Shown one piece after another: positions 1 to 64,000 of a stretch of DNA of 64,000 nt. The notes beneath the pieces were generated by a model, which did no database searches, was not told where the DNA came from, and saw nothing but the letters and a program-made list of their open reading frames with translations. Source of the DNA: Eubacteriales bacterium (GTDB lineage Bacteria; Bacillota; Clostridia; Lachnospirales; Lachnospiraceae); assembly GCA_030536575.1 (NCBI GenBank), contig JAUNPS010000009.1, positions 59,433 through 123,432 of the forward strand, read 5' to 3'. Position 1 is the first letter of the stretch. The number at the start of each line of letters is the position of its first letter. Made by a program: the position numbers and the translations under genes.

Positions 1-29
1 TACCATTCCCACGAAAGGAGAATCTCATC

Positions 30-1571
30 ATGACAACCATCAAACCAGACCTTCAATCCGAAATCGGCCGCATCCCCCCCGAACTCCACAGCCATTTCAT
101 CGAATTTCTCGGTTCCTGCATCTACGGCGGCCTCTGGGTCGGCGAAGATTCCGAAATTCCCAACTACCACGGCCTGCGCAAAGACGCCGTCGATGCCCTG
201 AAAGCCCTGGAACCGCCCGTCATCCGCTGGCCCGGCGGCTGTTATGCGGACACCTACCACTGGCGGGACGGCATCGGCCCCCGCGAAAAGCGTCCGGTCA
301 CTTACAACGAAAACTTCGGCACCTACGAAGCCGACAGCAACCAGTTCGGCACCCACGAATTCATGGAACTCTGCCGCCTGGTCGGCGCGCGCCCCTGGCT
401 GAACATTAATCTGATGAGCGGTACCGTTGCTGAAATGCGTGACTGGATGGAATACTGCAACCGCAAAGAAGGCACCACCCTGTCCGCCGAGCGCGCACAG
501 AACGGGAGCAAAGAGCCTTTCCGTGTCGAACTCTGGGGCGTTGGAAACGAAATGTGGGCCGGCGGCGGCACCTCCACGCCGGAAAGTTACGCAAACGAAT
601 ACCGGAAATACGCGTCCGCATTCCCCTCCTTCGTTTCTCTGGATCCTGCCGACACGGACCGGCCGGTGATGAAACGCATTGCCAGCGGCCCCGACGGAAA
701 TAAGCCCCTGGAGCGCGTCAAATGGACGAAACAGTTCTTCCAGGCCCTGGGCCAGTTCCGCCAGCCGCCCATCGACGCCATGGATCTCCATTTTTACAAC
801 TGGAACCTGGATCACGGCATGCATCCGGAAACCGAATTCGATGAGCCGGAATGGGATGCGGTCATTCACGGTTGTCTGGAGCTGGAAGAAATTATTCAGG
901 AACAGGCGGCCCTGATTCAGGAGGGGCTCGACCAGTTCCCGCCCCAGGAAGGCCCCGAAATCTTCCGCGGCCCCCGCAAGACCTGCGATCTGGTTGTGGG
1001 CGAATGGGGGAACTGGCACGGCGGCGCTTTCCAGAACCGCCCGGCCCTTTATCAGCAGTGCACCATGCGCGACGCCATTACTACCGCACTCACCCTGGAC
1101 ATTTTCCACCGCAACTGCCGTCTTGTCCGGATGGCCTGCGTCGCCCAGACCGTAAACGTGCTGAATTCCCTGATCCTCACGGAAAAAGACGTCTGCATCC
1201 TTACTCCAAACTACGACGTCTTCCAGATGTATAAAGTCCATCGCAATGCAACGGCCCTGGAACTGAAGCTGGAACAGGCCGATGACAAACTGTACGCCTT
1301 CGCTTCCCGCAAAGACAGTCAGGTCTATCTAAACCTTGTCAACACTGACATGACCCGCGAAAAGGAAGCCGTCCTTGAACTGCCGGGCGCGCGCTGCCTC
1401 TCCGGCTCCATCCTTGCAAGCGATGACCCGCACGCCTGCAATACAGCCGATGCCCCTAACCGCATCCGCGCAAAAGCCGCAGCCCTGCCCGCACAGAATG
1501 GAAGCCGCTTCCAGTTCACCCTGCCTGCCGCTTCCGTCCATACCTACACCTTCGAACTCAGCGAATCGTAA
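30..1571 (+). CDS. abfA: GH51 alpha-L-arabinofuranosidase
   Basis: This is an intracellular-type glycoside hydrolase that releases terminal arabinofuranose from arabinan or arabinoxylan oligosaccharides. The 513-residue length is normal for clan GH-A family GH51. The motif RWPGGCYAD is at about 66-74. The acid/base glutamate lies in WGVGNEMW (E174) and the nucleophile in VVGEWGNW (E325). No signal peptide is visible, so it should act in the cytoplasm on imported oligosaccharides. An AAAGGAG ribosome site sits 8-9 bases before the ATG. Its operon partners would lie left of the window; to the right the next gene points the other way. Family assignment is confident; exact substrate is inferred. 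Confidence 0.93.
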   Translation: MTTIKPDLQSEIGRIPPELHSHFIEFLGSCIYGGLWVGEDSEIPNYHGLRKDAVDALKALEPPVIRWPGGCYADTYHWRDGIGPREKRPVTYNENFGTYEADSNQFGTHEFMELCRLVGARPWLNINLMSGTVAEMRDWMEYCNRKEGTTLSAERAQNGSKEPFRVELWGVGNEMWAGGGTSTPESYANEYRKYASAFPSFVSLDPADTDRPVMKRIASGPDGNKPLERVKWTKQFFQALGQFRQPPIDAMDLHFYNWNLDHGMHPETEFDEPEWDAVIHGCLELEEIIQEQAALIQEGLDQFPPQEGPEIFRGPRKTCDLVVGEWGNWHGGAFQNRPALYQQCTMRDAITTALTLDIFHRNCRLVRMACVAQTVNVLNSLILTEKDVCILTPNYDVFQMYKVHRNATALELKLEQADDKLYAFASRKDSQVYLNLVNTDMTREKEAVLELPGARCLSGSILASDDPHACNTADAPNRIRAKAAALPAQNGSRFQFTLPAASVHTYTFELSES

Positions 1572-1628
1572 CCGAAGGTCTCTATTCTTAAAATTCTTAA
1601 AATTTTTTTGTTTTTTTTCAAAAAACAC

Positions 1629-1657
1629 TTGCATTTTTCTTTTTCTTGTTCTATAAT
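1629..1657 (+). promoter_or_regulatory. Orphan sigma-70-type promoter
   Basis: TTGCAT and TATAAT are separated by exactly 17 bases, on the plus strand after the GH51 gene. No convincing coding region follows before the terminator near 1784-1832, so the promoter has no obvious protein target. Confidence 0.55.
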
Positions 1658-1756
1658 GCGAATACGATATCTTTTCATATGGAGACGGTCTCGATTCCTT
1701 CACTTTTCTTGAGACTGTTCCAATTTCTTTTCATAAAGATAATCTGAAGAATGCAG

Positions 1757-1780
1757 AAAAAAGCGGGCTCCCCAGCCCGC
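1757..1780 (-). terminator. Rho-independent terminator of the leftward hydrolase
   Basis: Read on the minus strand, GCGGGCT/AGCCCGC form a 7-bp stem with a 4-base loop followed directly by six T. It lies about 50 bases beyond the stop of the hydrolase at 1832. Confidence 0.8.
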
Positions 1781-1783
1781 ACG

Positions 1784-1832
1784 AAAGCATGGAGCCGGTA
1801 ACTGATGGGGGAGGCTCCATGCTTTTTCTTTT
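1784..1832 (+). terminator. Terminator facing right
   Basis: AAAGCATGGAGCC pairs with GGCTCCATGCTTT around a 16-base loop and is followed by CTTTTT on the plus strand. It would stop transcripts from the GH51 gene or from the orphan promoter, and its tail touches the stop codon of the convergent hydrolase. Confidence 0.75.
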
Positions 1833-2563
1833 TACTCAAATTGTCTCTTAATAAACGCTGCTGCCCTCTCCGGCTTTCGCATCCCATGCGGATGATGATC
1901 CTTTCCAGGCTCTATAAAAACCTCGATCTCCACTCCCGCATTCCGATACGCCTTTTCCACTAAAATCCCATTTTCGCAATACGGCACCGTCCGGTCACTG
2001 TCCCCAGCCACCATCACCACCGGAATCCGCTGTTCCACCAGCTCCCCGATATGATCCAACGGCATATCCCGATACGCCAAAAGCTCCGACACACTCTCCA
2101 TCCCCAGCGCATCCAAGATCTCCGTCAAATCTTCCCCTAACGGCTCCCCGATTCCAAATCCGCACGGACAGCTCATATAATTCACCACCGGCGCATCCAG
2201 ATACAGGCACCGTACCAACTCCGGATAACGCGCTGCCAGCTTCATTGCGATCAAACCGCCGCAGCTCATTCCAACCAAAACACATTTCTCCTGTAGTCCC
2301 CATTCCTTCTGCACCCACCGCAGAAACCGCGCCTTCCGATCCAGATCCGCATCCGTCCCCCAGCGGTTCTCGTTTCGGATATAGCACAGATGGAACCCCT
2401 CCTCCAAAAGCGGCAGCTCCACCGCCTCCGGAAAGGCGTCCCAATATTCCGTCTTCACAGCCAGAAACCCATTCGCTTTTTCCTGTTTCGGGCAGACCAC
2501 CACCGCCTCCTGTTCTTCAAATACCAAGTGCCTGCACGCAAATCCTCTCCATGTTTCTTCCAT
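1832..2563 (-). CDS. Alpha/beta hydrolase (serine esterase-like)
   Basis: This is a 243-residue alpha/beta-hydrolase-fold protein. The nucleophile elbow is GMSCGG (Ser about 100), the acid is in GDSDRTVP (about 188-190) and the histidine in GKDHHPHG (about 223). The start chosen here is the ATG at 2563, because AAAGGA lies 8 bases before it. The ATG at 2572 touches that site, and the codon at 2587 lies upstream of it. It has no signal peptide. It resembles small cytoplasmic esterases or acyl hydrolases; the substrate is unknown. It is a single gene with its own terminator. Confidence 0.75.
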   Translation of the reverse strand: MEETWRGFACRHLVFEEQEAVVVCPKQEKANGFLAVKTEYWDAFPEAVELPLLEEGFHLCYIRNENRWGTDADLDRKARFLRWVQKEWGLQEKCVLVGMSCGGLIAMKLAARYPELVRCLYLDAPVVNYMSCPCGFGIGEPLGEDLTEILDALGMESVSELLAYRDMPLDHIGELVEQRIPVVMVAGDSDRTVPYCENGILVEKAYRNAGVEIEVFIEPGKDHHPHGMRKPERAAAFIKRQFE

Positions 2564-2801
2564 AAGAGTCATCCTTTCTTTCAGCAAAACTTTCGCGTGA
2601 ATCCATTCACCGACCTGAAGATTTCCTCCGTGCCGGATTCTTTTTCATTGTACTACATGCAACCCGAAAAAGATACCGTTTCCCCGAAGATGCATTACCG
2701 GCATCCGCATTTTTCGCCCGGTCAAACAAATAATTCCCCACAAGCTGGAAATTCTGTTTCGAAACGCCTGGCCAAAAGATTCCAAAAAACAAAAATACCA
2801 G

Positions 2802-2830
2802 TAGCAAAATCCCACAAAAGTGAGTATAAT
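2802..2830 (+). promoter_or_regulatory. Promoter of the CDF/pncB unit
   Basis: A perfect TATAAT at 2825-2830 with a weak TAGCAA 17 bases upstream lies 42 bases before the CDF start. The rest of the roughly 300-base gap 2564-2871 shows no gene. Confidence 0.5.
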
Positions 2831-2871
2831 CAGTCTAATACCATTTTCGCGCACCGCGCAAAGGAGTTCCT

Positions 2872-4053
2872 ATGACTGATTTTTTAGTACACCGTTTTGT
2901 AAAAGATTACGAAAAAACTGACAGCATCCCTGTCCGCACCGCCTACGGCGTCCTCGCCAGCATTGTCGGCATCCTGTGCAATGTCCTCCTCTTCGCCGTC
3001 AAATTCCTCACCGGCCTGATCCTTAACAGCGTCTCCGTCACCGCCGACGCCTTCAACAACCTCTCCGACGCCGGTTCCTCCATCATCGGCTTCATCGGCG
3101 TCAAAATGGCCAGCAAGCCCGCCGACGAAGACCATCCTTTCGGGCACGGCCGCATTGAGTACATCGCCGCCCTGATTGTCGCTTTCCTCGTCATTGAGGT
3201 CGGCTTTACGTTCCTGAAATCCTCGGTCAGTAAAATCTTCCACCCGGAAGAGCTGGTCTTCCAGGCGTCCTCCGTGGTCATCCTGATCCTGTCTGTGGGC
3301 GTAAAACTCTGGCTGGGCGCTTTTAACCGGAAACTGGGAAAACGCATTGACTCCAAGGTCATGCTTGCCACCGCCGCGGACGCCATGGGCGACGTCATCA
3401 CGACCTCCGTTACCATTGCGTCAATTCTGATCTTCCATTTCTTTCATTTAAATGTGGACGGAATCGTCGGCGTGATCGTGGCCTGCCTCGTCATGTGGTC
3501 CGGAATCGGCATTGCCAAAGACACGTTAGAGCCCTTAATCGGCGCCCCCATCGACCCCGCCCTGTACCGTCAGATCAAAGAACGGGTCGAATCCTACGAC
3601 GGGATTGTCGGCAGCCATGACCTGATCATCCACAATTACGGGCCGAACCGCAGCATGGCCTCCATCCACGCGGAGGTTCCCCGCGACAGCGATATTGTGG
3701 TGTCCCACGAACTCATTGACCGGATCGAACGGGAGCTTTCCAAAGAACTGGGGATTTTCCTCGTCATTCATATGGATCCCGTGGAAACCCACGACCAGCG
3801 CATTTTGCAGCTCCGCGACCAGGTGGCCGAAGCCGCGAAAGAACTCGACAGCCGTTTCACCATCCACGATTTCCGCCTGGTAGACGGTGAAGAACAGGTA
3901 AACCTGATCTTCGACCTTGTGGTTCCCGCCGACTTCACACCAGACCAGGAAAACCAGGCCGGACACGACCTCATGGAGAAAATCTCCCTCTTGGATAATC
4001 GGTTCCAATGTGTTATAACTATAGAAAAAACTTTTGTTTCACAAGCAGAATAA
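2872..4053 (+). CDS. Cation diffusion facilitator, probable Mn2+ type
   Basis: This is a six-helix metal/proton antiporter of the CDF family (393 residues) with a C-terminal cytoplasmic dimerisation domain from about 215, plus an additional tail. The metal-site pattern is N62-x-x-x-D66 in helix 2 (DAFNNLSD) and D170-x-x-x-D174 in helix 5 (DAMGD), with HPFGHGR in the loop between them. Zinc-type members usually carry DxxxD and HxxxD; the NxxxD/DxxxD pattern has been linked to manganese export (family knowledge), so Mn2+ is inferred. AAAGGAG precedes the ATG. pncB follows 11 bases after the stop, in the same transcript. Confidence 0.88.
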   Translation: MTDFLVHRFVKDYEKTDSIPVRTAYGVLASIVGILCNVLLFAVKFLTGLILNSVSVTADAFNNLSDAGSSIIGFIGVKMASKPADEDHPFGHGRIEYIAALIVAFLVIEVGFTFLKSSVSKIFHPEELVFQASSVVILILSVGVKLWLGAFNRKLGKRIDSKVMLATAADAMGDVITTSVTIASILIFHFFHLNVDGIVGVIVACLVMWSGIGIAKDTLEPLIGAPIDPALYRQIKERVESYDGIVGSHDLIIHNYGPNRSMASIHAEVPRDSDIVVSHELIDRIERELSKELGIFLVIHMDPVETHDQRILQLRDQVAEAAKELDSRFTIHDFRLVDGEEQVNLIFDLVVPADFTPDQENQAGHDLMEKISLLDNRFQCVITIEKTFVSQAE

Positions 4054-4064
4054 GAGGTGTGTAT

Positions 4065-5528
4065 ATGAGTACCATGAACCTGACGCTGCTCACCGATCTC
4101 TACGAGCTCACCATGATGCAGGGTTATTTTAAAACGCAGAACACAGAAACCGTTGTTTTCGACGCTTTTTACCGCCGGAATCCCTCCGACGGCGGCTATG
4201 CCATCGCCGCGGGCCTGGAGCAGCTGATCGACTACATCAAAAACCTTCATTTTTCCTCGGAAGACATCGCCTACCTGGAAAGCCTTGGGATTTTCGACCG
4301 GGATTTTCTGGAATATCTGAAGGATTTCCGTTTCAGCGGCGATATTTATGCGATTCCGGAGGGAACCGTGGTCTTTCCCAGAGAGCCTCTCGTGAAGATT
4401 GTGGCTCCGATCATGGAAGCCCAGCTTGTGGAAACCGCTGTTTTAAATATTATTAACCATCAGAGCCTCATTGCCACCAAAGCCTCCAGAGTCGTGTACG
4501 CGGCCCGTGGAGACGGAATCATGGAATTCGGCCTGCGCCGCGCCCAGGGGCCCGATGCGGGTACGTATGGCGCCCGCGCCGCTATGATCGGCGGTTGTAT
4601 CGGCACTTCCAATGTCCTGGCCGGCCAGCTTTTTGACGTCCCGGTGAAAGGCACCCACGCCCATAGCTGGATCATGAGTTTCCCGGACGAATACACCGCT
4701 TTTAAAACCTACGCCGACCTCTACCCCGACGCCTGCTGCCTTCTGGTGGACACCTATGACACCCTGAAATCCGGCGTTCCCAACGCCATCCGCGTCTTCC
4801 GGGAAATGCAGCAGTCTGGCATCAAACTGAAAAACTACGGCATCCGCCTGGACAGCGGCGACCTCGCCTACATGTCCAAGAAAGCCCGGAAGCTTCTGGA
4901 CGCCGCCGGATTCGAGGACGCCTACATTTCCGCTTCCAGCGACCTGGACGAATACCTGATCGACAGTCTGAAGGTACAGGGGGCTAAGATCACTTCCTGG
5001 GGCGTCGGCACGAACCTGATCACCTCAAAAGACTGCCCGGCCTTTGGCGGCGTCTACAAGCTCGCGGCCGTCCTGGATAAAGAAACCGGAGAATTCATCC
5101 CGAAAATCAAGCTCTCCGAAAACACCGAAAAGATCACGAATCCCGGCAATAAAACCATTTACCGGATCTACGACCGCCAGACCGGAAAGATCCGCGCAGA
5201 CCTGATCTGCATTGTGGGCGAAACCTTTGACACCACCAAAGACATGATTATTTTCGATCCCCAGGAGACCTGGAAAAAGACGAAGATCCACGCGAACACC
5301 TACACCCTGCGCGAACTTCTGGTTCCCGTTTTCCAAAAAGGGGAATGTGTTTACGAGTCGCCGTCCGTGATGGATATCCGCGCCAACTGCCAGCGGGAGC
5401 TGGAGACCCTCTGGGACGAAACAAGGCGTTTTGTCAATCCCCACGAAGTCTATGTAGACCTTTCCGACAAGCTCTACCGCATTAAGAGCGATTTGCTGGA
5501 AAAAATGGGCATGGAAGCCATCCAGTAA
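4065..5528 (+). CDS. pncB: Nicotinate phosphoribosyltransferase
   Basis: This enzyme makes nicotinate mononucleotide from nicotinate and PRPP with ATP, the entry of the NAD salvage pathway. The 487-residue protein shows the family motifs TDLYELTMMQGY at the N terminus, EFGLRRAQGPD near 154-164 and GTHAHSW near 196-202, which carries the histidine region. The ATG at 4065 is chosen because AGAGGTG lies just upstream; an in-frame extension to 4008 would run into the CDF gene. It is co-transcribed with the CDF transporter and ends in a terminator at 5566-5610. Confidence 0.93.
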   Translation: MSTMNLTLLTDLYELTMMQGYFKTQNTETVVFDAFYRRNPSDGGYAIAAGLEQLIDYIKNLHFSSEDIAYLESLGIFDRDFLEYLKDFRFSGDIYAIPEGTVVFPREPLVKIVAPIMEAQLVETAVLNIINHQSLIATKASRVVYAARGDGIMEFGLRRAQGPDAGTYGARAAMIGGCIGTSNVLAGQLFDVPVKGTHAHSWIMSFPDEYTAFKTYADLYPDACCLLVDTYDTLKSGVPNAIRVFREMQQSGIKLKNYGIRLDSGDLAYMSKKARKLLDAAGFEDAYISASSDLDEYLIDSLKVQGAKITSWGVGTNLITSKDCPAFGGVYKLAAVLDKETGEFIPKIKLSENTEKITNPGNKTIYRIYDRQTGKIRADLICIVGETFDTTKDMIIFDPQETWKKTKIHANTYTLRELLVPVFQKGECVYESPSVMDIRANCQRELETLWDETRRFVNPHEVYVDLSDKLYRIKSDLLEKMGMEAIQ

Positions 5529-5565
5529 ACTTTCTCAGCCCGGAACTCAATTCTCTGCATAAACA

Positions 5566-5610
5566 ACCCCCCTTTTCCATACACATAGAAAGAGTGGAAA
5601 GGGGGTTTTT
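5566..5610 (+). terminator. pncB terminator containing the next gene's ribosome site
   Basis: CCCCCTTTTCCA pairs, with one bulge, with TGGAAAGGGGG and is followed by TTTTTC. The 3' arm GGAAAGGGGG is also the only Shine-Dalgarno-like sequence for the carboxypeptidase starting at 5613. Confidence 0.7.
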
Positions 5611-5612
5611 CT

Positions 5613-6323
5613 TTGCTTGAACACCGTTATGAAATTCTGGTAAACCGGACGCATCGTCTGCCGGAGCACTACCGTCCCACCGCGCTTCTGGAACCGGCGG
5701 TTCCCTTTGCCGCAGGGCCGCGCGACCCGAAACGGCTTCTGGAGCCCAAGGCTGCCAGGGCTGTCCAGGCGCTTTTTTCTCACATTGCCGAAGTGCACGG
5801 GCTGTATCTTTACGGCATTTCCGGGTTCCGCTCCTATGAGCGGCAGAAAGAGCTGTTTGCCCGGAATCCGCAGAGCTGTTATGTGGCTCCGCCGGGGACG
5901 AGCGAGCATCAGACCGGGCTGGCGCTGGATGTGTCTTGTCCCAGCGTGGGATTGGAGCTTGTGGATTCGTTTGCCGTTACCCCGGAAGGCTGCTGCCTTG
6001 CCAGGCATGCCCCGCTGTACGGGTTCATTCTCCGGTATCCCAAGGGAAAAGAGCAGATCACCGGCTATCAGTGGGAGCCGTGGCACATCCGCTATGTGAC
6101 ACGGCCGCTGGCGCTCTATCTGGATGCCACTGGGCTGACGCTGGAGGAGTACCATGCCCTGGGTGACTCGGAACCGTGCCGCACTACGCACACCAACCTG
6201 GAGCAGCTCCACGCCTCGGCCGCCGCCCCAGAACCGTGCCGCACCACGCACACCGACCCGGAGCAGCTCCACGCCTCAGCCACCGCCCCATCCGCCTCTA
6301 CTGCTCCATCTGGCGTCCCATAA
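5613..6323 (+). CDS. VanY-type D-alanyl-D-alanine carboxypeptidase
   Basis: This is a zinc-dependent LD/DD-carboxypeptidase of the M15/VanY fold, which would trim peptidoglycan stem peptides. Ligands are visible: SxHxxGxAxD as TSEHQTGLALD (H99, D106) and EPWH (E155, H158). The start is a TTG right after a purine-rich site; no ATG is available in frame nearby. No signal peptide or membrane segment is seen, which is odd for a wall enzyme. The last about 50 residues are a 20-residue unit repeated twice, and the 3' end overlaps the convergent spoVT gene by 26 bases. The fold is confident; localisation is unclear. Confidence 0.8.
   Translation: MLEHRYEILVNRTHRLPEHYRPTALLEPAVPFAAGPRDPKRLLEPKAARAVQALFSHIAEVHGLYLYGISGFRSYERQKELFARNPQSCYVAPPGTSEHQTGLALDVSCPSVGLELVDSFAVTPEGCCLARHAPLYGFILRYPKGKEQITGYQWEPWHIRYVTRPLALYLDATGLTLEEYHALGDSEPCRTTHTNLEQLHASAAAPEPCRTTHTDPEQLHASATAPSASTAPSGVP
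6171..6290 (+). repeat. Two tandem 60-bp repeats inside the VanY-type gene
   Basis: Two 60-base units (6171-6230 and 6231-6290) differ at five positions by my count, all transitions. Each encodes 20 residues beginning EPCRTTHT and ending in an Ala/Pro-rich stretch. The reading frame is preserved, so this is a recent in-frame duplication of a C-terminal tail. Confidence 0.9.
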
Positions 6324-6846
6324 ATCCCGCCGCGCACCGCGCCAAAATCTGCTCCGTCTCACCCATATGCCCATGGCTGTCCTTATTCAGCAAAATGACG
6401 GACCCAATTGCATCGCCCTCACAGAGAATCGGGCATACCACCTGCGGCATGCTCTCCCCATTTTCGTCCATTGCGATCTTTACATATTTCCGGTCGTCCC
6501 GGTCCGTCAAAACCTGCTCCCGCTCCTGGATCACATTCTCCAACTGCTTACTGATCGCTTTTCCCACATAATCCTTCTTCATACCGCCCGCCGCGGCCAC
6601 CACCTGATCCCGATCCGTAATGCATACGCTGTGCCCGCTGGACTGGGCCAGCGCTTCCGCATACTCCTTCGCGAAATTTCCCAGCTCCCCGATAGGCGAA
6701 TATTTTTTCAGGATAATCTCTCCCTCCCGGTCGGTAAAAATTTCCAGGGGATCTCCTTCTTTTATGCGAAGTGTTCTGCGGATTTCCTTGGGGATCACAA
6801 CCCGCCCAAGGTCATCGATTCTTCTGACAATTCCTGTAGCTTTCAT
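6298..6846 (-). CDS. spoVT: Stage V sporulation protein T (AbrB family regulator)
   Basis: This transcription factor acts in the forespore late in sporulation. The N-terminal AbrB-type swapped-hairpin DNA-binding domain reads MKATGIVRRIDDLGRVVIPK, and the C-terminal GAF-like domain contains HSVCITDRDQVVAAAGG. The length of 182 residues is typical. The start at 6846 follows the conserved MKATG and has GGAGG 10 bases upstream; that site lies in the arm of an 11-bp inverted repeat. Its presence implies an endospore former. It overlaps the convergent VanY-type gene. Confidence 0.93.
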   Translation of the reverse strand: MKATGIVRRIDDLGRVVIPKEIRRTLRIKEGDPLEIFTDREGEIILKKYSPIGELGNFAKEYAEALAQSSGHSVCITDRDQVVAAAGGMKKDYVGKAISKQLENVIQEREQVLTDRDDRKYVKIAMDENGESMPQVVCPILCEGDAIGSVILLNKDSHGHMGETEQILARCAAGFMGRQMEQ

Positions 6847-6857
6847 ATAAAAAATTT

Positions 6858-6908
6858 CCTCCATTTACTGTACTTTCCGTAGCTGGAACTAGTATTTGTA
6901 AATGGAGG
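6858..6908 (-). promoter_or_regulatory. Stem-loop covering the spoVT ribosome site
   Basis: CCTCCATTTAC and GTAAATGGAGG form a perfect 11-bp inverted repeat with a 29-base loop between the hydrolase stop (6913) and spoVT (6846). The downstream arm contains the spoVT GGAGG and is followed by ATTTTTTAT. It could end the hydrolase transcript, mask the spoVT ribosome site, or both. Confidence 0.55.
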
Positions 6909-6912
6909 GATT

Positions 6913-7755
6913 TTATTCTTCCACAAAGTATTTTTGCGCTGCTTCTTTAAATTTTTCGACAAATCTCGCCGCGGCGGCCTGCGCCGCCGGGGTATCCGGC
7001 TCCATCATATCATAGGCGTGATAAAAGCCGGGATAAAGATCCACTTCCGCTTCCACGCCCGCTTTCCTCAGATTTTCGACATAATCCAGCGTCTCCCGAT
7101 AGAAAGGCTCCAGATCCCCCACAAACGTGTACGCCGGCGGAAGCCCGGAATAATCCCTGCGTCTCGCCGGGGAAGCATAGGCCGGAACCTTTCTGCCTTT
7201 CAGCCTGCGCAGGTACAGCCTCCATCCGATATGGTTTTTCCGCGTGTTCCAGACCTTCGCATGGTTATCCCGCGAAGAATCCGTGTCTTCACAATCCAGC
7301 ATCGGATACAGCGGCATTTGAAACGCAATCTTTACTTCTTTCTTATCCTTCGCATACATACACAGCGCGGCGGCCAGCCCGCCTCCGGCGCTTTCTCCGC
7401 CGACCATGATCTGGTTGGGACGGATTCCCAGTTCTTCCCCATGCGCTTTCATGTAGCGCAGCGCCGCATAACAGTCTTTCAGCGCTGCCGGATATGGATG
7501 CAGAATTGACAGGCGGTAGGCCGGGCTGACTACAACCGCGCCGCATTTTGTCACAAGGTCAATGGCCCTGGACATATACGCCATTTCCGGAAATCCCGTC
7601 AGATATCCGCCGCCATGGAGCCAGAGCACGCCTGTTCGCGGTTGGCTTCCATTCGCTTCCGGCCGGATTATCATCAGCCGCATTGCCCGCTTAGGAGACA
7701 CCGCAATTTTCCGGTATTCCATCCGGCATCCTTTGGGTTTCCTCAACTTTATCAT
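6913..7755 (-). CDS. Alpha/beta hydrolase of the hormone-sensitive-lipase/Aes type
   Basis: This is a 280-residue esterase-like protein. The oxyanion motif is HGGGYLTG, the nucleophile is in GGESAGGG, the acid in VGDLEPF and the histidine in YPGFYHAYD. It probably hydrolyses short acyl esters in the cytoplasm. The start at 7755 is preferred because AAAGGA lies 9 bases upstream; the codon at 7797 would bypass that site. It sits between spoVT and a radical SAM gene, all leftward. The natural substrate cannot be read from sequence. Confidence 0.82.
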   Translation of the reverse strand: MIKLRKPKGCRMEYRKIAVSPKRAMRLMIIRPEANGSQPRTGVLWLHGGGYLTGFPEMAYMSRAIDLVTKCGAVVVSPAYRLSILHPYPAALKDCYAALRYMKAHGEELGIRPNQIMVGGESAGGGLAAALCMYAKDKKEVKIAFQMPLYPMLDCEDTDSSRDNHAKVWNTRKNHIGWRLYLRRLKGRKVPAYASPARRRDYSGLPPAYTFVGDLEPFYRETLDYVENLRKAGVEAEVDLYPGFYHAYDMMEPDTPAAQAAAARFVEKFKEAAQKYFVEE

Positions 7756-7876
7756 AAGAATGATCCTTTCTTCCGCTGTGCCGGGAATAACCAGCATTCC
7801 TCTCAGCGGCTCTCTTGCTCCATTCTACCATAATTTCCAAACCCTGAACAGAACAAAGTCAAACCTCTTCCATTCC

Positions 7877-7950
7877 ACACCAAACGTGTTTCCCCGCCCG
7901 CAATGCCGCCAAATATCCATACCATCCATCTTGCCTGCTTGGCTGCGCGT
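7877..7950. repeat. Intergenic repeat, copy A
   Basis: A GC-rich stretch in the gap 7756-7971 containing CACCAAACGTG, then CCGCCAAATATCC and GCTTGGCT. The same blocks in the same order occur at 12068-12135. A related core is found in the tandem array at 58.6 kb. Confidence 0.5.
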
Positions 7951-7971
7951 GCCTCCTGGCACCCAGCGCCA

Positions 7972-9375
7972 TTATTCCCGTAAATCCAAACATCCTTTAC
8001 AATGCCCGGAACATTTCCACAGCTCCTCCGCAACAACCGCCCACTTTTCCGCCTTCTCCACACATTTCTCACTATATTCCTCCGCCGTCTCCTGCGCCTG
8101 ATAATCCGTACTCTTAGCTTTACTCTCCTCCACCAACCGGGTCAGCGCACCGGGATTGTCCAGCACCGGACAGGGCCGAAGCAGGTTCTCATGAAACGGC
8201 TGATTCCGCCGATACCCCATAAACAGCGGCGAACGCAAAGCCTCCAGCAGCGTCTTTTCCCGTATATTTGAATCCGAGTAATGGATGAACGCACACGGCT
8301 CAATATCCCCTCCGGCATTGATATGCAGATATCTCCGGCCTCCCGCAATGCATCCTCCCCGGTAACCAGGGCCATTCTTCTCCTTATAGCCGGAATATTC
8401 GCCATCATTCCAGAAATCCATCGTAAAAATCGGCTTCGTGCTCCGGAACCGGCGTATCTGTTCATACATAAATTTCCGCTGTTCGGCCGTAACCATCAGC
8501 TCCGGCGCCGCCGCCTTCCCAACCGGCATATAGGTAAAAAACCAGCAGAACTTCGCTCCCCATTCCACCATCTGATCAAAGTATTCCTCGCTCCCCACAT
8601 CGTACACATTGACGCTGGTATAACAGGCGGAAATTCCAAACGGCAGCTTTTTTTCCCTCAGAATTTCCATAGCCCGCATAATCTTCCGATAGGTACCAGT
8701 TCCGCGGCGGCTGTCCGTAGATTCCTCAAACCCTTCGGCACTGATTGCCGGAACAAAGTTCCGAACCCGCAGCATTTCATCCGCAAAGTCCTCGTCAATG
8801 AGCGTCGCGTTCGTAAAAGCCGAAAACATCGAATCCGGATGAGCCTCACAAAGCCGGATCAGATCCTTCCTGCGTACCAATGGCTCCCCGCCAGTATAAA
8901 GAAAGAAATAGCATCCCAAGGCATTCGCCTGGTTTATGATGTCGTCCAGTTCCTCATAAGTCAGGTTCATCCGGTTGCCGTATTCGGCCGCCCAGCATCC
9001 GGTGCAATGCAGGTTGCATGCAGAGGTGGGGTCCATCAGGATCGCCCATGGAATGTTGCAGTCGTACTGCTTTGTCAGCCTGTCATGGATTTCTTTATGC
9101 TTGAGCGTTGCGTTGAGAATCAGGTTCTCAAATACGGTACGGCGTACCTCCGCATCCACATTTGTAAAAATGTCCAGAATCATCCTGTACCAATTGTTGT
9201 TCGGGTCTCCCAGAATTTTTTTGATAGCGGCGAGCTGGACGCTCAAAGGGCCGCCCTCCGGAAGGAACCGATCCATATACTCGCCCAGCTTCGGGAGATT
9301 TTCTTCCGGATTTTTATCAATATATTCATAAATTTTACGCAGTCCAATCGCCTGCAAAGCATTTTTCGTTCCCAT
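7972..9375 (-). CDS. Radical SAM protein with extra C-terminal cysteines
   Basis: This is a 467-residue radical SAM enzyme. The [4Fe-4S]-SAM motif is C120-N-L-H-C124-T-G-C127, followed by YTGGEPL. A second set of cysteines near the middle and C terminus (GGCIAGG, DIEPC, CPVL and a terminal CSGHCKGC) suggests an auxiliary cluster as in SPASM-type proteins. The start at 9375 has GGAGGAAAGG upstream; upstream in-frame sequence overlaps the next gene and is not conserved-looking. It lies with two small unknown genes (9465-10122) in one direction. No peptide substrate gene is recognisable; the reaction is unknown. Confidence 0.85.
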   Translation of the reverse strand: MGTKNALQAIGLRKIYEYIDKNPEENLPKLGEYMDRFLPEGGPLSVQLAAIKKILGDPNNNWYRMILDIFTNVDAEVRRTVFENLILNATLKHKEIHDRLTKQYDCNIPWAILMDPTSACNLHCTGCWAAEYGNRMNLTYEELDDIINQANALGCYFFLYTGGEPLVRRKDLIRLCEAHPDSMFSAFTNATLIDEDFADEMLRVRNFVPAISAEGFEESTDSRRGTGTYRKIMRAMEILREKKLPFGISACYTSVNVYDVGSEEYFDQMVEWGAKFCWFFTYMPVGKAAAPELMVTAEQRKFMYEQIRRFRSTKPIFTMDFWNDGEYSGYKEKNGPGYRGGCIAGGRRYLHINAGGDIEPCAFIHYSDSNIREKTLLEALRSPLFMGYRRNQPFHENLLRPCPVLDNPGALTRLVEESKAKSTDYQAQETAEEYSEKCVEKAEKWAVVAEELWKCSGHCKGCLDLRE

Positions 9376-9464
9376 TGTTCCGTTCCTTTCCTCCTTCGTT
9401 TCTGTCCGCGCGGAATATGCGCGTAAAAAATGGATGCCTGTCCACCTCCTTTCCAATGTCCCTT

Positions 9465-9836
9465 TTAATCGTGCAGTCTCTTCAGCAGCGGAATCAGCAG
9501 AAGCAGCACAACAATCCCAATGATCCCAATCACAATTCCCAAAACCATCTTCGAGAAAACCATACACAGGCTCATGCCGACTCCCAGAAGCAGAGCGCCA
9601 AGCACACCCAGCACCGTCGCGCCAATTGTCTTTCCGCTGACCTTAATGGGAGCCTTTCCTTCCATCTTCCGCCAAACCCCAACCGTAATCAGCATAAGTA
9701 CCAACCCGATCACGCCGCTGACAATTCCCTGATTCCGCATGCCCCATTCCGGCAGGAGCGCCATGCACATTCCCAGCGCGAAAAACACGCCGCTGATCGT
9801 TCCCAGAATCAATGCTGCAAAATTACTCTTCTTCAT
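9465..9836 (-). CDS. Small four-helix membrane protein, function unknown
   Basis: A 123-residue protein with four predicted membrane segments (about 6-26, 36-55, 71-93 and 97-119) and a short charged loop containing WRKMEGKAPIKVSGK. The start at 9836 has GAGAGGA upstream and begins MKKSNF. It lies between a radical SAM gene and the small repeat protein and is probably co-transcribed. I do not recognise a named family. Confidence 0.7.
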   Translation of the reverse strand: MKKSNFAALILGTISGVFFALGMCMALLPEWGMRNQGIVSGVIGLVLMLITVGVWRKMEGKAPIKVSGKTIGATVLGVLGALLLGVGMSLCMVFSKMVLGIVIGIIGIVVLLLLIPLLKRLHD

Positions 9837-9855
9837 TTTTTTATCCTCTCTTTTC

Positions 9856-10122
9856 TCAATTTTCTTTTCCCGGCACATGAGCTTTCTCCTGCGCCTGTCT
9901 TACCTGTTCCGCCTGAAGTCTCGCCTTAGCCTCCTCGACCGACTCCCCTTCACGCGTCAGATACCGGTCTACAAAAGCATCCTCAACTTTCCGATATCCC
10001 CCGACAACCGTTCGCTCGACCTTCTTATACCCTCCGACGACACTTTCCTCGATTTTCCTGTACCCGCCGACCACTTTTTCAGCGATTTCCTCGTTCGCTT
10101 TTACCAGCTTTGATTTTGCCAT
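9856..10122 (-). CDS. Small VVGGY-repeat protein
   Basis: An 88-residue protein, highly charged, built from three copies of a 13-residue unit VVGGY(R/K)K(I/V)E, then FVDRYLTREGESVEEAKARL. No signal or membrane segment. GGAGG precedes the ATG. It looks helical and amphipathic, perhaps a scaffold or regulator. Similar short proteins occur in Lachnospiraceae to my knowledge, but no function is known to me. It precedes the small membrane protein by 19 bases. Confidence 0.75.
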   Translation of the reverse strand: MAKSKLVKANEEIAEKVVGGYRKIEESVVGGYKKVERTVVGGYRKVEDAFVDRYLTREGESVEEAKARLQAEQVRQAQEKAHVPGKEN

Positions 10123-10230
10123 TTTGCAATCCTCCGTTTCTTTGTTTTGGCTTGTTGATCGTTTCTGAACGTATCATACAGCGGCTCTATTTCCGAATTG
10201 CTTAAATTGTGTTTATGAATTGTTAAAAGT

Positions 10231-10740
10231 TCACACAACCTGAAATTCAATCCGCTTCACACACGCCTGGCCGGAAAGCTCCTCCGCCAACTGATCCGGC
10301 AAATACAGCGAAGGCTGTTTCCTTAATTGAATTCCGTCTGCCAGCTCCAAAAGCTCGCTCACAAACTGCGAACAAAAATAGCAGCGCTTCCTTTTCCATG
10401 CAATGTGCAGCAAACAGAAGAAAACGCCCAGCCTGGTATAGCGATACCTCCCGGAAGCCGCCTCCATTTCCGCAAGCCGCTTTCGCATCCGCTGATAGCT
10501 CTCCTCCGACACCTCCAAATGAAACGCCGCACTCTGCTCCCGCAGCCGCCCTCCGTAACGCTTCGGATACTCCCGCCGAAAGCCCTTTCGATTAAAACTA
10601 TAGTAATAATCGCTTCCTTCCTCCAGGGAAACCGCCGCATGCGTATAGCCCCTGTTTCTGATGTGATACAAAAAGCTGGAAAACAAATCCCGGTAACCGG
10701 TAAACAAGACAACCACCATCCGTTTTTTCTGCTCTTCCAT
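10231..10740 (-). CDS. Permuted papain-like (YiiX/NlpC-type) protein
   Basis: A 169-residue protein with a YiiX-like arrangement: an N-terminal histidine motif THAAVSLEEG near 32-41 and a later cysteine in YFCSQFVSELLE near 120-131. This order, His before Cys, matches circularly permuted NlpC/P60 folds acting as amidases or lipid hydrolases (family knowledge). No signal peptide. AAGGAG lies 9 bases before the ATG. Moderately confident on the fold, none on the substrate. Confidence 0.6.
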   Translation of the reverse strand: MEEQKKRMVVVLFTGYRDLFSSFLYHIRNRGYTHAAVSLEEGSDYYYSFNRKGFRREYPKRYGGRLREQSAAFHLEVSEESYQRMRKRLAEMEAASGRYRYTRLGVFFCLLHIAWKRKRCYFCSQFVSELLELADGIQLRKQPSLYLPDQLAEELSGQACVKRIEFQVV

Positions 10741-10977
10741 TCCCGTGCACTCCTTTTCTTTTTTGAAAAGTATACGGCGGCTATATTTTCGCTAAGTTTC
10801 AATCCTGTTTCTGAAATATTAAAAAGCGTGGCGCCTTCCAATGAATTATCCGCCTCCATTTGCTTTGCCTGTCAACCATTGAAACCTGAGACTCTCCAGA
10901 TACTGCCGCCCGCTGTCCGAAGCAAAAAATACCTGCTACTCCAAGTATCCTGACTCGTTGCTCGCAGGAATAAAATA

Positions 10978-11009
10978 GAGGTCGATGCAGTATGAATTGC
11001 ATCGGCCTC
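10978..11009 (-). terminator. Terminator-like stem after the leftward operon
   Basis: GAGGYCGATGCA arms (12 bp, one G-T pair) around an 8-base loop, with TATTTTATT following on the minus strand. It lies about 150 bases beyond the reductase-like pseudogene. The 416-base gap 10741-11156 otherwise shows no convincing gene. Confidence 0.5.
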
Positions 11010-11156
11010 ATTTGCTTATAGTGATTTTGTATCTTATTCTATTTCACAACACTTCTTATATTCATTTTTCAGGTCGCCGCATAGAAACAATGCGCCGCCG
11101 TTCCGGAAGCAGAAATATGCTTCGTCAATGCCAACGTCCGTTTCCTCCCTGGTTCT

Positions 11157-11979
11157 CTATTCCAGATACCGTCCAGCGTCCCGCTCCAGGGCTCGCCAAA
11201 CAGGATACTCCGCACCGGTTTTGTCAAAAAATTGTTTGATATCCCGGTTCAGGGCGCTCATCTCTTCGATGGCATTCATGGCGTGGTCACTGGCGCAGAT
11301 CTTTCCCAGGCTGGTTGCGCACATAAGCCGGAAGAACAGCATGCATGTCCTGCGGTAAGACGTACTTTCATAGCCCGCATCGCTGGCCGGAAGAATCTTA
11401 TGCCCTGCCTGTTCGATTGCCCGGTAGCCCTCAACATTGGCATCCAGTATCCGTTTCAAATAGGCAGTATTCCCTTTGAGTTTCCGCAAATCGCCGTCCG
11501 TAAAATAACAGGCAAAAGCTACCGGCAGTACGAAAGCCGCGTGGCAAAGCAGATAGTCCTCCATATTGGGTTCGTAGGTCACCTTGTATCCGATTCCATT
11601 GAAAATCCGTCCGATCAGCGCTTTGTTCGATGGCGCGTCCTTCAACTGTCCAATGGAGATCTTTTTCAGATCAATGGAAACCACCCGCTCCGCCTCCCGA
11701 TGGCCTGCGGAGGACGCGAAAGCAAACAGCACATTCTTATCCGGCAGAAGTCCGGCATAGTAGGCGGCTCGGACATTGTTGCCTACAAACACAAGATTCT
11801 TTGTCCCGTTTGCCCGCAGGGTTTCCACCGCACTGTCCAGCTGCGTATAGCGCACCACGAGGAAAATGACGTCGTAAACATCATCCGGTTTCAACTGCGT
11901 GATGACCGGGATGCGGCTGACGGTTTCCCGCAGATGGATTGCATCCCAACACTCCCGCACCATAAACCAATATCCGCAT
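11157..11979 (-). pseudogene. Ketopantoate-reductase-like gene with N-terminal deletion
   Basis: A good ribosome site (GTGAGGAG) precedes an ATG at 11979 that encodes MRILVYGAGVLGC, the nucleotide-binding turn of ApbA/PanE-type reductases. This frame stops about 20 codons later. The rest of the protein (from RETVSRIPVIT to the C terminus ERDAGRYLE) continues in another frame to 11157 and matches the family's central and C-terminal parts, including GNNVRAA. About 30 codons between the two are missing. The gene is therefore broken by a frameshifting deletion. It is last in the leftward cluster with the ATC hydrolase-like and MBL-fold genes. Confidence 0.75.
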
Positions 11980-12067
11980 ATTCTCTTCTCCTCACGTTCA
12001 ATCAAATTCCCCGCGTCAAGCAGCGAGGTATCAAACTTTCAACGCGGCATCTATGCTCCGCTGCGTT

Positions 12068-12135
12068 TGGCACCAAACGTGCACCCCAGGCACAGTACCG
12101 CCAAATCTCCGCACAAATGCGGCTGCTTGGCTCTC
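12068..12135. repeat. Intergenic repeat, copy B
   Basis: Contains CACCAAACGTG, CCGCCAAATCTCC and GCTTGGCT in the order and spacing seen at 7877-7950, just downstream of the ATC-hydrolase-like gene. Confidence 0.5.
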
Positions 12136-12154
12136 CGCCCGCGGGATTTTTCTC

Positions 12155-12856
12155 TTACCAATTGCGGCGGTAACCCTGCTCGTCCACATACTCCGGGTGC
12201 GCCTTTGCATATTCGTCCCGGTCGCCGCAAACGGTGTAATCACACTTGCAGCCGTTCGCGCAGGTAGTCGTCCGCACCAGTTTGGCATGGATCAGTTCCA
12301 TCGCCTTATAATCAGGATTACACAGGGCCGGCATCACCTTCAGAAGACCATGCTGTCTTGCGAATTCCGCCACGGGACAAGCAGTAAATTCGTAGTAAAT
12401 GGGCTTGTCCGCTTCATAGGGAGCCACGGACATCTGATAGTCGCCCCAACGGCCGCATTTTTTCCTTGAGGACGCAAATGCCTGGTACATGAGCCGCTTC
12501 CAGAAGCGCTTATTACAGTCTGCGAACCGCAGCTTTCGGAAAGCAGGCAGGAACAGTTCGCCCTCCATTTCCTCAATTTCCGTCAAACTGGTCACTTCCT
12601 CGCAGACAGTATAATAGCTCATCAGGGCAATGCAGTCGTAGGTGCCGCCCACACCGTTGTGAAAGTTTTTCGTTCCGCCAAGGTCGGTGCGCCAATCGGA
12701 AAGACCGTCTATGTATTGCCGCTGTACCCGCTCCCAGATTTCCTCCCGCTGTTCCTGGGGATAGTGCAAAGCAATCTTCCCCTGAATCTGCCGCTTGCAG
12801 GGCCTGGAGTACAGCACATGGCAGGTTCGGTCAAATTGTAATTCGCTGTCCTTCAT
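12155..12856 (-). CDS. L-2-amino-thiazoline-4-carboxylic acid hydrolase-like protein
   Basis: A 233-residue protein resembling the ATC_hydrolase family, named after an enzyme of the thiazoline-to-cysteine pathway. Typical features are the N-terminal LYSRPCKR region, the central GGTYDCIALM with its cysteine, and a C-terminal cysteine-rich segment CANGCKCDYTVCGD. No signal peptide. Its start overlaps the stop of the MBL-fold gene by four bases (ATGA), so the two are translationally coupled. Many members of this family have unknown substrates; the name should not be taken as a proven reaction. Confidence 0.7.
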   Translation of the reverse strand: MKDSELQFDRTCHVLYSRPCKRQIQGKIALHYPQEQREEIWERVQRQYIDGLSDWRTDLGGTKNFHNGVGGTYDCIALMSYYTVCEEVTSLTEIEEMEGELFLPAFRKLRFADCNKRFWKRLMYQAFASSRKKCGRWGDYQMSVAPYEADKPIYYEFTACPVAEFARQHGLLKVMPALCNPDYKAMELIHAKLVRTTTCANGCKCDYTVCGDRDEYAKAHPEYVDEQGYRRNW

Positions 12857-13716
12857 TGCCCCACTCCACGCAATCTTTCTGTTCTTGCTTTTCTCTCAGT
12901 GTCGTCCGCCTCATCGTAGGCGTCATAGGGCGCGGTCGGGTCTGGAACCCGCTTTTTAAAGGGGGAACAAAGCTTGTCTTTATGCGCAAAGGCAAACTCA
13001 AAATTCTCCGTCCAGCCGGTGTGTCCGGTCAGGAACATCGGGCGCAGCCTCCGTGCGTTCAATTTTTCTTCCAACGCCGCCAGTGACCGCACCGCCAGCT
13101 TATTATCCTCAGCCAATCCGCTGATAAAGCTGTATCCGCCGTCCGCTCCAAACCAGATAGTGTCGCCGGTAAAGAGGTATTTCCCGTCAAGCAGATACAC
13201 CATATGTCCCCAGGTGTGGCCGGGAACCAGGAAACACTCGATTTTTATATCATTGATATAGAAAACCTGCTCATCCTGCAGCAGTTCCTTTTCATTTGGG
13301 ATCGTCACCTGCGGAAGCTTATAGAGGTGGTAAATCACTTTGCGGCGCACCTCGCCGGTGAGATAACGGTTTTCAATCTCTCCAATATACAGTTTCGCAT
13401 TCCGGAACAGCCCCGGGCCGTCCGCTTCCACCGCACCCACATGGTCGGTATCCTGATGGGTAATGAAAATGTGCTGTATTTCGGCGGGCGCAATGCCCAG
13501 CCAGCCCATTTTTTCTTCCAGCCGGTCATAGTTGTATCCGGCGTCGATCATGAGGGTGGTGTCTCCCTTGCGGTAGAAGAAGATATTCGCCACCCATTCC
13601 CGGACGCAGGCCACCTGGCTGTCGATCCAGCCGGTGTTCAGGGGCTTGAATATCCCGGTGCCCCGGTACATTTTACTCATGGATTTTTTCTGAAATTCCG
13701 TTGCTTTCTTAGACAT
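12853..13716 (-). CDS. Metallo-beta-lactamase-fold hydrolase
   Basis: A 287-residue MBL-superfamily protein. Metal ligands are visible: H87-x-D89-x-D91-H92 in THQDTDHVGAV, GHTWGH (H168, H172), GDT (D186) and a late GHTG. GAGGGAG precedes the ATG. Such proteins hydrolyse thioesters, lactones or beta-lactams; here the partner genes (methyltransferases, ATC-hydrolase-like, ABC exporter) hint at small-molecule modification or export. It is translationally coupled to the next gene. Substrate unknown. Confidence 0.82.
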   Translation of the reverse strand: MSKKATEFQKKSMSKMYRGTGIFKPLNTGWIDSQVACVREWVANIFFYRKGDTTLMIDAGYNYDRLEEKMGWLGIAPAEIQHIFITHQDTDHVGAVEADGPGLFRNAKLYIGEIENRYLTGEVRRKVIYHLYKLPQVTIPNEKELLQDEQVFYINDIKIECFLVPGHTWGHMVYLLDGKYLFTGDTIWFGADGGYSFISGLAEDNKLAVRSLAALEEKLNARRLRPMFLTGHTGWTENFEFAFAHKDKLCSPFKKRVPDPTAPYDAYDEADDTERKARTERLRGVGQ

Positions 13717-13800
13717 AGTTCTCCCTCATTTCTCCACGCTGGCCGGGGGGTAATCGCTCCCCTTTCCGCTTTTTTGACACCCACTGGGTTGCGGGTGTTT

Positions 13801-14597
13801 TCAAAGAATGGCATCTTTTTTTAATACGATAATTTTATTGGAAATGTTACGCACAAAGGGCAGTTTCCCCAATGCTTTGTAAACCGGTACAAATTCCGCC
13901 ATTCCTTCCGCGAGACTGTGCTCTTCGATATCCCGGAACCCCGGCAGAAGCCTGGCCAGCCTTTTTCCGTCCTTTACGCCCCAGGTAAACTTTGCATGGC
14001 TGCCTTCAATGGACCTTTCTTTGAAGTGCTTCGCCACAACAGGATTCATCGTTTCCACAAAGACAACGGCCTCCCGGAATCTCTCCCTGATCAGGTCGAA
14101 CATCCTCTTTACCTCCGCTTCGCTCAAATACATGGTCAGGCCCTCGATGACCACCAGCGCCGGAACATTGCTTTCTTCGATTTGGCCGCCCCAATCCTCC
14201 ATAGCGGACATGGCAATTTGGGATATGTCCCCATGCTCCGGCAGCAGCTTCTCCCGCACGGCAATCGTTTCCGTCAAGTCAAGATTATACCAATGCGCAT
14301 AACCGCTCATACGGTAACAGCGGGTATCCAGACCGCAGGCAATGTTCACCACGACTGCGCCAGGATATGTTTCAAGAAAGTTCCTGACCAGCCGATCCAG
14401 CACAATGGTACGGGCAATGACGCCGTTATGCATAGCCGCATCCTTATCAGCCAACGTGAAATCATAGTCCAACTGTTTGACAAGCTGCACGGCCTTTTCG
14501 TCCCGAATTGCACCGCGTGTCTGCGTTTCCTTGCCCGCGCATAGACGGTCTGCAGCATCGTCTCCGGCACGCCAAAAAGCGCCTTATCCCCGCTCAT
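13801..14597 (-). pseudogene. PPM1/LCMT-type O-methyltransferase with a one-base frameshift
   Basis: The class I SAM methyltransferase core is open from 14490 to 13801 (VVNIACGLDTRCYRM is the SAM-binding motif, then EGLTMYLSE). The true start is the ATG at 14597 after CGGAGG; it begins MSGDKALFGVPETMLQ, and its frame is lost near 14531-14534, where AAGGAAACG would have to be read one base out to give KETQTRGAIRDEKAVQ. Restoring one base joins the two parts into a normal roughly 265-residue enzyme. Either a real inactivating deletion or a sequence error. Its start overlaps the preceding methyltransferase (ATGA). Confidence 0.75.
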
Positions 14598-15300
14598 TGA
14601 CCTGCCTCCGCACCGCATTCTTTACGGCAGACAAACCATGCGATTCCCTTGACATTCCCCAACCTCACAGAGGCATACCGCTTCTCCAGCCGGTTTTTCA
14701 GGCTCTCCATCGTCTCATAGGGCGGCGTGAAAAACTTCATGGGCTGATAAAGGCGCCGGATGCACCAATCCGTCCGGCTATTTTTCCCCCCCCCGCTACA
14801 TAAAAGCAGCCACAGAACATTCCGCCGGGTTTCAGCACCCGGAAGGTTTCGGCATAGGCGGCTTCTTTATCCGGGAAGGCATGGAAGCCGTTAAGGGACA
14901 GTACCGTGTCAAAGCTGCTGTCCGCAAACGGCAGCGCCCCCACGTCTCCCTGCTGAAAACGGACATTCGCAAGGCTCATGCACTGTGCCTTTTCCTTTGC
15001 CTGCGCCATCATATCCGGCGAATAATCCAGACAGGTGATGTCCGCATGGGGAAGCGTCTGATACAGCGGCATGGTCAGCACCCCGGTTCCCACGGGCACC
15101 TCCAGCAATCGCCCGGAAAAATCCGCCTGGATGCCGGAAAGGGCCATGCGCAGATATTCGTCATTCTCTTTCTTACCCATGCCCCAGACCGCCCGGCAAA
15201 CCGCCTTTCCGGAAATGGTCGTGCAGGTAATCATCCCGTCATAAAAGCGGTTGCTTCCCGTCTTGCGGTATGCATTGCGGATGGTATCTTTTCGTTCCAT
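14594..15300 (-). pseudogene. SAM methyltransferase interrupted at a G9 tract
   Basis: The N-terminal 180 residues show a class I methyltransferase (LLEVPVGTGVLTMPLY motif I, DYSPDMM, FDTVLSLNGFHAF, RVLKPGGMF). After FYVAGG a run of nine G at 14785-14793 shifts the frame and the protein ends at 14737. With one more G, or two fewer, the frame continues as RRLYQPMKFFTPPYETMESL and on to a stop at 14594-14596 that overlaps the next gene's ATG. That perfect ATGA junction supports the longer protein as ancestral. Slippage at the tract, a mutation or a base-call error are all possible. Confidence 0.75.
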
Positions 15301-15352
15301 GATGCATCCTCCTCAACAAATCAGTGCCACTATAGCCCCGGTCAAAGGATTG

Positions 15353-15368
15353 GTTAGTATTTTCTAAC
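15353..15368. promoter_or_regulatory. Operator-like inverted repeat GTTAG-N6-CTAAC (site 1)
   Basis: GTTAG and CTAAC are separated by six bases, 53 bases upstream of the methyltransferase start. The same arms and spacing recur at 19081-19100 before the ABC exporter, so a shared regulator is likely, probably the nearby TetR-type protein (inference). Confidence 0.55.
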
Positions 15369-15509
15369 TCAAGGTCTTTTGAAAAGCCGCCCAAAGGCAG
15401 CTTTACCGGTTCAGCCGAATAGTTCCTGGCCAAATCTTTTCTTCTGATCCTATTGTACTGCTGACCATATGGTTTGTCAACTCCGGCATCCTCACCAAAT
15501 CCGTATTTT

Positions 15510-17252
15510 TTATCCCAGTTTCCACGCAGCGCTTTGCCGCTGCAATTCCGCCATCCGGCGGTAAAGACCGTTCTCCGCCATCAGTTCCGCGGGCGATCCC
15601 TGCTCCGCCACCCGTCCATCCGCCAGGACAACAATCTTATCCGCCGCCTCCACCGTGCGCATCCGGTGGGCGATCACCAGCACGGTCTTGCCTGCCAACA
15701 GGCGGGAAAGCGCTCCCTGCACTTTCGTTTCATTTTCCACATCCAGGCTCGCCGTAGCTTCATCAAGCAGCACAATCGGCGCATCTTTCAGCAAAGCGCG
15801 GGCAATGGAAATCCTCTGCCGCTCTCCGCCTGAGAGCCTCGCCCCATTCTCCCCAATCGGCGTGTCATAACCCTGGGGCAGCCGCCGGACAAACTCATCA
15901 CAGTTTGCGGCCTTAGCTGCGGCGCGCACTTCCTCATCCGTAGCGCCCCGTCTGCCCAGACGGATATTTTCCATCACAGTATCATCAAACAGCACCACAT
16001 CCTGAAACACCATGGAATAATCCCGCAGCAGCACCTCCGGATCTACGGTGGCAATATCCACGCCTCCCACCCGGATCGTGCCCCTGTTAATATCCCACAA
16101 CCTTGCGGCCAGCCGGGCGCAGGTACTCTTGCCGGAGCCAGATGGGCCGACCAGCGCCGTGACCTCTCCCTCTCTGGCGGTAAAGCTCACATCATGCAGA
16201 ACTTCCTTCGCATCGTAAGAAAATGCCACATGATCGAATACGATATCATGGCCTTTGGGTTCAAAGTTTTCTGTCCCCTTTGCAATGGGCGTGTCATAAA
16301 TCTCCATCATGCGGTCTGCCGACACCTGAGATACGAACATTTCCGCAATCAACGCCAGGCTCTGGTCAAAAGGCGCATAAACCCGCGTGATAACCAGCAG
16401 GAATAAAAACAGCAGCATAAAATCAATATCGCCGGAAAGGATCAGCTTTGCTCCCGCCAGAATCGTTGTGGCCACGCCCAGGCGCATGATCACGCTGGCG
16501 GCATTGACGAAAATGCCGGTGCCCAGCTCTCCCTGGATTGTCACCTTTTCATGGGCGTCGATTTTCCGATTCAATCCGTCCAGATACCGTTCTTCCTGAT
16601 TGGCCGCGCGGATCTCCCGGACATTTTCCAGTGCCTCCTGAATGCCATCGGATACCCGGACAGCCGCTTCTTTCGTCCGTTCAGCGCTGCGGGCGGCGAT
16701 TTTCCGGCTGCCAAACAAAAGCCCAAAGGCAACCGGTACGCCCCACAGGCAGGCAATAGCCAATCTCCAGTCGTACAGGAACAGGCAAACGGCGATGATT
16801 GCCGTAGAAATATAAGCGCCGTACAAATACCCCAGCACATGAGACCAGACATGTTCCATACGGTTCACGTCCCCCATGATCGTTTCTGTCAGATCCGCCA
16901 GATCCCGCTTTCCGAAGTATCCCAGGGGCAGCTTGCGCAGCCGTTCCGCCAGACTGAGGCGGGTCGCTTTTACTTCCTTATAAACCAGGCCGTAGGTAGC
17001 TTTATACTGCTGCAGATGGGTAATGAATGAGAGAATGGCAAAAAGAACTGCCAACCCGATGACAGGCGCCGCACCAGGCAGCGGACTGCCCTCCGTCAAA
17101 GTCTCCATAAAACCGCCCATCACAAAATACAGAATGCCGGCGCCGCCCATTACAATCAGATTGACGACAACTGTCCAAAAAGTACCTTGCTTCGTGTTTC
17201 GAACACCCTGATCCGTCAGCGCGTATTTCCGCTGAAATTCCTTGCCAAACAT
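15510..17252 (-). CDS. ABC exporter half-transporter (partner 1)
   Basis: A 580-residue fused permease/ATPase. Six membrane helices occupy about 25-310. Walker A is GPSGSGKST (369-377), the signature LSGGERQRIS, Walker B and D loop VLLDEATASLD, and the H loop IAHRM. Its start abuts the stop of the 600-residue partner without a gap, typical of heterodimeric type IV exporters. Substrate unknown; the linked tetR and methyltransferase genes suggest a drug or secondary metabolite. The catalytic glutamate after Walker B is present. Confidence 0.9.
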   Translation of the reverse strand: MFGKEFQRKYALTDQGVRNTKQGTFWTVVVNLIVMGGAGILYFVMGGFMETLTEGSPLPGAAPVIGLAVLFAILSFITHLQQYKATYGLVYKEVKATRLSLAERLRKLPLGYFGKRDLADLTETIMGDVNRMEHVWSHVLGYLYGAYISTAIIAVCLFLYDWRLAIACLWGVPVAFGLLFGSRKIAARSAERTKEAAVRVSDGIQEALENVREIRAANQEERYLDGLNRKIDAHEKVTIQGELGTGIFVNAASVIMRLGVATTILAGAKLILSGDIDFMLLFLFLLVITRVYAPFDQSLALIAEMFVSQVSADRMMEIYDTPIAKGTENFEPKGHDIVFDHVAFSYDAKEVLHDVSFTAREGEVTALVGPSGSGKSTCARLAARLWDINRGTIRVGGVDIATVDPEVLLRDYSMVFQDVVLFDDTVMENIRLGRRGATDEEVRAAAKAANCDEFVRRLPQGYDTPIGENGARLSGGERQRISIARALLKDAPIVLLDEATASLDVENETKVQGALSRLLAGKTVLVIAHRMRTVEAADKIVVLADGRVAEQGSPAELMAENGLYRRMAELQRQSAAWKLG

Positions 17253-19055
17253 TTATTCCGCCTCCTTTTCACTGACGATTTTCCACTGAACCGCCTTGTT
17301 ATAATCGCTCCACATCCGGGCGTACAGCCCTCCCGCAGCGGCCAGTTTCGCATGGGTTCCCTGCTCCTCTGCCTGTCCTTCATTCAGGACAATGATCTTA
17401 TCCGCGCCCACGACGGTAGACAGGCGGTGTGCAATCATGATCACCGTGCGCCCCTTTGTCAAAGCCGCAAAGGCCTTCTGAATCAACACCTCATTTTCCG
17501 GGTCAGCAAAGGCCGTGGCCTCATCCAGCACCACGATGGGAGCATCTTTCAAAATAGCCCGCGCCAGAGCGATACGCTGCTGCTCGCCGCCAGAGAGGTA
17601 AGTTCCCTCCGTTCCGATCTGCGTGTCCATGCCATCCGGCAGTTTCGCAAGAATATCCCTGCACTGGGCGGCCTGCAATGCGGCCTCCACCTGCTCCCTT
17701 GTGGCTTCCGGACGGGCAGCCCGGACATTTTCCAGGATGGACGCTTTGAACAGACGGCTGTTTTGGAACACAAAGGCCACCTGCTCCATAAGTATATGGG
17801 GATCGATCTGCGCCACATTGACACCGCCGACCTCCACTGCGCCGGAAGTCACGTCCCAGAACCGGGGAATCAGGCTTGCGGCAGTTGTTTTACCGCCGCC
17901 GGACGGCCCCACCAGCGCCACGGTCTGTCCGGCTTCCGCTGTGAAAGAAACATGGGAAAGGGCGGGCGTCTGTGCGCCGTCGTAAGTAAAGCTCACGTCT
18001 TTAAATTCCACTTTATTGCCACAGGGCTTCTGAGGATGGGCAGGCGCTTCCAACACCGGCGCACACATCACCTGATCGATGCGTCCCAAGGCAGTGCTGG
18101 CCAGCATCATCCCGGAGGAGGCAAACATGATCTTCGCTAGTGCCGTGGAAATAATCGCTGAAAATACTGCATAAAAAGCAAAATCCGTGACAAACCCGGC
18201 GAAATCTCCACTCGCCAGCGCTCCGGGAGCGAGAAACAGAGCCGCCGGAACCAGCAGCAAAAAGGCTCCCTCCGTAAAGGTCAGATTCACAGACTGGGGA
18301 ACCCGGCAGATATCCGCCTGGTAATGCTCGGCCTTGCTGCTGTAATCTTCGATGGCCTCCTGGAATGCTTTGAACGAATAGACCGTCTGCTGGAAGATTT
18401 TGACCACAGGAATGCCCCGGACGTACTCGGTGCCCGCCTTGGTCATACGATCCTGGGCCGCTTGGTACTCCGCCATCAATTGTGCGTTCTTTCCGCCCAT
18501 CATGGAAAACATGGCAACCACTGAAATGACCGCTGCCAGCAGGCAGGCCGCCCCCATCCGCCAGTCAAAGACGAACATCAGCACCACCATGGCCACAAAC
18601 AGGACGATCGTGCCTACAATGTCCGCCAGATTGTGGGCCAGCAGGGTTTCCGTGTCGGCGGCCGCCGCGTCCAGCCGCCCCCGGATCAAGCCGGAAGCAT
18701 TGGCGTCAAAATAGCCAAGGGGAGCCTTCATCACGCGGGCGACGCCCTGCTTACGGATATTGGCCGCTGTGCGGAAGGCTGCCAGATGGGTGCACATCAG
18801 CCCCGCAAAATACAGGATGATACCGCCCACCGCAAAGGCGAAGGCAAGCCAGCCGTACCTGGCCACGTTCTGCGCCTGCGTCCATTCCGGCGCTGCTGCG
18901 ATCAAGTCCCTGGCAACCAGCCAGATGCAGATGTAAGGGGCCATGCTAAGCAGCATGGAAACCGCCGACAGAGCCAGGCCCAGAAAGGTCAGCCCTTTGT
19001 AGCTGCCCGCATAATCCAGCAGGGCTGCCACATCATTCTTTTTTTCTTGTTTCAT
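17253..19055 (-). CDS. ABC exporter half-transporter (partner 2)
   Basis: A 600-residue fused permease/ATPase. Six helices from about 18 to 310, Walker A GPSGGGKTT (about 380), signature LSGGEQQRIA, Walker B VVLDEATAFAD and H loop IAHRLSTV. It would pair with the 580-residue protein encoded directly downstream. The D loop is AFAD rather than the usual SLD, a mild departure. Upstream sits the TAGTTAG-N6-CTAACTA palindrome and then a tetR gene, so transcription is probably repressed until a ligand is present (inference). Confidence 0.9.
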   Translation of the reverse strand: MKQEKKNDVAALLDYAGSYKGLTFLGLALSAVSMLLSMAPYICIWLVARDLIAAAPEWTQAQNVARYGWLAFAFAVGGIILYFAGLMCTHLAAFRTAANIRKQGVARVMKAPLGYFDANASGLIRGRLDAAAADTETLLAHNLADIVGTIVLFVAMVVLMFVFDWRMGAACLLAAVISVVAMFSMMGGKNAQLMAEYQAAQDRMTKAGTEYVRGIPVVKIFQQTVYSFKAFQEAIEDYSSKAEHYQADICRVPQSVNLTFTEGAFLLLVPAALFLAPGALASGDFAGFVTDFAFYAVFSAIISTALAKIMFASSGMMLASTALGRIDQVMCAPVLEAPAHPQKPCGNKVEFKDVSFTYDGAQTPALSHVSFTAEAGQTVALVGPSGGGKTTAASLIPRFWDVTSGAVEVGGVNVAQIDPHILMEQVAFVFQNSRLFKASILENVRAARPEATREQVEAALQAAQCRDILAKLPDGMDTQIGTEGTYLSGGEQQRIALARAILKDAPIVVLDEATAFADPENEVLIQKAFAALTKGRTVIMIAHRLSTVVGADKIIVLNEGQAEEQGTHAKLAAAGGLYARMWSDYNKAVQWKIVSEKEAE

Positions 19056-19080
19056 CAGAGAACCTCCTTAAAAATATTTT

Positions 19081-19100
19081 TAGTTAGTTTTATCTAACTA
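19081..19100. promoter_or_regulatory. Operator-like inverted repeat TAGTTAG-N6-CTAACTA (site 2)
   Basis: Perfect 7-bp arms with a six-base spacer, 25 bases upstream of the ABC exporter. The inner arms match site 1 at 15353-15368 exactly. Confidence 0.65.
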
Positions 19101-19187
19101 TTAAGCAAAAAAAATATGGATTTCCTCTCCGGCTCCGCCCAAAAAAGCGACGGAGCCTGCATTTTATCGCCCCATGCCCTGGGCTGC

Positions 19188-19805
19188 TCATGGCGTCATC
19201 AGCTTCAGCCAGCCGGCAGTATAGAATTCCCGCAGCTGCTCCACGTTCCGCAGGGCCTGCTCATAAGGGAAATCGTGAATCACGATCTCAAAAATGCCGT
19301 TAAACATACCGCTGGCAATGATATGGCACAGGGACGGGTCCAGATTGGGAACCTTGTGCCCCAAGCGGCGGAGCACATCCATGTACTGGAGCGTGTACTC
19401 CACTTCCATCTCCACCATATTGTGGACAAAGTTCTCGTAGCCGGTGCCCTCGGCCCGGCACAGCAGCAGCTTCACTGGCTCCCGGTGCTGGCAGATATAG
19501 TCCACCATCCAGCGGACACAGGAACCAGATTCCACGCCCATATGCTCCGGCTGCTCATCCTCCGGCAGTTCGGCAAAAGAAGTCTGCGCTTCCATAAACC
19601 TGCCCATCAGGGCGGCGGCATGCGGCTCCACGATGGAGGCAAACAGCGCTTCCTTGCTGGAAAAATAGCCGTAAAAAGCCCCTGTAGTCACCCCTGCATA
19701 TTTCACAATCTGCCGCAGGGAAGCACCCTGAAAGCCCTTATCCAAAAATTCCTGCAAAGCGGCCTGCTGAATCTTCTCCAAAGTCGCAGGGGATTTTTCT
19801 TCCAT
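19188..19805 (-). CDS. TetR-family transcriptional regulator
   Basis: A 205-residue repressor. The helix-turn-helix reads GASLRQIVKYAGVTTGAFYGYF near residues 28-50, with a ligand-binding C-terminal half. The ATG at 19805 is chosen because AAGGAG lies 8 bases upstream; an ATG two codons earlier is too close to that site. It heads the exporter cluster and likely controls it. A palindrome over its own promoter (19820-19845) suggests autoregulation. Confidence 0.85.
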   Translation of the reverse strand: MEEKSPATLEKIQQAALQEFLDKGFQGASLRQIVKYAGVTTGAFYGYFSSKEALFASIVEPHAAALMGRFMEAQTSFAELPEDEQPEHMGVESGSCVRWMVDYICQHREPVKLLLCRAEGTGYENFVHNMVEMEVEYTLQYMDVLRRLGHKVPNLDPSLCHIIASGMFNGIFEIVIHDFPYEQALRNVEQLREFYTAGWLKLMTP

Positions 19806-19819
19806 CCTCATTTCTCCTT

Positions 19820-19845
19820 ATAACAGCGCTATATAACACCGTTAT
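19820..19845 (-). promoter_or_regulatory. Palindrome at the tetR promoter
   Basis: ATAACAGCG and CACCGTTAT are imperfect inverted arms over the TATAAC/TATATA promoter-like region just before tetR. The sequence differs from the GTTAG sites downstream. Confidence 0.4.
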
Positions 19846-19904
19846 ACTACCACATAGACGGATGTTTGTCAATCGGTTTCGGAAATAAGAAAATTCCTCA
19901 TTTT

Positions 19905-20426
19905 TCATTCATATAACAGCCCAAAGGCCTTCTCGCAAACTCTACATGCCTCCTCATACTTCGCCTCAATCAGCGGCTCAACCTTTTGAATTCTCCGATT
20001 TTTCGCCGCCTTATACCCAAAATAAGCCGCCCCCCACAAAACAAATCCCGGAATCCCCAGAAGCACCGTCAGCCAAATCACCGGCGGCGTGGCCGTCACC
20101 GCAAAAACGGAGCCGGCCATAAACGCGCATCCCGCCAGCCCGCACGTCAGCGAAACACACGTCGGCACCGAACTTTTCGACGCCTCCAACGCTGCAATCT
20201 CTTTCATACAGGATTCATAATGCCTCTGCAAACGAGTAAGCTCCACCTTATTTACCACATATCTGCTCCGTTTCATATGAAGCGTCGCCTTTCCCATCCG
20301 CTTCTCCGTCGGTATATTTTCATCCATTCTCCAGCCAAATTTCTCGTAGCCGTCCATATACTGGGAAAGAAGCTCCTCCTCCACCGTAACCTTCAAATAC
20401 TCAAAACTCTCCGCCCGTTCCTTCAT
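19905..20426 (-). CDS. Two-helix membrane protein of a two-component operon
   Basis: A 173-residue protein with a soluble N-terminal part (about 1-90), two adjacent membrane segments (CVSLTCGLAGCAFMAGSVFA and the following PVIWLTVLLGIPGFVLWGAA) and a charged cytoplasmic tail. GGAGG precedes the ATG at 20426, and the gene overlaps the kinase by 26 bases, so it is the last gene of that operon. I do not recognise a family. Its position suggests it is a target or accessory of the two-component system. Confidence 0.65.
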   Translation of the reverse strand: MKERAESFEYLKVTVEEELLSQYMDGYEKFGWRMDENIPTEKRMGKATLHMKRSRYVVNKVELTRLQRHYESCMKEIAALEASKSSVPTCVSLTCGLAGCAFMAGSVFAVTATPPVIWLTVLLGIPGFVLWGAAYFGYKAAKNRRIQKVEPLIEAKYEEACRVCEKAFGLLYE

Positions 20427-21507
20427 TTTCCGCGCCCTCCTCCCTTTCTGCCTTCGGAATCCAAACCGTAAACGTGCTTCCCTTCCCCGGTTCACTGGCC
20501 ACTTCCATCTGAAAGCCGCTTAATTGCAGCACCCGCAGGGCTAATGCCAGCCCCAGCCCATTTCCCTCCGTCGAATGAGAAGTATCTCCCTGATAAAATT
20601 TTTCAAAAATATGCTTCTTTGTTTCCTCCGTCATTCCACAGCCGGTATCCTGTACCGATACGCGGATGGTTTTTTCGTCCGAGCTTTCCGTTAAGGTAAT
20701 TTTCCCTCCCGGTTCCGTAAACTTGATCGCGTTGGAAAGAAGATTGTTCCACACCAGCTCCATCAGCGCCGGGTCCGCCGAAATCTCCGCATAGTCTTCC
20801 AGATCCGCCTCAAATTCCAATCCCCGCTTTTCCCACGCAGGCTCATAATTCACCGCACATTGCGCGAGCTGCTCACACAGATCATAGGGCTCCAGCACCG
20901 GCGTGATCGCCTGTTTCTCCAGCTTATTCAATTTCAAAATATTGCTGATCAAATCTGCAAGCCTTTGGGATGCCTGGAAAATCGTATCGGCATACGCCTG
21001 CTGCTGTTCGGTCAGGTTTTCCATACAGAGCAGCTCCGCATTGTTCTGGATAATGGCAAGGGGCGTTTTAATCTCATGGGAAACATTGGAAAAGAAATCA
21101 GTTTTCAGCGTTTCAATGCTGCCAAGCTCCTCTACCATCTTGTTAAAATCGAGCAGCATTTTATCCAGGTAGTCCATCTTTTCCACCGTATGCAGCGGGG
21201 CAATGTAAATCGAAAAATCCCCTTCCGCCACCTTCTTCGTCGCCTCCGCCAGCTTGTGCATGGGCTCCTCATACGTTTTTTTCACCTGCCTGCGGGTAAA
21301 AAGAGTCAGCCCCACCGCTACCGCAGACCAGTATAAAATCGGAACTGCCGTCTGCACAAACCCATTCCACCGAAGCTGGCCCATTCCCACAAGTATCCCC
21401 GTATGCATGCCGGACATCAAGAGAAGGACCACCAGATAGACGAAAAAAAGAGAGGGCGGAAAACGGCTGTCCCGCATACCGTTTTCCAAAGAACGTTTTT
21501 CTTTCAT
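20401..21507 (-). CDS. Sensor histidine kinase
   Basis: A 368-residue membrane kinase. Two helices (about 20-42 and 52-70) with only a short external loop, a HAMP-like linker, the phospho-acceptor box FFSNVSHEIKTPLA, and HATPase motifs WNNLLSNAIKF, DTGCGM and GNGLGLALA. The tiny sensor loop fits intramembrane sensing or a partner-dependent signal. It overlaps the response regulator by four bases (ATGA). The ligand is unknown; VanS-like enzymes have this layout. Confidence 0.88.
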   Translation of the reverse strand: MKEKRSLENGMRDSRFPPSLFFVYLVVLLLMSGMHTGILVGMGQLRWNGFVQTAVPILYWSAVAVGLTLFTRRQVKKTYEEPMHKLAEATKKVAEGDFSIYIAPLHTVEKMDYLDKMLLDFNKMVEELGSIETLKTDFFSNVSHEIKTPLAIIQNNAELLCMENLTEQQQAYADTIFQASQRLADLISNILKLNKLEKQAITPVLEPYDLCEQLAQCAVNYEPAWEKRGLEFEADLEDYAEISADPALMELVWNNLLSNAIKFTEPGGKITLTESSDEKTIRVSVQDTGCGMTEETKKHIFEKFYQGDTSHSTEGNGLGLALALRVLQLSGFQMEVASEPGKGSTFTVWIPKAEREEGAENEGTGGEF

Positions 21508-22175
21508 CGCAGCACCGCCTTGTATCCAAGCCCTCGGACGGTCTTAATCTCAAATCCGCCGCACTCGGAAAATTTGTCCCGCAGTTTTGTCACATACACA
21601 TCCACCGCCCGCAGGCTTGTGCCGGAATCAATCCCCCAGAATTCGTCCATAAGCTGGGCCCTGGTAAAGGTCTTTTTCGGGTAAGACAGCAGCTTGTATA
21701 AAATGTTGAATTCTCTCGTTGTGACCGGGATTTCTTCCCCGTCGATGGAAGCCGTCATGCCGTCCGCATCCAGCTCCAGATTGCCCACAACCAGTCTGCG
21801 TTCCATCTCGATATTCGCCCGGCGCAGCAATGCGCGCACCCGCATCTCCAGCTCCGCCAGCTCCACCGGCTTTACCATATAGTCGTCGATCCCCAGCCGG
21901 AAGCCCCTTTTCTTAGAAGAAAGATCGTCTTTCGCAGACATGAACAGAATCGGGATGTGCCGGTTGACCTGCCTTACGCTCTCTGCAAATTCAAATCCGT
22001 CCACCTTTGGCATCATAATATCCGAAATAATCAGGTCGTACAGATTATTATACATTTCATCATAGGCCTCGGCGGCGCTCAAGACGCCTTTCGTCTGAAA
22101 TCCGCAGTCGTTTAAATAGGTGCAGACAGTCTGGTTTAAATTTTTATCGTCATCAACAACAAGGATGTGTATCAT
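21504..22175 (-). CDS. OmpR-family response regulator
   Basis: A 223-residue regulator. The receiver domain begins MIHILVVDDD, with phosphorylation site DLIISDIMMPKVDG and the KPVELAELEMRVRALLRR switch region; a winged-helix DNA-binding domain follows (TREFNILYKLLSYP, then LRAVDVYVTKLRDK). The ATG at 22175 has AGGAGAGG upstream and overlaps the stop of the membrane protein (ATGA). It is paired with the kinase at 20401. Confidence 0.92.
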   Translation of the reverse strand: MIHILVVDDDKNLNQTVCTYLNDCGFQTKGVLSAAEAYDEMYNNLYDLIISDIMMPKVDGFEFAESVRQVNRHIPILFMSAKDDLSSKKRGFRLGIDDYMVKPVELAELEMRVRALLRRANIEMERRLVVGNLELDADGMTASIDGEEIPVTTREFNILYKLLSYPKKTFTRAQLMDEFWGIDSGTSLRAVDVYVTKLRDKFSECGGFEIKTVRGLGYKAVLR

Positions 22176-22831
22176 TTTTTCCTCTCCTTTCCGGTGCGGC
22201 TCCTGCGCCTCGCATCCCGAACCATGTAAATCCCCAACCCCAGCACCATCAGGCAGATCCCTACGCCGGTCAGCCCGTTCATAAGCGTGATAAAGGTTCC
22301 CGCTTCCTGCCCGAAAGCCGCCAGCAATGCCGTCTGCAGAGACAGCACCGAAACCAGCGCGTCGGAATAGCTGATGTTGCGGAGCGTCAGTAACAGAAGG
22401 GATTTTTCTTTCCACGCTTTTACAACATTGATAATAGACATGGTAAGTTTGATAAACGTATACGTTGCCGCGGCATAAATCATCAGGCCGGGGTAGGATT
22501 TCCCGCCTTCTCCCAGCACCAGCATCAGGACAGCTCCGCCGAGCGCAATGCTCATGACTGCGAGCATAATCCCGCAGTTCCGGTATACGTTTAATTCCCG
22601 CCTGTCCAGGCTTCCGTCCGGCTCCTTCTTTCCAGAAGCCCGCCTCGCATAGGACATGGCCAGAAAACGCATCATGCTAAGGAGCAGATAATATGCTGAA
22701 AGGGAACCATACCACGCCGAACGCCCCGTTATAGCAACCGCACCATTAAAAACAGCATAGATCACGTTTAACCCAAACCCCATCAGCGTAAAGAATACCC
22801 GGCTTTCTTCCTTTCGTTTTCTCTTTTTCAC
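22172..22831 (-). CDS. Polytopic membrane protein heading the two-component operon
   Basis: A 219-residue protein with about six membrane helices and basic ends (MKKRKRKEE at the start, RRSRTGKERKK at the end). Distinctive segment GRSAWYGSLSAYYLLLSMMRF. It is coupled by ATGA to the response regulator, so it is the first gene of a four-gene unit and may be the sensor partner of the kinase. I do not recognise the family; no transport motif is seen. Confidence 0.7.
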   Translation of the reverse strand: MKKRKRKEESRVFFTLMGFGLNVIYAVFNGAVAITGRSAWYGSLSAYYLLLSMMRFLAMSYARRASGKKEPDGSLDRRELNVYRNCGIMLAVMSIALGGAVLMLVLGEGGKSYPGLMIYAAATYTFIKLTMSIINVVKAWKEKSLLLLTLRNISYSDALVSVLSLQTALLAAFGQEAGTFITLMNGLTGVGICLMVLGLGIYMVRDARRRSRTGKERKK

Positions 22832-22950
22832 CTGGCCACTCCCTTTGATACCGAAATTCTATCATATTCTAACCGTTCTTTGTTGGATTTTTATTTGAAT
22901 ATTGTTTAAGAATTGTTAATTCGAACTTTCTGCGTCAAGCCAAACGCATA

Positions 22951-22993
22951 AAAATTCCCCCATTTCACCGCCCGTAAAATGGAGGAATTTTTT
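22951..22993 (-). terminator. Terminator after the YfcC-type carrier
   Basis: AATTCCCCCATTT pairs with AAATGGAGGAATT (one mismatch) around a short loop, with T runs on both sides. It starts a few bases after the stop codon at 22999 and could work in both directions. Confidence 0.8.
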
Positions 22994-22998
22994 CATTG

Positions 22999-24507
22999 TC
23001 AGGATAATCCAATCGCTACCGCAAGCACCACAGTCAGCGACGCAAATACAAACAGCAGGGCCTGGAACTTAATCTGGAACTTCGCCCATTTGCCCCAATC
23101 CAGCTTCGCCGCCGCCAAAGCGCCCAGCAAACATCCGGAAGTCGGCACGATAAAGTTCGTAAAGGCATCCCCAAGCTGGTACGCCACAACAGCCACCTGT
23201 CTTTCCACGCCCACAAGGTCGGCCAGCGGCGCCATCACCGGCATCGTCAGAGCCGCCTGACCGGAACCGGAAACCACGAAGAAATTGAACACCGACTGGA
23301 AAATGTACATAAACCACGCGGAAATTGTCGGCGGGAAATTCTTCATGCCTTCGCTGATCGCATGTAGGATCGTATTCAGCACCGTACCATCCGTAGCGCT
23401 GGTGCCGCCCAGTACGATGATGATTCCCTGCGCCATACCTACGCACATCGCCGCGCCCAGCAGATCCGCCGCACCCTTGTCAAAAGAACGGGCAATGTCG
23501 TTAATCCGCATATCATTCAAATGGAACACGCATCCGATAATTCCCGCAACCAGTCCCATCACAAAGAACTGCGACGCAATTTCCGGAATATAATACCCCT
23601 GGGTCACAACGCCCCAGATCGTCCACGCCATACATACCACAATGGTAAGGATTACCAGCTTATGGCCCAGCGTAAACGGTAGATCCTTCTGTCCCTTTTC
23701 CGCGAAATCTTTCCGGTACGCCGCATCCGACTCATAGGCAACGGAAATCGTCGGCGTCTTCTTCACCTTCTGCGCATAGCGCATTGTAAACACAATCGTC
23801 AGCCCGGTAAAGAAAATCCACATGGGAATCCGGAACCACGCGCCGGACATTACCGGAATTCCGGCTACGCCCTGTGCCACCGCCAGTCCGAAGGGATTCT
23901 GCCAGGACGTACCGAACCCGATCTGCGTGGCCACATAGGAACACATAATGCCGACAACCGCATCATATCCCATAGCAATGAACATTGGAACCAGAATCAT
24001 CACAAACGGAATTGCTTCTTCTCCCATTCCAAAGACCGCACCGCCCAGTGAAAACAGCACGATCAGAAGCGGAATCAGCAGGATCTCCTTGCCGTTTGTC
24101 AGATTGATCACGCGCATAATGCCCGCTTCCACAGCGCCTGTGCGCAGGACAATGCCGAATGCGCCGCCCACGACCAGGATGAACGCAATGATTCCAACGG
24201 CCGTCCCATTCTTATCGCCTGTCGTCAGCCCTTCAAACACATAGTTTAAAATGCCCTGCCCGCCGAAATCTTCGGTTCCGAACAGCGGCGCAACCTTCGT
24301 GACCTTGTTTCCGTCTTCATCCAGCACGTAGGTAAAGCTGTCCGGATCCAGCACGGTTCTCGTTTTCTCCTCACCGTTCACCGTATAGGTAACTTCTTTC
24401 GTCTCATATTTTCCCAGAGGGATGAACAGCGTCAGAAGCGCCGCCGCCAGAACCACCCCGAAAATGATGATGTACGTGTGGGGAAACTGAAATCTTTTCT
24501 TTTTCAT
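22999..24507 (-). CDS. YfcC/DcuC-family carrier
   Basis: A 502-residue membrane protein with about twelve helices and a large outside loop after the first helix (VNGEEKTRTVLDPDSF). Motifs GEEAIPF, IGFGTSWQNPFG and the terminal PTSGCLLGALAAAKLDW match the YfcC family of short-chain acid or amino-acid carriers. It lies 57 bases after isoaspartyl dipeptidase in the same direction, so it likely imports isoaspartyl peptides or exports or imports aspartate (inference from context). Confidence 0.85.
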   Translation of the reverse strand: MKKKRFQFPHTYIIIFGVVLAAALLTLFIPLGKYETKEVTYTVNGEEKTRTVLDPDSFTYVLDEDGNKVTKVAPLFGTEDFGGQGILNYVFEGLTTGDKNGTAVGIIAFILVVGGAFGIVLRTGAVEAGIMRVINLTNGKEILLIPLLIVLFSLGGAVFGMGEEAIPFVMILVPMFIAMGYDAVVGIMCSYVATQIGFGTSWQNPFGLAVAQGVAGIPVMSGAWFRIPMWIFFTGLTIVFTMRYAQKVKKTPTISVAYESDAAYRKDFAEKGQKDLPFTLGHKLVILTIVVCMAWTIWGVVTQGYYIPEIASQFFVMGLVAGIIGCVFHLNDMRINDIARSFDKGAADLLGAAMCVGMAQGIIIVLGGTSATDGTVLNTILHAISEGMKNFPPTISAWFMYIFQSVFNFFVVSGSGQAALTMPVMAPLADLVGVERQVAVVAYQLGDAFTNFIVPTSGCLLGALAAAKLDWGKWAKFQIKFQALLFVFASLTVVLAVAIGLS

Positions 24508-24564
24508 TTCTCTTACCTTATCCTTTTTTCCTTTTTCTTCCGGCCTGGGCCGGGGCTTTCGCCG

Positions 24565-25737
24565 TTATTGCTCGAAGGTTCCTTTTACAAGAATCCGGCC
24601 CTCCGAAACCATCATCCGTCCTTTCGCGAAAACCGTGTGAATCTGCAGGGTTTCCGCATCCGCAAGCACCAGATCCGCGTCCGCGTCCTCTGCAATCCGG
24701 CCTTTCTGCGGCAGTTTCAGAAGCGCCGCCGGGTTTGCCGTAACTGCCCGCAATGCGTTTTCCAGCGAAACGCCGTCCTGAAGCACCGCATCTTTCATCT
24801 CCCGGTAAAGCGAAGCAACCTTTCCCACGCCCAGCCCCTGGAAACTTCCGTCCGGGGCGAATACGGGAAGGCTTCCCTGGCCGTCGGAAGAAAAGGTGAT
24901 ATGTTCCGGGGAAACGCCTGCGTCCAGGGCCATTTTCAGGCCGGTGCTGGCCTTCACTTCGTCCGGATCCAGGAAATCCGGGTCGGAGCTGGTGGTCAGG
25001 TCAATGTAGCCGCCCAGATTTTTCGCGTAGTTGATGCCGTCCTGCATCAGGGCATTGCTCCGGTTAATGTGGGTGGGGAGCATGTTCGTCGGCGGGATCT
25101 GCGTGTTTTCCAGCACGTAGCGCAGGAACTGAAGCCGTTCTTTTCCGTCGCCCATATGGATGTTCACCAGTCCGGCTTTCGCGGACAGGATTCCGCCCAC
25201 GCGGGTGTCCGCCACAATTTTGGCGAATTCTTCCTTTGTGGGTTGGGAGGAGCGGTGGTCAGAAATAGCGATTTCTCCGGTTCCGACGACTTTTTCCAGC
25301 AGGATCAGGTCGTCCATCACGCTGCCGGTCAGGGTGCGCACCGGAACCTGGTAGGAGCCGGTATAGACGTAGGTGGTAATACCCTCTTCTTCCAGGCCTT
25401 TGGCTTTGGCGAGGAGGTTCGTCATGGTGCGTGTGCAGCCGTCGGTTCCCAGGCAGCCCACCACGGTGGTCACGCCGCCGGAGAGGATGTCGGAGAGCAT
25501 GATTTCCGGGGTGCGGGTGCGGGCGCCGCCTTCTCCGCCGCCGCCCAGGATGTGGACGTGGGCATCGATGAGGCCGGGCATCAGCACGTGGCCGGTACCG
25601 TCGAGGACGGTGATGCCGTAGGCACTTTCGGCGGGGAGGGTTTCGGCGATTTTCAGGATTTTTCCGCCGCCGAGAAGGACGTCGCGGGGGCCTTGGGGGG
25701 CCGGGGCGTAGACCTGGACGTTTTTAATCAGATACAT
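24565..25737 (-). CDS. iadA: Isoaspartyl dipeptidase
   Basis: This amidohydrolase cleaves beta-aspartyl dipeptides that arise in damaged proteins. The 390-residue protein has the metal site DAHVH (about 59-63), GGGGEGG, SDHRSSQP, LPTHINR and SSDGQGS. In the E. coli enzyme the bridging residue before SDHRS is, as I recall, a carbamoylated lysine (VKCAISD); here the aligned position is a glutamate (GEIAISD). AGGAGG precedes the ATG. It heads an operon with the YfcC-type carrier. Confidence 0.9.
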   Translation of the reverse strand: MYLIKNVQVYAPAPQGPRDVLLGGGKILKIAETLPAESAYGITVLDGTGHVLMPGLIDAHVHILGGGGEGGARTRTPEIMLSDILSGGVTTVVGCLGTDGCTRTMTNLLAKAKGLEEEGITTYVYTGSYQVPVRTLTGSVMDDLILLEKVVGTGEIAISDHRSSQPTKEEFAKIVADTRVGGILSAKAGLVNIHMGDGKERLQFLRYVLENTQIPPTNMLPTHINRSNALMQDGINYAKNLGGYIDLTTSSDPDFLDPDEVKASTGLKMALDAGVSPEHITFSSDGQGSLPVFAPDGSFQGLGVGKVASLYREMKDAVLQDGVSLENALRAVTANPAALLKLPQKGRIAEDADADLVLADAETLQIHTVFAKGRMMVSEGRILVKGTFEQ

Positions 25738-25769
25738 AAGCTTTTCCTCCTGAGTGATTCATACCACCC

Positions 25770-25798
25770 ATTATACCATACAATGTATAAAAATACAT
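25770..25798 (-). promoter_or_regulatory. Promoter and palindrome before iadA
   Basis: TATAAT on the minus strand (25770-25775) with a perfect palindrome ATGTAT-AAAA-ATACAT at 25783-25798 over the -35 region. This arrangement suits a repressor site controlling iadA and the carrier. Confidence 0.5.
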
Positions 25799-25830
25799 TT
25801 ATTTTTTTGCACACAAAAACTCGGCAAACG

Positions 25831-25970
25831 TTACTGTTCACTCGTACCTCGTTCCAGCAACGATTCACAGGCTCATTTTAAGTTTTGCTTCGCAAAAGAG
25901 CCTGCTCACACCTGAATCACGTTCTTACGTACCTGCGCAGCTAAGTGCTCAGGTACTGTCTGAATAGTAA
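25831..25970. mobile_element. Short TTACTGTTCA-ended structured element
   Basis: The 140-base stretch begins TTACTGTTCAC and ends with the near-inverse of that, TGAATAGTAA. Inside are nested inverted arms: GATTCA/TGAATC and CAGGCTC/GAGCCTG. No ORF. It shares its end sequence with the larger element at 50566-50950. Looks like a non-autonomous MITE-type repeat. The rest of the gap to 26060 shows only a GC-rich stem. Confidence 0.5.
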
Positions 25971-26060
25971 CCGGCAAACACCTCTTTTTTGGCGCTGGCT
26001 TACTCAGGATCGCTCTGCTTACGCTGCGCGACACTTCGCGGGACAGCGGCGTCCAAAGCG

Positions 26061-28091
26061 TTATTGATACGCTTCCTCCGAAATCTGAAACCTGTCCGTC
26101 GCAATGGCCTCCACCACACTTTCAAACAGGATTCCCGCTCCCGACGCCTCATCCCGGATCTCCTCCACTGTCACCTGCACCTGCGGCCTCTCCGAAGCCC
26201 CCTGCTTCCTCGCCTTCAAAAGCACCTGTCTCTTCGCCGCCTCCTTCGCGAATTCCAAAGCCGCCCCATACCTCTCAAACATCCGCAGCTCTGTCCCCTC
26301 ATACACCGCATACCCCTGCAGTAATCCACTCTTATACTCCGCCTTCACCCGCACCTGCACCTTCGTCACAACCTGCCCCGCAATCGCCCCCAGCGCATTC
26401 GCCACCTCCGCATTCTCCCTCAAAATCATCCGCGTTCCCAGCATCTTCGCCACCCGCGGCAGAAAAATATGAATCGGCGCGCCAACCCCCACAATCGGAA
26501 GCTCTGTCGTCACCGCCGCCCTCATCCATTCCGTCCCCTCTTCCCTTTTCGCATCCTCATAAGCCCATTCCAGGAACTCCGAAATCCCCTGTTCCCGCAG
26601 AATCCGTCCCTTCTTCGGATACTTCTGCTCTAACAGAATCCGGGCAATGCTGCAATACAGCTTCTTCTCCACCAGATCATACACCAAATCCGGAATCTCC
26701 GCTTCCTCCGCCCGCACATTCTGCGCCAGAAACGCAATGGCCGCCAGCGCCGCCTCCGGCTCATAAACCGCAAAATCCCCCTTCACCACCATCATATCCG
26801 TGGGCGTCAGCCCGCTCTTCATCAGCACGCCTTCCTCCTCCAGCCGCTCCGTATGCAGAACATAAATACTCGTCCCCAGCTTCTTCGCCAGCTCCTCGGC
26901 CATCAGCGGCCCCTCGCAAAGCGCTCCGCAAAGCCGCCGCTCCTCCTCCGTATAGCCCGCATTGCCCGAAATATCCTTCTGCAGCACATAAAACTCATGA
27001 AGCATCCGGGTATGCGTCCGCTTCTCCTCTGCCAGTTTCCGCAGCTTCCCCAACACCTCCGGATGCTCCTTCGCCAACAGCGAAAGCGGAATCACCCTGC
27101 GGCTGTCCAGGAACAATTTGCCCTCCCGGAACCGCACCGCACAGTCCCCGCCCAGCACAAACGTTTCCACATACATGCCCTTCACCATGGTCTTCCATTT
27201 TCCAATATAAATCCCCGTGTCCGCCATCACCGGACGCTGGTTTCGGATCAATGCAATGTCCGTCGTCGTCCCGCCCATATCCACAATGATCGCGTCGTCC
27301 TCCCGCGCCAGCACGCTTCCGCCCACCGCGCTGGCCGCCGGCCCCGACAGCAGCGTCTCCACCGGGCACTCCCGGGCCAGCTCCTCGGCCATCATACTCC
27401 CATCGCTGCGCACAATCGTAATCGGGATCTCCAGCCCCCGCGCCCGCATCACATGCTTCACCGCCTGCAAAAACTCGTCGATCAGCGGAATCAGCCGGGC
27501 ATTCAACAGCGTCCCGGCCCCGCGCTTTAACACGTCCACTTCCGCAAACAGATCATACGCCGTCGTCACCGGAATCCCAAGCTGCTCCTCCAGAACCTCC
27601 TTTGCCTCCTTCTCAAACCGCCCGCCGTTCGACTGGGGATAAATCTGGACGACGCCTGCGGCGCTGCACATGGAAAATTCCTCTACGCTCCTCCGCTTCA
27701 GTTCCTCCCAGTCCGGCTCCTGCGGCTCCTGATAAATCCCTTCCGGCTTCCCATCCAGGAAAACCAACTGACTCAAATCCCGGAATCCGTAGGACGCGTA
27801 CACCTCGCCCAGCCGCTCCCTGGACGCTTCCTCCACGCCGATAAACAGCAGCTTCGCCCGGCTTCCCTTATCCTCCACGCACGCATTCGTCGCAAGCGTT
27901 GTGGACAAGGCCAGCATTTCCGCCTGCTTCACGTACTCCGGATCCATCTGATCCAGCGCCGCCGCAATCCCGATTTCCAGCTGCGCCTTCGTCGTCAGGG
28001 CCTTGCCCGCGCACAAAACCCGTTTCGCGTCCATATCATACACCACCGCATCCGTATAAGTCCCGCCTGTATCGATTCCGATTCCAATCAT
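26061..28091 (-). CDS. Hydantoinase/oxoprolinase family protein
   Basis: A 676-residue ASKHA-fold ATPase-type protein of the HyuA/5-oxoprolinase group, which opens cyclic amides or carboxylates ketones with ATP. The start MIGIGIDTGGTYTD is the phosphate-binding loop; LSTTLATNACVE, LLSGPAASAVGG and IIVDMGGTTTDIALI are the other family motifs. The ATG at 28091 has GGGAGG upstream; an in-frame extension to 28160 lacks one. No HyuB-type partner is adjacent, so the reaction is open. A single gene at the left edge of the AT-rich island. Confidence 0.85.
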   Translation of the reverse strand: MIGIGIDTGGTYTDAVVYDMDAKRVLCAGKALTTKAQLEIGIAAALDQMDPEYVKQAEMLALSTTLATNACVEDKGSRAKLLFIGVEEASRERLGEVYASYGFRDLSQLVFLDGKPEGIYQEPQEPDWEELKRRSVEEFSMCSAAGVVQIYPQSNGGRFEKEAKEVLEEQLGIPVTTAYDLFAEVDVLKRGAGTLLNARLIPLIDEFLQAVKHVMRARGLEIPITIVRSDGSMMAEELARECPVETLLSGPAASAVGGSVLAREDDAIIVDMGGTTTDIALIRNQRPVMADTGIYIGKWKTMVKGMYVETFVLGGDCAVRFREGKLFLDSRRVIPLSLLAKEHPEVLGKLRKLAEEKRTHTRMLHEFYVLQKDISGNAGYTEEERRLCGALCEGPLMAEELAKKLGTSIYVLHTERLEEEGVLMKSGLTPTDMMVVKGDFAVYEPEAALAAIAFLAQNVRAEEAEIPDLVYDLVEKKLYCSIARILLEQKYPKKGRILREQGISEFLEWAYEDAKREEGTEWMRAAVTTELPIVGVGAPIHIFLPRVAKMLGTRMILRENAEVANALGAIAGQVVTKVQVRVKAEYKSGLLQGYAVYEGTELRMFERYGAALEFAKEAAKRQVLLKARKQGASERPQVQVTVEEIRDEASGAGILFESVVEAIATDRFQISEEAYQ

Positions 28092-28201
28092 CCGTTTTTC
28101 CTCCCAATCCGCGTTCTTTCGCTGTTCATTTTCCTGTCTATACTGTATAATAATTACCACTGAAAATCAACCGGAATCGATAGAAGGAACCGCATCGGCG
28201 T

Positions 28202-28242
28202 CTATTTCCCATTTTTGATATTTTTTCGTTTTTGGGAAATAG
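28202..28242. repeat. 41-bp palindrome downstream of the AAA ATPase
   Basis: CTATTTCCCA and TGGGAAATAG flank 21 bases that include ATATTTTTTC. The same length, ends and centre are found upstream of the gene at 29474-29514. It also lies just after the stop codon at 28248. Confidence 0.8.
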
Positions 28243-28247
28243 CCGTT

Positions 28248-29441
28248 TTATTTCTCCGCTAACCAATCTGCCACATCCACAATACGGATTCCTTCATACT
28301 GATATTCTTCACATCGAGTTCTGGCAATCAGCATCTTTGGATACGCATCCTTGATTTGAAGCAGCGGGCTGACTTCTCGCCCAAAAGTTTTTTCTTCACT
28401 AATGTCATCCGATACCTGAATGTAAATCTTTTCATTGCGTTTCAGAGCAACAAAGTCGATTTCTTTCTTATACAGTACTCCCACATACACTTCATACCCT
28501 CTGCGAAGCAGTTCTACAGCAACGATATTTTCAATGATCCGACCTCGATTCATATTCTTAGTCCCCAACTTTGCATAACGGAAGGTATGATCACTAAGGT
28601 AATACTTATCGTTGGAAGAAAGGTATTTCTTTCCTTGAATATCATAGCGGCGAATCTTATAAAATGCAAATGCGTTGCAAAGATACTCGATGTAATTCCC
28701 AACAGTTTTGTGATTAATTTTATCTTTCTGGCTCGTCAATGAGTCAGCTATATTTCTTGCAGAAGTCAGATTAGATATATTATCCATAAGAAAATCCACG
28801 ATACGGTTCATCAGAATCGGATTGCGGATTTTGTACTTCTGCTTGATGTCACGGACAATCAATGTGTCAAATACATCTGCTACATAATCATACTTTGCTT
28901 CCTGATCCTTATACAGATAGGAACCTGCCATGCCGCCCTCTTTCAGATAACGCTCAAAAGCAGAATAATGATCGCTTAAACCATAATATTTCAAAAACTC
29001 TTTAAAAGAGAACGGAAATACCTTGATTTCAAAAGTTCTGCCGGTGAACAACGTAGCCAAATCGGAACTCAACAGAAATGCATTGGAACCTATAATATAG
29101 ATATCGAATTTCTCCAACGCATGAAGATTGTTGATTGCAAGTTCAAAGTTCGGACACATCTGCACTTCATCAATCAGCACAAAGTTTTCGGCACCTTTTT
29201 TATAGGACTTCTCGATATGATCGTTCAGCACATGATAATACTTAAAATTTTCAAACTTTGTCAGGTTAAAGTTAATGTGAATGATATTGGCATCCGCATA
29301 GGTTTCCTCTACATAATCCCTAAATGCTTCCAGCAGCTTGGATTTTCCGCTCCGTCTAACACCAGTAATAACTTTAATATCCGGTGTCCCGATAACGCTT
29401 ATCATTTTGTTGAGATACACATTTCTTTCAATCAGTTTCAT
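28248..29441 (-). CDS. AAA ATPase with DUF4143 (ATP-binding protein)
   Basis: A 397-residue ATPase. Walker A is GVRRSGKSK (27-35), Walker B VLIDEVQ (D91, E92), sensor IIGSNAF. The C-terminal DUF4143 part has a nuclease-like DFVALKRNEKIYIQVS segment with its conserved Asp and the spaced E/K/Q pattern. Proteins of this type are common and of unknown role, perhaps DNA-related. The gene is bounded on both sides by the same 41-bp palindrome, suggesting it moved as a unit. AT-rich like the rest of the island. Confidence 0.85.
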   Translation of the reverse strand: MKLIERNVYLNKMISVIGTPDIKVITGVRRSGKSKLLEAFRDYVEETYADANIIHINFNLTKFENFKYYHVLNDHIEKSYKKGAENFVLIDEVQMCPNFELAINNLHALEKFDIYIIGSNAFLLSSDLATLFTGRTFEIKVFPFSFKEFLKYYGLSDHYSAFERYLKEGGMAGSYLYKDQEAKYDYVADVFDTLIVRDIKQKYKIRNPILMNRIVDFLMDNISNLTSARNIADSLTSQKDKINHKTVGNYIEYLCNAFAFYKIRRYDIQGKKYLSSNDKYYLSDHTFRYAKLGTKNMNRGRIIENIVAVELLRRGYEVYVGVLYKKEIDFVALKRNEKIYIQVSDDISEEKTFGREVSPLLQIKDAYPKMLIARTRCEEYQYEGIRIVDVADWLAEK

Positions 29442-29473
29442 ATTCTCACCACCTCGCTTTCAGTATAGTATTT

Positions 29474-29514
29474 CTATTTCCCAAAATCAATATTTTTTCA
29501 ATTTTGGGAAATAG
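29474..29514. repeat. 41-bp palindrome upstream of the AAA ATPase
   Basis: CTATTTCCCAAAAT and ATTTTGGGAAATAG are perfect 14-bp arms around 13 bases. It lies 33 bases before the ATPase start, over its probable promoter. Counterpart of the palindrome at 28202-28242. Confidence 0.85.
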
Positions 29515-29573
29515 ATTTCCCATGTCATTTTAGTTTTCCTCAAACGTTCAACCGATGCACCTAAAGAACACCC

Positions 29574-30020
29574 TTAACGAATCTTGATTTTGCCATCTAT
29601 ATTTGCAAACACTTTCTTTTTCTTCGTTTTCACATAGATATTCATAGTAGTGGTAATGTACGCATGCTCCATAATTTCCTGAGTTGGTTTCGTTCTCGCA
29701 AAAACGAGTGCAGAATGTATGGCGCAGGTTATATGCCGTAAAATGGCGGATTAGCACCGACTCTCTTTCCTCCGCCGCAGCTTCTTCCATCTCTTTTTTG
29801 TCATAGGTTTTATGGATTCTGGAAATTGCTCTGTTGATGGGGCAAGCACCTCGCTAAATCAAATCTCAAAAATGAAACCGCTGCAATCATCAATCGCACT
29901 CTTATTATTGCTTAAGATTTTCGTATTTTCTTGTTCTTCCTCCGATGCTATACGTACATCAGAAAGAATCGGGATGAGTCGTATGCCAGTCCTTGTCTTC
30001 GGTGTGGTAATATATAGCTC
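29574..30020 (-). pseudogene. Relic of a Tn916-type tyrosine integrase
   Basis: Pieces of an integrase C-terminal half can be read in changing frames: TPKTRTGIRLIPIL, then RIHKTYDKKEME, then the catalytic HFTAYNLRHTFCTRFCENETN (cut here into the box NLRHTF), and a last frame QEIMEHAYITTTMNIY ending at a stop near 29574. At least two frame breaks and missing segments mean it is dead. The silent hsdS cassette at 30043 starts right where this relic ends, so a former integration or recombination joined the two. Confidence 0.75.
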
Positions 30021-30042
30021 ACAATTTCCGCTATCTGCACAC

Positions 30043-30132
30043 GATAATTTGCATTATGAGAAGTTCGCTGACGGCAGTGTGAAATGTATTGAAGATGAGA
30101 TACCGTTTGAGTTGTCGGAAGGGTGGGCGTGG
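30043..30132 (+). repeat. Inverted repeat IR1, silent copy (partner 34220-34309)
   Basis: These 90 bases match the reverse complement of 34220-34309 in the active hsdS with three mismatches by my count and no gap. They flank TRD1. Confidence 0.85.
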
Positions 30133-30673
30133 GAACGCTTGTCTAATCTTGCGGCATTTTCGGGTGGAAAAACACCTTCGACTTCTCGTAAAGAATATTG
30201 GAATGGAGATGTTCTTTGGGTAACCTCCAAAGATATGAAAAGTAAATATATATCATCTTCGCAGTTGCGATTAAGCGTATTGGGTGCAAAGCAAATGCAG
30301 ACGTACCAGCCGAACACACTGCTTCTCGTTACTCGAAGTGGAATTCTTCGGCACACACTGCCAGTAGCCATTCTTAAAGAAAATGCGACAATTAATCAGG
30401 ATCTTAAAGCTATTGTTTTGTATATGTCTCAACTTGCAGAGTATATTTATATATGCCTAAAAGGCATGGAGGTACAGCTTCTACTAAAATATACCAAATC
30501 AGGAACAACCGTTGAAAATGTAAATTTTGATGAGTTTCAAAAAGTGCTATTACCGATTGCGCCTGTTCATCAAATCGAAAAAATAATTTCTGTGATAGAT
30601 GAAGCAGAGAAAATCGTTTCTGGAATCGAAGTTGATAAAATCGACTTGAAAGATTATGTAACAAGGGCTAAAT

Positions 30674-30853
30674 CCAAAATTCTTGACCTGGCTATCCGTG
30701 GACAGCTTGCAGCGCAGAACCCGGATGATGAGCCTGCTTCTGTTCTTCTGGAGCGTATCCGTGCAGAGAAAGAGGAACTCATCAAGCAGGGCAAACTCAA
30801 GCGTGATAAGAAGGAATCCATCATCTTTAAAGGTGAGGATAACTCTTATTATG
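30674..30853 (+). repeat. Inverted repeat IR2, silent copy (partner 33496-33675)
   Basis: These 180 bases match the reverse complement of 33496-33675 with about 12 mismatches and no gap. They encode the central conserved helix region between TRD1 and TRD2. Confidence 0.85.
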
Positions 30854-31404
30854 AGAAGATTGAAAATAAAAGCGAAAATATTGACGAAAATATTCCGTTT
30901 GAAATTCCGGATACATGGACTTGGTGTAGAGGGTACACTTGTTTTGCCGGAATGGAAAGTAGAAAGCCTACCGGTGGCTTTTTTGATTATATCGATATTG
31001 ATTCGATTGATAATTATAATCACAAAATCAAAGAACCTAAACACCTTCCTGTTTCTGATGCACCGAGCCGTGCCAGTAGAGCTGTACAGACTGGAAGTGT
31101 CCTTTTTTCACTTGTGAGACCCTATCTTGAAAATATAGCACTTATTGATGAAAAATTTTCTAACAGTATTGCATCAACAGGGTTTTATATTTGTAATTCT
31201 GCAGGAGCATTGTATCCTGAATACATGTTTTACTTAATGATATCCGGATATGTGGTAAGCGGTCTGAATCAGTTTATGAAAGGAGATAATTCTCCATCTA
31301 TAAGCAAAGACAATATCGAAAGTTGGCTATATCCCATTCCACCGTTTGAGGAACAAAAAGTGATTTGTAAAAAAATAAAATCGATATTCTCTAAAATCGA
31401 AGCA

Positions 31405-31438
31405 ATAGAAAAAAGCCTCAGCTGAGGCTTTTTTCTAT
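31405..31438. terminator. 34-bp perfect palindrome closing both silent cassettes
   Basis: Arms ATAGAAAAAAGCCTCAG and its inverse meet without a loop. Each strand encodes the last residues EKSLS and stop of one silent hsdS cassette, so the two convergent ORFs overlap by eight bases. With A and T runs on both sides it can act as a two-way terminator and as a crossover or cruciform site. Confidence 0.8.
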
Positions 31439-32014
31439 GTCACGCAATCGAGACAATAATTCACTAATTCTATCCACAATTCTTTCTTGCTCTGATACAG
31501 GAGGAAAAGGGATCAAAGCCCTCTTTAACATATCTTGAGTTAGCTGATTAATGGCTGTTGAATTTCCATCGTCAAATACACTTCTAAATTGACTTGAACG
31601 CAGATAGTACAAAGCATATTTGTAATAATCCGTCCGATAAACAGCCATAAATGCACCAAATGAGGCAGGTTCTTTCAAATCACCAATGAGTGCACATTTT
31701 CCAACCAATGCTTTACTACCATTTCTTGCGCATATTAGAATATCATTAGGTTGAACATACTGATTTTCTCTAATTTTAGTTTTTACACGAACCAAATCGT
31801 TCAAATCAATTTCATCATTTACGATATTGCTGGAACGTAAAACCATTGTGCCCTCTGGTTCAATGTCTGTTGGTCTATATGTAAGACCGATGTTAGTTGT
31901 TCCAATCATGGATAAATTACACCACTCCCAACCATCAGGCAATTCAAATGGTAGCTCATCTTCAATACATTTCACGCTGCCATCAGAGAACTTCTCATAA
32001 TAAGAGGAGTTCAC
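31418..32014 (-). pseudogene. Silent single-TRD hsdS cassette
   Basis: A 198-codon open frame beginning SSYYEKFSDGSVKCIEDELPF, then one TRD (IGTTNIGLTYRPTDIEPEG) and a C-terminal helix ending RDIEKSLS. It carries the conserved entry sequence found before both TRDs elsewhere and lies in the same direction as the active hsdS, between the recombinase and the opposite cassette. The first codon would be GTG without a clear ribosome site; it is probably a promoterless donor. Confidence 0.8.
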
Positions 32015-32075
32015 ACATGGTACCTCTATAATTTATTCAGCGAATTATCGCAAATAAATTTGGAGGTGTCTTTTT

Positions 32076-32885
32076 ATGAAGACAAAAATTACATTTGAGG
32101 AATATCTGAAAAAGGATAACCTCGCTGAAAACACCATCGAATCTTATCTGTGGACTGTAAATTATTTTACTGCAAACTATGAACAGGTGTCATCGGAAAA
32201 TCTGCTTGCATACAAAGGTTTTCTGATGGAACATTTCAAGCCCAAAACTGTCAATCTAAGAATTCAGGCTATGAACAAGTATCTGGATTATCTTGGGAAA
32301 CCACAGCTTAGGCTTAAGGCCGTGAAAATTCAGCAGAAAAGTTTTTTAGAAAATGTAATCAGCAATGCCGATTATAAGTTTCTAAAGCGACAGTTAAAAA
32401 AGGACGGGAACATGGAATGGTATTTTGTTGTTTGGTATCTTGCTGCTACCGGAGCCCGTGTAAGTGAACTTATCCGTATTAAAATCGAACATGTGGAGCT
32501 CGGCTATTTTGATTTATACACGAAAGGCGGAAAGCTTCGTCGCTTGTTTATTCCTAAGAAATTAAGAGAAGAAACTATTGCATGGCTGGAAGAAACAAGA
32601 CGTTCTTCCGGCTATTTGTTTTTGAATCGTTATGGTGATCGTATCACCACCCGTGGCATCTCACAGCAGCTAAAGAATTATGCCGATAAATATGGACTTG
32701 ATAAAAAGGTGGTTTATCCCCATTCTTTCCGTCACCGCTATGCTAAGAATTTTCTTGAAAAGTATAATGATATTGCTTTGCTTGCCGACCTTATGGGGCA
32801 TGAAAGCATTGAAACTACTCGTATATATCTTCGCCGCACTGCCAGTGAGCAACAGGCACTTGTAGATAAAATTGTAACATGGTAA
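32076..32885 (+). CDS. Tyrosine recombinase of the hsdS locus
   Basis: A 269-residue XerC/XerD-like recombinase. Catalytic residues: R128 (ATGARVSEL), K153 (KGGKLR), H216 and R219 (HSFRH), H242 (MGHES) and the nucleophile Y251 (RIYLRR). GGAGGTG precedes the ATG. It sits between the active hsdS and the silent cassettes, pointing away from hsdS, as in other invertible type I loci where such an enzyme (PsrA/CreX-like, family knowledge) shuffles TRDs. It could also act on the palindromes here. Confidence 0.92.
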   Translation: MKTKITFEEYLKKDNLAENTIESYLWTVNYFTANYEQVSSENLLAYKGFLMEHFKPKTVNLRIQAMNKYLDYLGKPQLRLKAVKIQQKSFLENVISNADYKFLKRQLKKDGNMEWYFVVWYLAATGARVSELIRIKIEHVELGYFDLYTKGGKLRRLFIPKKLREETIAWLEETRRSSGYLFLNRYGDRITTRGISQQLKNYADKYGLDKKVVYPHSFRHRYAKNFLEKYNDIALLADLMGHESIETTRIYLRRTASEQQALVDKIVTW

Positions 32886-32890
32886 AAGTT

Positions 32891-32918
32891 CAGCCGCCCT
32901 CAATTTTGAAGGCGGCTG
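32891..32918. terminator. Two-way terminator between recombinase and hsdS
   Basis: CAGCCGCC and GGCGGCTG pair around an inner TCAA/TTGA helix; weak T-rich tails follow on both strands. It separates the convergent recombinase and hsdS genes. Confidence 0.65.
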
Positions 32919-32923
32919 TTGAT

Positions 32924-34501
32924 TCAATCGCATAGAATACTATCCAACAAGAAAAACATTTTGTTTAGACTTTCTACAATACGGTGCTGTTCTTCAATTG
33001 GCGGTAATGCAAATGGAATTAAAGAAAGGACATTTCCGGTAAGATGCTTAATTGTTACTCCTTTGCAAAGAGCCTTAATAATCCCACGACTCTCATAGTA
33101 CATCATATAATACATAAAATAAAACGGATTACATTCTCTATAGAATCTAACTCTGTGTAATGCATTTTGATATAGGATTTCATCCTCGGAATCCCATACA
33201 CAGCTTCGTCCTACATCTCCACCTTCACAAATGAGAAGATCATTTCGCCTAATGGTGTATCTCTCAAGTTCGTCTGGTTCGAATCGCATTTCTTTCAAAT
33301 CTGTTAAATCCACCTCATTCCAGCGCACATTTACACTACAAAGATATGGATAATTTATACCTGTGTTTTTTGCACTATCGAGTGTCTTGCCCAGTTCTAT
33401 CTTTGCTATATTCAGTAAGGAACACCATTCCCAATTGTCAGGTAATTCAAAGATGAATAATTCATCAATTGCTTCTTTGTGTGCACCTTGACGGACATAA
33501 TAAGAGTTATCCTCACCTTTAAAGATGATGGCTTCCTTCTTATCACGCTTGATCTTGCCCTGCTTGATGAGTTCTTCTTTCTCTGCACGGATACGCTCCA
33601 GCAGAACAGAAGCAGGCTCATCATCCGGATTTTGCGGCACAAGCTGTCCACGGATGGCAAGGTCAAGAATTTTGGCCTTTGCTTTTTTAATTATTTCTTG
33701 AAGAGAACTTTTTTCGTTCTCTATTTCAATGACAAAGTTAAATATCAAATTAATTTTGTTAATAATACGAATTTGCTCATTATACGTTGGAACAGGAAGC
33801 AAATATTGTGAAAGAAAATCTTTTCCGACACGTTGTTGGCCAACTGCACCCGAAAAGGTCTGAACGCCACCTTGAATAAATGAATCCATTTTGACAATCC
33901 ATAATAAGTACTCATTTGATATAGTTCCTTCGAGTGTTCTTAAAATATGAAGTTCTGTTGTTCCAGCACCATAGCCGTTAACTAAATTCTTAAAAATAAC
34001 CGATTTTCTATTTTCAAAGCATGGCGTAATTTTAGCAATACCAATATCGTTTTCTGCAAAATGAGTAAATCCACTTTTAACAGTATTCCAAGTTCGAATT
34101 TCATGGGTGTGCGTATTAGCGTATCCTTCAGAAATCATAGGCATAGGAACAAAAGAAACTTCTAAATCATCAGTAATATTATTCCTCGGATTTATGATGC
34201 ATATTGCGCCTAATCTTGTCCATGCCCACCCATCCGACAACCCAAACGGTATCTCATCTTCAATACATTTCACACTGCCGTCAGCGAACTTCTCATAATG
34301 CAAATTATCCTCACCCACGTAGATGACAGTATCATTCTTAATATCCTTCGCTTTAAGCTTTCCTTCCTTGACCATTTGCTTCTTCTGCTCACGGATTCTT
34401 TCCAAAAGAACCGAGGCCGGTTCATCATTTGGATCTTGTGGCACAAGTTTACCATGGATAGCAAGGTCAAGAATCTTTTGTCTTAATGCTTTGGTGTCCA
34501 T
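32924..34501 (-). CDS. hsdS: Type I restriction-modification specificity subunit (active copy)
   Basis: A 525-residue HsdS that reads the DNA target for the methylase and nuclease. Order: N-terminal conserved helix (MDTKALRQKILDLAIHGKL), entry NLHYEKFADGS, TRD1 (about 90-235), central conserved region (KILDLAIRGQLVPQN), TRD2 (about 345-500), C-terminal helix. It is the only full-length copy and follows hsdM by a TAATG overlap. Two blocks of 90 and 180 bases are repeated inverted in the silent cassette, so either or both TRDs can be exchanged. Confidence 0.93.
   Translation of the reverse strand: MDTKALRQKILDLAIHGKLVPQDPNDEPASVLLERIREQKKQMVKEGKLKAKDIKNDTVIYVGEDNLHYEKFADGSVKCIEDEIPFGLSDGWAWTRLGAICIINPRNNITDDLEVSFVPMPMISEGYANTHTHEIRTWNTVKSGFTHFAENDIGIAKITPCFENRKSVIFKNLVNGYGAGTTELHILRTLEGTISNEYLLWIVKMDSFIQGGVQTFSGAVGQQRVGKDFLSQYLLPVPTYNEQIRIINKINLIFNFVIEIENEKSSLQEIIKKAKAKILDLAIRGQLVPQNPDDEPASVLLERIRAEKEELIKQGKIKRDKKEAIIFKGEDNSYYVRQGAHKEAIDELFIFELPDNWEWCSLLNIAKIELGKTLDSAKNTGINYPYLCSVNVRWNEVDLTDLKEMRFEPDELERYTIRRNDLLICEGGDVGRSCVWDSEDEILYQNALHRVRFYRECNPFYFMYYMMYYESRGIIKALCKGVTIKHLTGNVLSLIPFALPPIEEQHRIVESLNKMFFLLDSILCD
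33496..33675 (-). repeat. Inverted repeat IR2, active copy
   Basis: Partner of 30674-30853, about 93 percent identical by eye; encodes the central conserved region of HsdS. Confidence 0.85.
34220..34309 (-). repeat. Inverted repeat IR1, active copy
   Basis: Partner of 30043-30132 with three mismatches; encodes the stretch just before TRD1. Confidence 0.85.
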
Positions 34502-35931
34502 TATTCTTCCACCTCTCCTATTAACTGTTCCAATTCTGCAACTGCTTTTGCAATATTGCTGGATTTTTCCTTAATCATGCTAAGTAATTCCGCAAGAGTA
34601 TAATCATTCATTCCGGAATCAGATTTCATCCATGTAATATCCAAGCTAGTCTTATCACGGGCCAGAATATCCTCGATAGTAAATTTACGCCATCTACCAT
34701 TTGGGTTTTCTTCACTGTATGTTTCTTTACGTTTACTTAAATCACCGTCAGCATAGCATTTCACGAACTCATCAAAATGTTCGGATTTCAAAGGATTCGT
34801 TTTACCAAAGGATGGCATATCGTTTCTCATGTCATAAATCCAGACTTCTTTTGTATTGTGTTTATCTGTTTTCCCACGTGTAAAGAACAATACATTAGTT
34901 TTTACGCCCTGAGCATAGAAAATACCCGTAGGAAGGCGCAGAATTGTATGCAGATTACATTTATCCATCAAATCAAGACGAATACGCTCACCATCGCCAT
35001 CAGCAAAGAGAACATTATCTGGCAAAACTACTGCTGCACGGGCTTTACCGTTTGTTTTCAAACTACGATAAATATGCTGGAGAAAATTCAACTGCTTATT
35101 GCTTGTAGGGAATGTAAAGTCATCACGTGTTGCACGCTCACCACCTTTTTTAGTTCCAAAAGGCGGGTTAGTCAATACAACATCATAATCTTTCATGCTC
35201 ATACCTGCATTTGATAAAGTATCACCTAAAGTAATTTTACCATCAATGTCATGAAGCATAGCATTCATCAGAGCCAGGCGGTGTGTGTCATGTACCAATT
35301 CACAACCCGTGAAAGCTTCTTCTCTTTCAAATTTAGCGGTATCAGAGTCCAAATCAAAGAAATCATCAGTCTGTGAGCGCACATACTGGCTGGCAGAAAT
35401 CATAAAACCAAATGTACCGCAGGCAGGGTCATTACAGCGTTCACCCGGCTGTGGCTTCATCAGTTTAGTCATGACATCAATCAACACACGAGGTGTGAAA
35501 TACTGGCCTGCGCCGGATTTCTTTTCGTTAGCATTCTTTTCTAAAAGACCTTCATAAAGATTACCAAGCCCTTCTTCTCTTGCAGAAAACCAATCAAGGC
35601 CGTCAATAGTTGTAATAATTTTCTCAAGGTTCTTAGGCTCATCAATATTTGTAGCTGCCCCTTGATAAATTTCACGCACACGCCCGGTGCATTCTTCACC
35701 CAGATGAGTCAGCAATTCCTTATAGAATTTTTTCAGTTCAATACCACTTTTCGATGTAAGCTTATCCCAACGATATGTTTCCGGAATCTGTGATTCTGTA
35801 CCAGTTTCCTTCGCCATTTTCAAGAATAAAATATAGGTTAATTCAGTTACATACTGATGATATGTAATGCCGTCATCTCTGAGAACATTGCAGAGGTTCC
35901 AAAGTTTTGAAACAATTTCTTGTGTTGTCAT
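34501..35931 (-). CDS. hsdM: Type I restriction-modification DNA methyltransferase
   Basis: A 476-residue N6-adenine methylase subunit. SAM motif I is DPACGTFGF (168-176), the catalytic motif is NPPF (255-258), and the N-terminal helical bundle begins MTTQEIVSKLWNLCNVLRDDG. It forms M2S with HsdS and R2M2S2 with HsdR. Start and stop overlap its neighbours as TAATG, so hsdR, the small ORF, hsdM and hsdS are translated as one coupled unit. Confidence 0.95.
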   Translation of the reverse strand: MTTQEIVSKLWNLCNVLRDDGITYHQYVTELTYILFLKMAKETGTESQIPETYRWDKLTSKSGIELKKFYKELLTHLGEECTGRVREIYQGAATNIDEPKNLEKIITTIDGLDWFSAREEGLGNLYEGLLEKNANEKKSGAGQYFTPRVLIDVMTKLMKPQPGERCNDPACGTFGFMISASQYVRSQTDDFFDLDSDTAKFEREEAFTGCELVHDTHRLALMNAMLHDIDGKITLGDTLSNAGMSMKDYDVVLTNPPFGTKKGGERATRDDFTFPTSNKQLNFLQHIYRSLKTNGKARAAVVLPDNVLFADGDGERIRLDLMDKCNLHTILRLPTGIFYAQGVKTNVLFFTRGKTDKHNTKEVWIYDMRNDMPSFGKTNPLKSEHFDEFVKCYADGDLSKRKETYSEENPNGRWRKFTIEDILARDKTSLDITWMKSDSGMNDYTLAELLSMIKEKSSNIAKAVAELEQLIGEVEE

Positions 35932-36170
35932 TAAAGTTTCCCTCCGTTTTTATTTGCCATGTGCATACAGATTGTGGACATACACGCATCAAAAGCCTGT
36001 TGCTGATAATCAGCATCTACTTTTTCTGATGCTTTCAAAAAATCGGAAAGAGCTTTTACCATATCTGTAATATTTTTATTTTGCTCCCATTGACGATTAA
36101 CTTCTGTTTGCATCTGGTATCTTTTCAAATAAGCCTGATTAAATAGTCCGTAAGGGTAATTGTAATACAT
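35931..36170 (-). CDS. Small protein between hsdR and hsdM
   Basis: A 79-residue protein, MYYNYPYG at the start, then QMQTEVNRQWEQNKNITDMVKALSDF (here shortened) and a C-terminal DYQQQAFDACMSTICMHMANKNGG. Mostly helical, no membrane segment. It is coupled on both sides by TAATG, so it belongs to the restriction operon. I do not recognise a named family; the N-terminal part recalls short phage-like helical proteins. It may be an anti-restriction or assembly factor, but that is only a guess from position. Confidence 0.7.
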   Translation of the reverse strand: MYYNYPYGLFNQAYLKRYQMQTEVNRQWEQNKNITDMVKALSDFLKASEKVDADYQQQAFDACMSTICMHMANKNGGKL

Positions 36171-39100
36171 TATGCCACTCTACCTCCATCATCATAAAGA
36201 TACTCATTTAATTCAAGCACGATATGTTCCAGTTCATTCTGGAATATTTTGTTAATTTTCGCAAATCCACCATCTCTTTTGAAACGGCTATCTTCATCAA
36301 ATACCTGAACATTCAATAGTGATTCTTCCATTAAGTATTTTTCCATACGTCCAATCCAGCTCATCTCCTGTTTAGAGAAATTATGAGCCTTTTTTAGTTT
36401 ATCTACTGCTCTGCGGATTCTCGCCTCATGACCAATCAGAGCAGATCCAATGGCATACCTGCGAATAAGACTGATGATATCCGCTGCTATTTCTTCATTT
36501 GTAAGCTCCGAGATTGCTGTATTAAGCTGTTGTGTTGTAAATCCCTCTCTGTCAAGAGTTAAACGCAATGCCTTTAAAGCATCTCGTGTCAAATCTTTTG
36601 GTCTTGTACAAACGATGCTCAAAGCAGCTACCTCGTTCATATGAGTTTTTACATATTCAGAAAAAGCATCCAAGTAATCTTCTGGCTTATCGGAATTTCC
36701 ATAGCCCCGCGTATGCTCTGTCAATTCGTCTTCTTCGTTGGAAATAACAACTACATTATTATAATTTGCCTTAGTCTTTTGAAGATATGCAAACATTTCT
36801 CGATATGCGAGCAATCGCTTTTTCGCATCTTCTGGGTCTCGTTTTTCAATGTCAATAATAAAGTCCGTTGGATCCATACCGTCAGTCATACTGATAAACT
36901 GTTCCATCGTCTTGCTACCCATACGACGTTTTTTACGTTGAAGCTTAGCAATAATCTGATTGATTTGTGCCTGTACAACTTCTTTACCTTCCACTTCTTC
37001 TAAGCTATCTAGAAGCTGTGTAAATGTAGTTGTTGGATTAGCAACTACCGGTTTCATTGTATTTACCGGTTCCAAAGAATCATAAACACCTACAGGGTCA
37101 TAAATCTCAAAATGAGTTTTATGAATCTTCGGACATAATCTGGTAGCTCGCCCCATCATCTGTTCAAAAAGGATACGTGATTTCACTCGACGCAGAAAGA
37201 CCAATGTTGTGATTTCCGGAACGTCAATACCAGTTGTCAGCAAGTCAACCGTAACAGCGATACTTGGGAAACGCTCATTTTTAAAACGTTTGATTGCTTC
37301 TGCAACTTTCTTAGGATTACCACCGCCAACGCTACCGGTAATTTTCATAATAGCATCATTATCAACACCGGTTTCCGAATAGATTTCTTTCAAAATAGAA
37401 ACAATCATGTCAGCGTGCTGGTCATCAACTGCATAAATAAGTGTTTTTCCCTGTTCTTCCGGGTTTTCCGGATCGATATCCCTTGCAATCTCCTCCAGTA
37501 CAGTTCTATTGAAACTTTCTGTAATAACTTGTTTATTGAAATTTTCCACATCAAAATCAAGTTCATCATCCAATAATTCACTGTTAGTCACTTCACCAGT
37601 AACAGGATCATAGATAGTCACTGTATCACCGGACTTGTAATGAATACCGTCCGTACTTAATTTTGTTTCCAAATGATGCGGTGCATCGTGGTCCACAAGA
37701 TAGCCTTCAATAACAGCTTCTCTATAAGTGTATTTAAATACCGGTTGTCCAAAAATCTCTGTTGTCTGTAACGCCGGTGTTGCGGTTAAGGCAATTTTCA
37801 CAGCATGAAAATATTCTATAACACTGCGGTATTTACTCTGGTAATCACGCTGGTCACGATACAGAATTTCCGCATCCCCCATTTCTTTATCCAGAATGTA
37901 GCCACGGTGAGCCTCATCGATAATAATCAAGTCAAAATCCGTTACTGCCGGCATTACGTCTCCCTCATTGTACAAGATGCGTTTTACCATGCTTTGAACA
38001 GTGGCAACTTGAATACGTGTCTCTTTATCAACTGTCTTTTCATCCAACCCTTTAATGTTATAAATTTCATCCAAAGTCATTAATTCTTCAAGTTTAACTT
38101 CCTTAAATACATCCGAAGCTTGCTCCCCCAAAGATGTTCTATCTACGAGGAATAAAATACGCTTAAAACGATTGGTCTTTAAAAAACGATAAATCATACC
38201 AAGTACAGTACGGGTTTTACCTGTACCGGTTGCCATTGCAAGCAATATTTCTCTCTGTCCGTCTATAATCGCCTTTTCAGCCGCTTTAATCGCTTTCACC
38301 TGATATTCTCTCAGATTCAAACCATCTTTATCTGTCAGTAAATCATATTCCATAGACTGCAGCGCATCATTTCCCGCCTGAATATCTTTTTCCAAACATT
38401 CCATAATACCATCTGGCCCAATCCAGCCGTGAAGTGCTGTCGGTGCATTGGAGGAATCTCTCAAATCCAAGAACCATATACCTGATTTTGTTTTAAACTG
38501 TTCAAGGTACGGTCTGCCATTCGTTGCAAATGTAAAAGGAACCTTAAATTCTCCCCACGTGCCAATTTGATATTGTCTATCTTCCTCACGGATATTTCTT
38601 GGATAGTCTTTTCCCTGATAGTCAATCACGGACGGAATATCCTTATGTTCTGCTTTTGCTTCAATAATGCCCACCATTTTTGTTCCCACAAACAGCGCAT
38701 AATCCGCATAACCTTTTTTGCCAACTGCAGAATCTGTTGGCCACTCTGCAATTGCAAGATTACGTCCTTTGGCAGGTCTTACACCTTTAGCATAGCGAAT
38801 TTCCTGAGTATTTGCTTCCCAGCCCACTTGACGCAGCTGCTCATCAAGCATATAGCGTGTTTCAGCTTCAGACTTCTGACGTTGGCTTGCCATCTTATTC
38901 GCCTGTTTTTGACGCACTTTTTTATCAACAAACTCTGCTTGTTCCGCACATACAAGCGCATCCTTTGTAAGCTCTGCTTCTTTTTCTTCTTCCTGTATTT
39001 TTGTTGCAGCAGCTTTTTTCTTCTCAGGTTCTTTCACAGGCATCTCGAAATCTTGATGCTGATAATTCCAGTCGCCATATGTTTGCATAAACCATTCTGC

Positions 39101-39442
39101 TAAGCTATATGCCATTTGTAAGAACACCGGACAATCGGAACCCTCTGCATAATTTTCGTGTACAGCTTTATTTCTTACTCTACGAAGTGCATGTAAAATA
39201 TCAGTTAAATCCCTTGTGAGCAGACCTTCAGAAGCCAACACATTAATACGATTCACAGCTGAATTGTCATAAGGTACAGGGATTCTATCATATGTAAACA
39301 TAAGATTTACGATAGTCTCGCCAATCATACCTAATTTTATCAAACATGAATTAGGATCCGTATAACAATATTGTTCTGCCAGATTACCAAAATTCGCAAG
39401 AACCGGAAATTCTGTTTCTAAAAATTTGAAATTGGAATCCAT
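36170..39442 (-). CDS. hsdR: Type I restriction endonuclease subunit
   Basis: A 1090-residue motor/nuclease subunit. The N-terminal about 150 residues form a DUF4145-like domain, then the PD-(D/E)XK site ADYALFVG...GIIEAKAE, helicase motif I ATGTGKTRT near 410, DEAH in IIIDEAHRG, motif III ALTATP, and motif VI QMMGRATRL. It cuts unmethylated DNA after ATP-driven translocation. GGAGGACTC precedes the ATG. It is the first gene of the operon; an XRE-type regulator lies just upstream. Confidence 0.95.
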   Translation of the reverse strand: MDSNFKFLETEFPVLANFGNLAEQYCYTDPNSCLIKLGMIGETIVNLMFTYDRIPVPYDNSAVNRINVLASEGLLTRDLTDILHALRRVRNKAVHENYAEGSDCPVFLQMAYSLAEWFMQTYGDWNYQHQDFEMPVKEPEKKKAAATKIQEEEKEAELTKDALVCAEQAEFVDKKVRQKQANKMASQRQKSEAETRYMLDEQLRQVGWEANTQEIRYAKGVRPAKGRNLAIAEWPTDSAVGKKGYADYALFVGTKMVGIIEAKAEHKDIPSVIDYQGKDYPRNIREEDRQYQIGTWGEFKVPFTFATNGRPYLEQFKTKSGIWFLDLRDSSNAPTALHGWIGPDGIMECLEKDIQAGNDALQSMEYDLLTDKDGLNLREYQVKAIKAAEKAIIDGQREILLAMATGTGKTRTVLGMIYRFLKTNRFKRILFLVDRTSLGEQASDVFKEVKLEELMTLDEIYNIKGLDEKTVDKETRIQVATVQSMVKRILYNEGDVMPAVTDFDLIIIDEAHRGYILDKEMGDAEILYRDQRDYQSKYRSVIEYFHAVKIALTATPALQTTEIFGQPVFKYTYREAVIEGYLVDHDAPHHLETKLSTDGIHYKSGDTVTIYDPVTGEVTNSELLDDELDFDVENFNKQVITESFNRTVLEEIARDIDPENPEEQGKTLIYAVDDQHADMIVSILKEIYSETGVDNDAIMKITGSVGGGNPKKVAEAIKRFKNERFPSIAVTVDLLTTGIDVPEITTLVFLRRVKSRILFEQMMGRATRLCPKIHKTHFEIYDPVGVYDSLEPVNTMKPVVANPTTTFTQLLDSLEEVEGKEVVQAQINQIIAKLQRKKRRMGSKTMEQFISMTDGMDPTDFIIDIEKRDPEDAKKRLLAYREMFAYLQKTKANYNNVVVISNEEDELTEHTRGYGNSDKPEDYLDAFSEYVKTHMNEVAALSIVCTRPKDLTRDALKALRLTLDREGFTTQQLNTAISELTNEEIAADIISLIRRYAIGSALIGHEARIRRAVDKLKKAHNFSKQEMSWIGRMEKYLMEESLLNVQVFDEDSRFKRDGGFAKINKIFQNELEHIVLELNEYLYDDGGRVA

Positions 39443-39523
39443 CTATTGAGTCCTCCTTCCATTTATCTTATGTTCTGATAATAAAAAACTATCGGAACAT
39501 ATTTTGTAAAAGTCATATCAATT

Positions 39524-39736
39524 TTAGCTATCACTGTCCGGAATAATTTCTATAATATCATCCAAGCTGCAATCAAGCGCTCCACATATTTTTACTAATA
39601 CTTCCACTCGAACATCTTCATTTTTTCCAAGCTTCGCCATTGCATTCGTACTGATTTTTGCCGCTTTAATCAGTTCCGTTTTCGTCATCTGCCGATCAAT
39701 CAGAATCTTCCACAATTTATTGTAACAAACTGCCAA
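39524..39736 (-). CDS. XRE-type helix-turn-helix regulator
   Basis: A 70-residue Cro/C1-type protein: NKLWKILIDRQMTKTELIK, then KISTNAMAKLGKNEDVRVEVL as the recognition region. I place the start at the TTG at 39736, after GAGAGGGG, because the longer in-frame reading to 39814 runs straight through a strong promoter (39786-39814). Such small regulators often accompany restriction systems or integrating elements and control them. Start choice uncertain; family good. Confidence 0.75.
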   Translation of the reverse strand: MAVCYNKLWKILIDRQMTKTELIKAAKISTNAMAKLGKNEDVRVEVLVKICGALDCSLDDIIEIIPDSDS

Positions 39737-39785
39737 CTCACACGCCCCTCTCTCAACAAATAACTTCTGATAATCTTTTATTATC

Positions 39786-39814
39786 AGTATATCACTTATA
39801 CTCTCAACATTCAA
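39786..39814 (-). promoter_or_regulatory. Strong promoter before the XRE gene and hsd operon
   Basis: TTGAAT (39809-39814) and TATACT (39786-39791) are 17 bases apart on the minus strand. It would start an RNA across the XRE gene and perhaps into hsdR. Confidence 0.65.
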
Positions 39815-39830
39815 TTTGATATTGCAAATC

Positions 39831-39953
39831 TCAATCGTTAAATATCCAACGCATCCTTACGTAGTTCTTCAATGGGGTATCTCCCACAACAAATAACTGA
39901 ATATCCGGTATGAAATAATCTCTCATTTTCAAATAATTGGTTTTTGCCATCAT
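39831..39953 (-). CDS. Short ORF, possibly a truncated TnpV-like protein
   Basis: A 40-residue ORF after a good AAAGGAG ribosome site. It contains MRDYFIPDIQL and PLKNYVRMR, which recall the YIPDLxLP...LGRYGRMR pattern of TnpV proteins from Clostridium transposons (from memory). Much shorter than TnpV, so a fragment or a diverged relic at the right edge of the AT-rich island. Confidence 0.4.
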   Translation of the reverse strand: MMAKTNYLKMRDYFIPDIQLFVVGDTPLKNYVRMRWIFND

Positions 39954-40276
39954 CAAGCTCCTTTCTCAAGATGCTTGGTGACTAATCCAATAATGAAATG
40001 GGGGCCGAGGTTATAAATCCACAGCCAGATACGCAATATATTGTGTTACCTGTGCGTTTTTTTCGTTATATGTCGTAATTATTTCTCCAAAGTTTTCAGC
40101 GGTTGGAATATCGGCCCACACCAGGGCCACAGTAGATATTTCCGACCTGGCCTAGTATAATATTGACAAGGTGCACGAAATTGCCGAAAAAAATTCGTCG
40201 TTCTGTCAGAATTTCCGCTTCTCATGACGAAATATAGATGTAAGCAGCTTACCACGCCATCACGGAAAGGAAACCT
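39954..40276. other. Gene-free junction between the AT-rich island and the sigma factor
   Basis: About 320 bases with no convincing ORF. A GACGAAATATAGATG stretch about 45 bases before the sigma gene could be its promoter region, and a TATAAT lies near 40157-40162. Composition shifts here from AT-rich to GC-rich. No clear direct repeat marking an attachment site was found. Confidence 0.4.
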
Positions 40277-40840
40277 ATGAAACCAGAAATCAACGAAACC
40301 AACTTCATCCCCCGGCTCAAAGCCCGCGACCCCGCCGCCCTGGACTACGTAGTCCAAACCTACGGCGCCCTGCTCAAAGGCATTATCCGCAAATACCTGC
40401 GGGAGCAGCCCCACGGCTGCGACGAATGCGTCAACGACTGCCTCCTGGCCATCTGGGAGCACAGCGCCGCCTTCGACCCTGCCCGCAGTACCTTTGCCAA
40501 CTGGGCCGCCGGGATTGCCAGGCTCAAGGCCCTGGATTATCAGCGGAAACAGGTGCGCAGGCTCTCTCACGAGCAGCCCACCGAGACGATTTCCGAATAC
40601 GCTTTGCAGACAGACCTTTCCTCGCCTCTTTTGGAACAGACGCTTTCCGAAGAGCTGGAATCCATGCTGGCCTGCCTAAGCCCCCAGGACCGGGCCCTTT
40701 TTCTCAAGCTTTATATCGAAGAAAAAACCGTAGAAGCCGCCGCCCAGGAAACCGGACTGACGAAAGACACCGTTTACAGCCGGATTTCCAGAGGCCGGAA
40801 GCGCATTCGAACCTTATTTCCAAGGAAAGGGGAAGTGTAA
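40277..40840 (+). CDS. ECF sigma factor
   Basis: A 187-residue sigma-70 family factor. Region 2 covers about 15-85 (YGALLKGIIRKYL, CDECVNDCLLAIWEH, FANWAAGIARLKALDYQRK) and region 4 about 130-180 (LSPQDRALFLKLYIEEKTVEAAAQETGLTKD with SRGRKRIR). AAAGGA lies before the ATG. The DUF4179 protein starts directly after the stop, so it is its membrane anti-sigma partner. Signal unknown. Confidence 0.9.
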   Translation: MKPEINETNFIPRLKARDPAALDYVVQTYGALLKGIIRKYLREQPHGCDECVNDCLLAIWEHSAAFDPARSTFANWAAGIARLKALDYQRKQVRRLSHEQPTETISEYALQTDLSSPLLEQTLSEELESMLACLSPQDRALFLKLYIEEKTVEAAAQETGLTKDTVYSRISRGRKRIRTLFPRKGEV

Positions 40841-41926
40841 ATGAGCGATCTTTATGAAATGTTAAACGATACGAAAAATCTGGACGAAACGGACGTTTTT
40901 GCGCCGCTTGGCGCCTATGAGCAGAAAAAAATGCGGAAGCAGGCCGCAAAAATCACTTCTGCCAGTCCAAAACCCGGCATGCTTGCCAAAACTGCCTGTA
41001 CCGCCGCGGTTCTGTGCATCCTGGTTCTGTCCGTCTCGCCGACCGTCAGAGCCGCTGTGCAGGAATTCTACCTGTCCCTGAACGACGCCCTGCGCATTAA
41101 CCGGGATTTAAGCCCCTACAAAGACGTGATCCATTCCTCCGTCTCCGACAATGGCTACACCCTGACTCTCAACGAGGTGCTGCTGGACGGAAACAATCTG
41201 TCCATTTCCACATCGCTGGATTTCCAGGGCCAGCCCCTGGATACCTCCGACGCCCTCCCGGCCAATCCGTTCCTGAGCGAGCTGAAAATCGGCGGAACTC
41301 CGGCCAGCTATGCGGTCTCCTACATTTCTTCAGGCCCCTCCCAGACGGAAGGGGACACACTGGAATTGGTGCAGACCTATTATCTTTCGGAGACTCCCGA
41401 CCTGTCCGCAGCCCTTGATTTTGACTTGACCTATCAGGTTTTGACGGACATTGACACGCCTGCGGCGGAATTTACCTTCCGGTTCCAGGCCGACGGAAGC
41501 GCCCTGGCTTCCAGCGTCCGCCACTACGCCCTTCAGGAAGTCTTCACCCTTCCAAACGGCGGGACGCTGACCCTGACGGACGCCGCCTGCAATGCGGCCG
41601 GAACCACAGTCACCGGAACTCTGGAAAATGTCCCGGCAGACTACGAATTCTATCTCTACGGTTACGACCAGGAATATAATTACGTTTCCTTCTTCGAGCA
41701 GGACGTCTCGGGTGAAACCATTTTCCTGAAATCCGACGGCTGGGATCTCGCAGAAAATCCCGTCCTGAATCTGGACGTCCTCTACGCCGACACCGTAAAT
41801 ATGGACGAAGGAACCGTAGTTTCCCTTGGCTCCGAACCGGGGCCCATCTACCTGGACGGCGAAGAGTACGAAAACGTTGCTCAAACAATCGGAAGCTTCA
41901 CCCTCGACCTGAGCGCGCAGGAATAA
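40841..41926 (+). CDS. DUF4179 membrane anti-sigma factor
   Basis: A 361-residue protein. A cytoplasmic N-terminal tail (about 1-45) would hold the sigma factor, one membrane helix follows (TACTAAVLCILVLSVSPTVR), and the rest lies outside: a DUF4179 domain (FYLSLNDALRINRDL...YTLTLNEVLLDGNNL) and beta-rich repeats. The ATG is the base after the sigma stop, implying coupled translation. It likely senses an envelope signal. Confidence 0.85.
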   Translation: MSDLYEMLNDTKNLDETDVFAPLGAYEQKKMRKQAAKITSASPKPGMLAKTACTAAVLCILVLSVSPTVRAAVQEFYLSLNDALRINRDLSPYKDVIHSSVSDNGYTLTLNEVLLDGNNLSISTSLDFQGQPLDTSDALPANPFLSELKIGGTPASYAVSYISSGPSQTEGDTLELVQTYYLSETPDLSAALDFDLTYQVLTDIDTPAAEFTFRFQADGSALASSVRHYALQEVFTLPNGGTLTLTDAACNAAGTTVTGTLENVPADYEFYLYGYDQEYNYVSFFEQDVSGETIFLKSDGWDLAENPVLNLDVLYADTVNMDEGTVVSLGSEPGPIYLDGEEYENVAQTIGSFTLDLSAQE

Positions 41927-41951
41927 ACGCTTCCTGGAATCCATACTCACC

Positions 41952-41983
41952 ACTTAAAAGAGCAGCCGCCCAAAAGCGGCTGC
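41952..41983 (-). terminator. Terminator between the anti-sigma and CNNM genes
   Basis: GCAGCCGC and GCGGCTGC pair around a six-base loop; CTCTTTT follows on the minus strand. It lies just after the CNNM stop at 41989 and may serve both convergent genes. Confidence 0.75.
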
Positions 41984-41988
41984 CCTTC

Positions 41989-43281
41989 CTACGCCAAGCA
42001 CTTCACCCGCGCCTCTTCCACCTTCCGGTCCTTCACCCGGCAAACCTCAATCAAAAGCCCATCCGTCTCCATCTCAAAGCTCGCCCCATCTCCCGGAATC
42101 TCCTCCAGCTTCCCGCAGATAAACCCGCTGAACGTATCAAACTCCTCCACCGGAAACTCCTTCTTCAGCGCCTTCGCCACATCATCCAGCGAAGCGCATC
42201 CCTGGATCATCCACTCATCCTCCGCAATCTTCCGAATCTCCTCCAGCGGTTCTCTGCCCTCTTCCCGGTACAGATCGCCCACCAGAGCCTCGATCAGATC
42301 CCGAACCGTGATGATCCCGCTCATCCCGCCGTACTCATCGATCACAACGGCAAAATAATTCCCGGTCTTCTTCATATTGCGGAACAAAACGTCCGCCTTC
42401 ATGCTCTCCGGCACGAAATACGGCTTCTTCACCGCTTCCTGCATCACCTTTTCCCGCGTTTTGTCCTTCATGCGCAGGTAAATCTTGGCGTCCAGAATCC
42501 CGATAATGTCGTCGCTGTTTTCCCCGCATACCGGATAATAACTGTGTCTGCTCTCCTGGATCTGCCTCTCCCACTCTTCCGGGCTGTCCTCCATTTCCAG
42601 CAGCTCCAGCTCCATCCGGTGGGTACAGATTTCATCCACATCCGTGTCGTCGAATTCGAAAACATTCTGGATAAACTCGTTTTCTTCCCGGTCAATGGTG
42701 CCTTTCTCGCTTCCTGCCGCTACCATCATGCGAATTTCCTCTTCAGATACCTCGTCTTCCTGATTCGGGTCAATGCCAAGCAAAGTCAGCACGCCGTTCG
42801 TCGAAGCCGTCAGCAGCCACACCAACGGTGCAAAAATCTTCGAGACTACTGTCAGAACTCCGGAAAGCCCCAGCGCCATCTCCTCTTTCTTTTGCATTGC
42901 GATCCGCTTCGGAATCAGTTCCCCGAAAACAATGCTGAAATATGCAATGATCACCGTGATCAGAAATACGCACACAGACTTCAACACACTGGCCGAAACC
43001 GGAATTCCGGTCTTTTGCAGCAATGCAACCAGTGGTTCCGCGAAATTATCCGCGGCGTATGCACTTCCCAGGAAGCCCGCCAGGGTAATCGCCACCTGGA
43101 TGGTCGCCAAAAACTTCGCCGGGTTCGAGGTCAGGGCCACTAAGCGTCCGGCACGTTTGTCGCCGTTTTCGGCCATTTTCTCCAGTTTTGTTTCGTTCAT
43201 GGATATGACGGCAATCTCTGCGCTGGCAAAGACGGCGTTCAAAAAAATCAATACGATCTGTAAAAAAATTGCTCCTATCAT
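41989..43281 (-). CDS. CNNM/CorC-type (hemolysin C-like) membrane protein
   Basis: A 430-residue protein with an N-terminal DUF21/CNNM membrane domain (about 1-140; FLNAVFASAEIAVISMNETKL), a CBS pair (about 205-330; VCTHR-like DEICTHRMELELL, FAVVIDEYGGMSGIITVRDL) and a C-terminal CorC/HlyC domain (about 345-430). CNNM proteins are magnesium exporters or magnesium homeostasis factors (family knowledge). AAGGAG precedes the ATG. Upstream lies a 320-base leader with a promoter, short ORFs and a terminator, so expression is probably attenuated. Confidence 0.9.
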   Translation of the reverse strand: MIGAIFLQIVLIFLNAVFASAEIAVISMNETKLEKMAENGDKRAGRLVALTSNPAKFLATIQVAITLAGFLGSAYAADNFAEPLVALLQKTGIPVSASVLKSVCVFLITVIIAYFSIVFGELIPKRIAMQKKEEMALGLSGVLTVVSKIFAPLVWLLTASTNGVLTLLGIDPNQEDEVSEEEIRMMVAAGSEKGTIDREENEFIQNVFEFDDTDVDEICTHRMELELLEMEDSPEEWERQIQESRHSYYPVCGENSDDIIGILDAKIYLRMKDKTREKVMQEAVKKPYFVPESMKADVLFRNMKKTGNYFAVVIDEYGGMSGIITVRDLIEALVGDLYREEGREPLEEIRKIAEDEWMIQGCASLDDVAKALKKEFPVEEFDTFSGFICGKLEEIPGDGASFEMETDGLLIEVCRVKDRKVEEARVKCLA

Positions 43282-43352
43282 AAATCAAATCTCCTTCTAA
43301 AGCGGACATTCCGATTCCGCTTCCACGTTTCATAATCTGCAATCCAAAACAC

Positions 43353-43400
43353 AAAAAGGCATAGCCTGCACCCGGAGCCAACCCCGGCGCAGACTACGCC
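43353..43400 (-). terminator. Attenuator between leader ORF and the CNNM gene
   Basis: On the minus strand GGCGTAGTCTGCGCC pairs with the complementary GTGCAGGCTATGCC (a few G-U pairs) and is followed by TTTTTGTGTTTT. The stem begins two bases after the leader ORF stop codon and lies about 72 bases before the CNNM start. Confidence 0.85.
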
Positions 43401-43401
43401 T

Positions 43402-43470
43402 CTATCCGTTCATAGGACCACATGGAGCAATTATCAACAACTCTGTATCCGCGTCACTGTCATCTTCCAT
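43402..43470 (-). CDS. Leader peptide with acidic N terminus
   Basis: A 22-codon ORF after a strong GGGAGGAAGG ribosome site. It opens MEDDSDADTE and ends IIAPCGPMNG, with the stop right at the foot of the terminator. Short acidic nascent chains can destabilise ribosomes when Mg2+ is low (known for MgtL-type leaders), and the downstream gene is a CNNM protein, so this looks like a sensor peptide (inference). An in-frame ATG at 43494 would add eight residues; a separate 24-codon ORF (43491-43565) with three Trp precedes and overlaps it by ATGA. Confidence 0.6.
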   Translation of the reverse strand: MEDDSDADTELLIIAPCGPMNG

Positions 43471-43609
43471 GCTTTCCTTCCTCCCATCTTTCATCCTGCT
43501 TTTCCCGCCAGCAAGCCCCACGCCCAGCGTACCTGGCACCGCCACATCGAAATGTGCCCGCTCATGCCGCCGTCTCCGGACTCCTTCCGCAGCAAACTAA
43601 ATATGTTTT

Positions 43610-43639
43610 ATCATAGCGCACAGACAGGTTCCCTGTCAA
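43610..43639 (-). promoter_or_regulatory. CNNM leader promoter with overlapping palindrome
   Basis: TTGACA (43634-43639) and TATGAT (43610-43615) with an 18-base spacer. GACAGG-TTC-CCTGTC (43623-43637) is a perfect palindrome overlapping the -35 box and spacer. Confidence 0.65.
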
Positions 43640-43696
43640 TTTTCTGACTCTTAAAAAGGCTTAAATTTTTATTAAATCCCTTTCCATCCAAAACGA

Positions 43697-43725
43697 TTGC
43701 CAATCCCTCCAAAACCTCTTATAAT
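43697..43725 (+). promoter_or_regulatory. Promoter of the YesM/YesN-type system
   Basis: TTGCCA and TATAAT are 17 bases apart, 31 bases before the kinase ATG, and diverge from the CNNM promoter. Confidence 0.65.
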
Positions 43726-43756
43726 AAGGGTATCGCAAAAAAGGAGCCGACGCCTT

Positions 43757-45505
43757 ATGAAATGGTGCAAAGAAAAATTCAAAAACGCCTCCATCCAGTC
43801 CCAAATCCAGATCGCAATCCTCGGCATCTCCATGCTGTTCATCGTCATCCTTGGAATCTTTTCTTACCAGGTGGCCAGCAACGCCATCGAGAACAACTAC
43901 CGGGAAGACTTCTACTATAACCTGCGCACCTCGAACACCATCTTCGAGATCAAAGCCGACACCATCATCGAACTCATGCGCAACCTGCTGACCGAAGATC
44001 GCTTCATGGACACCCTGGCCGACTCCCAGGAAACGGAAAGCCGCTATTTTTCCACCTACGACAGCCGCCTTTTCGAAAATTACGCGGCCAGCATCTGTCT
44101 CCAGGAGACGGACATTGACGAAGTCCTGGTAGTGGGGCTGGACGGGAAATTGTTTCTTCACTCAAAGATTGCAGGCTCTTCCTATATCAGCTATTACCGG
44201 GAAAAAAATATCGTGGAACAGGACTGGATTTCCCAGATCACAGACGCGAACGGCAGGGAAGTGTTTTTCAGCAGCAATGTATTGAATCCGGACTCACGGG
44301 ATTTCTCCATCGCCAAATCCATGATCGACCCCCGAAATGCCGAGCCAATCGGCTACCTCATTGTCAACGTCCGCAAAGAAATGCTGAAAAAAGCCTTCGC
44401 CACCAAGGGCAGCTACGAAACAAACTGCTTCCTGGTGGCAGACCCGGACGCGGACGAATCGCTGATCTATTTCCAGGGCAACAGCGCTTATCAGGAACAG
44501 ATCCTGGCCGAATACCTGGCCGGTTCCGACCAGACCTACCTGTTCAGCATCTATACAAACGACATGACCGGCTGGGATTTAATCAGCGCCATTGACCGCA
44601 GCGAACTGAGTACGGCCAGCAACCGCATCCGGATGATGATCATCATTGCCGCCATCCTCCTGATCATCTGCAGCGCCGCCGCGGCCGCCGTCATTTCCCG
44701 CCACATCTACGGCCCCTTACAGAAACTGGAGCGCACCATCGAGCAGGTCGGCGAAGGAAACCGCCACATCACCGAAGAATTCGACGGCAGCGAAATCGGC
44801 ATTCTGGGCGAGAAATTCAAACGGATGGTCAACCACAACCTGGAGCTGCGGGAACGCCTCCTGTGTTCCAAAATCCGCGAGCGCGAGGCCGAGCTTTATC
44901 TTTTGCAGGAACAGATTAACCCGCATTTCCTCTATAACGCCCTGGATTCCCTCTACTGCATGGCTGTCATCCACGATGCCGACGACATTGCAAAAATGGT
45001 CGAAGCCCTGTCCAACACCTTCCGCCTGAGCCTGAATAAGGGGAGCAATATCCTGCCCGTCCGGGACGAACTGAAACACATCGAAAACTACATGATCGTG
45101 CAGAATATGCGCTACAATGACCGGTTCCGCCTGGATATCCAGGTGCCCGAAGAACTGCTGGATATCAAAATCCAGAAGCTTCTGCTGGAACCCTTCGTGG
45201 AAAATGCCGTCTACCACGGTCTGGAAACCCGCATCGGCGAAGGCTGTGTTACCGTCCGGGGTTGGCTGGAAGGCCAGGATCTCTATTTCGTCATCGAGGA
45301 CGACGGCGCGGGCGTCGAAGACCTGTCCGTTTTCGAAAGCGGCTACGGCATTACCAATGTCCAGGAGCGCATCCGCCTGTACTACGGAGATTCCTACGGC
45401 GTATCCTTCGAAAGCCAGAAGGGCCAGGGAACCAGAGTGACCGTACACATCAGCACCTCAGGAGAAAGGTATCGGAATACAAATGAAGAAACTGGTAGTG
45501 ATTGA
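43757..45505 (+). CDS. YesM-type sensor histidine kinase
   Basis: A 582-residue kinase for sugar sensing. Helix 1 (about 17-40), a large extracytoplasmic sensor domain (about 41-295), helix 2 (RMMIIIAAILLIICSAAAAA), HAMP, a His_kinase box EQINPHFLYNALDSLYC with the phospho-acceptor His, and an HATPase domain (EPFVENAVYHGLE, DDGAGV, GYGITNVQERI). The ATG at 43757 follows AAGGAG. It overlaps the regulator by 23 bases and is followed by a sugar ABC importer, which it probably induces. Confidence 0.92.
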   Translation: MKWCKEKFKNASIQSQIQIAILGISMLFIVILGIFSYQVASNAIENNYREDFYYNLRTSNTIFEIKADTIIELMRNLLTEDRFMDTLADSQETESRYFSTYDSRLFENYAASICLQETDIDEVLVVGLDGKLFLHSKIAGSSYISYYREKNIVEQDWISQITDANGREVFFSSNVLNPDSRDFSIAKSMIDPRNAEPIGYLIVNVRKEMLKKAFATKGSYETNCFLVADPDADESLIYFQGNSAYQEQILAEYLAGSDQTYLFSIYTNDMTGWDLISAIDRSELSTASNRIRMMIIIAAILLIICSAAAAAVISRHIYGPLQKLERTIEQVGEGNRHITEEFDGSEIGILGEKFKRMVNHNLELRERLLCSKIREREAELYLLQEQINPHFLYNALDSLYCMAVIHDADDIAKMVEALSNTFRLSLNKGSNILPVRDELKHIENYMIVQNMRYNDRFRLDIQVPEELLDIKIQKLLLEPFVENAVYHGLETRIGEGCVTVRGWLEGQDLYFVIEDDGAGVEDLSVFESGYGITNVQERIRLYYGDSYGVSFESQKGQGTRVTVHISTSGERYRNTNEETGSD

Positions 45506-46553
45506 CGACGAATACCTGCTGGCGGCAGGCATCGCCCATATGATTGAAAAAGAAAATCTGGATTACGAAGTCGCCGGTTCCGCCTGCGACGGCCTCTCCG
45601 GCCTTGCCCTGATCCGGGAAGCCAGGCCTGAGCTTGCCATCATCGACATCCGGATGCCGGGCATGAACGGCCTGGAGCTGATTGAAACAGCCAAAGCGGA
45701 ATTTCCGGACATGGTTTTTGCCATCATCAGCGGTTATAAAGAATTCGAATATGCCCGAAAGGGCCTGGAACTGGGCGTCTGCGCCTACATTGATAAACCC
45801 GTCACCCTGGAGAAGCTGAAAAATGCCCTGGCGGCCGCGGACGAAATCCTGGAACGAAAGCTGGAAGACCAGACCATCCAGCAGCAAAAACTCGCGAAAA
45901 AGCGGCTGCAGGTCATCCAGGACGAGATTCTGGCACAAGTCAACCAGAAAAGCAGCGCAGACGGCATGGAAAAAGTGGACGAATGGCTGTCCATCCTCCG
46001 CGCGAATTCCACAGATCTGGAAAGCTTCCGCAACGACTGCTTTCAGTTCATCTGCGCCGTCACCAGCGCCTTCTACGAGCAATGGAAGCAATATGAGAAA
46101 GAATTTGCCTTTCCCTCCTGGCAGAACGCGGCAAACCTGAAGAGCTTCGAGGAGGTGGAGGGGTACACCCGGATGTTTTTCGAGCGGATGTTTGCGAAGA
46201 TTTCTGCCCGCTCCCAGGGAAGCTCCCACCGAATCATCCTGCAGATCCTGGACTATATCAACGAAAATTACCGCCAGGATATCGGGCTGAACGAACTGGC
46301 CGACATGGTAAAAATGAACGCGGCGTATCTCAGCATACTTTTTAAGGACGAAGTCGGCATTACCTATGTGAAATATCTGACAAAAGTACGCATCGACCAC
46401 GCAAAAGAATTTCTGCTGAAAGGCTATAAAGTGGCTGAGGTCAGCGAGTTGGTCGGCTATCATAATTACCGCTATTTCTGCGACATTTTTAAGCGGGAAG
46501 TGGGCCAGACCCCCAACGAATACCGTGGAAATGTACGAAAACGGCAGCTCTGA
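45483..46553 (+). CDS. YesN-type AraC-family response regulator
   Basis: A 356-residue regulator with a receiver domain (VVIDDEYLLAAGI, phosphorylation site IIDIRMPGMNG, KPVTLEKLK) and a C-terminal AraC double helix-turn-helix (IGLNELADMVKMNAAYLS, then VSELVGYHNYRYFCDIFKR). Partner of the kinase at 43757. Likely activates the adjacent importer genes. Confidence 0.92.
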   Translation: MKKLVVIDDEYLLAAGIAHMIEKENLDYEVAGSACDGLSGLALIREARPELAIIDIRMPGMNGLELIETAKAEFPDMVFAIISGYKEFEYARKGLELGVCAYIDKPVTLEKLKNALAAADEILERKLEDQTIQQQKLAKKRLQVIQDEILAQVNQKSSADGMEKVDEWLSILRANSTDLESFRNDCFQFICAVTSAFYEQWKQYEKEFAFPSWQNAANLKSFEEVEGYTRMFFERMFAKISARSQGSSHRIILQILDYINENYRQDIGLNELADMVKMNAAYLSILFKDEVGITYVKYLTKVRIDHAKEFLLKGYKVAEVSELVGYHNYRYFCDIFKREVGQTPNEYRGNVRKRQL

Positions 46554-46592
46554 AATCCAAAAAAAGTAAACATTATCCAAGAAATTACGGAC

Positions 46593-46621
46593 TTTCCAGA
46601 TTCCGGTTTTTATCCTATGAT
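46593..46621 (+). promoter_or_regulatory. Probable promoter of the sugar importer
   Basis: TATGAT with a weak TTTCCA 17 bases upstream, in the gap after the YesN gene. The weak -35 fits a promoter that needs an activator. Confidence 0.4.
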
Positions 46622-46679
46622 AAAAGCAGAAACGAAAATGAATGCAGGCGGCAAAGCCGCCGGAATGTGGAGGTACGCA

Positions 46680-47972
46680 ATGAAGAAAAAGTTATTATCC
46701 GTTATCCTGACAGCCGCTCTGGCAGCCAGCATGACCGCAGTCGGCGTATGCGCAACGGAGCCGGATACCCAGGCTGAGAAAAATTTCAAAGTTCTGTCTA
46801 TCTGGAGTGATGAAAGCGTTGACGGCCAGATTTTGATTGGAATGCTGGACAAATATTCCGAAGTCAATCCGAATTTTACCTATGAATATGAGTATGTGGC
46901 CGCTTCCGATCTGAGCACCAAGATCGCTACCCTGGTTTCCTCCGACGATCTTCCGGATCTTTTCGCTTATGTGGCGGGCACCCCGTTAAAGAACCTGATC
47001 AATGCGGATAAGGTTGTGAACATCAGCGAAGAGCTGGAATCTTTAGGACTTTCCGATCAGATTACCGACGGCGCGAAGAGCATCATGACTTCCCTTTCCG
47101 GAACCGATGATCTGTATGATCTGCCCTTTGGCATGAACGTGGAAGGTTTCTGGTATAACAAAGCGCTGTTCGAGGAAGCGGGCGCAGAAGTTCCGACGAC
47201 CTGGGACGAGCTGCTGGAAGTATGCGACGTCTTTATGGAAAAAGGTATTCAGCCTCTTGCAACCGGCGGCGCGGACAAATGGCCGACCACCCGTCTGATC
47301 AATGCTTACGCTTACCGCACCATGGGCGCGGATGCTACCCGTCAGGCCGCGAACGGCGAAATTTCCTTTACGGATGAAGGTTTTGTAGCTGCGGCACAGA
47401 TGGTTGCCGATATGGTTGAAAAGGGTTACTTCGGAGAAGGCGCTACGACGGTTGATAATACGACCGCAGAAAACATGCTTCTGGCAGGCGAATGCGCAAT
47501 GGTTTATGACGGAAGCTGGTTCACCTCTTCCATCACGGCGGACACGAACCCGGCCGGCGAAGACGGCATTGGCTTTATGGGCGTTCCGGTTGTAGACGAA
47601 TCCATCAGCCCGTCCACCGAATATCCGATGAACTGCGGAAATATCCTCTGCCTGTCCAAATCCAAATATGACGGCGCTACCGCAGGGTTCCTTCAGTATT
47701 TCGTGGAGAACATCGGCGATTACGCAATGGGCGACTACCAGTCCGTAAGAGGCTACACCTACACGGTATCTGATGACGCTTTAAGCCCCATCACAAAAGA
47801 AATCGTTGATACCATCACAACCGCTACCGGTTCTACCGCATGGTGGGAAGCTTACCTGAACGACGAGACCAAATCCGCCGCACAGGACAACGTGCAGACT
47901 CTGATCAACGGGGATATGACAGCAGAAGAATATATGGATTCCATTCAGGAAGCATATGATTTAAGCCGATAA
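46680..47972 (+). CDS. Extracellular sugar-binding protein of an ABC importer
   Basis: A 430-residue family 1 solute-binding protein. It begins MKKKLLSVILTAALAAS with a signal peptide likely cut after GVCA. The cysteine there is not in a standard lipobox (VGVC), so lipid anchoring is uncertain. The mature part starts FKVLSIWSDE, as in CUT1 oligosaccharide binders. The ATG at 46680 has GGAGG upstream. Sugar specificity unknown; the RhaM-like and GH genes nearby hint at plant glycans. Confidence 0.9.
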   Translation: MKKKLLSVILTAALAASMTAVGVCATEPDTQAEKNFKVLSIWSDESVDGQILIGMLDKYSEVNPNFTYEYEYVAASDLSTKIATLVSSDDLPDLFAYVAGTPLKNLINADKVVNISEELESLGLSDQITDGAKSIMTSLSGTDDLYDLPFGMNVEGFWYNKALFEEAGAEVPTTWDELLEVCDVFMEKGIQPLATGGADKWPTTRLINAYAYRTMGADATRQAANGEISFTDEGFVAAAQMVADMVEKGYFGEGATTVDNTTAENMLLAGECAMVYDGSWFTSSITADTNPAGEDGIGFMGVPVVDESISPSTEYPMNCGNILCLSKSKYDGATAGFLQYFVENIGDYAMGDYQSVRGYTYTVSDDALSPITKEIVDTITTATGSTAWWEAYLNDETKSAAQDNVQTLINGDMTAEEYMDSIQEAYDLSR

Positions 47973-47986
47973 GGAAAGGCACAAAA

Positions 47987-48018
47987 GACACGGGATCCTT
48001 CCGGTTCCGTGTCTTTTT
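47987..48018 (+). terminator. Intra-operon attenuator after the binding protein
   Basis: GACACGG and CCGTGTC pair around a 13-base loop and are followed by TTTTT. It lies between the binding protein and the permeases, and would give more binding protein than permease, a common importer design. Confidence 0.8.
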
Positions 48019-48038
48019 GTGCAGAAAGGGGTGCAAAT

Positions 48039-48914
48039 ATGAAAAAAGTTTTGGGTAGCAAGAAAGCCATCGCCCTTTTTGTGGTGCCCGGCCTGATTCT
48101 CTATGTGGGAATCGTCTTTGTTCCTGTCATCTGGTCCTTCGGCTACTCCCTGTTTTCCGGAACGCCGGGGCTGGACTGGCGTTTCACGGGCCTGAAGAAT
48201 TATCAGAAGCTGTTTCTGGACAGCCGGTTTAAGACGGCATTGATCGTAAACCTGAAATATATTCTCTATACCATGCTGGGGCAGGTGGTGCTGGGCCTGG
48301 GGCTTGCGCTGATTTTCCGGTTCGGGCTGAAGCGTTTTAAAAATACGTTTCGTACCATTGCTTTCTTTCCGGTAATTCTTCCTACGGTTGCCGTTGGCCA
48401 GCTTTTTGCAAAAATTTATGAGATTCAGCCGCATTACGGCCTGTTGAACAGCCTGTTAAGCAACATTGGCCTGCAAAATCTCGTGCAGCCCTGGATTGGC
48501 CAGCAGTCCACAGCTCTCCCGGCTTTAAGCGTCATGGATATCTGGGTTTCCATGGGCTTCTATGCGGTAATTTTTTACGGTGGCCTTCTGGACATTTCCG
48601 ACGATGTAATGGAAGCAGCCAAGATCGACGGCTGCGGCTTCTGGAAGATGTTCCGCACGATCATTTTCCCGCTGCTGCGCCCGGTGACGATCACCTGTCT
48701 GGTGTTCAGCTTCGCGGGAACCGTGAAAATGTTTGAGTCGGCGACCGCATTGACCGGAGGCGGCCCCGGAAATGCGACGACTTCCCTTTCCATGTATATG
48801 TACAATGTGGCGTTCAGCTATGGAAATGTGGGATATGGAAGCGCCATTGCCATTGTAATCTTTCTGATCTGCGTGATCGGCACCCGGATCATTCGGGTTC
48901 TTGACAGAGAATAG
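48039..48914 (+). CDS. Sugar ABC importer permease 1 (MalF-like)
   Basis: A 291-residue CUT1 permease with six membrane helices and the EAA loop EAAKIDGCGFWKMF, which docks the ATPase. The ATG at 48039 has AAAGGGG upstream. No ATPase gene is adjacent, so a shared MsmX-type ATPase encoded elsewhere is expected. Confidence 0.9.
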   Translation: MKKVLGSKKAIALFVVPGLILYVGIVFVPVIWSFGYSLFSGTPGLDWRFTGLKNYQKLFLDSRFKTALIVNLKYILYTMLGQVVLGLGLALIFRFGLKRFKNTFRTIAFFPVILPTVAVGQLFAKIYEIQPHYGLLNSLLSNIGLQNLVQPWIGQQSTALPALSVMDIWVSMGFYAVIFYGGLLDISDDVMEAAKIDGCGFWKMFRTIIFPLLRPVTITCLVFSFAGTVKMFESATALTGGGPGNATTSLSMYMYNVAFSYGNVGYGSAIAIVIFLICVIGTRIIRVLDRE

Positions 48915-48926
48915 GAGGGCATTTGG

Positions 48927-49766
48927 ATGAATAAAACAAAGAAAATTATTTCTTCGGTTCTTTTGAAACTGGTCATCGCTTTGGTGGTGGTAATCGACGT
49001 TTATCCGATTGTCTGGATGTTTCTCTGTGCCCTGAAAAAGCCTACGGAATTCGTCTCGAAACCTTCCTATGCCCTTCCGGAAGGGCTATACCTGCAGAAC
49101 TTCGTGGATGCCTGGACGAAGGGAAATATGGGAACCTTTTTCCTGAACAGTCTCTTTTACACGGCGGTTGCCCTGGTCTTTATCGTAACGTTCAGTATGA
49201 CCATCGGTTTTGCCGTGACGAAAATGGAATGGAAGATGAAAAAATTTTTCCAGAGCTTTTTCCTGATGGGGCTGATGGTTCCGGTGGCGACCGCATTGCT
49301 TCCGCTGTTCCAGATTTATAATAAAATCGGCCTTTTGAATACCAGAACCTGTCTGATCCTGACTTATATCGCGTTCGGCCTGTCGCTGTCGATTTTCCTT
49401 GTGACGGGGTATATGCGCTCCCTGCCGGATGAGCTTTTGGAGGCCAGCGTGATCGATGGATGCGGGATTTTCAGTATGATGCGGTATATTGTGGTGCCGC
49501 TGATGAAAAATGCGGCGGTGACGGTGCTGGTGCTGCAGTTCTTCTATAAGTGGAATGACCTGCTGTTTTCGATGACGTTTGTCAGCAGTACGAATTTGAA
49601 GACAATTCAGACTGGGCTTTTGTATTTTGAGGATCAGTTTGGGTCGAAGAATTGGGGGGCGATTTTTGCTTCGGTGACGATTAGTGTGGCGCCGATGCTG
49701 TTGATTTACAGTGTTTTGAATAAGAAGGTGATTGAGGGGATGGTGGCTGGAGCGGTAAAAGGCTGA
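48927..49766 (+). CDS. Sugar ABC importer permease 2 (MalG-like)
   Basis: A 279-residue CUT1 permease, six helices, EAA loop EASVIDGCGIFSMMRY. It follows permease 1 by 12 bases and ends at a strong terminator. Together with the preceding two genes it forms the importer. Confidence 0.9.
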   Translation: MNKTKKIISSVLLKLVIALVVVIDVYPIVWMFLCALKKPTEFVSKPSYALPEGLYLQNFVDAWTKGNMGTFFLNSLFYTAVALVFIVTFSMTIGFAVTKMEWKMKKFFQSFFLMGLMVPVATALLPLFQIYNKIGLLNTRTCLILTYIAFGLSLSIFLVTGYMRSLPDELLEASVIDGCGIFSMMRYIVVPLMKNAAVTVLVLQFFYKWNDLLFSMTFVSSTNLKTIQTGLLYFEDQFGSKNWGAIFASVTISVAPMLLIYSVLNKKVIEGMVAGAVKG

Positions 49767-49798
49767 AAAAAGGACTGGTTTGGGGCCAGTCCTTTTTT
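49766..49798 (+). terminator. Terminator of the sugar importer operon
   Basis: AAGGACTGG and CCAGTCCTT pair around a short G-rich loop with A and T runs on either side. Confidence 0.85.
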
Positions 49799-49815
49799 CT
49801 TGTCGTGCACGCAGC

Positions 49816-50466
49816 CTATTTCCCTTCGTGCCATGCCAGCCTCACACTGGCCGCATGATGCTCTCCGGTCATCCAGTCCACGTCGTTCGTAATCCAGTCC
49901 ATAATTTCCAACTGTCTGGTTTCCCAGGCAATGGTGGTTGCTTTCTCTTCTTCGGTCTGCTCGGTTTCCATGGTGGTGTCGATCTCGTCGTAGCCGAAGA
50001 TGTAGCCGCCTGCGCTCCAGATGCTGAAATTGCTGTCCGGGCCGGGATCGATGGCGTCGCCGCGGGCGGCGATCAGGCCGTCGTGGCGGCTTTTGTATTC
50101 TTCTTCGCAGCCGGGTTTGAGTTTGGTCATGAACATGCGGTGGCGGATGAGTTCTTTGGAGTCGCGGACAATGCCGAAGTTGTGGTACATGAGGCGCATG
50201 TCCTGACCGGGGATGGAGATCCAGGTGAAGGTGGATTCGATTTCCCGGATGAGGGCGGTTTTGGCAGGGTCGGCGGGGTCGGATACGAAGGTGTCCGAGG
50301 TTTCGTAGTAGCCGAAGATCAGGTTTTCGGCGTTCCAGATGCTGAAGTTCCGGATTTGGTTTTCGTCCAGGTAGGTGGTCAGGGAGGGCCAGATTTTACC
50401 GAGGGTTTGGCGGTAGGCGTTTTGCTGGCCGGGGTTTAGCTGCATGGCGAATGCGTGTCTGTTCAT
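49816..50466 (-). CDS. Tandem L-rhamnose mutarotase-like protein
   Basis: A 216-residue fusion of two RhaM-type (about 104-residue) domains. RhaM interconverts rhamnose anomers using a catalytic His in a segment RRHNPIWPEL (E. coli, from memory). Domain 1 has YRQTLGKIWPSL, keeping IWP but with no His; domain 2 has YKSRHDGLIAARG, keeping the His but not IWP. Both have FSIWxAxxxIFGY. Each half thus lacks part of the usual motif. It is convergent with the sugar importer, so likely acts on the same sugar, or has lost activity. Confidence 0.75.
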   Translation of the reverse strand: MNRHAFAMQLNPGQQNAYRQTLGKIWPSLTTYLDENQIRNFSIWNAENLIFGYYETSDTFVSDPADPAKTALIREIESTFTWISIPGQDMRLMYHNFGIVRDSKELIRHRMFMTKLKPGCEEEYKSRHDGLIAARGDAIDPGPDSNFSIWSAGGYIFGYDEIDTTMETEQTEEEKATTIAWETRQLEIMDWITNDVDWMTGEHHAASVRLAWHEGK

Positions 50467-50516
50467 GGTGGGTTCCTCCGTTTTTGCTTTTTTTGTTTAT
50501 TTTAGCATAGATTGGC

Positions 50517-50560
50517 AAAAAAAGACAGCCCGGGCCGGAATTTCCGGTCGGGTTGTCTTT
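50517..50560 (-). terminator. Terminator before the mutarotase gene
   Basis: AAAGACAACCCG and CGGGCTGTCTTT-type arms pair on the minus strand and are followed by seven T. It could end transcripts from the metNIQ side. The surrounding gap 50467-51040 otherwise holds the element at 50566 and a GC-rich stem near 50959-50975. Confidence 0.75.
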
Positions 50561-50565
50561 GGAAG

Positions 50566-50950
50566 AATTACTGTTCACACGTCGCCAGCTTTGCCCTTTT
50601 TTAACCACTAAAGCATAACTGGACGTCACCGTGCCGTCGAAAACCTTCCGGGGAACGGGGCAACGTCATCGTCAAACTTCCCCTAACTGCGACTAAGACG
50701 CTCATGAGAGCATTCCTATTTCATGCGCCTTGCCATGCGAGCATGGTATCCGATTCACCGGAAAGTCCTAGTAGGGCGATTTCGACATACTTCCTTGCCG
50801 TATACGGCACGCCTACATCTCCGTTAGAAACGGAGATTCCGGTGAAATGCGCCCCTCGAAACACGTCCCCGTAAGCTTTCCGCCTTCCCGGCGACTGTAC
50901 ATAGCGGACTGGAACGTAGCAAAAGACCGACAGTGGTGTGAACAGTAATT
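50566..50950. mobile_element. 385-bp structured element with 15-bp terminal inverted repeats
   Basis: AATTACTGTTCACAC at the left is repeated perfectly inverted at the right end. No ORF of note. Inside are strong stems: TTCACCGGAA (50754-50763) with TTCCGGTGAA (50837-50846), CTCCGTTAGAAACGGAG, and GCCGTATACGGC. The ends match the 140-bp element at 25831. Could be a MITE, or a relic keeping a guide-like RNA of a larger transposon. Confidence 0.6.
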
Positions 50951-51040
50951 TGGATGATGCGGGGCAGCGCCCCGCCATGGCGGGCGTCCCAGCTCCTGCG
51001 TCCCGCGGGCTGGCAAGCGCCTGCTGGCGGCTCGCCGCGC

Positions 51041-51916
51041 TTATTCTGCTGCTGTCTCGGTTTCCGTCTCAGCGGCGGTTTCCGCTTCCGCGTCTGCCTC
51101 TGCCTCTTCTTCGAACGGAATTACCGCGCCGTCATAAGTTTCATTAATATAATTCTTGATTTCGTCGGATTTCAGAACTTCAACGAGGGCTTTGATCGCT
51201 TCATTTTCCTCATTTCCTTCTTTTACGGCGATCACATTTACGTAAGTCTTCGCTGCTTCGGAATCGGATTTCTCATAAACGAGGGAATCCTGCGCTACGG
51301 AGAAGCCCGCCTGCAGAGCGTAGTTTCCGTTCATAACCACGTAGGAAGTCTCTTCTACGACTCTCGGCACCTGTGCCGCTTCCAGTTCAACGATCTCCAC
51401 ATTGTACGGATTTTCTTCGATATCATTTACCGTCGCAGTCAGGCCAGCGCCCTCTTTCAGCGTAATGATCCCGTTATCCTGCAGAAGAAGCAGCGCTCTC
51501 GCTTCATTCGTCGTATCATTCGGAACCGCAATGGTATCGCCTTCCGCAATATCATCCAAGCTGTCCTTGGTTCCGGGATAAATGCCAAACGGCTCATAGT
51601 GGATACCGCCCGCATTCACCAGATGCGTACCCTTCTCCTCATTAAACTGCTCCAGATACGGAATATGCTGGAAATAGTTCGCATCCATCTCGTCGCTCTC
51701 CACGACCTCGTTCGGCAGCACATAATCATCAAAAATCTCAATTTCCAGCGTGTATCCCAGGTCTTCCAGCAGCGGCTTCGCCTGCTCCAGAATCTCCGCA
51801 TGCGGTGTCGCGGAAGCCGCTATGGTAATCGTCGTATCCTCCGCAAACGCAGTAAATCCACCCAGGGTACTTGCCGCCAACGCGCCTGTCACTACAACTG
51901 CTGCTAATTTTTTCAT
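51041..51916 (-). CDS. metQ: Methionine-binding protein of an ABC importer
   Basis: A 291-residue MetQ/NlpA-family binding protein. It begins with a signal peptide (MKKLAAVVVTGALAASTL) cut near AFAED. Binding motifs include ASATPHAEIL, HYEPFGIYPG and VPNDTTNEARAL. There is no cysteine anywhere, so it cannot be a lipoprotein, unusual for MetQ in a Gram-positive. The C terminus is a run of Glu/Ala/Thr (about 25 residues). It is last in metNIQ. Confidence 0.88.
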   Translation of the reverse strand: MKKLAAVVVTGALAASTLGGFTAFAEDTTITIAASATPHAEILEQAKPLLEDLGYTLEIEIFDDYVLPNEVVESDEMDANYFQHIPYLEQFNEEKGTHLVNAGGIHYEPFGIYPGTKDSLDDIAEGDTIAVPNDTTNEARALLLLQDNGIITLKEGAGLTATVNDIEENPYNVEIVELEAAQVPRVVEETSYVVMNGNYALQAGFSVAQDSLVYEKSDSEAAKTYVNVIAVKEGNEENEAIKALVEVLKSDEIKNYINETYDGAVIPFEEEAEADAEAETAAETETETAAE

Positions 51917-51929
51917 AAATTCTTCCTCC

Positions 51930-52592
51930 TTATGCTTTTCTTTTATCTAAACGGTTCGCAATTCGCATGCCCACCGTTTGGAACAACTGTACCAACACAA
52001 TCAACAGCACCACCGTCACAATCATAATATCCGGCTGGTACCTGTGATACCCATAGCGGATGGCAATATCCCCCAATCCGCCTCCGCCGATGCTCCCCGC
52101 CATCGCCGAATACCCCAGAATCGTCCCCATCGCAATGGTCGCCCCGGTAATCAGCGAAGTCCTGGCCTCGACCAGCAGCACCCGCGTAATGATCCGCCAG
52201 TTGCTCGCGCCCATACTCCTGGCCGCCTCCACAACCCCGGCATCCACTTCATTGATCGACGACTCCACCATCCGGGCAATGAACGGCCCCGCCGCAATCA
52301 CCAGCGGAACCACCGTCGCCGCCGACCCGTAGCTCTTCCCGACCACCATCCTGGTAAACGGGATCAGCAGGATCATCAAAATCAAAAACGGAATACTCCT
52401 TACAATATTCGCAATCACATCCAGAATCTTATAAATCACCCTGTTTGGCATCAGCCCCTCTTTATCCGTGACCGCCAACGCTACCCCCATCGGAAGCCCG
52501 ATGGCATAGCCAAACACCGTGGAAGTCAGGGTCATAAACAGCGTCTCGCCAATCCCGTCAATGATCATCTGAATGACTTCTTCAGTCCACAT
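51930..52592 (-). CDS. metI: Methionine ABC importer permease
   Basis: A 220-residue permease with five helices and the EAA loop EAARSMGASNWRIITRVLL. It overlaps metN by 11 bases and precedes metQ by 13. Imports methionine with MetN and MetQ. Confidence 0.92.
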   Translation of the reverse strand: MWTEEVIQMIIDGIGETLFMTLTSTVFGYAIGLPMGVALAVTDKEGLMPNRVIYKILDVIANIVRSIPFLILMILLIPFTRMVVGKSYGSAATVVPLVIAAGPFIARMVESSINEVDAGVVEAARSMGASNWRIITRVLLVEARTSLITGATIAMGTILGYSAMAGSIGGGGLGDIAIRYGYHRYQPDIMIVTVVLLIVLVQLFQTVGMRIANRLDKRKA

Positions 52593-53616
52593 AATCGTTC
52601 GCCTCCCCTACCGCAAGTCCCCGCGCTCTCAAATACCGCTTCATCTCTTCGGAGCGGGCGCTGTCCCTGGCAAATTCCAGGATCATCTCGCCTTTCGCGA
52701 CGCCGCCCACATTTTTCGTGTTCGCCCGCAGAATATTCACAGGCTCCCCAAAGGTGAGGATCATATTCGAAATCACCGGCTCAAACGCGGAATTTTCGGA
52801 GTAAACAATGCGGATTTTCTCGCCGCTTCGGATGCGTTCCCGCGTGGCCCGCGCAGCCGTTTCCAGATCGCTGCCGGAATCCTTTCGGATCAGCTCCCGC
52901 GCTACCTGCGACCGTGGGTTCTTGAAAATTTCTTCGACATTTCCGGTTTCCGCCACTTCCCCTTCTTTCATGATGGCGACGTGGGAACAGATTTCCCGGA
53001 CTACGGACATCTGATGGGTAATAATGACAATCGTAATGCCGAATTTCTCGTTAATCTCTTTCAGCAGCTCCAGAATCGAGGACGTGGTCTGCGGATCCAA
53101 TGCGCTGGTAGCTTCGTCGCAGAGCAGGATCTTCGGGTCTGAGGCCAGCGCCCGCGCAATGGCGACACGCTGTTTCTGTCCTCCGGAAAGCTGGGACGGA
53201 TAGGCCTGCATCTTATCCTGCAGACCGACGATTTCCAGCAGCTCGGCCGCACGCTCTCTGGCTTCCTTTTTTCCTTTTTTCTGAATGTAAAGGGGGAAGC
53301 AGACATTTTCCAGGACGGATTTCTGCATCAGCAGGTTAAAATGCTGGAAAATCATCCCGATCTCTTCCCGCTGTTTCCGCAGCTCTTTTTCGCTGAAATC
53401 CCGCAGGGACTTTCCTTTTATGTACACATTCCCTTCCGACGGCACTTCCAGGAAATTCATACAGCGCACCAGGGTACTCTTTCCGGCCCCGGACATTCCG
53501 ATGATGCCGTAAATATCTCCCGCTTCTATGGATAAATTTACATTTTTCAGCGCTTCCACCGTTCCATCTTTTGTATGGAAGGTTTTCGACACATTTTCAA
53601 TGACAATCTCTGACAT
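52582..53616 (-). CDS. metN: Methionine ABC importer ATPase
   Basis: A 344-residue ATPase. Walker A GMSGAGKST, Q loop FQHFNLL, signature LSGGQKQRVAIARAL, Walker B LLCDEATSALDP, and a C-terminal NIL domain that binds methionine for feedback inhibition. The ATG at 53616 has AAAGGG upstream; a GTG six codons earlier is less likely. A palindrome about 100 bases upstream (53719-53735) is the probable operator. No S-box riboswitch is seen. Confidence 0.92.
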   Translation of the reverse strand: MSEIVIENVSKTFHTKDGTVEALKNVNLSIEAGDIYGIIGMSGAGKSTLVRCMNFLEVPSEGNVYIKGKSLRDFSEKELRKQREEIGMIFQHFNLLMQKSVLENVCFPLYIQKKGKKEARERAAELLEIVGLQDKMQAYPSQLSGGQKQRVAIARALASDPKILLCDEATSALDPQTTSSILELLKEINEKFGITIVIITHQMSVVREICSHVAIMKEGEVAETGNVEEIFKNPRSQVARELIRKDSGSDLETAARATRERIRSGEKIRIVYSENSAFEPVISNMILTFGEPVNILRANTKNVGGVAKGEMILEFARDSARSEEMKRYLRARGLAVGEANDYVD

Positions 53617-53718
53617 TGGTCTTTCCCTTTCCACCGGGCCGCTGCCCGGATCTTTCTGACATGTTCCATCTTACCATTTTTTTCGGAAAAGTGTTAATCC
53701 GAAAAAAATACAGCCAGT

Positions 53719-53735
53719 TATAGGTTTTCCCTATA
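53719..53735. promoter_or_regulatory. Operator-like palindrome upstream of metNIQ
   Basis: TATAGG-N5-CCTATA, centred about 110 bases before metN. It resembles the TATAGTTT/AAACTATA boxes known for LysR-type methionine/cysteine regulators in Firmicutes (family knowledge). A TTAACA-N18-TAAGAT promoter can be drawn between it and metN. Confidence 0.45.
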
Positions 53736-53795
53736 GCCCCCATACCCGCCGCTCCGTGCTTTACGCACTTGAAGCGTGGGAATGCTTGTCCGCAT

Positions 53796-54848
53796 TCAAT
53801 CTCCGAATGCTGCTGTAAATTCGCGGATCGCTTCCTGAATTTCTTCGTCGCCGTCCAGCACCGTAAACGTCAATTGATTCGTCTCTTTCGCAAAAGGCTT
53901 CAGCTTATGCAGATCGCCTCGTTTTTCGTGATATCCCCTCCCATATACGCTGGAATTTGCCGGCTCCAGCCCAACGACATAATCCCCGGCGGCCACGGAT
54001 TTCCACTCCATAAAATATGGAAGATTCTCCATATTATAAGCAATCTTCAGGCCTAGCTTCAGCGTTGGGTTTACCGCCAGAACCCAGGTTTCCTTTTCCG
54101 GCGTCGCCTTCAGATCATGGAGGAAGACGTACTCCGGCTCGTTTGCCTTGGGCGGCTCCATCCGGTCATAATCTTTTTCATGGCCTTTTGCCGCTTCATC
54201 ACGGGCTGTCACACTTCTGGTCGGAATATAAAATTTCATATCCGGCGTCAGGAACGGATACCCTAAGTTGATATGATAAAGAAGCATCAGCGGCTCCTCC
54301 CGGAACGCTTCATTTTCAATCTCGTCCGTCACTTTTACGGATTTCTCTCCTACCACCGTTTCAATCGTCCGGCGAAGCACCAGATTTTCCCCGAAAAGCT
54401 CCGCCTCCCGCATCGTTCCGGCTACTCGAAGCGTCAGGCCTTTCTCTGTCCAAACCTCTTCCGAAGCAATCTGTTCCGCAGGCGTAGTGCGGATTCTCCC
54501 GTGCATGGGATAATCCCCTTCTGCATTTTTGTACGGCGCGCAGATATTTTCCAGGCCTGCTGTGAAAAACAGGCCGCCCATGATGCTCCGAAGTGCCTCG
54601 GCTCCATTGGTATCGTAATGATTTCGCCCCTGCAGTCCCGGTTTGGAAAGGAAATTCAGATTCACTCCCTTGTACGAAAACCCGGAAACATCCAGACACT
54701 TGTCGCACTGAACCTGATACTGCAGGCACTCATTTTTCACATCAAACAGTTTCATTCCTCTGCTGCGCCCTTCCTCGCAGGTAAACTGCCGGATATATGC
54801 AACCTGCTGCATACTTCCCACATATTGATACAATTCTCTTTTCTCCAT
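53796..54848 (-). CDS. DUF4432 aldose-epimerase-like protein
   Basis: A 350-residue galactose-mutarotase-fold protein of the DUF4432 type. Features: KCLDVSGFSYKGVNLNFLS, GGLFFTAGLENICAP, MHGRI and LYHINLGYPFL with conserved His residues, and GLEPANSS near the end. Probably an epimerase or mutarotase for a plant-derived sugar. It lies divergently next to the GH3 gene, which suggests a shared sugar pathway. Substrate unknown. Confidence 0.8.
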   Translation of the reverse strand: MEKRELYQYVGSMQQVAYIRQFTCEEGRSRGMKLFDVKNECLQYQVQCDKCLDVSGFSYKGVNLNFLSKPGLQGRNHYDTNGAEALRSIMGGLFFTAGLENICAPYKNAEGDYPMHGRIRTTPAEQIASEEVWTEKGLTLRVAGTMREAELFGENLVLRRTIETVVGEKSVKVTDEIENEAFREEPLMLLYHINLGYPFLTPDMKFYIPTRSVTARDEAAKGHEKDYDRMEPPKANEPEYVFLHDLKATPEKETWVLAVNPTLKLGLKIAYNMENLPYFMEWKSVAAGDYVVGLEPANSSVYGRGYHEKRGDLHKLKPFAKETNQLTFTVLDGDEEIQEAIREFTAAFGD

Positions 54849-54919
54849 CGCTCTGCTCCATCTTTGTAGAATCCTGCCTTGTGGCTGTCCATTTTATCAT
54901 AAAAGCCCCTTCCCCAAAA

Positions 54920-54963
54920 GTCAAGCCCGTTTGCTTGACCATCCCCCAAATTCCCTTTATAAT
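54920..54963 (+). promoter_or_regulatory. GH3 promoter with operator palindrome
   Basis: TTGACC (54935-54940) and TATAAT (54958-54963) are 17 bases apart. A perfect palindrome GTCAAGC-CCGTTT-GCTTGAC (54920-54939) covers the -35 box. It is likely a repressor site, and could also act on the divergent epimerase gene. Confidence 0.7.
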
Positions 54964-55044
54964 AAAACTATCACGGCGTCTGCCCCGCAGACCGGAGCAC
55001 GGCGCAAATCCAACCGAAAAATCCTTAAGAAAGAAGGCGAAACC

Positions 55045-57273
55045 ATGTATTCAAAAAAACAGGAATCCTACGGCGTCTCCTACCAGAATGAAAACGGCCC
55101 GAAAATCGGCTCCGCAGACGACCACGTTCTGGTTCAGGACGGCCTCGTATTCCGCAATCTCGCAAATACCGAAGAACTTTATCCCTACGAAGACTGGCGT
55201 CTCTCCCCGAAAGAGCGCGCCAAAGACCTGGCCGCCCGGCTTCCCGTGGAAGCCATCGCCGGACTGATGATGTATTCCCCGCACCAGATGGTTCCCGCCA
55301 TGCCCGGCGGCCCCTTCGCGGCCACCTATGACGGAAAAACCTTCCCCGAAAGCGGAAAAGAGTCCTGGGCTCTCTCCGACCAGCAGAAATCCTTCCTGGA
55401 AAATGACCAGGTGCGCCATGTGCTGGTTCTGAATCTGGCCGACGTGGAAACCGCGGTCAACTGGAACAACCAGATGCAGGCCTTTGCCGAACGCCAGCCC
55501 TTTGGTATCCCGATCAATTTCTCCAGCGACCCCCGGCACGGAGCCGGAAACGGCGCGGAATTTAAAGGCAGCGGCTGTCAGGTGTCCCGCTGGCCGGACG
55601 GCCTGGGACTGGGGGCAACGTTCTCGAAGGAAGTCTGCGAGGAGTTTGGAGAGGCGGTTTCGAAAGAGTACCGCGCTCTTGGCATTGCCACAGCGCTGTC
55701 GCCCCAGGTGGATCTTGGGACGGAACCCCGCTGGATGCGCGTGGAAGACACCTACGGAATCCATCCGGATATGACGGCCGATATGGGGCGCGCCTACTGC
55801 GACGGCATGCAGACCACGGAGGGAAGCCCGGACGGATGGGGAACGGAAAGCGTCTGCACGATGGCGAAGCACTGGCCGGGCGGCGGACCATGCGAGGGAG
55901 GCCGGGACGCCCACTATCCCTTTGGAAAATTTGCGGTTTATCCGGGCGGCTCTTTGGACAAGCATCTGACGCCGTTCCTGGAAGGCGCGTTTAAGCTGGA
56001 CGGGCCGACGAAGCAGACCGCGTCTGTGATGCCCTATTATACCGTTTCCTGGGGCGTTGACCAGGCGGACGGAAAGAATGTGGGGAATTCCTACAGTCAT
56101 TATATTATCCATGATTTACTGCGGGAAAAATACGGTTTTGACGGTGTGGTCTGCACAGACTGGGGTATTACCCAGGATCCTGCGGACAAGATTGATTCCT
56201 TCGGAAGCCGCTGTTACGGCGTGGAGCAGCTCACGGAGGCGGAACGCCATCTGCTTGCGCTGGAAAACGGCGTCGACCAGTTTGGCGGAAATTCCGACCA
56301 GAAGCCGATTCTGGAGGCTTACCGGCTTGGCTGTGAAAAACATGGAAAAGCGTGGATGCGCAAGCGGATGGAAGAATCAGCAGTGCGGCTCCTGACAAAT
56401 ATGTTCCGGTGCGGACTGTTTGAGAATCCTTATCTGGATCTGGAAGAAAGCCGGGAAATCATTGGCTGTGAGGAGCTTTGCAAGAAAGGCTATGAAGCGC
56501 AGCTCCGCTCGGTTGTTATGCTGAAAAATACGGGTGTCCTGCCGATTTCGTCCCGTAAAAAGGTTTACATACCGAAACGGCATATTGCGGCGCGGAAAGC
56601 ATTTTTCCGGACAGAGATGGCGGCGGAGGATGTGGATCCGATGCGTGCGGAAGCGCTGGAGCCGTATTTTGACCGCACAGAAGATGCGGCGGAGGCGGAT
56701 TTTGCCCTTGTCTTTATCGAAAGCCCGCTTTCGGACGGGTATTCCCAGGCGGATGCCGACCAGGGCGGAAACGGCTATGTGCCCATTACGCTGCAATATC
56801 GCCCTTACCATGCGGAATACGCTCGGAAGCACAGCATTGCAGGCGGCGATTTCCGGGAATCTTTCACTGACCGGAACTATTATCAGAAGGACAATACCGC
56901 GGCCAATGAAGCGGATCTGGATTTGGTTCTGGATACGAAAAAGAAAATGGGAGATAAACCGATGATTGTCTGCATCCGGATGCATCATCCGACTGTTTTG
57001 GCGGAATTGGAAGCCTGCGCGGATGCGATTCTTGTGGACTTTGGCGTGGAGTCCAGGGCGATTCTGGATTTGGTTTCCGGGAAGGCGCAGCCCAGCGGCC
57101 TGCTGCCCGTCCAGCTTCCGAAAGATATGAGGACGGTGGAGGAACATTGCGAGGATACGCCTTTTGATATGGAGCCTTACCGGGATGCCTGCGGAAATGC
57201 GTATGATTTCGGGTTTGGGATGAATTGGAGCGGCGTCATTCAGGATGCGCGCACGAAAAAATATACGAAATAG
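55045..57273 (+). CDS. GH3-family beta-glycosidase
   Basis: A 742-residue GH3 enzyme with N-terminal (beta/alpha)8 and C-terminal domains. Family motifs: INFSSDPRHGAGN, KHWPGGGPCEGGRD and the nucleophile aspartate in GFDGVVCTDWG (about 380). The C-terminal part begins near RSVVMLKNTGVLPI. No signal peptide, so it acts on imported oligosaccharides such as beta-glucosides or xylosides. The ATG at 55045 has GAAGG upstream; upstream in-frame codons overlap the promoter. Regulated by the operator palindrome. Confidence 0.92.
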   Translation: MYSKKQESYGVSYQNENGPKIGSADDHVLVQDGLVFRNLANTEELYPYEDWRLSPKERAKDLAARLPVEAIAGLMMYSPHQMVPAMPGGPFAATYDGKTFPESGKESWALSDQQKSFLENDQVRHVLVLNLADVETAVNWNNQMQAFAERQPFGIPINFSSDPRHGAGNGAEFKGSGCQVSRWPDGLGLGATFSKEVCEEFGEAVSKEYRALGIATALSPQVDLGTEPRWMRVEDTYGIHPDMTADMGRAYCDGMQTTEGSPDGWGTESVCTMAKHWPGGGPCEGGRDAHYPFGKFAVYPGGSLDKHLTPFLEGAFKLDGPTKQTASVMPYYTVSWGVDQADGKNVGNSYSHYIIHDLLREKYGFDGVVCTDWGITQDPADKIDSFGSRCYGVEQLTEAERHLLALENGVDQFGGNSDQKPILEAYRLGCEKHGKAWMRKRMEESAVRLLTNMFRCGLFENPYLDLEESREIIGCEELCKKGYEAQLRSVVMLKNTGVLPISSRKKVYIPKRHIAARKAFFRTEMAAEDVDPMRAEALEPYFDRTEDAAEADFALVFIESPLSDGYSQADADQGGNGYVPITLQYRPYHAEYARKHSIAGGDFRESFTDRNYYQKDNTAANEADLDLVLDTKKKMGDKPMIVCIRMHHPTVLAELEACADAILVDFGVESRAILDLVSGKAQPSGLLPVQLPKDMRTVEEHCEDTPFDMEPYRDACGNAYDFGFGMNWSGVIQDARTKKYTK

Positions 57274-57290
57274 CGCATATTTGGGCGCGG

Positions 57291-57324
57291 AAAAGCGGCT
57301 GGCCGGGGATGGTCAGCCGCTTTT
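57291..57324 (+). terminator. Terminator after the GH3 gene
   Basis: AAAAGCGGCTG pairs with CAGCCGCTTTT around a 12-base loop; it can work in both directions. Confidence 0.8.
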
Positions 57325-57349
57325 CTGCACACAGCCGTTTGCGCCGAAT

Positions 57350-57409
57350 AGTCGCTATGCGACTGAATATCTGGTGTTTTCGTATTTCGTGAACAGTCGT
57401 TATGCGACT
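57350..57409. repeat. Pair of AGTCG(C/T)TATGCGACT palindromes
   Basis: Two near-identical 15-base palindromes, at 57350-57364 and 57395-57409, with starts 45 bases apart, in the gap 57274-57500 between the GH3 terminator and the next gene. The stems are AGTCGC/GCGACT. Confidence 0.7.
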
Positions 57410-57500
57410 AAAATCGCCTGCTGCGCCCCGCCGTCGGGATCTGCTTCCTGCTGAGGGCTGCTTCCTGCCGGGGCCCGTCTTCCGCATCGGCAGTTCCCGG

Positions 57501-58448
57501 CTAATGCGCCCACTTCGCTTCCAGCTCTTCGTACAGGGCTGTCGTCTTCTCCGCATCCTTCGTGTTGAAAAACACCGTGTATTCCTCCGTCTCAATCCGA
57601 ATGATCGGCGCATACCCCTTATAATAAAAGAGCCTGCACTTTCCAATCCCTTTCATATCGAATTTCCCCAGAAGATACCCATCTGTCGCCGCTCCATTCG
57701 TCCGGCTCATCGCCACATTCGGAAACGTTTCCAAAAGCTCCAGGTTCTCAATCTCTCCAATCTCAAACGTCGCCCCATAGCCCGCCGCATCCACAATTAC
57801 CGTATTCTCCTGGATCTCCATTGTAAACGGCTTAAAATCCATCATCAAAAACCACACAACCATCCACAGAAGCAGCGCCGCTGTCCCGCCCAAAGTCACA
57901 AAATTCCAGAACCGCCCCTTTTTATTCCCCAGGTTAAACCCCATATTCATCGCCGGAATCTTCTGCGGAGCCAGCACATGCACATCCTCCGGATTCTCAT
58001 ACCACCCTTTCAGCCAGAACTGGTCGTCATCCGCGAGGAAAGGCTCCGAACCATCCTTTGGCGTATAAAGCGTCAGATTCTGTTCATCAAACCATCCATG
58101 TTCCTTTTTCAATGCAAAAAGCCTGCGCAGGCTTCTCGTATAAAGATACTGATATCCGAAAATGCACCCAAAAAGCCACACGCAGTAATACAGCATAAAA
58201 AATCCGATTCCAATCACGTTCACCAGAAAGAATGGCCCATTCAGCACCACACTAAGCAGCGTCATCCGGTTTATACTCTTCTTATAATCCTCAGATAAAG
58301 CGATAACCTCCTGATGCGAACGCGCATAGGACGGCAGCTCCGATCCCAGAAATTTCCGGGCTGTCAGGCTCCCGCTGCTCTTATATTCCGCATGCAGAAC
58401 CAGAAGCACAAAAAGATTTGCAATCAAAATAATAACCGCAACAACCAT
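57501..58448 (-). CDS. Membrane protein with DUF5808/PH-like tail
   Basis: A 315-residue protein with helices near the N terminus (about 1-20), the middle (LLSVVLNGPFFLVNVIGIGF and the following FMLYYCVWLFGCIFGY) and about 190-212. Between them is WLKGWYENPEDVHVLAPQKI, which recalls the GxxYxNPxDxRxxVP motif of DUF5808. The C-terminal about 90 residues are PH-like (FEIGEIENLELLE, RIETEEYTVFFNT). The ATG at 58448 follows GAGGGGGA. Role unknown, possibly in envelope stress. Confidence 0.65.
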   Translation of the reverse strand: MVVAVIILIANLFVLLVLHAEYKSSGSLTARKFLGSELPSYARSHQEVIALSEDYKKSINRMTLLSVVLNGPFFLVNVIGIGFFMLYYCVWLFGCIFGYQYLYTRSLRRLFALKKEHGWFDEQNLTLYTPKDGSEPFLADDDQFWLKGWYENPEDVHVLAPQKIPAMNMGFNLGNKKGRFWNFVTLGGTAALLLWMVVWFLMMDFKPFTMEIQENTVIVDAAGYGATFEIGEIENLELLETFPNVAMSRTNGAATDGYLLGKFDMKGIGKCRLFYYKGYAPIIRIETEEYTVFFNTKDAEKTTALYEELEAKWAH

Positions 58449-58555
58449 ACCCACTCCCCCTCTTTCCTATTAGTTTCAGCATACGGAAAATTTCCAGGCG
58501 CGTCAAGCCCTTTTGCATAAAGTACGGAAAATCCTGCTTTTTCACCACCCCGCGC

Positions 58556-58785
58556 GAAACATGCGCCACCGGCGTATAGCGTCCCAAATATCCATGCCCG
58601 CATGGCTGCTTTTATCTGCGCGAAACCTGCACCACCGACACATAGCGTCGCCAAGTATCCATTCTTGCATAGCCGCTTTTATCTGCAAGGAACCTGCACC
58701 ACCGACACATAGCGTCGCCAAATATCCATGCCTGCACGGCCGCTTGGCTCTGCGCTCTGCTTCGGCCCGCGCGGAACCTGCGCCG
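58556..58785. repeat. Tandem array of about 66-bp units
   Basis: Three units start near 58556, 58622 and 58689, with a partial fourth near 58771. Each contains ACCTGCRCCACCG, CATAGCGTCGCCAA, TATCCAT and a GCTT(T/G) block. The unit shares GCCAAATATCCAT...GCTTGGCT with repeats at 7877 and 12068. No gene in this 380-base gap. Confidence 0.8.
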
Positions 58786-58827
58786 CTGCCCGCGAAAAAA
58801 GGACCGCCGCCCGGCAGTCCCTTCCTC

Positions 58828-60024
58828 CTATTCATTGCATTTCAAAATATCCTCATAAAACGCATCCATTTCCTTCTGCGAATTGAAGATCGCGATATAC
58901 ATCTGATTTCCCATCGCCCCGGACAGCACATCCGGAATCCGCTCCGCCATCTTCATCTGCGCCCCATACTTCGTCATAATATCCGCATGGTTCAGCGCAA
59001 AATCCTTTCCGTCCCGCCGCCCCGCGAACGCACAGTACGCATGCTCGCCCACCGGCATCGTCGAACGGTCAAACGCCACCATATCCGCCCAGATCTTATA
59101 CACATCCGTGCTGTGCGCAAAGTCGATCATATCCGGCGTCACGCCGCCGCTGGGCCGCATATTCACCTCAAGAGCCACCAGGTCGCCCTTCTTCCCAAGG
59201 CCCTCCTGATCCTTCAGCAGCCGGAAAAATTCAAAATGTACGAACCGGCTCTTCACCCCAAAGCTCTTCACCGTCGCGCGCCCGGCCACCCTGGTATCCT
59301 CCGGCAGATTTTTCAGAATGTAGAAAATCGAATTATCGGAATTGTTCACAATATCCATAATGGACATCGGCGTAACGTTTCCTGTCTCGAACATCGGCTC
59401 CCCATTCGAATCAATGATCGCGTCGTAGGAATTCACCTCGCCGTTTACGAACTCTTCCATAATGTATACTGTATTCGGCCATTTTAATTCAAAATACCGT
59501 TTCATCTGCTCATCATTTTCGATCTTAAAGGTGTGGGAAGCCCCTACGCCGTTATCCGGCTTGGCGACCACCGGATAACCAACCTCCTGTGCAAACGCCC
59601 GGCAGTTTTCCAGATTGTCCACCATATGATAGCGGGCAACCGGAATCCCGGCCTTCCGGTAAAACTCCTTCATCTTGGATTTGAACTTAATCCGCGGAAT
59701 GTCTTCCGCCCGGAATCCGGTGGTAATGTTAAAATCCGTCCGCAGCCTGGCATCCCGTTCCAGCCAGTATTCGTTATTCGATTCCAGCCAGTCGATCCGG
59801 CCGTGCTTGTAGGCCAGAAAGGCCACCGCCCGGTATACTTCGTCGTCGTTTTCCAAATTGCTTACCTTGTAGTATTCGTTCAGGCTGTCCTTTAAATCAT
59901 TCGTCAGTTCATTGTACGGCTGGTCGCCGATGCCAAGTACATTCAGGCCGTTTTTCTTGAGTTCCCGGCAGAACTGCCAGTAGTTTGCCGGAAAATTCGG
60001 TGAAATAAAAATAAAATTTTTCAT
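58828..60024 (-). CDS. ATP-grasp ligase-like protein
   Basis: A 398-residue ATP-grasp protein. An N-terminal pre-ATP domain (MKNFIFISPNFPANYW), the ATP-binding lobe (VGYPVVAKPDNGVGASHTFKI), an EEFVNGEVNSYDAIID segment and the Mg/ATP site in LVALEVNMRPSGG. Such enzymes join a carboxylate to an amine or thiol. It is probably grouped with two esterases (60361, 61124), so a small conjugated metabolite may be made and cleaved here. Product unknown. Confidence 0.82.
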   Translation of the reverse strand: MKNFIFISPNFPANYWQFCRELKKNGLNVLGIGDQPYNELTNDLKDSLNEYYKVSNLENDDEVYRAVAFLAYKHGRIDWLESNNEYWLERDARLRTDFNITTGFRAEDIPRIKFKSKMKEFYRKAGIPVARYHMVDNLENCRAFAQEVGYPVVAKPDNGVGASHTFKIENDEQMKRYFELKWPNTVYIMEEFVNGEVNSYDAIIDSNGEPMFETGNVTPMSIMDIVNNSDNSIFYILKNLPEDTRVAGRATVKSFGVKSRFVHFEFFRLLKDQEGLGKKGDLVALEVNMRPSGGVTPDMIDFAHSTDVYKIWADMVAFDRSTMPVGEHAYCAFAGRRDGKDFALNHADIMTKYGAQMKMAERIPDVLSGAMGNQMYIAIFNSQKEMDAFYEDILKCNE

Positions 60025-60114
60025 AGCCTGTTCCTCCCTTTCTCTCTCATAAATTATTTACTGTGAAAACCACAGCTCAAAAGCTGCTCGTATTTTTTCG
60101 CCCCGCGCACGCGC

Positions 60115-60250
60115 CGCTTGCCAGGCGCCGCAAAGCTCAAACTTTTCGGACACACGCCCCCAACACCCGCTTACCAGGCGCTGCAAGACCCAACCTTTTC
60201 GGGCACGCATCTCAGCACCCGCTTACCAGGCGCCGCAAGACCCAACCTTC
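60115..60250. repeat. Tandem array of about 52-bp units
   Basis: Units start near 60115, 60168 and 60220, each CGCTT(G/A)CCAGGCG(C/T)(C/T)GCAA followed by CCAACCTTTTCGG-like and GCACGC blocks. About 2.5 copies in the gap 60025-60360 between ATP-grasp and esterase genes. No gene seen in the gap. Confidence 0.75.
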
Positions 60251-60360
60251 CGAACCTCGCGCCGCTTCAGAAACGGTTCTTTTCGGGCACGCACGCGTCG
60301 CTCCGGAAACAGTTCTTTCTCTGGCCCGCGCACCGCATGTGCACGCTAGGCATACGCATT

Positions 60361-61113
60361 TTACTGTAACAGGTACGGCACAAAATACGTTACCTGCTTA
60401 TACCACCACTCCCAATCATGGCTGCAATCATAGCCCCAGTAATCCACCCAGGCCTGAATGCCCTTCTCCTGCAAAATCCCCTGAAGCTGCCTGGTAGAAT
60501 CCGGCATCTCCCACGGCCCCTGCCCCACGCAGATCACCGCCTTCTTCCGATTATACAGCTCAATATAAGGGTGGTCGGCAGGCATATTCGCCAGATAATG
60601 CACCGGCGAATTCTGATATACAAGCTCATTCATAAACGAATCAAAGCCGTACTCCGCCGTATAAATGCCGCTCAACGCCAGCAGCCGGTCAAACAAATCC
60701 GGCCTCCGAAAATAAAGATTCGCCGCATGCGTCGCCCCAAGGCTGCACCCAAACACCAAAATCCCCGGATAACCATCCCAGCCATTCCGCTCATTCACCA
60801 TCCCGCGCATAAACGGAACCATTTCATCCGTAATATACCGAATCCACTGTTCATAACGCCAGATACGCCAGCCCGGATCACCGCCCTTATTCGACCAGGT
60901 CTCCTGGTCAACGGTATCAATGGCAAACACCATCACCTCTCCGGCCTCCAGCCAGGGACGCCACACATCGATCATCCGAAAATTCTCAAAATCGAAAAAC
61001 CGGCCGTCCTGGCAGGGAATGAACAGCACCGGCCGCCCGGCGTGTCCGTAAACCTTGCACTCCATGTCGCGCCCCAGGGCCGGACTGTACTCCTTAAAAT
61101 ATTGCATTTCCAT
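60361..61113 (-). CDS. Esterase, alpha/beta hydrolase fold
   Basis: A 250-residue hydrolase with nucleophile elbow FGCSLGA, oxyanion-side FIPCQDGRFFDFEN, acid around GQGPWEMPD and a terminal histidine in WGYDCSHDW. No signal peptide. It lies 10 bases after a second esterase and before the ATP-grasp gene, all leftward. Probably cleaves esters of the metabolite linked to this cluster; substrate not known. Confidence 0.75.
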   Translation of the reverse strand: MEMQYFKEYSPALGRDMECKVYGHAGRPVLFIPCQDGRFFDFENFRMIDVWRPWLEAGEVMVFAIDTVDQETWSNKGGDPGWRIWRYEQWIRYITDEMVPFMRGMVNERNGWDGYPGILVFGCSLGATHAANLYFRRPDLFDRLLALSGIYTAEYGFDSFMNELVYQNSPVHYLANMPADHPYIELYNRKKAVICVGQGPWEMPDSTRQLQGILQEKGIQAWVDYWGYDCSHDWEWWYKQVTYFVPYLLQ

Positions 61114-61123
61114 TCTCTTTCTC

Positions 61124-61888
61124 CTATGGCTGGTACAGCAGCGTGTTCAGGAAGAACGGGATCTGCTTTTCCCAGCTTGCCTCACAATGGTTTCCTCCGG
61201 GAACAATCCGGCACTCCAGCATCACGCGCCGTTCCAGAAGCTGCGACGTCACATAGCGGAACTGCTGCAGCATATTCGGATGGAAATTCATTTCCCTGGA
61301 ACCGTAATCCATATACAGAACCGTATCCGGCTGCAACTTCGCGTGCTCGATCAGATTCCGGATTTTCCCCGGCGCAACCCATATCGACGGCGACAGGGCC
61401 GCCCCCCGCGAGAACACCCGGTTATATTCCAGAACCGCATACAGACTCATCAGCCCGCCCATGGAACTGCCCGCAATAAACGTGTTTTCCCGCTCCGGGA
61501 GCGTCCGGAAATTCCGGTCAATCTCCTCTTTAAAGGTGTGAATCAGCCACTCCATCGTTTCCTTCCCGCGCCCGACGACTTTTCCAAGCTTCGGATCCTG
61601 GAAAGAATACGGGGAGTATTCGGACAGACGCCCATTGTTCGGGCTGTGGTTACACTCCACGGCCGCGACGATTAACGGCGTCCCTGTGGAATCCAAATAT
61701 TCCTTCATTCCCCAGCACTTCCCATAAGTGGCGTGAGAATCAAAAAAAACGTTGTGCCCGTCAAACATATAGAGAACCGGATACCGGCGGCCCGGCTCCC
61801 AGTCGTAGGATTCCGGCAGATAGACGTAGGCTTTGCGTGTCTCATCTCCTGTCAGCTCCGGAATTGTAATATCCCAAACGTGTACCAT
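61124..61888 (-). CDS. Esterase of the IroE/esterase D type
   Basis: A 254-residue hydrolase. Nucleophile elbow AGSSMGGLM, N-terminal YLPESYDWEPGRRYPVLYMFDG, and a histidine in GGNHCEASWEK. The ATG at 61888 has AAGGGAGG upstream; a codon at 61909 is less likely. Such esterases release acyl or siderophore ester groups in other systems (family knowledge). Coupled with the other esterase and ATP-grasp genes. Confidence 0.8.
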   Translation of the reverse strand: MVHVWDITIPELTGDETRKAYVYLPESYDWEPGRRYPVLYMFDGHNVFFDSHATYGKCWGMKEYLDSTGTPLIVAAVECNHSPNNGRLSEYSPYSFQDPKLGKVVGRGKETMEWLIHTFKEEIDRNFRTLPERENTFIAGSSMGGLMSLYAVLEYNRVFSRGAALSPSIWVAPGKIRNLIEHAKLQPDTVLYMDYGSREMNFHPNMLQQFRYVTSQLLERRVMLECRIVPGGNHCEASWEKQIPFFLNTLLYQP

Positions 61889-61919
61889 AGTAGCCTCCCT
61901 TTTCTGCATGTACTGCCGC

Positions 61920-62714
61920 TTACATTCCTTTGGATTTCCGGACGCAGGCGCCTACGGCTTCAATCACCGCGCTCCGGAATCCTTTTTCTTCCAGCACCCG
62001 CACGGCTTCGATGGTCGTCCCGGCCGGGGAGCAGACCATATCTTTCAGTTCGCCCGGATGTTTTCCGGTTTCCAGAACCATTTTCGCGCTTCCGTAGACG
62101 GCCTGGGCCGCGAATTCATACGCCTGGGCTCTTGGCATGCCTGCCGCCACCGCCGCGTCCGCCATCGCTTCGATAAACAGGAACACATAGGCCGGAGAGC
62201 TTCCGCTGACCCCTACCACCGCGTCCATCAGATGTTCGGCAACTACTTCCGCTTTTCCGAAGCCCCGCAGGATGCGGCATACGCTTTCCAGCTCTTCCGG
62301 CGTGACGCCCTTGCCGGGGCATACGCCTGTGATGCCCTCGCCCACCAGAGCCGGAGTATTCGGCATGCATCTAACCAGTTTTACCGGTTTCCCGAATTGT
62401 TCCGCAAGCCATTCCAATGTTTTTCCAGGTGCAATGGATACAATGAGCTGTCCTTCCGTCACATCATCCCGGATTTCCCCGATGACCTCTGCATAGAACT
62501 GGGGCTTCACCGCCAGAAACAGAATGTCCGCTTCCCTCGCCGCCTGACGGTTTTCCAGAGTTGTGCGGATTCCCAGTTCTTCTTCCATTTTTTTCAGTTT
62601 TTCCGCATGGCGCGCGGTGGCAAGGATGTCTTTTGCCGGAACGATTCCGTTTCGGATCACGCCCCCGATCATTGCCGAAGCCATATTTCCACAGCCGATA
62701 AATCCAAGTGTCAT
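61920..62714 (-). CDS. proC: Pyrroline-5-carboxylate reductase
   Basis: A 264-residue enzyme making proline from pyrroline-5-carboxylate with NAD(P)H. The Rossmann start is LGFIGCGNMASAM, then CMPNTPALVGEG and the C-terminal dimer region GVSGSSPAYVFLFIEAMADA. GGGAGG precedes the ATG. It lies between the CobW genes and the esterases in one leftward run. Confidence 0.95.
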   Translation of the reverse strand: MTLGFIGCGNMASAMIGGVIRNGIVPAKDILATARHAEKLKKMEEELGIRTTLENRQAAREADILFLAVKPQFYAEVIGEIRDDVTEGQLIVSIAPGKTLEWLAEQFGKPVKLVRCMPNTPALVGEGITGVCPGKGVTPEELESVCRILRGFGKAEVVAEHLMDAVVGVSGSSPAYVFLFIEAMADAAVAAGMPRAQAYEFAAQAVYGSAKMVLETGKHPGELKDMVCSPAGTTIEAVRVLEEKGFRSAVIEAVGACVRKSKGM

Positions 62715-62737
62715 CTTCTCGTCCTCCCAATCCGGCT

Positions 62738-63679
62738 TTAACTCAAAGAGGCCGGATCCTGTTCTGCCTTCTCGGCTTTTTCAATGCTTTCCAGGTATAA
62801 GACAGGGCCTTTTTCTTTGTATACACTGGAATATTCGAATTTAAACTTCACGGTTACATACACCCAATCCCGCTTTTTGTATGGGAAATCCCCTTCATAA
62901 TGGCATACATAACCCATAAATCTGGTATCCTGTATACAACAGGTCATCACAAACCGTCCTGGGACGAACATCCCTTTTTTGAACCGGAGACTGGTGTAGA
63001 CCTGGGCACGGAAGCGCAGGCGTTTTCCGTCGTAAAGCTCCGGATGCTCGGACGCGTCCAGATACCAGATGCCGTAGTCCATATCTTCCAGGTCGATGAA
63101 ATCCGCATTCCGGTCAAAGGGAAGGTCTTCTTCGCCCTGCTGGATAATGTTTCCTTCGGTATCTTCGAAAATGAACTGTACCTGGGGATTCGACGCCTTT
63201 ACCGTCCTGCGGAACAGGGCGCGGTTCGTGTCCTCCGTACAACGGTTCAAAATGACGAGTTCGGACTGGAACAGGGGCTCCAGGAACATTTTCCGCATGT
63301 TCGTCATGTACATATCCATCGTGGTGGCGTCTACGGTGGAGTAGACGCCTTCGATCTGCCAGCTTCTGGGATATTCCATCTGCAGGATCGTGCTCACATC
63401 CCAGGTGCCGTTCCACTCAATAATGACTTGGGCCGGCTTATACGTGCGGTCGCAATTTTTGAAAAAGCCGGGATTTAACTGCTCCTGTTTTTCCACGTTC
63501 AGCATCTGAATCTGATATTTTTTCAGAAAATCTTTTTCGTATTCTTCTTCCCCTTCTTCGCAGACCAGAAGGAGGGTCAGGCCGTCTTCCATAAAATCCT
63601 GCTGTACCAGGGTGTCTTTTACAAAAGTGGTTTTCCCGCTTTCCAGGAACCCGGTACAGATATATACTGGTACTTCCAT
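62738..63679 (-). CDS. CobW/COG0523 GTPase fused to a DUF1980-like domain
   Basis: A 313-residue protein. P-loop GFLESGKTT (10-18), followed by the GTPase motifs VIIEWNG and ILNRCTED (NKxD-like). The C-terminal about 120 residues include LRFRAQVYTSLRFKKG and RFVMTCC, matching the DUF1980/TIGR03943 domain normally fused to a membrane partner (YcgQ-type, from memory). CobW proteins help deliver metals such as zinc. It starts 10 bases after the next GTPase gene and shares its ribosome site with that stop. Confidence 0.78.
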   Translation of the reverse strand: MEVPVYICTGFLESGKTTFVKDTLVQQDFMEDGLTLLLVCEEGEEEYEKDFLKKYQIQMLNVEKQEQLNPGFFKNCDRTYKPAQVIIEWNGTWDVSTILQMEYPRSWQIEGVYSTVDATTMDMYMTNMRKMFLEPLFQSELVILNRCTEDTNRALFRRTVKASNPQVQFIFEDTEGNIIQQGEEDLPFDRNADFIDLEDMDYGIWYLDASEHPELYDGKRLRFRAQVYTSLRFKKGMFVPGRFVMTCCIQDTRFMGYVCHYEGDFPYKKRDWVYVTVKFKFEYSSVYKEKGPVLYLESIEKAEKAEQDPASLS

Positions 63680-63689
63680 AAGCGTCTCC

Positions 63690-64000
63690 TTAAATGTGGA
63701 AGAGCTCGGCCAGGGCGTCCTCTTTCAGGGCGGAACCGATTACACAGAGTTTTCCGGTGTAGTCCGGGCTTCCGGTGCGGATTTCGTATTCTTCCGGTAC
63801 GAGGTCGAACTGGAGCCAGCTTCCGTCGGTGGACTGGATGATGCCTTTTGCGCGCAGGACGATGCCGTAGGCGTCGGAGTCGGAGAGTTTTTTCAGCATC
63901 TCGTCGAGGTCTTCGCGGCTGTATTTGTGGGCGGTTTCTCGGCCCCAGCTTGTGAAGACTTCGTCGGCATGGTGGTGGCCGTGGTGGTCGTGGTGGCCGT
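63690..64000 (-). CDS. CobW/COG0523 GTPase (C-terminal part only)
   Basis: The frame runs off the right edge, so only the C-terminal about 100 residues are present. It has a His/Asp-rich stretch (DHHGHHHADEVF) as in COG0523 metal chaperones, followed by the CobW C-terminal region (SREDLDEMLKK, GIVLRAKGIIQS). The His stretch likely binds zinc or a similar metal. First visible gene of the leftward operon. Confidence 0.8.
   Translation of the reverse strand, partial: GHHDHHGHHHADEVFTSWGRETAHKYSREDLDEMLKKLSDSDAYGIVLRAKGIIQSTDGSWLQFDLVPEEYEIRTGSPDYTGKLCVIGSALKEDALAELFHI

Follow-up and report, generated by a model that had tools for sequence, protein, structure and literature searches.

An acidic leader peptide closed by an intrinsic terminator stands before a CNNM-type transporter gene in the window (the whole 64,000-nucleotide stretch of DNA analysed here). 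The same leader design is found before CNNM orthologues in many genera of the family and, outside it, in some further families of the order. We propose that the leader is probably a translation-controlled attenuator that works with reversed MgtL logic, so that the exporter would be off at low Mg2+ (or polyamine). What the sequence offers for this proposal is the set of parts, their conservation, a rule of reading frame and position, the lack of a detectable RNA antiterminator, a start-codon helix in a subset of leaders, and the association with particular genes.

The leader and its gene occupy the minus strand of the window (Table 1). The initial annotation had described a TTGACA/TATGAT promoter with a palindrome, a strong ribosome site and a 22-codon ORF opening MEDDSDADTE, and we find all of these. 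It had also named the gene behind them as CNNM/CorC, which its Pfam domains bear out. The terminator is a strong hairpin by folding, its 60-nt stretch reaching -36.3 kcal/mol against a shuffled mean of -19.1 (z -6.1). However, its first paired base is the last base of the leader stop codon, and not, as had been described, two bases after the stop. A simple terminator scan of the window found 2 terminators against a shuffled mean of 4.1 and missed the leader hairpin that folding found.

Table 1. Features of the acidic leader and its transporter gene in the window.
Feature	Coordinates	Strand	Basis
Sigma-70-type promoter: TTGACA (43639-43634), 18 nt, TATGAT (43615-43610)	43610..43639	minus	11/12 consensus positions
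Palindrome GACAGGGAACCTGTC, between promoter boxes	43623..43637	minus	Also scored as plus-strand stem
Ribosome-binding site GGAGGAAGG of leader ORF	43476..43484	minus	Read from sequence
Acidic leader peptide ORF, 22 codons, MEDDSDADTELLIIAPCGPMNG and stop	43402..43470	minus	Translation; counterparts in relatives
Start-codon helix, 5' strand (GCAUGGA)	43466..43472	minus	p 0.13 vs shuffles in window
Start-codon helix, 3' strand (UCCAUGU)	43420..43426	minus	Pairs with 5' strand
Intrinsic terminator hairpin	43356..43402	minus	Folding; covariation
U-rich tract of terminator	43357-43346	minus	
CNNM-CBS-CorC_HlyC membrane transporter gene, 430 aa	41989..43281	minus	Pfam CNNM, CBS, CorC_HlyC

Several leaders of relatives have TTGAC and TAT-type boxes close upstream, as judged by eye. 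A promoter scan of the window overall gave 3 promoter-like sites against a shuffled mean of 2.1, which is no excess. The role of the promoter palindrome is doubtful; it is absent by eye from the upstream DNA of the nearest relatives, and we dropped it as an operator for that reason. Between promoter and acidic leader lies a second small ORF, MSGHISMWRCQVRWAWGLLAGKAG and stop, with its own ribosome site (43565-43491, minus strand). Its stop overlaps an in-frame ATG (43494) upstream of the acidic ORF. This promoter-to-leader stretch is unusually long in the window and much shorter in a same-genus relative (G001). Directly upstream of the CNNM ribosome site is an inverted repeat of 7 pairs, AAGCGGA..TCCGCTT (43322-43300, minus strand), which could be a further influence on CNNM translation. 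A divergent histidine kinase and AraC-type response regulator, then a solute-binding protein gene, occupy 43757-47972 of the plus strand.

The leader is retained within the genus and far beyond it. A same-genus genome keeps the ORF and terminator at 75% DNA identity, with the peptide MDTDSDADTASMKIPCYHMN, and a third genome searched in the genus (G002), although it gives no match at the DNA level, shows the leader design (L005). Of 397 family genomes, 97 contain a CNNM match at E <= 1e-70, and the matches lie at 99 places; we inspected the upstream DNA at 70 of these plus L004, omitting G050, G391, G115, G134 and the 25 weakest. From 76 upstream regions we delineated 38 leaders by hand (e.g., MDDNSDSDNDSYNYRMPVPCNVMNR, MDDDSDGDHMFKTELRNAPCSFMI, and MEEDSDEDHTAKNTWMNISRLIMDI). 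Same-genus retention, the design at L005 and the 38 hand-delineated leaders together indicate that the leader design is more than chance. The comparison of relatives for an acidic short ORF with a terminator, proposed in the initial annotation, found start, open frame and position kept, and the proposal withstood it. One leader (L022) keeps the acidic ORF and start-codon helix by eye and has no visible terminator; none of the 13 weakest upstreams examined (L066-L078) was delineated as a leader.

Wider searches extend this distribution, with detectors whose thresholds varied between searches and which were all designed after the first examples were known. A covariance model built from 18 leaders matched 62 of 397 family genomes and 53 of 334 genera at E <= 0.01, some of the matches being chance. 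Of 20 model matches read, 6 lacked an acidic leader by our judgement (L124, L131, L134, L135, L136, and L138), 13 preceded other genes, and 1 (L140, G232:C22) preceded a window-type CNNM frame. The leader at L140 is well conserved and the CNNM frame stops after about 74 aa, reflecting either a decayed gene or an assembly error. A codon-level pattern scan gave 15 matches in 12 of 397 genomes, and its reversed-pattern control gave 4. By eye, 9 of the 15 are leaders (5 before second-clade CNNM, 2 before P-type ATPase, and 2 before UppP genes) and 6 are not. At a lower threshold, leaders were called at 9 among 28 CNNM upstreams taken from outside the family but within the order (e.g., MDADSDSDANNLYLHLMPEEMDG): L235, L236, L237, L241, and L251 in f17, L242 and L243 in f8, and L246 and L248 in f24. 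Among nine contigs (L079-L087), with hairpins judged by eye, four (L081, L083, L084, and L087) carry MDDGSS- or MDDGSC-type peptides, L080 and L082 have other acidic starts, and L079, L085, and L086 have none. In the window's own genome the model search found one strong leader, the window copy. The next match (E 0.0015, L118) was considered as a second copy and rejected, being a plain terminator behind a symporter gene.

The start of the leader peptide is rich in aspartate and its tail is basic. Across 49 leaders (without L021 and L032), residues 2-12 comprise 171 D, 42 E and 19 K+R among 539 residues, while the residues after position 12 comprise 23 D, 31 E, 55 K and 76 R among 947. Because an acidic start was a criterion in choosing leaders, part of this acidity follows from the choice; neither the 4:1 excess of Asp over Glu nor the basic tail was such a criterion. 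Acidic residues stand adjacent or one apart among the first residues, and the DxDxD spacing with small residues may resemble that of cation-binding loops. Proline is missing from the window's MEDDSDADT and is a minority residue at the tabulated positions, though some relatives have it (e.g., L125 and L127). Oscillospiraceae-type leaders (MDDGSSNCHRTEY) are weakly acidic only.

Several signs point to selection on the peptide itself. Conserved serines alternate between AGY and TCN codons, acidic codons are variable, and pairwise differences climb modestly over codon positions 1-3 (0.476, 0.538, and 0.631). Asp swaps with Glu, Ser, Gly, Asn, and Ala, and it is acidity that is kept rather than one codon, in part through the selection of the set. 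The C-terminus of the leader is not conserved. A DNA motif near the stop, TCCATGT..TTATGAATAGATAGAGG, is read in differing frames (e.g., among L016, L024, L028, and L030), with stops in all three. A C-terminal arrest motif (PC..MN) looked promising in the first relatives and was dropped since other species read the same DNA in other frames.

The open frame nearly always reaches the terminator. The initial annotation had placed a ribosome at the stop codon, covering the 5' arm of the terminator; the ORF end does reach the terminator, but its stop need not sit directly ahead of the stem, an arrangement that is one of several. In 48 leaders (the 49 without L050, where no terminator was called), folds place the stop no more than 10 nt ahead of the hairpin in 13, within the hairpin in 23, past it in 11 and clearly ahead of it in 1. 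In 46 of 48 leaders the frame runs without a stop either into the terminator or to a point at most 10 nt from it, compared with 20 and 16 of 48 for the other two frames. Counted the other way, a stop falls more than 10 nt short of the hairpin in 2 leaders for the real frame, in 28 for frame +1 and in 32 for frame +2. The ORF end was no criterion in picking leaders for this test. Given the varied stop placement, the rule is best put as 'translation reaches the terminator'; where the stop lies beyond the hairpin (11/48), the ribosome would have to follow polymerase closely. Thus evolution seems to keep two things in these sequences: an acidic translation start and translation that reaches the terminator.

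The terminator shows covariation. Another helix joins the start-codon region UACAUGGA to UCCAUGUA, close to the end of the ORF. In an alignment of 18 sequences, 95.0% of the cells in the terminator and start helix are paired, and 21 cells show changes on both sides compared with 6.4 in shuffles, mostly in the terminator. Further pair types show no excess (25 compared with 24.0). Eight pairs changed on both sides, and the start helix holds only two of these. The first base of the start codon and its partner change from A-U to G-C in 3 of 18 sequences (L005, L046, and L050), from two genera, L046 and L050 being of the same genus. Tested singly, 14 of 49 leaders have a helix over the start codon that is better than shuffles at p<0.05, and the genes that follow 12 of these 14 are at least 56% identical to the window's gene. 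The helix is not above shuffles in the window (7 pairs, p 0.13), L046, or L050. Pairing between leader and terminator 5' arm reached p<0.05 in 2 of 43 leaders (the 49 without L044, L045, L050, L062, L166, and L179), about what chance gives, and an antiterminator RNA is thus not evident. This suggests that the translating ribosome is the likely antiterminator. Neither helix and terminator nor any other part of the window matches an Rfam family, and the search of 17 relatives' loci returned two tRNAs and nothing else. On these grounds we rejected an M-box or other Rfam element; such weak matches as there were concerned eukaryotic miRNA and snoRNA models and lay far under cut-off.

The association of leader and gene supports exporters over CorA importers. 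With one fixed detector, leaders were called at 29 of 68 window-type CNNM upstreams and at 2 of 28 CorA importers, both CorA calls being unlike the leader family. Rates for the second CNNM clade (10/19) and P-type ATPases (4/26) are biased upward because their queries were themselves leader-bearing. The 68 are the 76 regions minus L002, L003, L006, and L007 (paralogues), L040 (same as L005), L014 (near copy of L013), and L025 and L037 (contig edges), the genomes of the last two showing leaders or model matches at L111 and L108. Same-genus near copies (L052/L053, L019/L021, and L028/L032) were retained among the 68. One of the 29 calls (L015) looks like a chance call; 39 of the 68 had no call from this detector, which overlooks some leaders plain by eye. 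Contig-edge removals reduced the P-type ATPases from 30 to 26 (L182, L185, L192, and L202) and CorA from 30 to 28 (L220 and L224).

Most of the inspected contexts involve CNNM or P-type ATPase genes. Outside the window type, leaders precede second-clade CNNM genes (L122, L125, L126, L127, L133, L137, L145, and L146) and type II P-type ATPases (L123, L128, L129, and L130), for which the nearest NCBIfam model is Ca2+ PMR1-type, under cut-off. Among P-type ATPases, four of the five closest to the query have the leader (L176 does not) and none of the more distant ones do. Rarer genes with the leader encode an OAD_beta subunit (L121), YtvI-like proteins (L132, weakly L139) and UppP (L116 and L117), which are not simple cation exporters. 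These assignments rest on ten scanned proteins, the rest being assigned by likeness; L126, L129, L130, L139, L117, L145, and L146 were named by eye in this way. Two related genomes, G151 and G048 (L116, L117, L128, L129, L159, and L160), have a region of about 10 kb with leaders before UppP and P-type ATPase genes, where a second-clade CNNM gene with its own leader adjoins the UppP leader, pointing to a clustered regulon.

CNNM is a family known for export. Among NCBIfam models, the window CNNM protein comes closest to the polyamine exporter PaeA, scoring 247 bits where the cut-off is 500. Polyamine may thus be its cargo and is as possible as Mg2+ for this transporter, whose export is a prediction. 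Some CNNM proteins without a recognised leader (L070, L075, L015, L017, L002, and L085) have acidic N-termini of their own: MDSGDPDAT, MDLDPDPGAT, MDSDPLLWP, MDSSDAL, and MDADPASV. Such starts might destabilise the ribosome from within the protein itself, as has been proposed for CorC, or might simply reflect an N-terminus that faces outward.

The preferred attenuator can be followed step by step. We infer that the leader is translated, that ribosomes drop off in response to Mg2+ or polyamine, that read-through and the start-codon helix act as follows, and that the transporter exports. RNA polymerase would begin just downstream of 43610, and the first ribosome would load at the strong site ahead of 43470. 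While making the Asp-rich first ten residues, this ribosome would be liable to stall or dissociate, more so where Mg2+ (or polyamine) is scarce. An aborted ribosome would leave the terminator unopposed, and transcription would stop ahead of the CNNM gene. Where the cation is plentiful, a stable ribosome would trail polymerase to the ORF end, cover or unwind the 5' arm of the terminator, and allow the exporter to be transcribed. In the part of the family that has it, the start-codon helix would form after its 3' strand is made, some 40 to 60 transcribed nucleotides later, and bury the start codon. It may limit loading to roughly one ribosome per transcript and so keep an aborted attempt from being rescued. 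Since no antiterminator was found and the ORF almost always extends as far as the terminator, a stable ribosome covering the terminator would be the simplest switch for making the exporter. Off when the ribosome is destabilised is a sign that suits an exporter.

Published work, as represented in excerpts of the sources, is consistent with these steps. Acidic residues near the start of a chain, when adjacent or one apart, cause ribosomes to stall or fall off (PMC11282234), and high Mg2+ offsets this destabilisation (PMC9718836). Among Bacillus strains tested, poly-Asp was equally hard for all, and poly-Glu stalled weakly and only without YkpA (excerpts of PMC11381351). The leaders' Asp preference fits this hardness of poly-Asp for Bacillus ribosomes.

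The same translation-coupled attenuator could answer a signal other than Mg2+, namely general translation or aspartyl-tRNA, with slow ribosomes turning transporters off. A stalled or absent leader ribosome frees the terminator whatever the signal, Asp exceeds Glu by 171 to 42, and the leader is common to UppP and YtvI-like genes, all of which fit such a gauge. Nevertheless, the replacement of Asp by Glu, Ser, Gly, Asn, and Ala with acidity kept (partly set selection) and the predominance of CNNM and P-type ATPase genes in the inspected contexts tell against it, and the Asp preference is otherwise explained by the poly-Asp data in the available part of PMC11381351. We consider this gauge unlikely. 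It is improbable that the leader is a structured RNA, whether riboswitch or protein-binding RNA, built from the start-codon helix and the conserved terminator sequence with the ORF secondary. Such an RNA would account for the terminator arm AGGTATAGTCTG, conserved beyond terminator needs, and for the covariation of the start codon's first base with its partner. Yet the Rfam searches and the test for an antiterminator were negative, the helix exceeds shuffles in a minority of leaders, and the constants across clades are the acidic start and the open frame.

A small functional protein with its own terminator, and a CNNM gene served by another promoter, is quite improbable, even if promoter, ribosome site, ORF, and terminator do form a complete unit. 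The frame in which the near-stop DNA is read differs between leaders, many ORFs end within the hairpin or past it, and the scan found no promoter-like site on the minus strand between terminator and CNNM start. Very improbable is the opposite polarity, in which drop-off increases downstream expression, as in the described working mode of MgtL and MgtQ (parts of PMC11282234 and PMC8092293). It needs an alternative RNA structure, but pairing with the terminator arm is at chance, and the main downstream genes are exporter-type.

Classical amino-acid attenuators such as trpL also have a leader ORF adjoining an intrinsic terminator. The window leader differs in that no antiterminator is detected, that its acidic run before a cation-transport gene is no run of codons for a pathway amino acid, and that stalling far upstream should switch it off, not on. 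The M-box riboswitch (RF00380) is an Mg2+-linked leader with terminator in Bacillota; it has no match in the window and 0 matches in the window's own genome (about 91% complete).

The closest known relatives of the proposed mechanism come from Enterobacteria. Like the window leader, MgtL of mgtA (E. coli and Salmonella) is a short ORF with early acidic residues that controls a downstream cation-transport gene, with drop-off at low Mg2+. MgtL, in the available part of PMC11282234, serves an importer, has a Rho-dependent terminator and an EPDP with prolines, and drop-off raises expression. In contrast, the window leader has an exporter-type gene, an intrinsic terminator, and no proline in the acidic run, and drop-off should lower expression. 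MgtQ of Salmonella mgtCBRU is likewise a tiny ORF, whose Asp/Glu codons make the ribosome unstable and set Mg2+ transporter expression; unlike the window leader, MgtQ is intergenic and an RNA rearrangement governs importer translation (excerpts of PMC8092293). CorC (YbeX) acts against Mg2+ excess and is proposed to be made at high Mg2+, its own N-terminus destabilising the ribosome at low Mg2+ (PMC12421838, in part, citing Chadani 2021). Here the destabilising sequence is inside the protein. The mechanism of YoaL, before yoaE/mgpA, is untested; both are from Enterobacteria, and the accessible portion of PMC12421838 does not describe a leader-terminator unit for them. Our searches of an open-access library, with most subscription papers outside it, brought up no account of an acidic leader-terminator unit ahead of CNNM genes or those of other exporters, and the nearest idea in print is that of CorC's own N-terminus (part of PMC12421838).

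We tentatively go further and suggest that the Asp-rich nascent chain itself may be the cation gauge in a widespread leader class of Clostridia. Mg2+, Ca2+, or polyamine would steady the ribosome-nascent-chain complex, the ribosome would open the terminator, and a set of exporters, comprising both CNNM clades, type II P-type ATPases and a small number of others, would be switched on. If true, this would be the exporter counterpart of MgtL, with translation itself as antiterminator. How bacterial exporters of Mg2+ and other cations are switched on is poorly known; the regulation of Salmonella mgpA and corC is termed unclear in the available portion of PMC12421838. A leader class before several exporter families of Clostridia would offer a mechanism for cation-exporter induction and may yield sensors for free Mg2+ or polyamine. 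It would also widen nascent-chain ribosome destabilisation from a few cases in Enterobacteria to a broad class of opposite sign.
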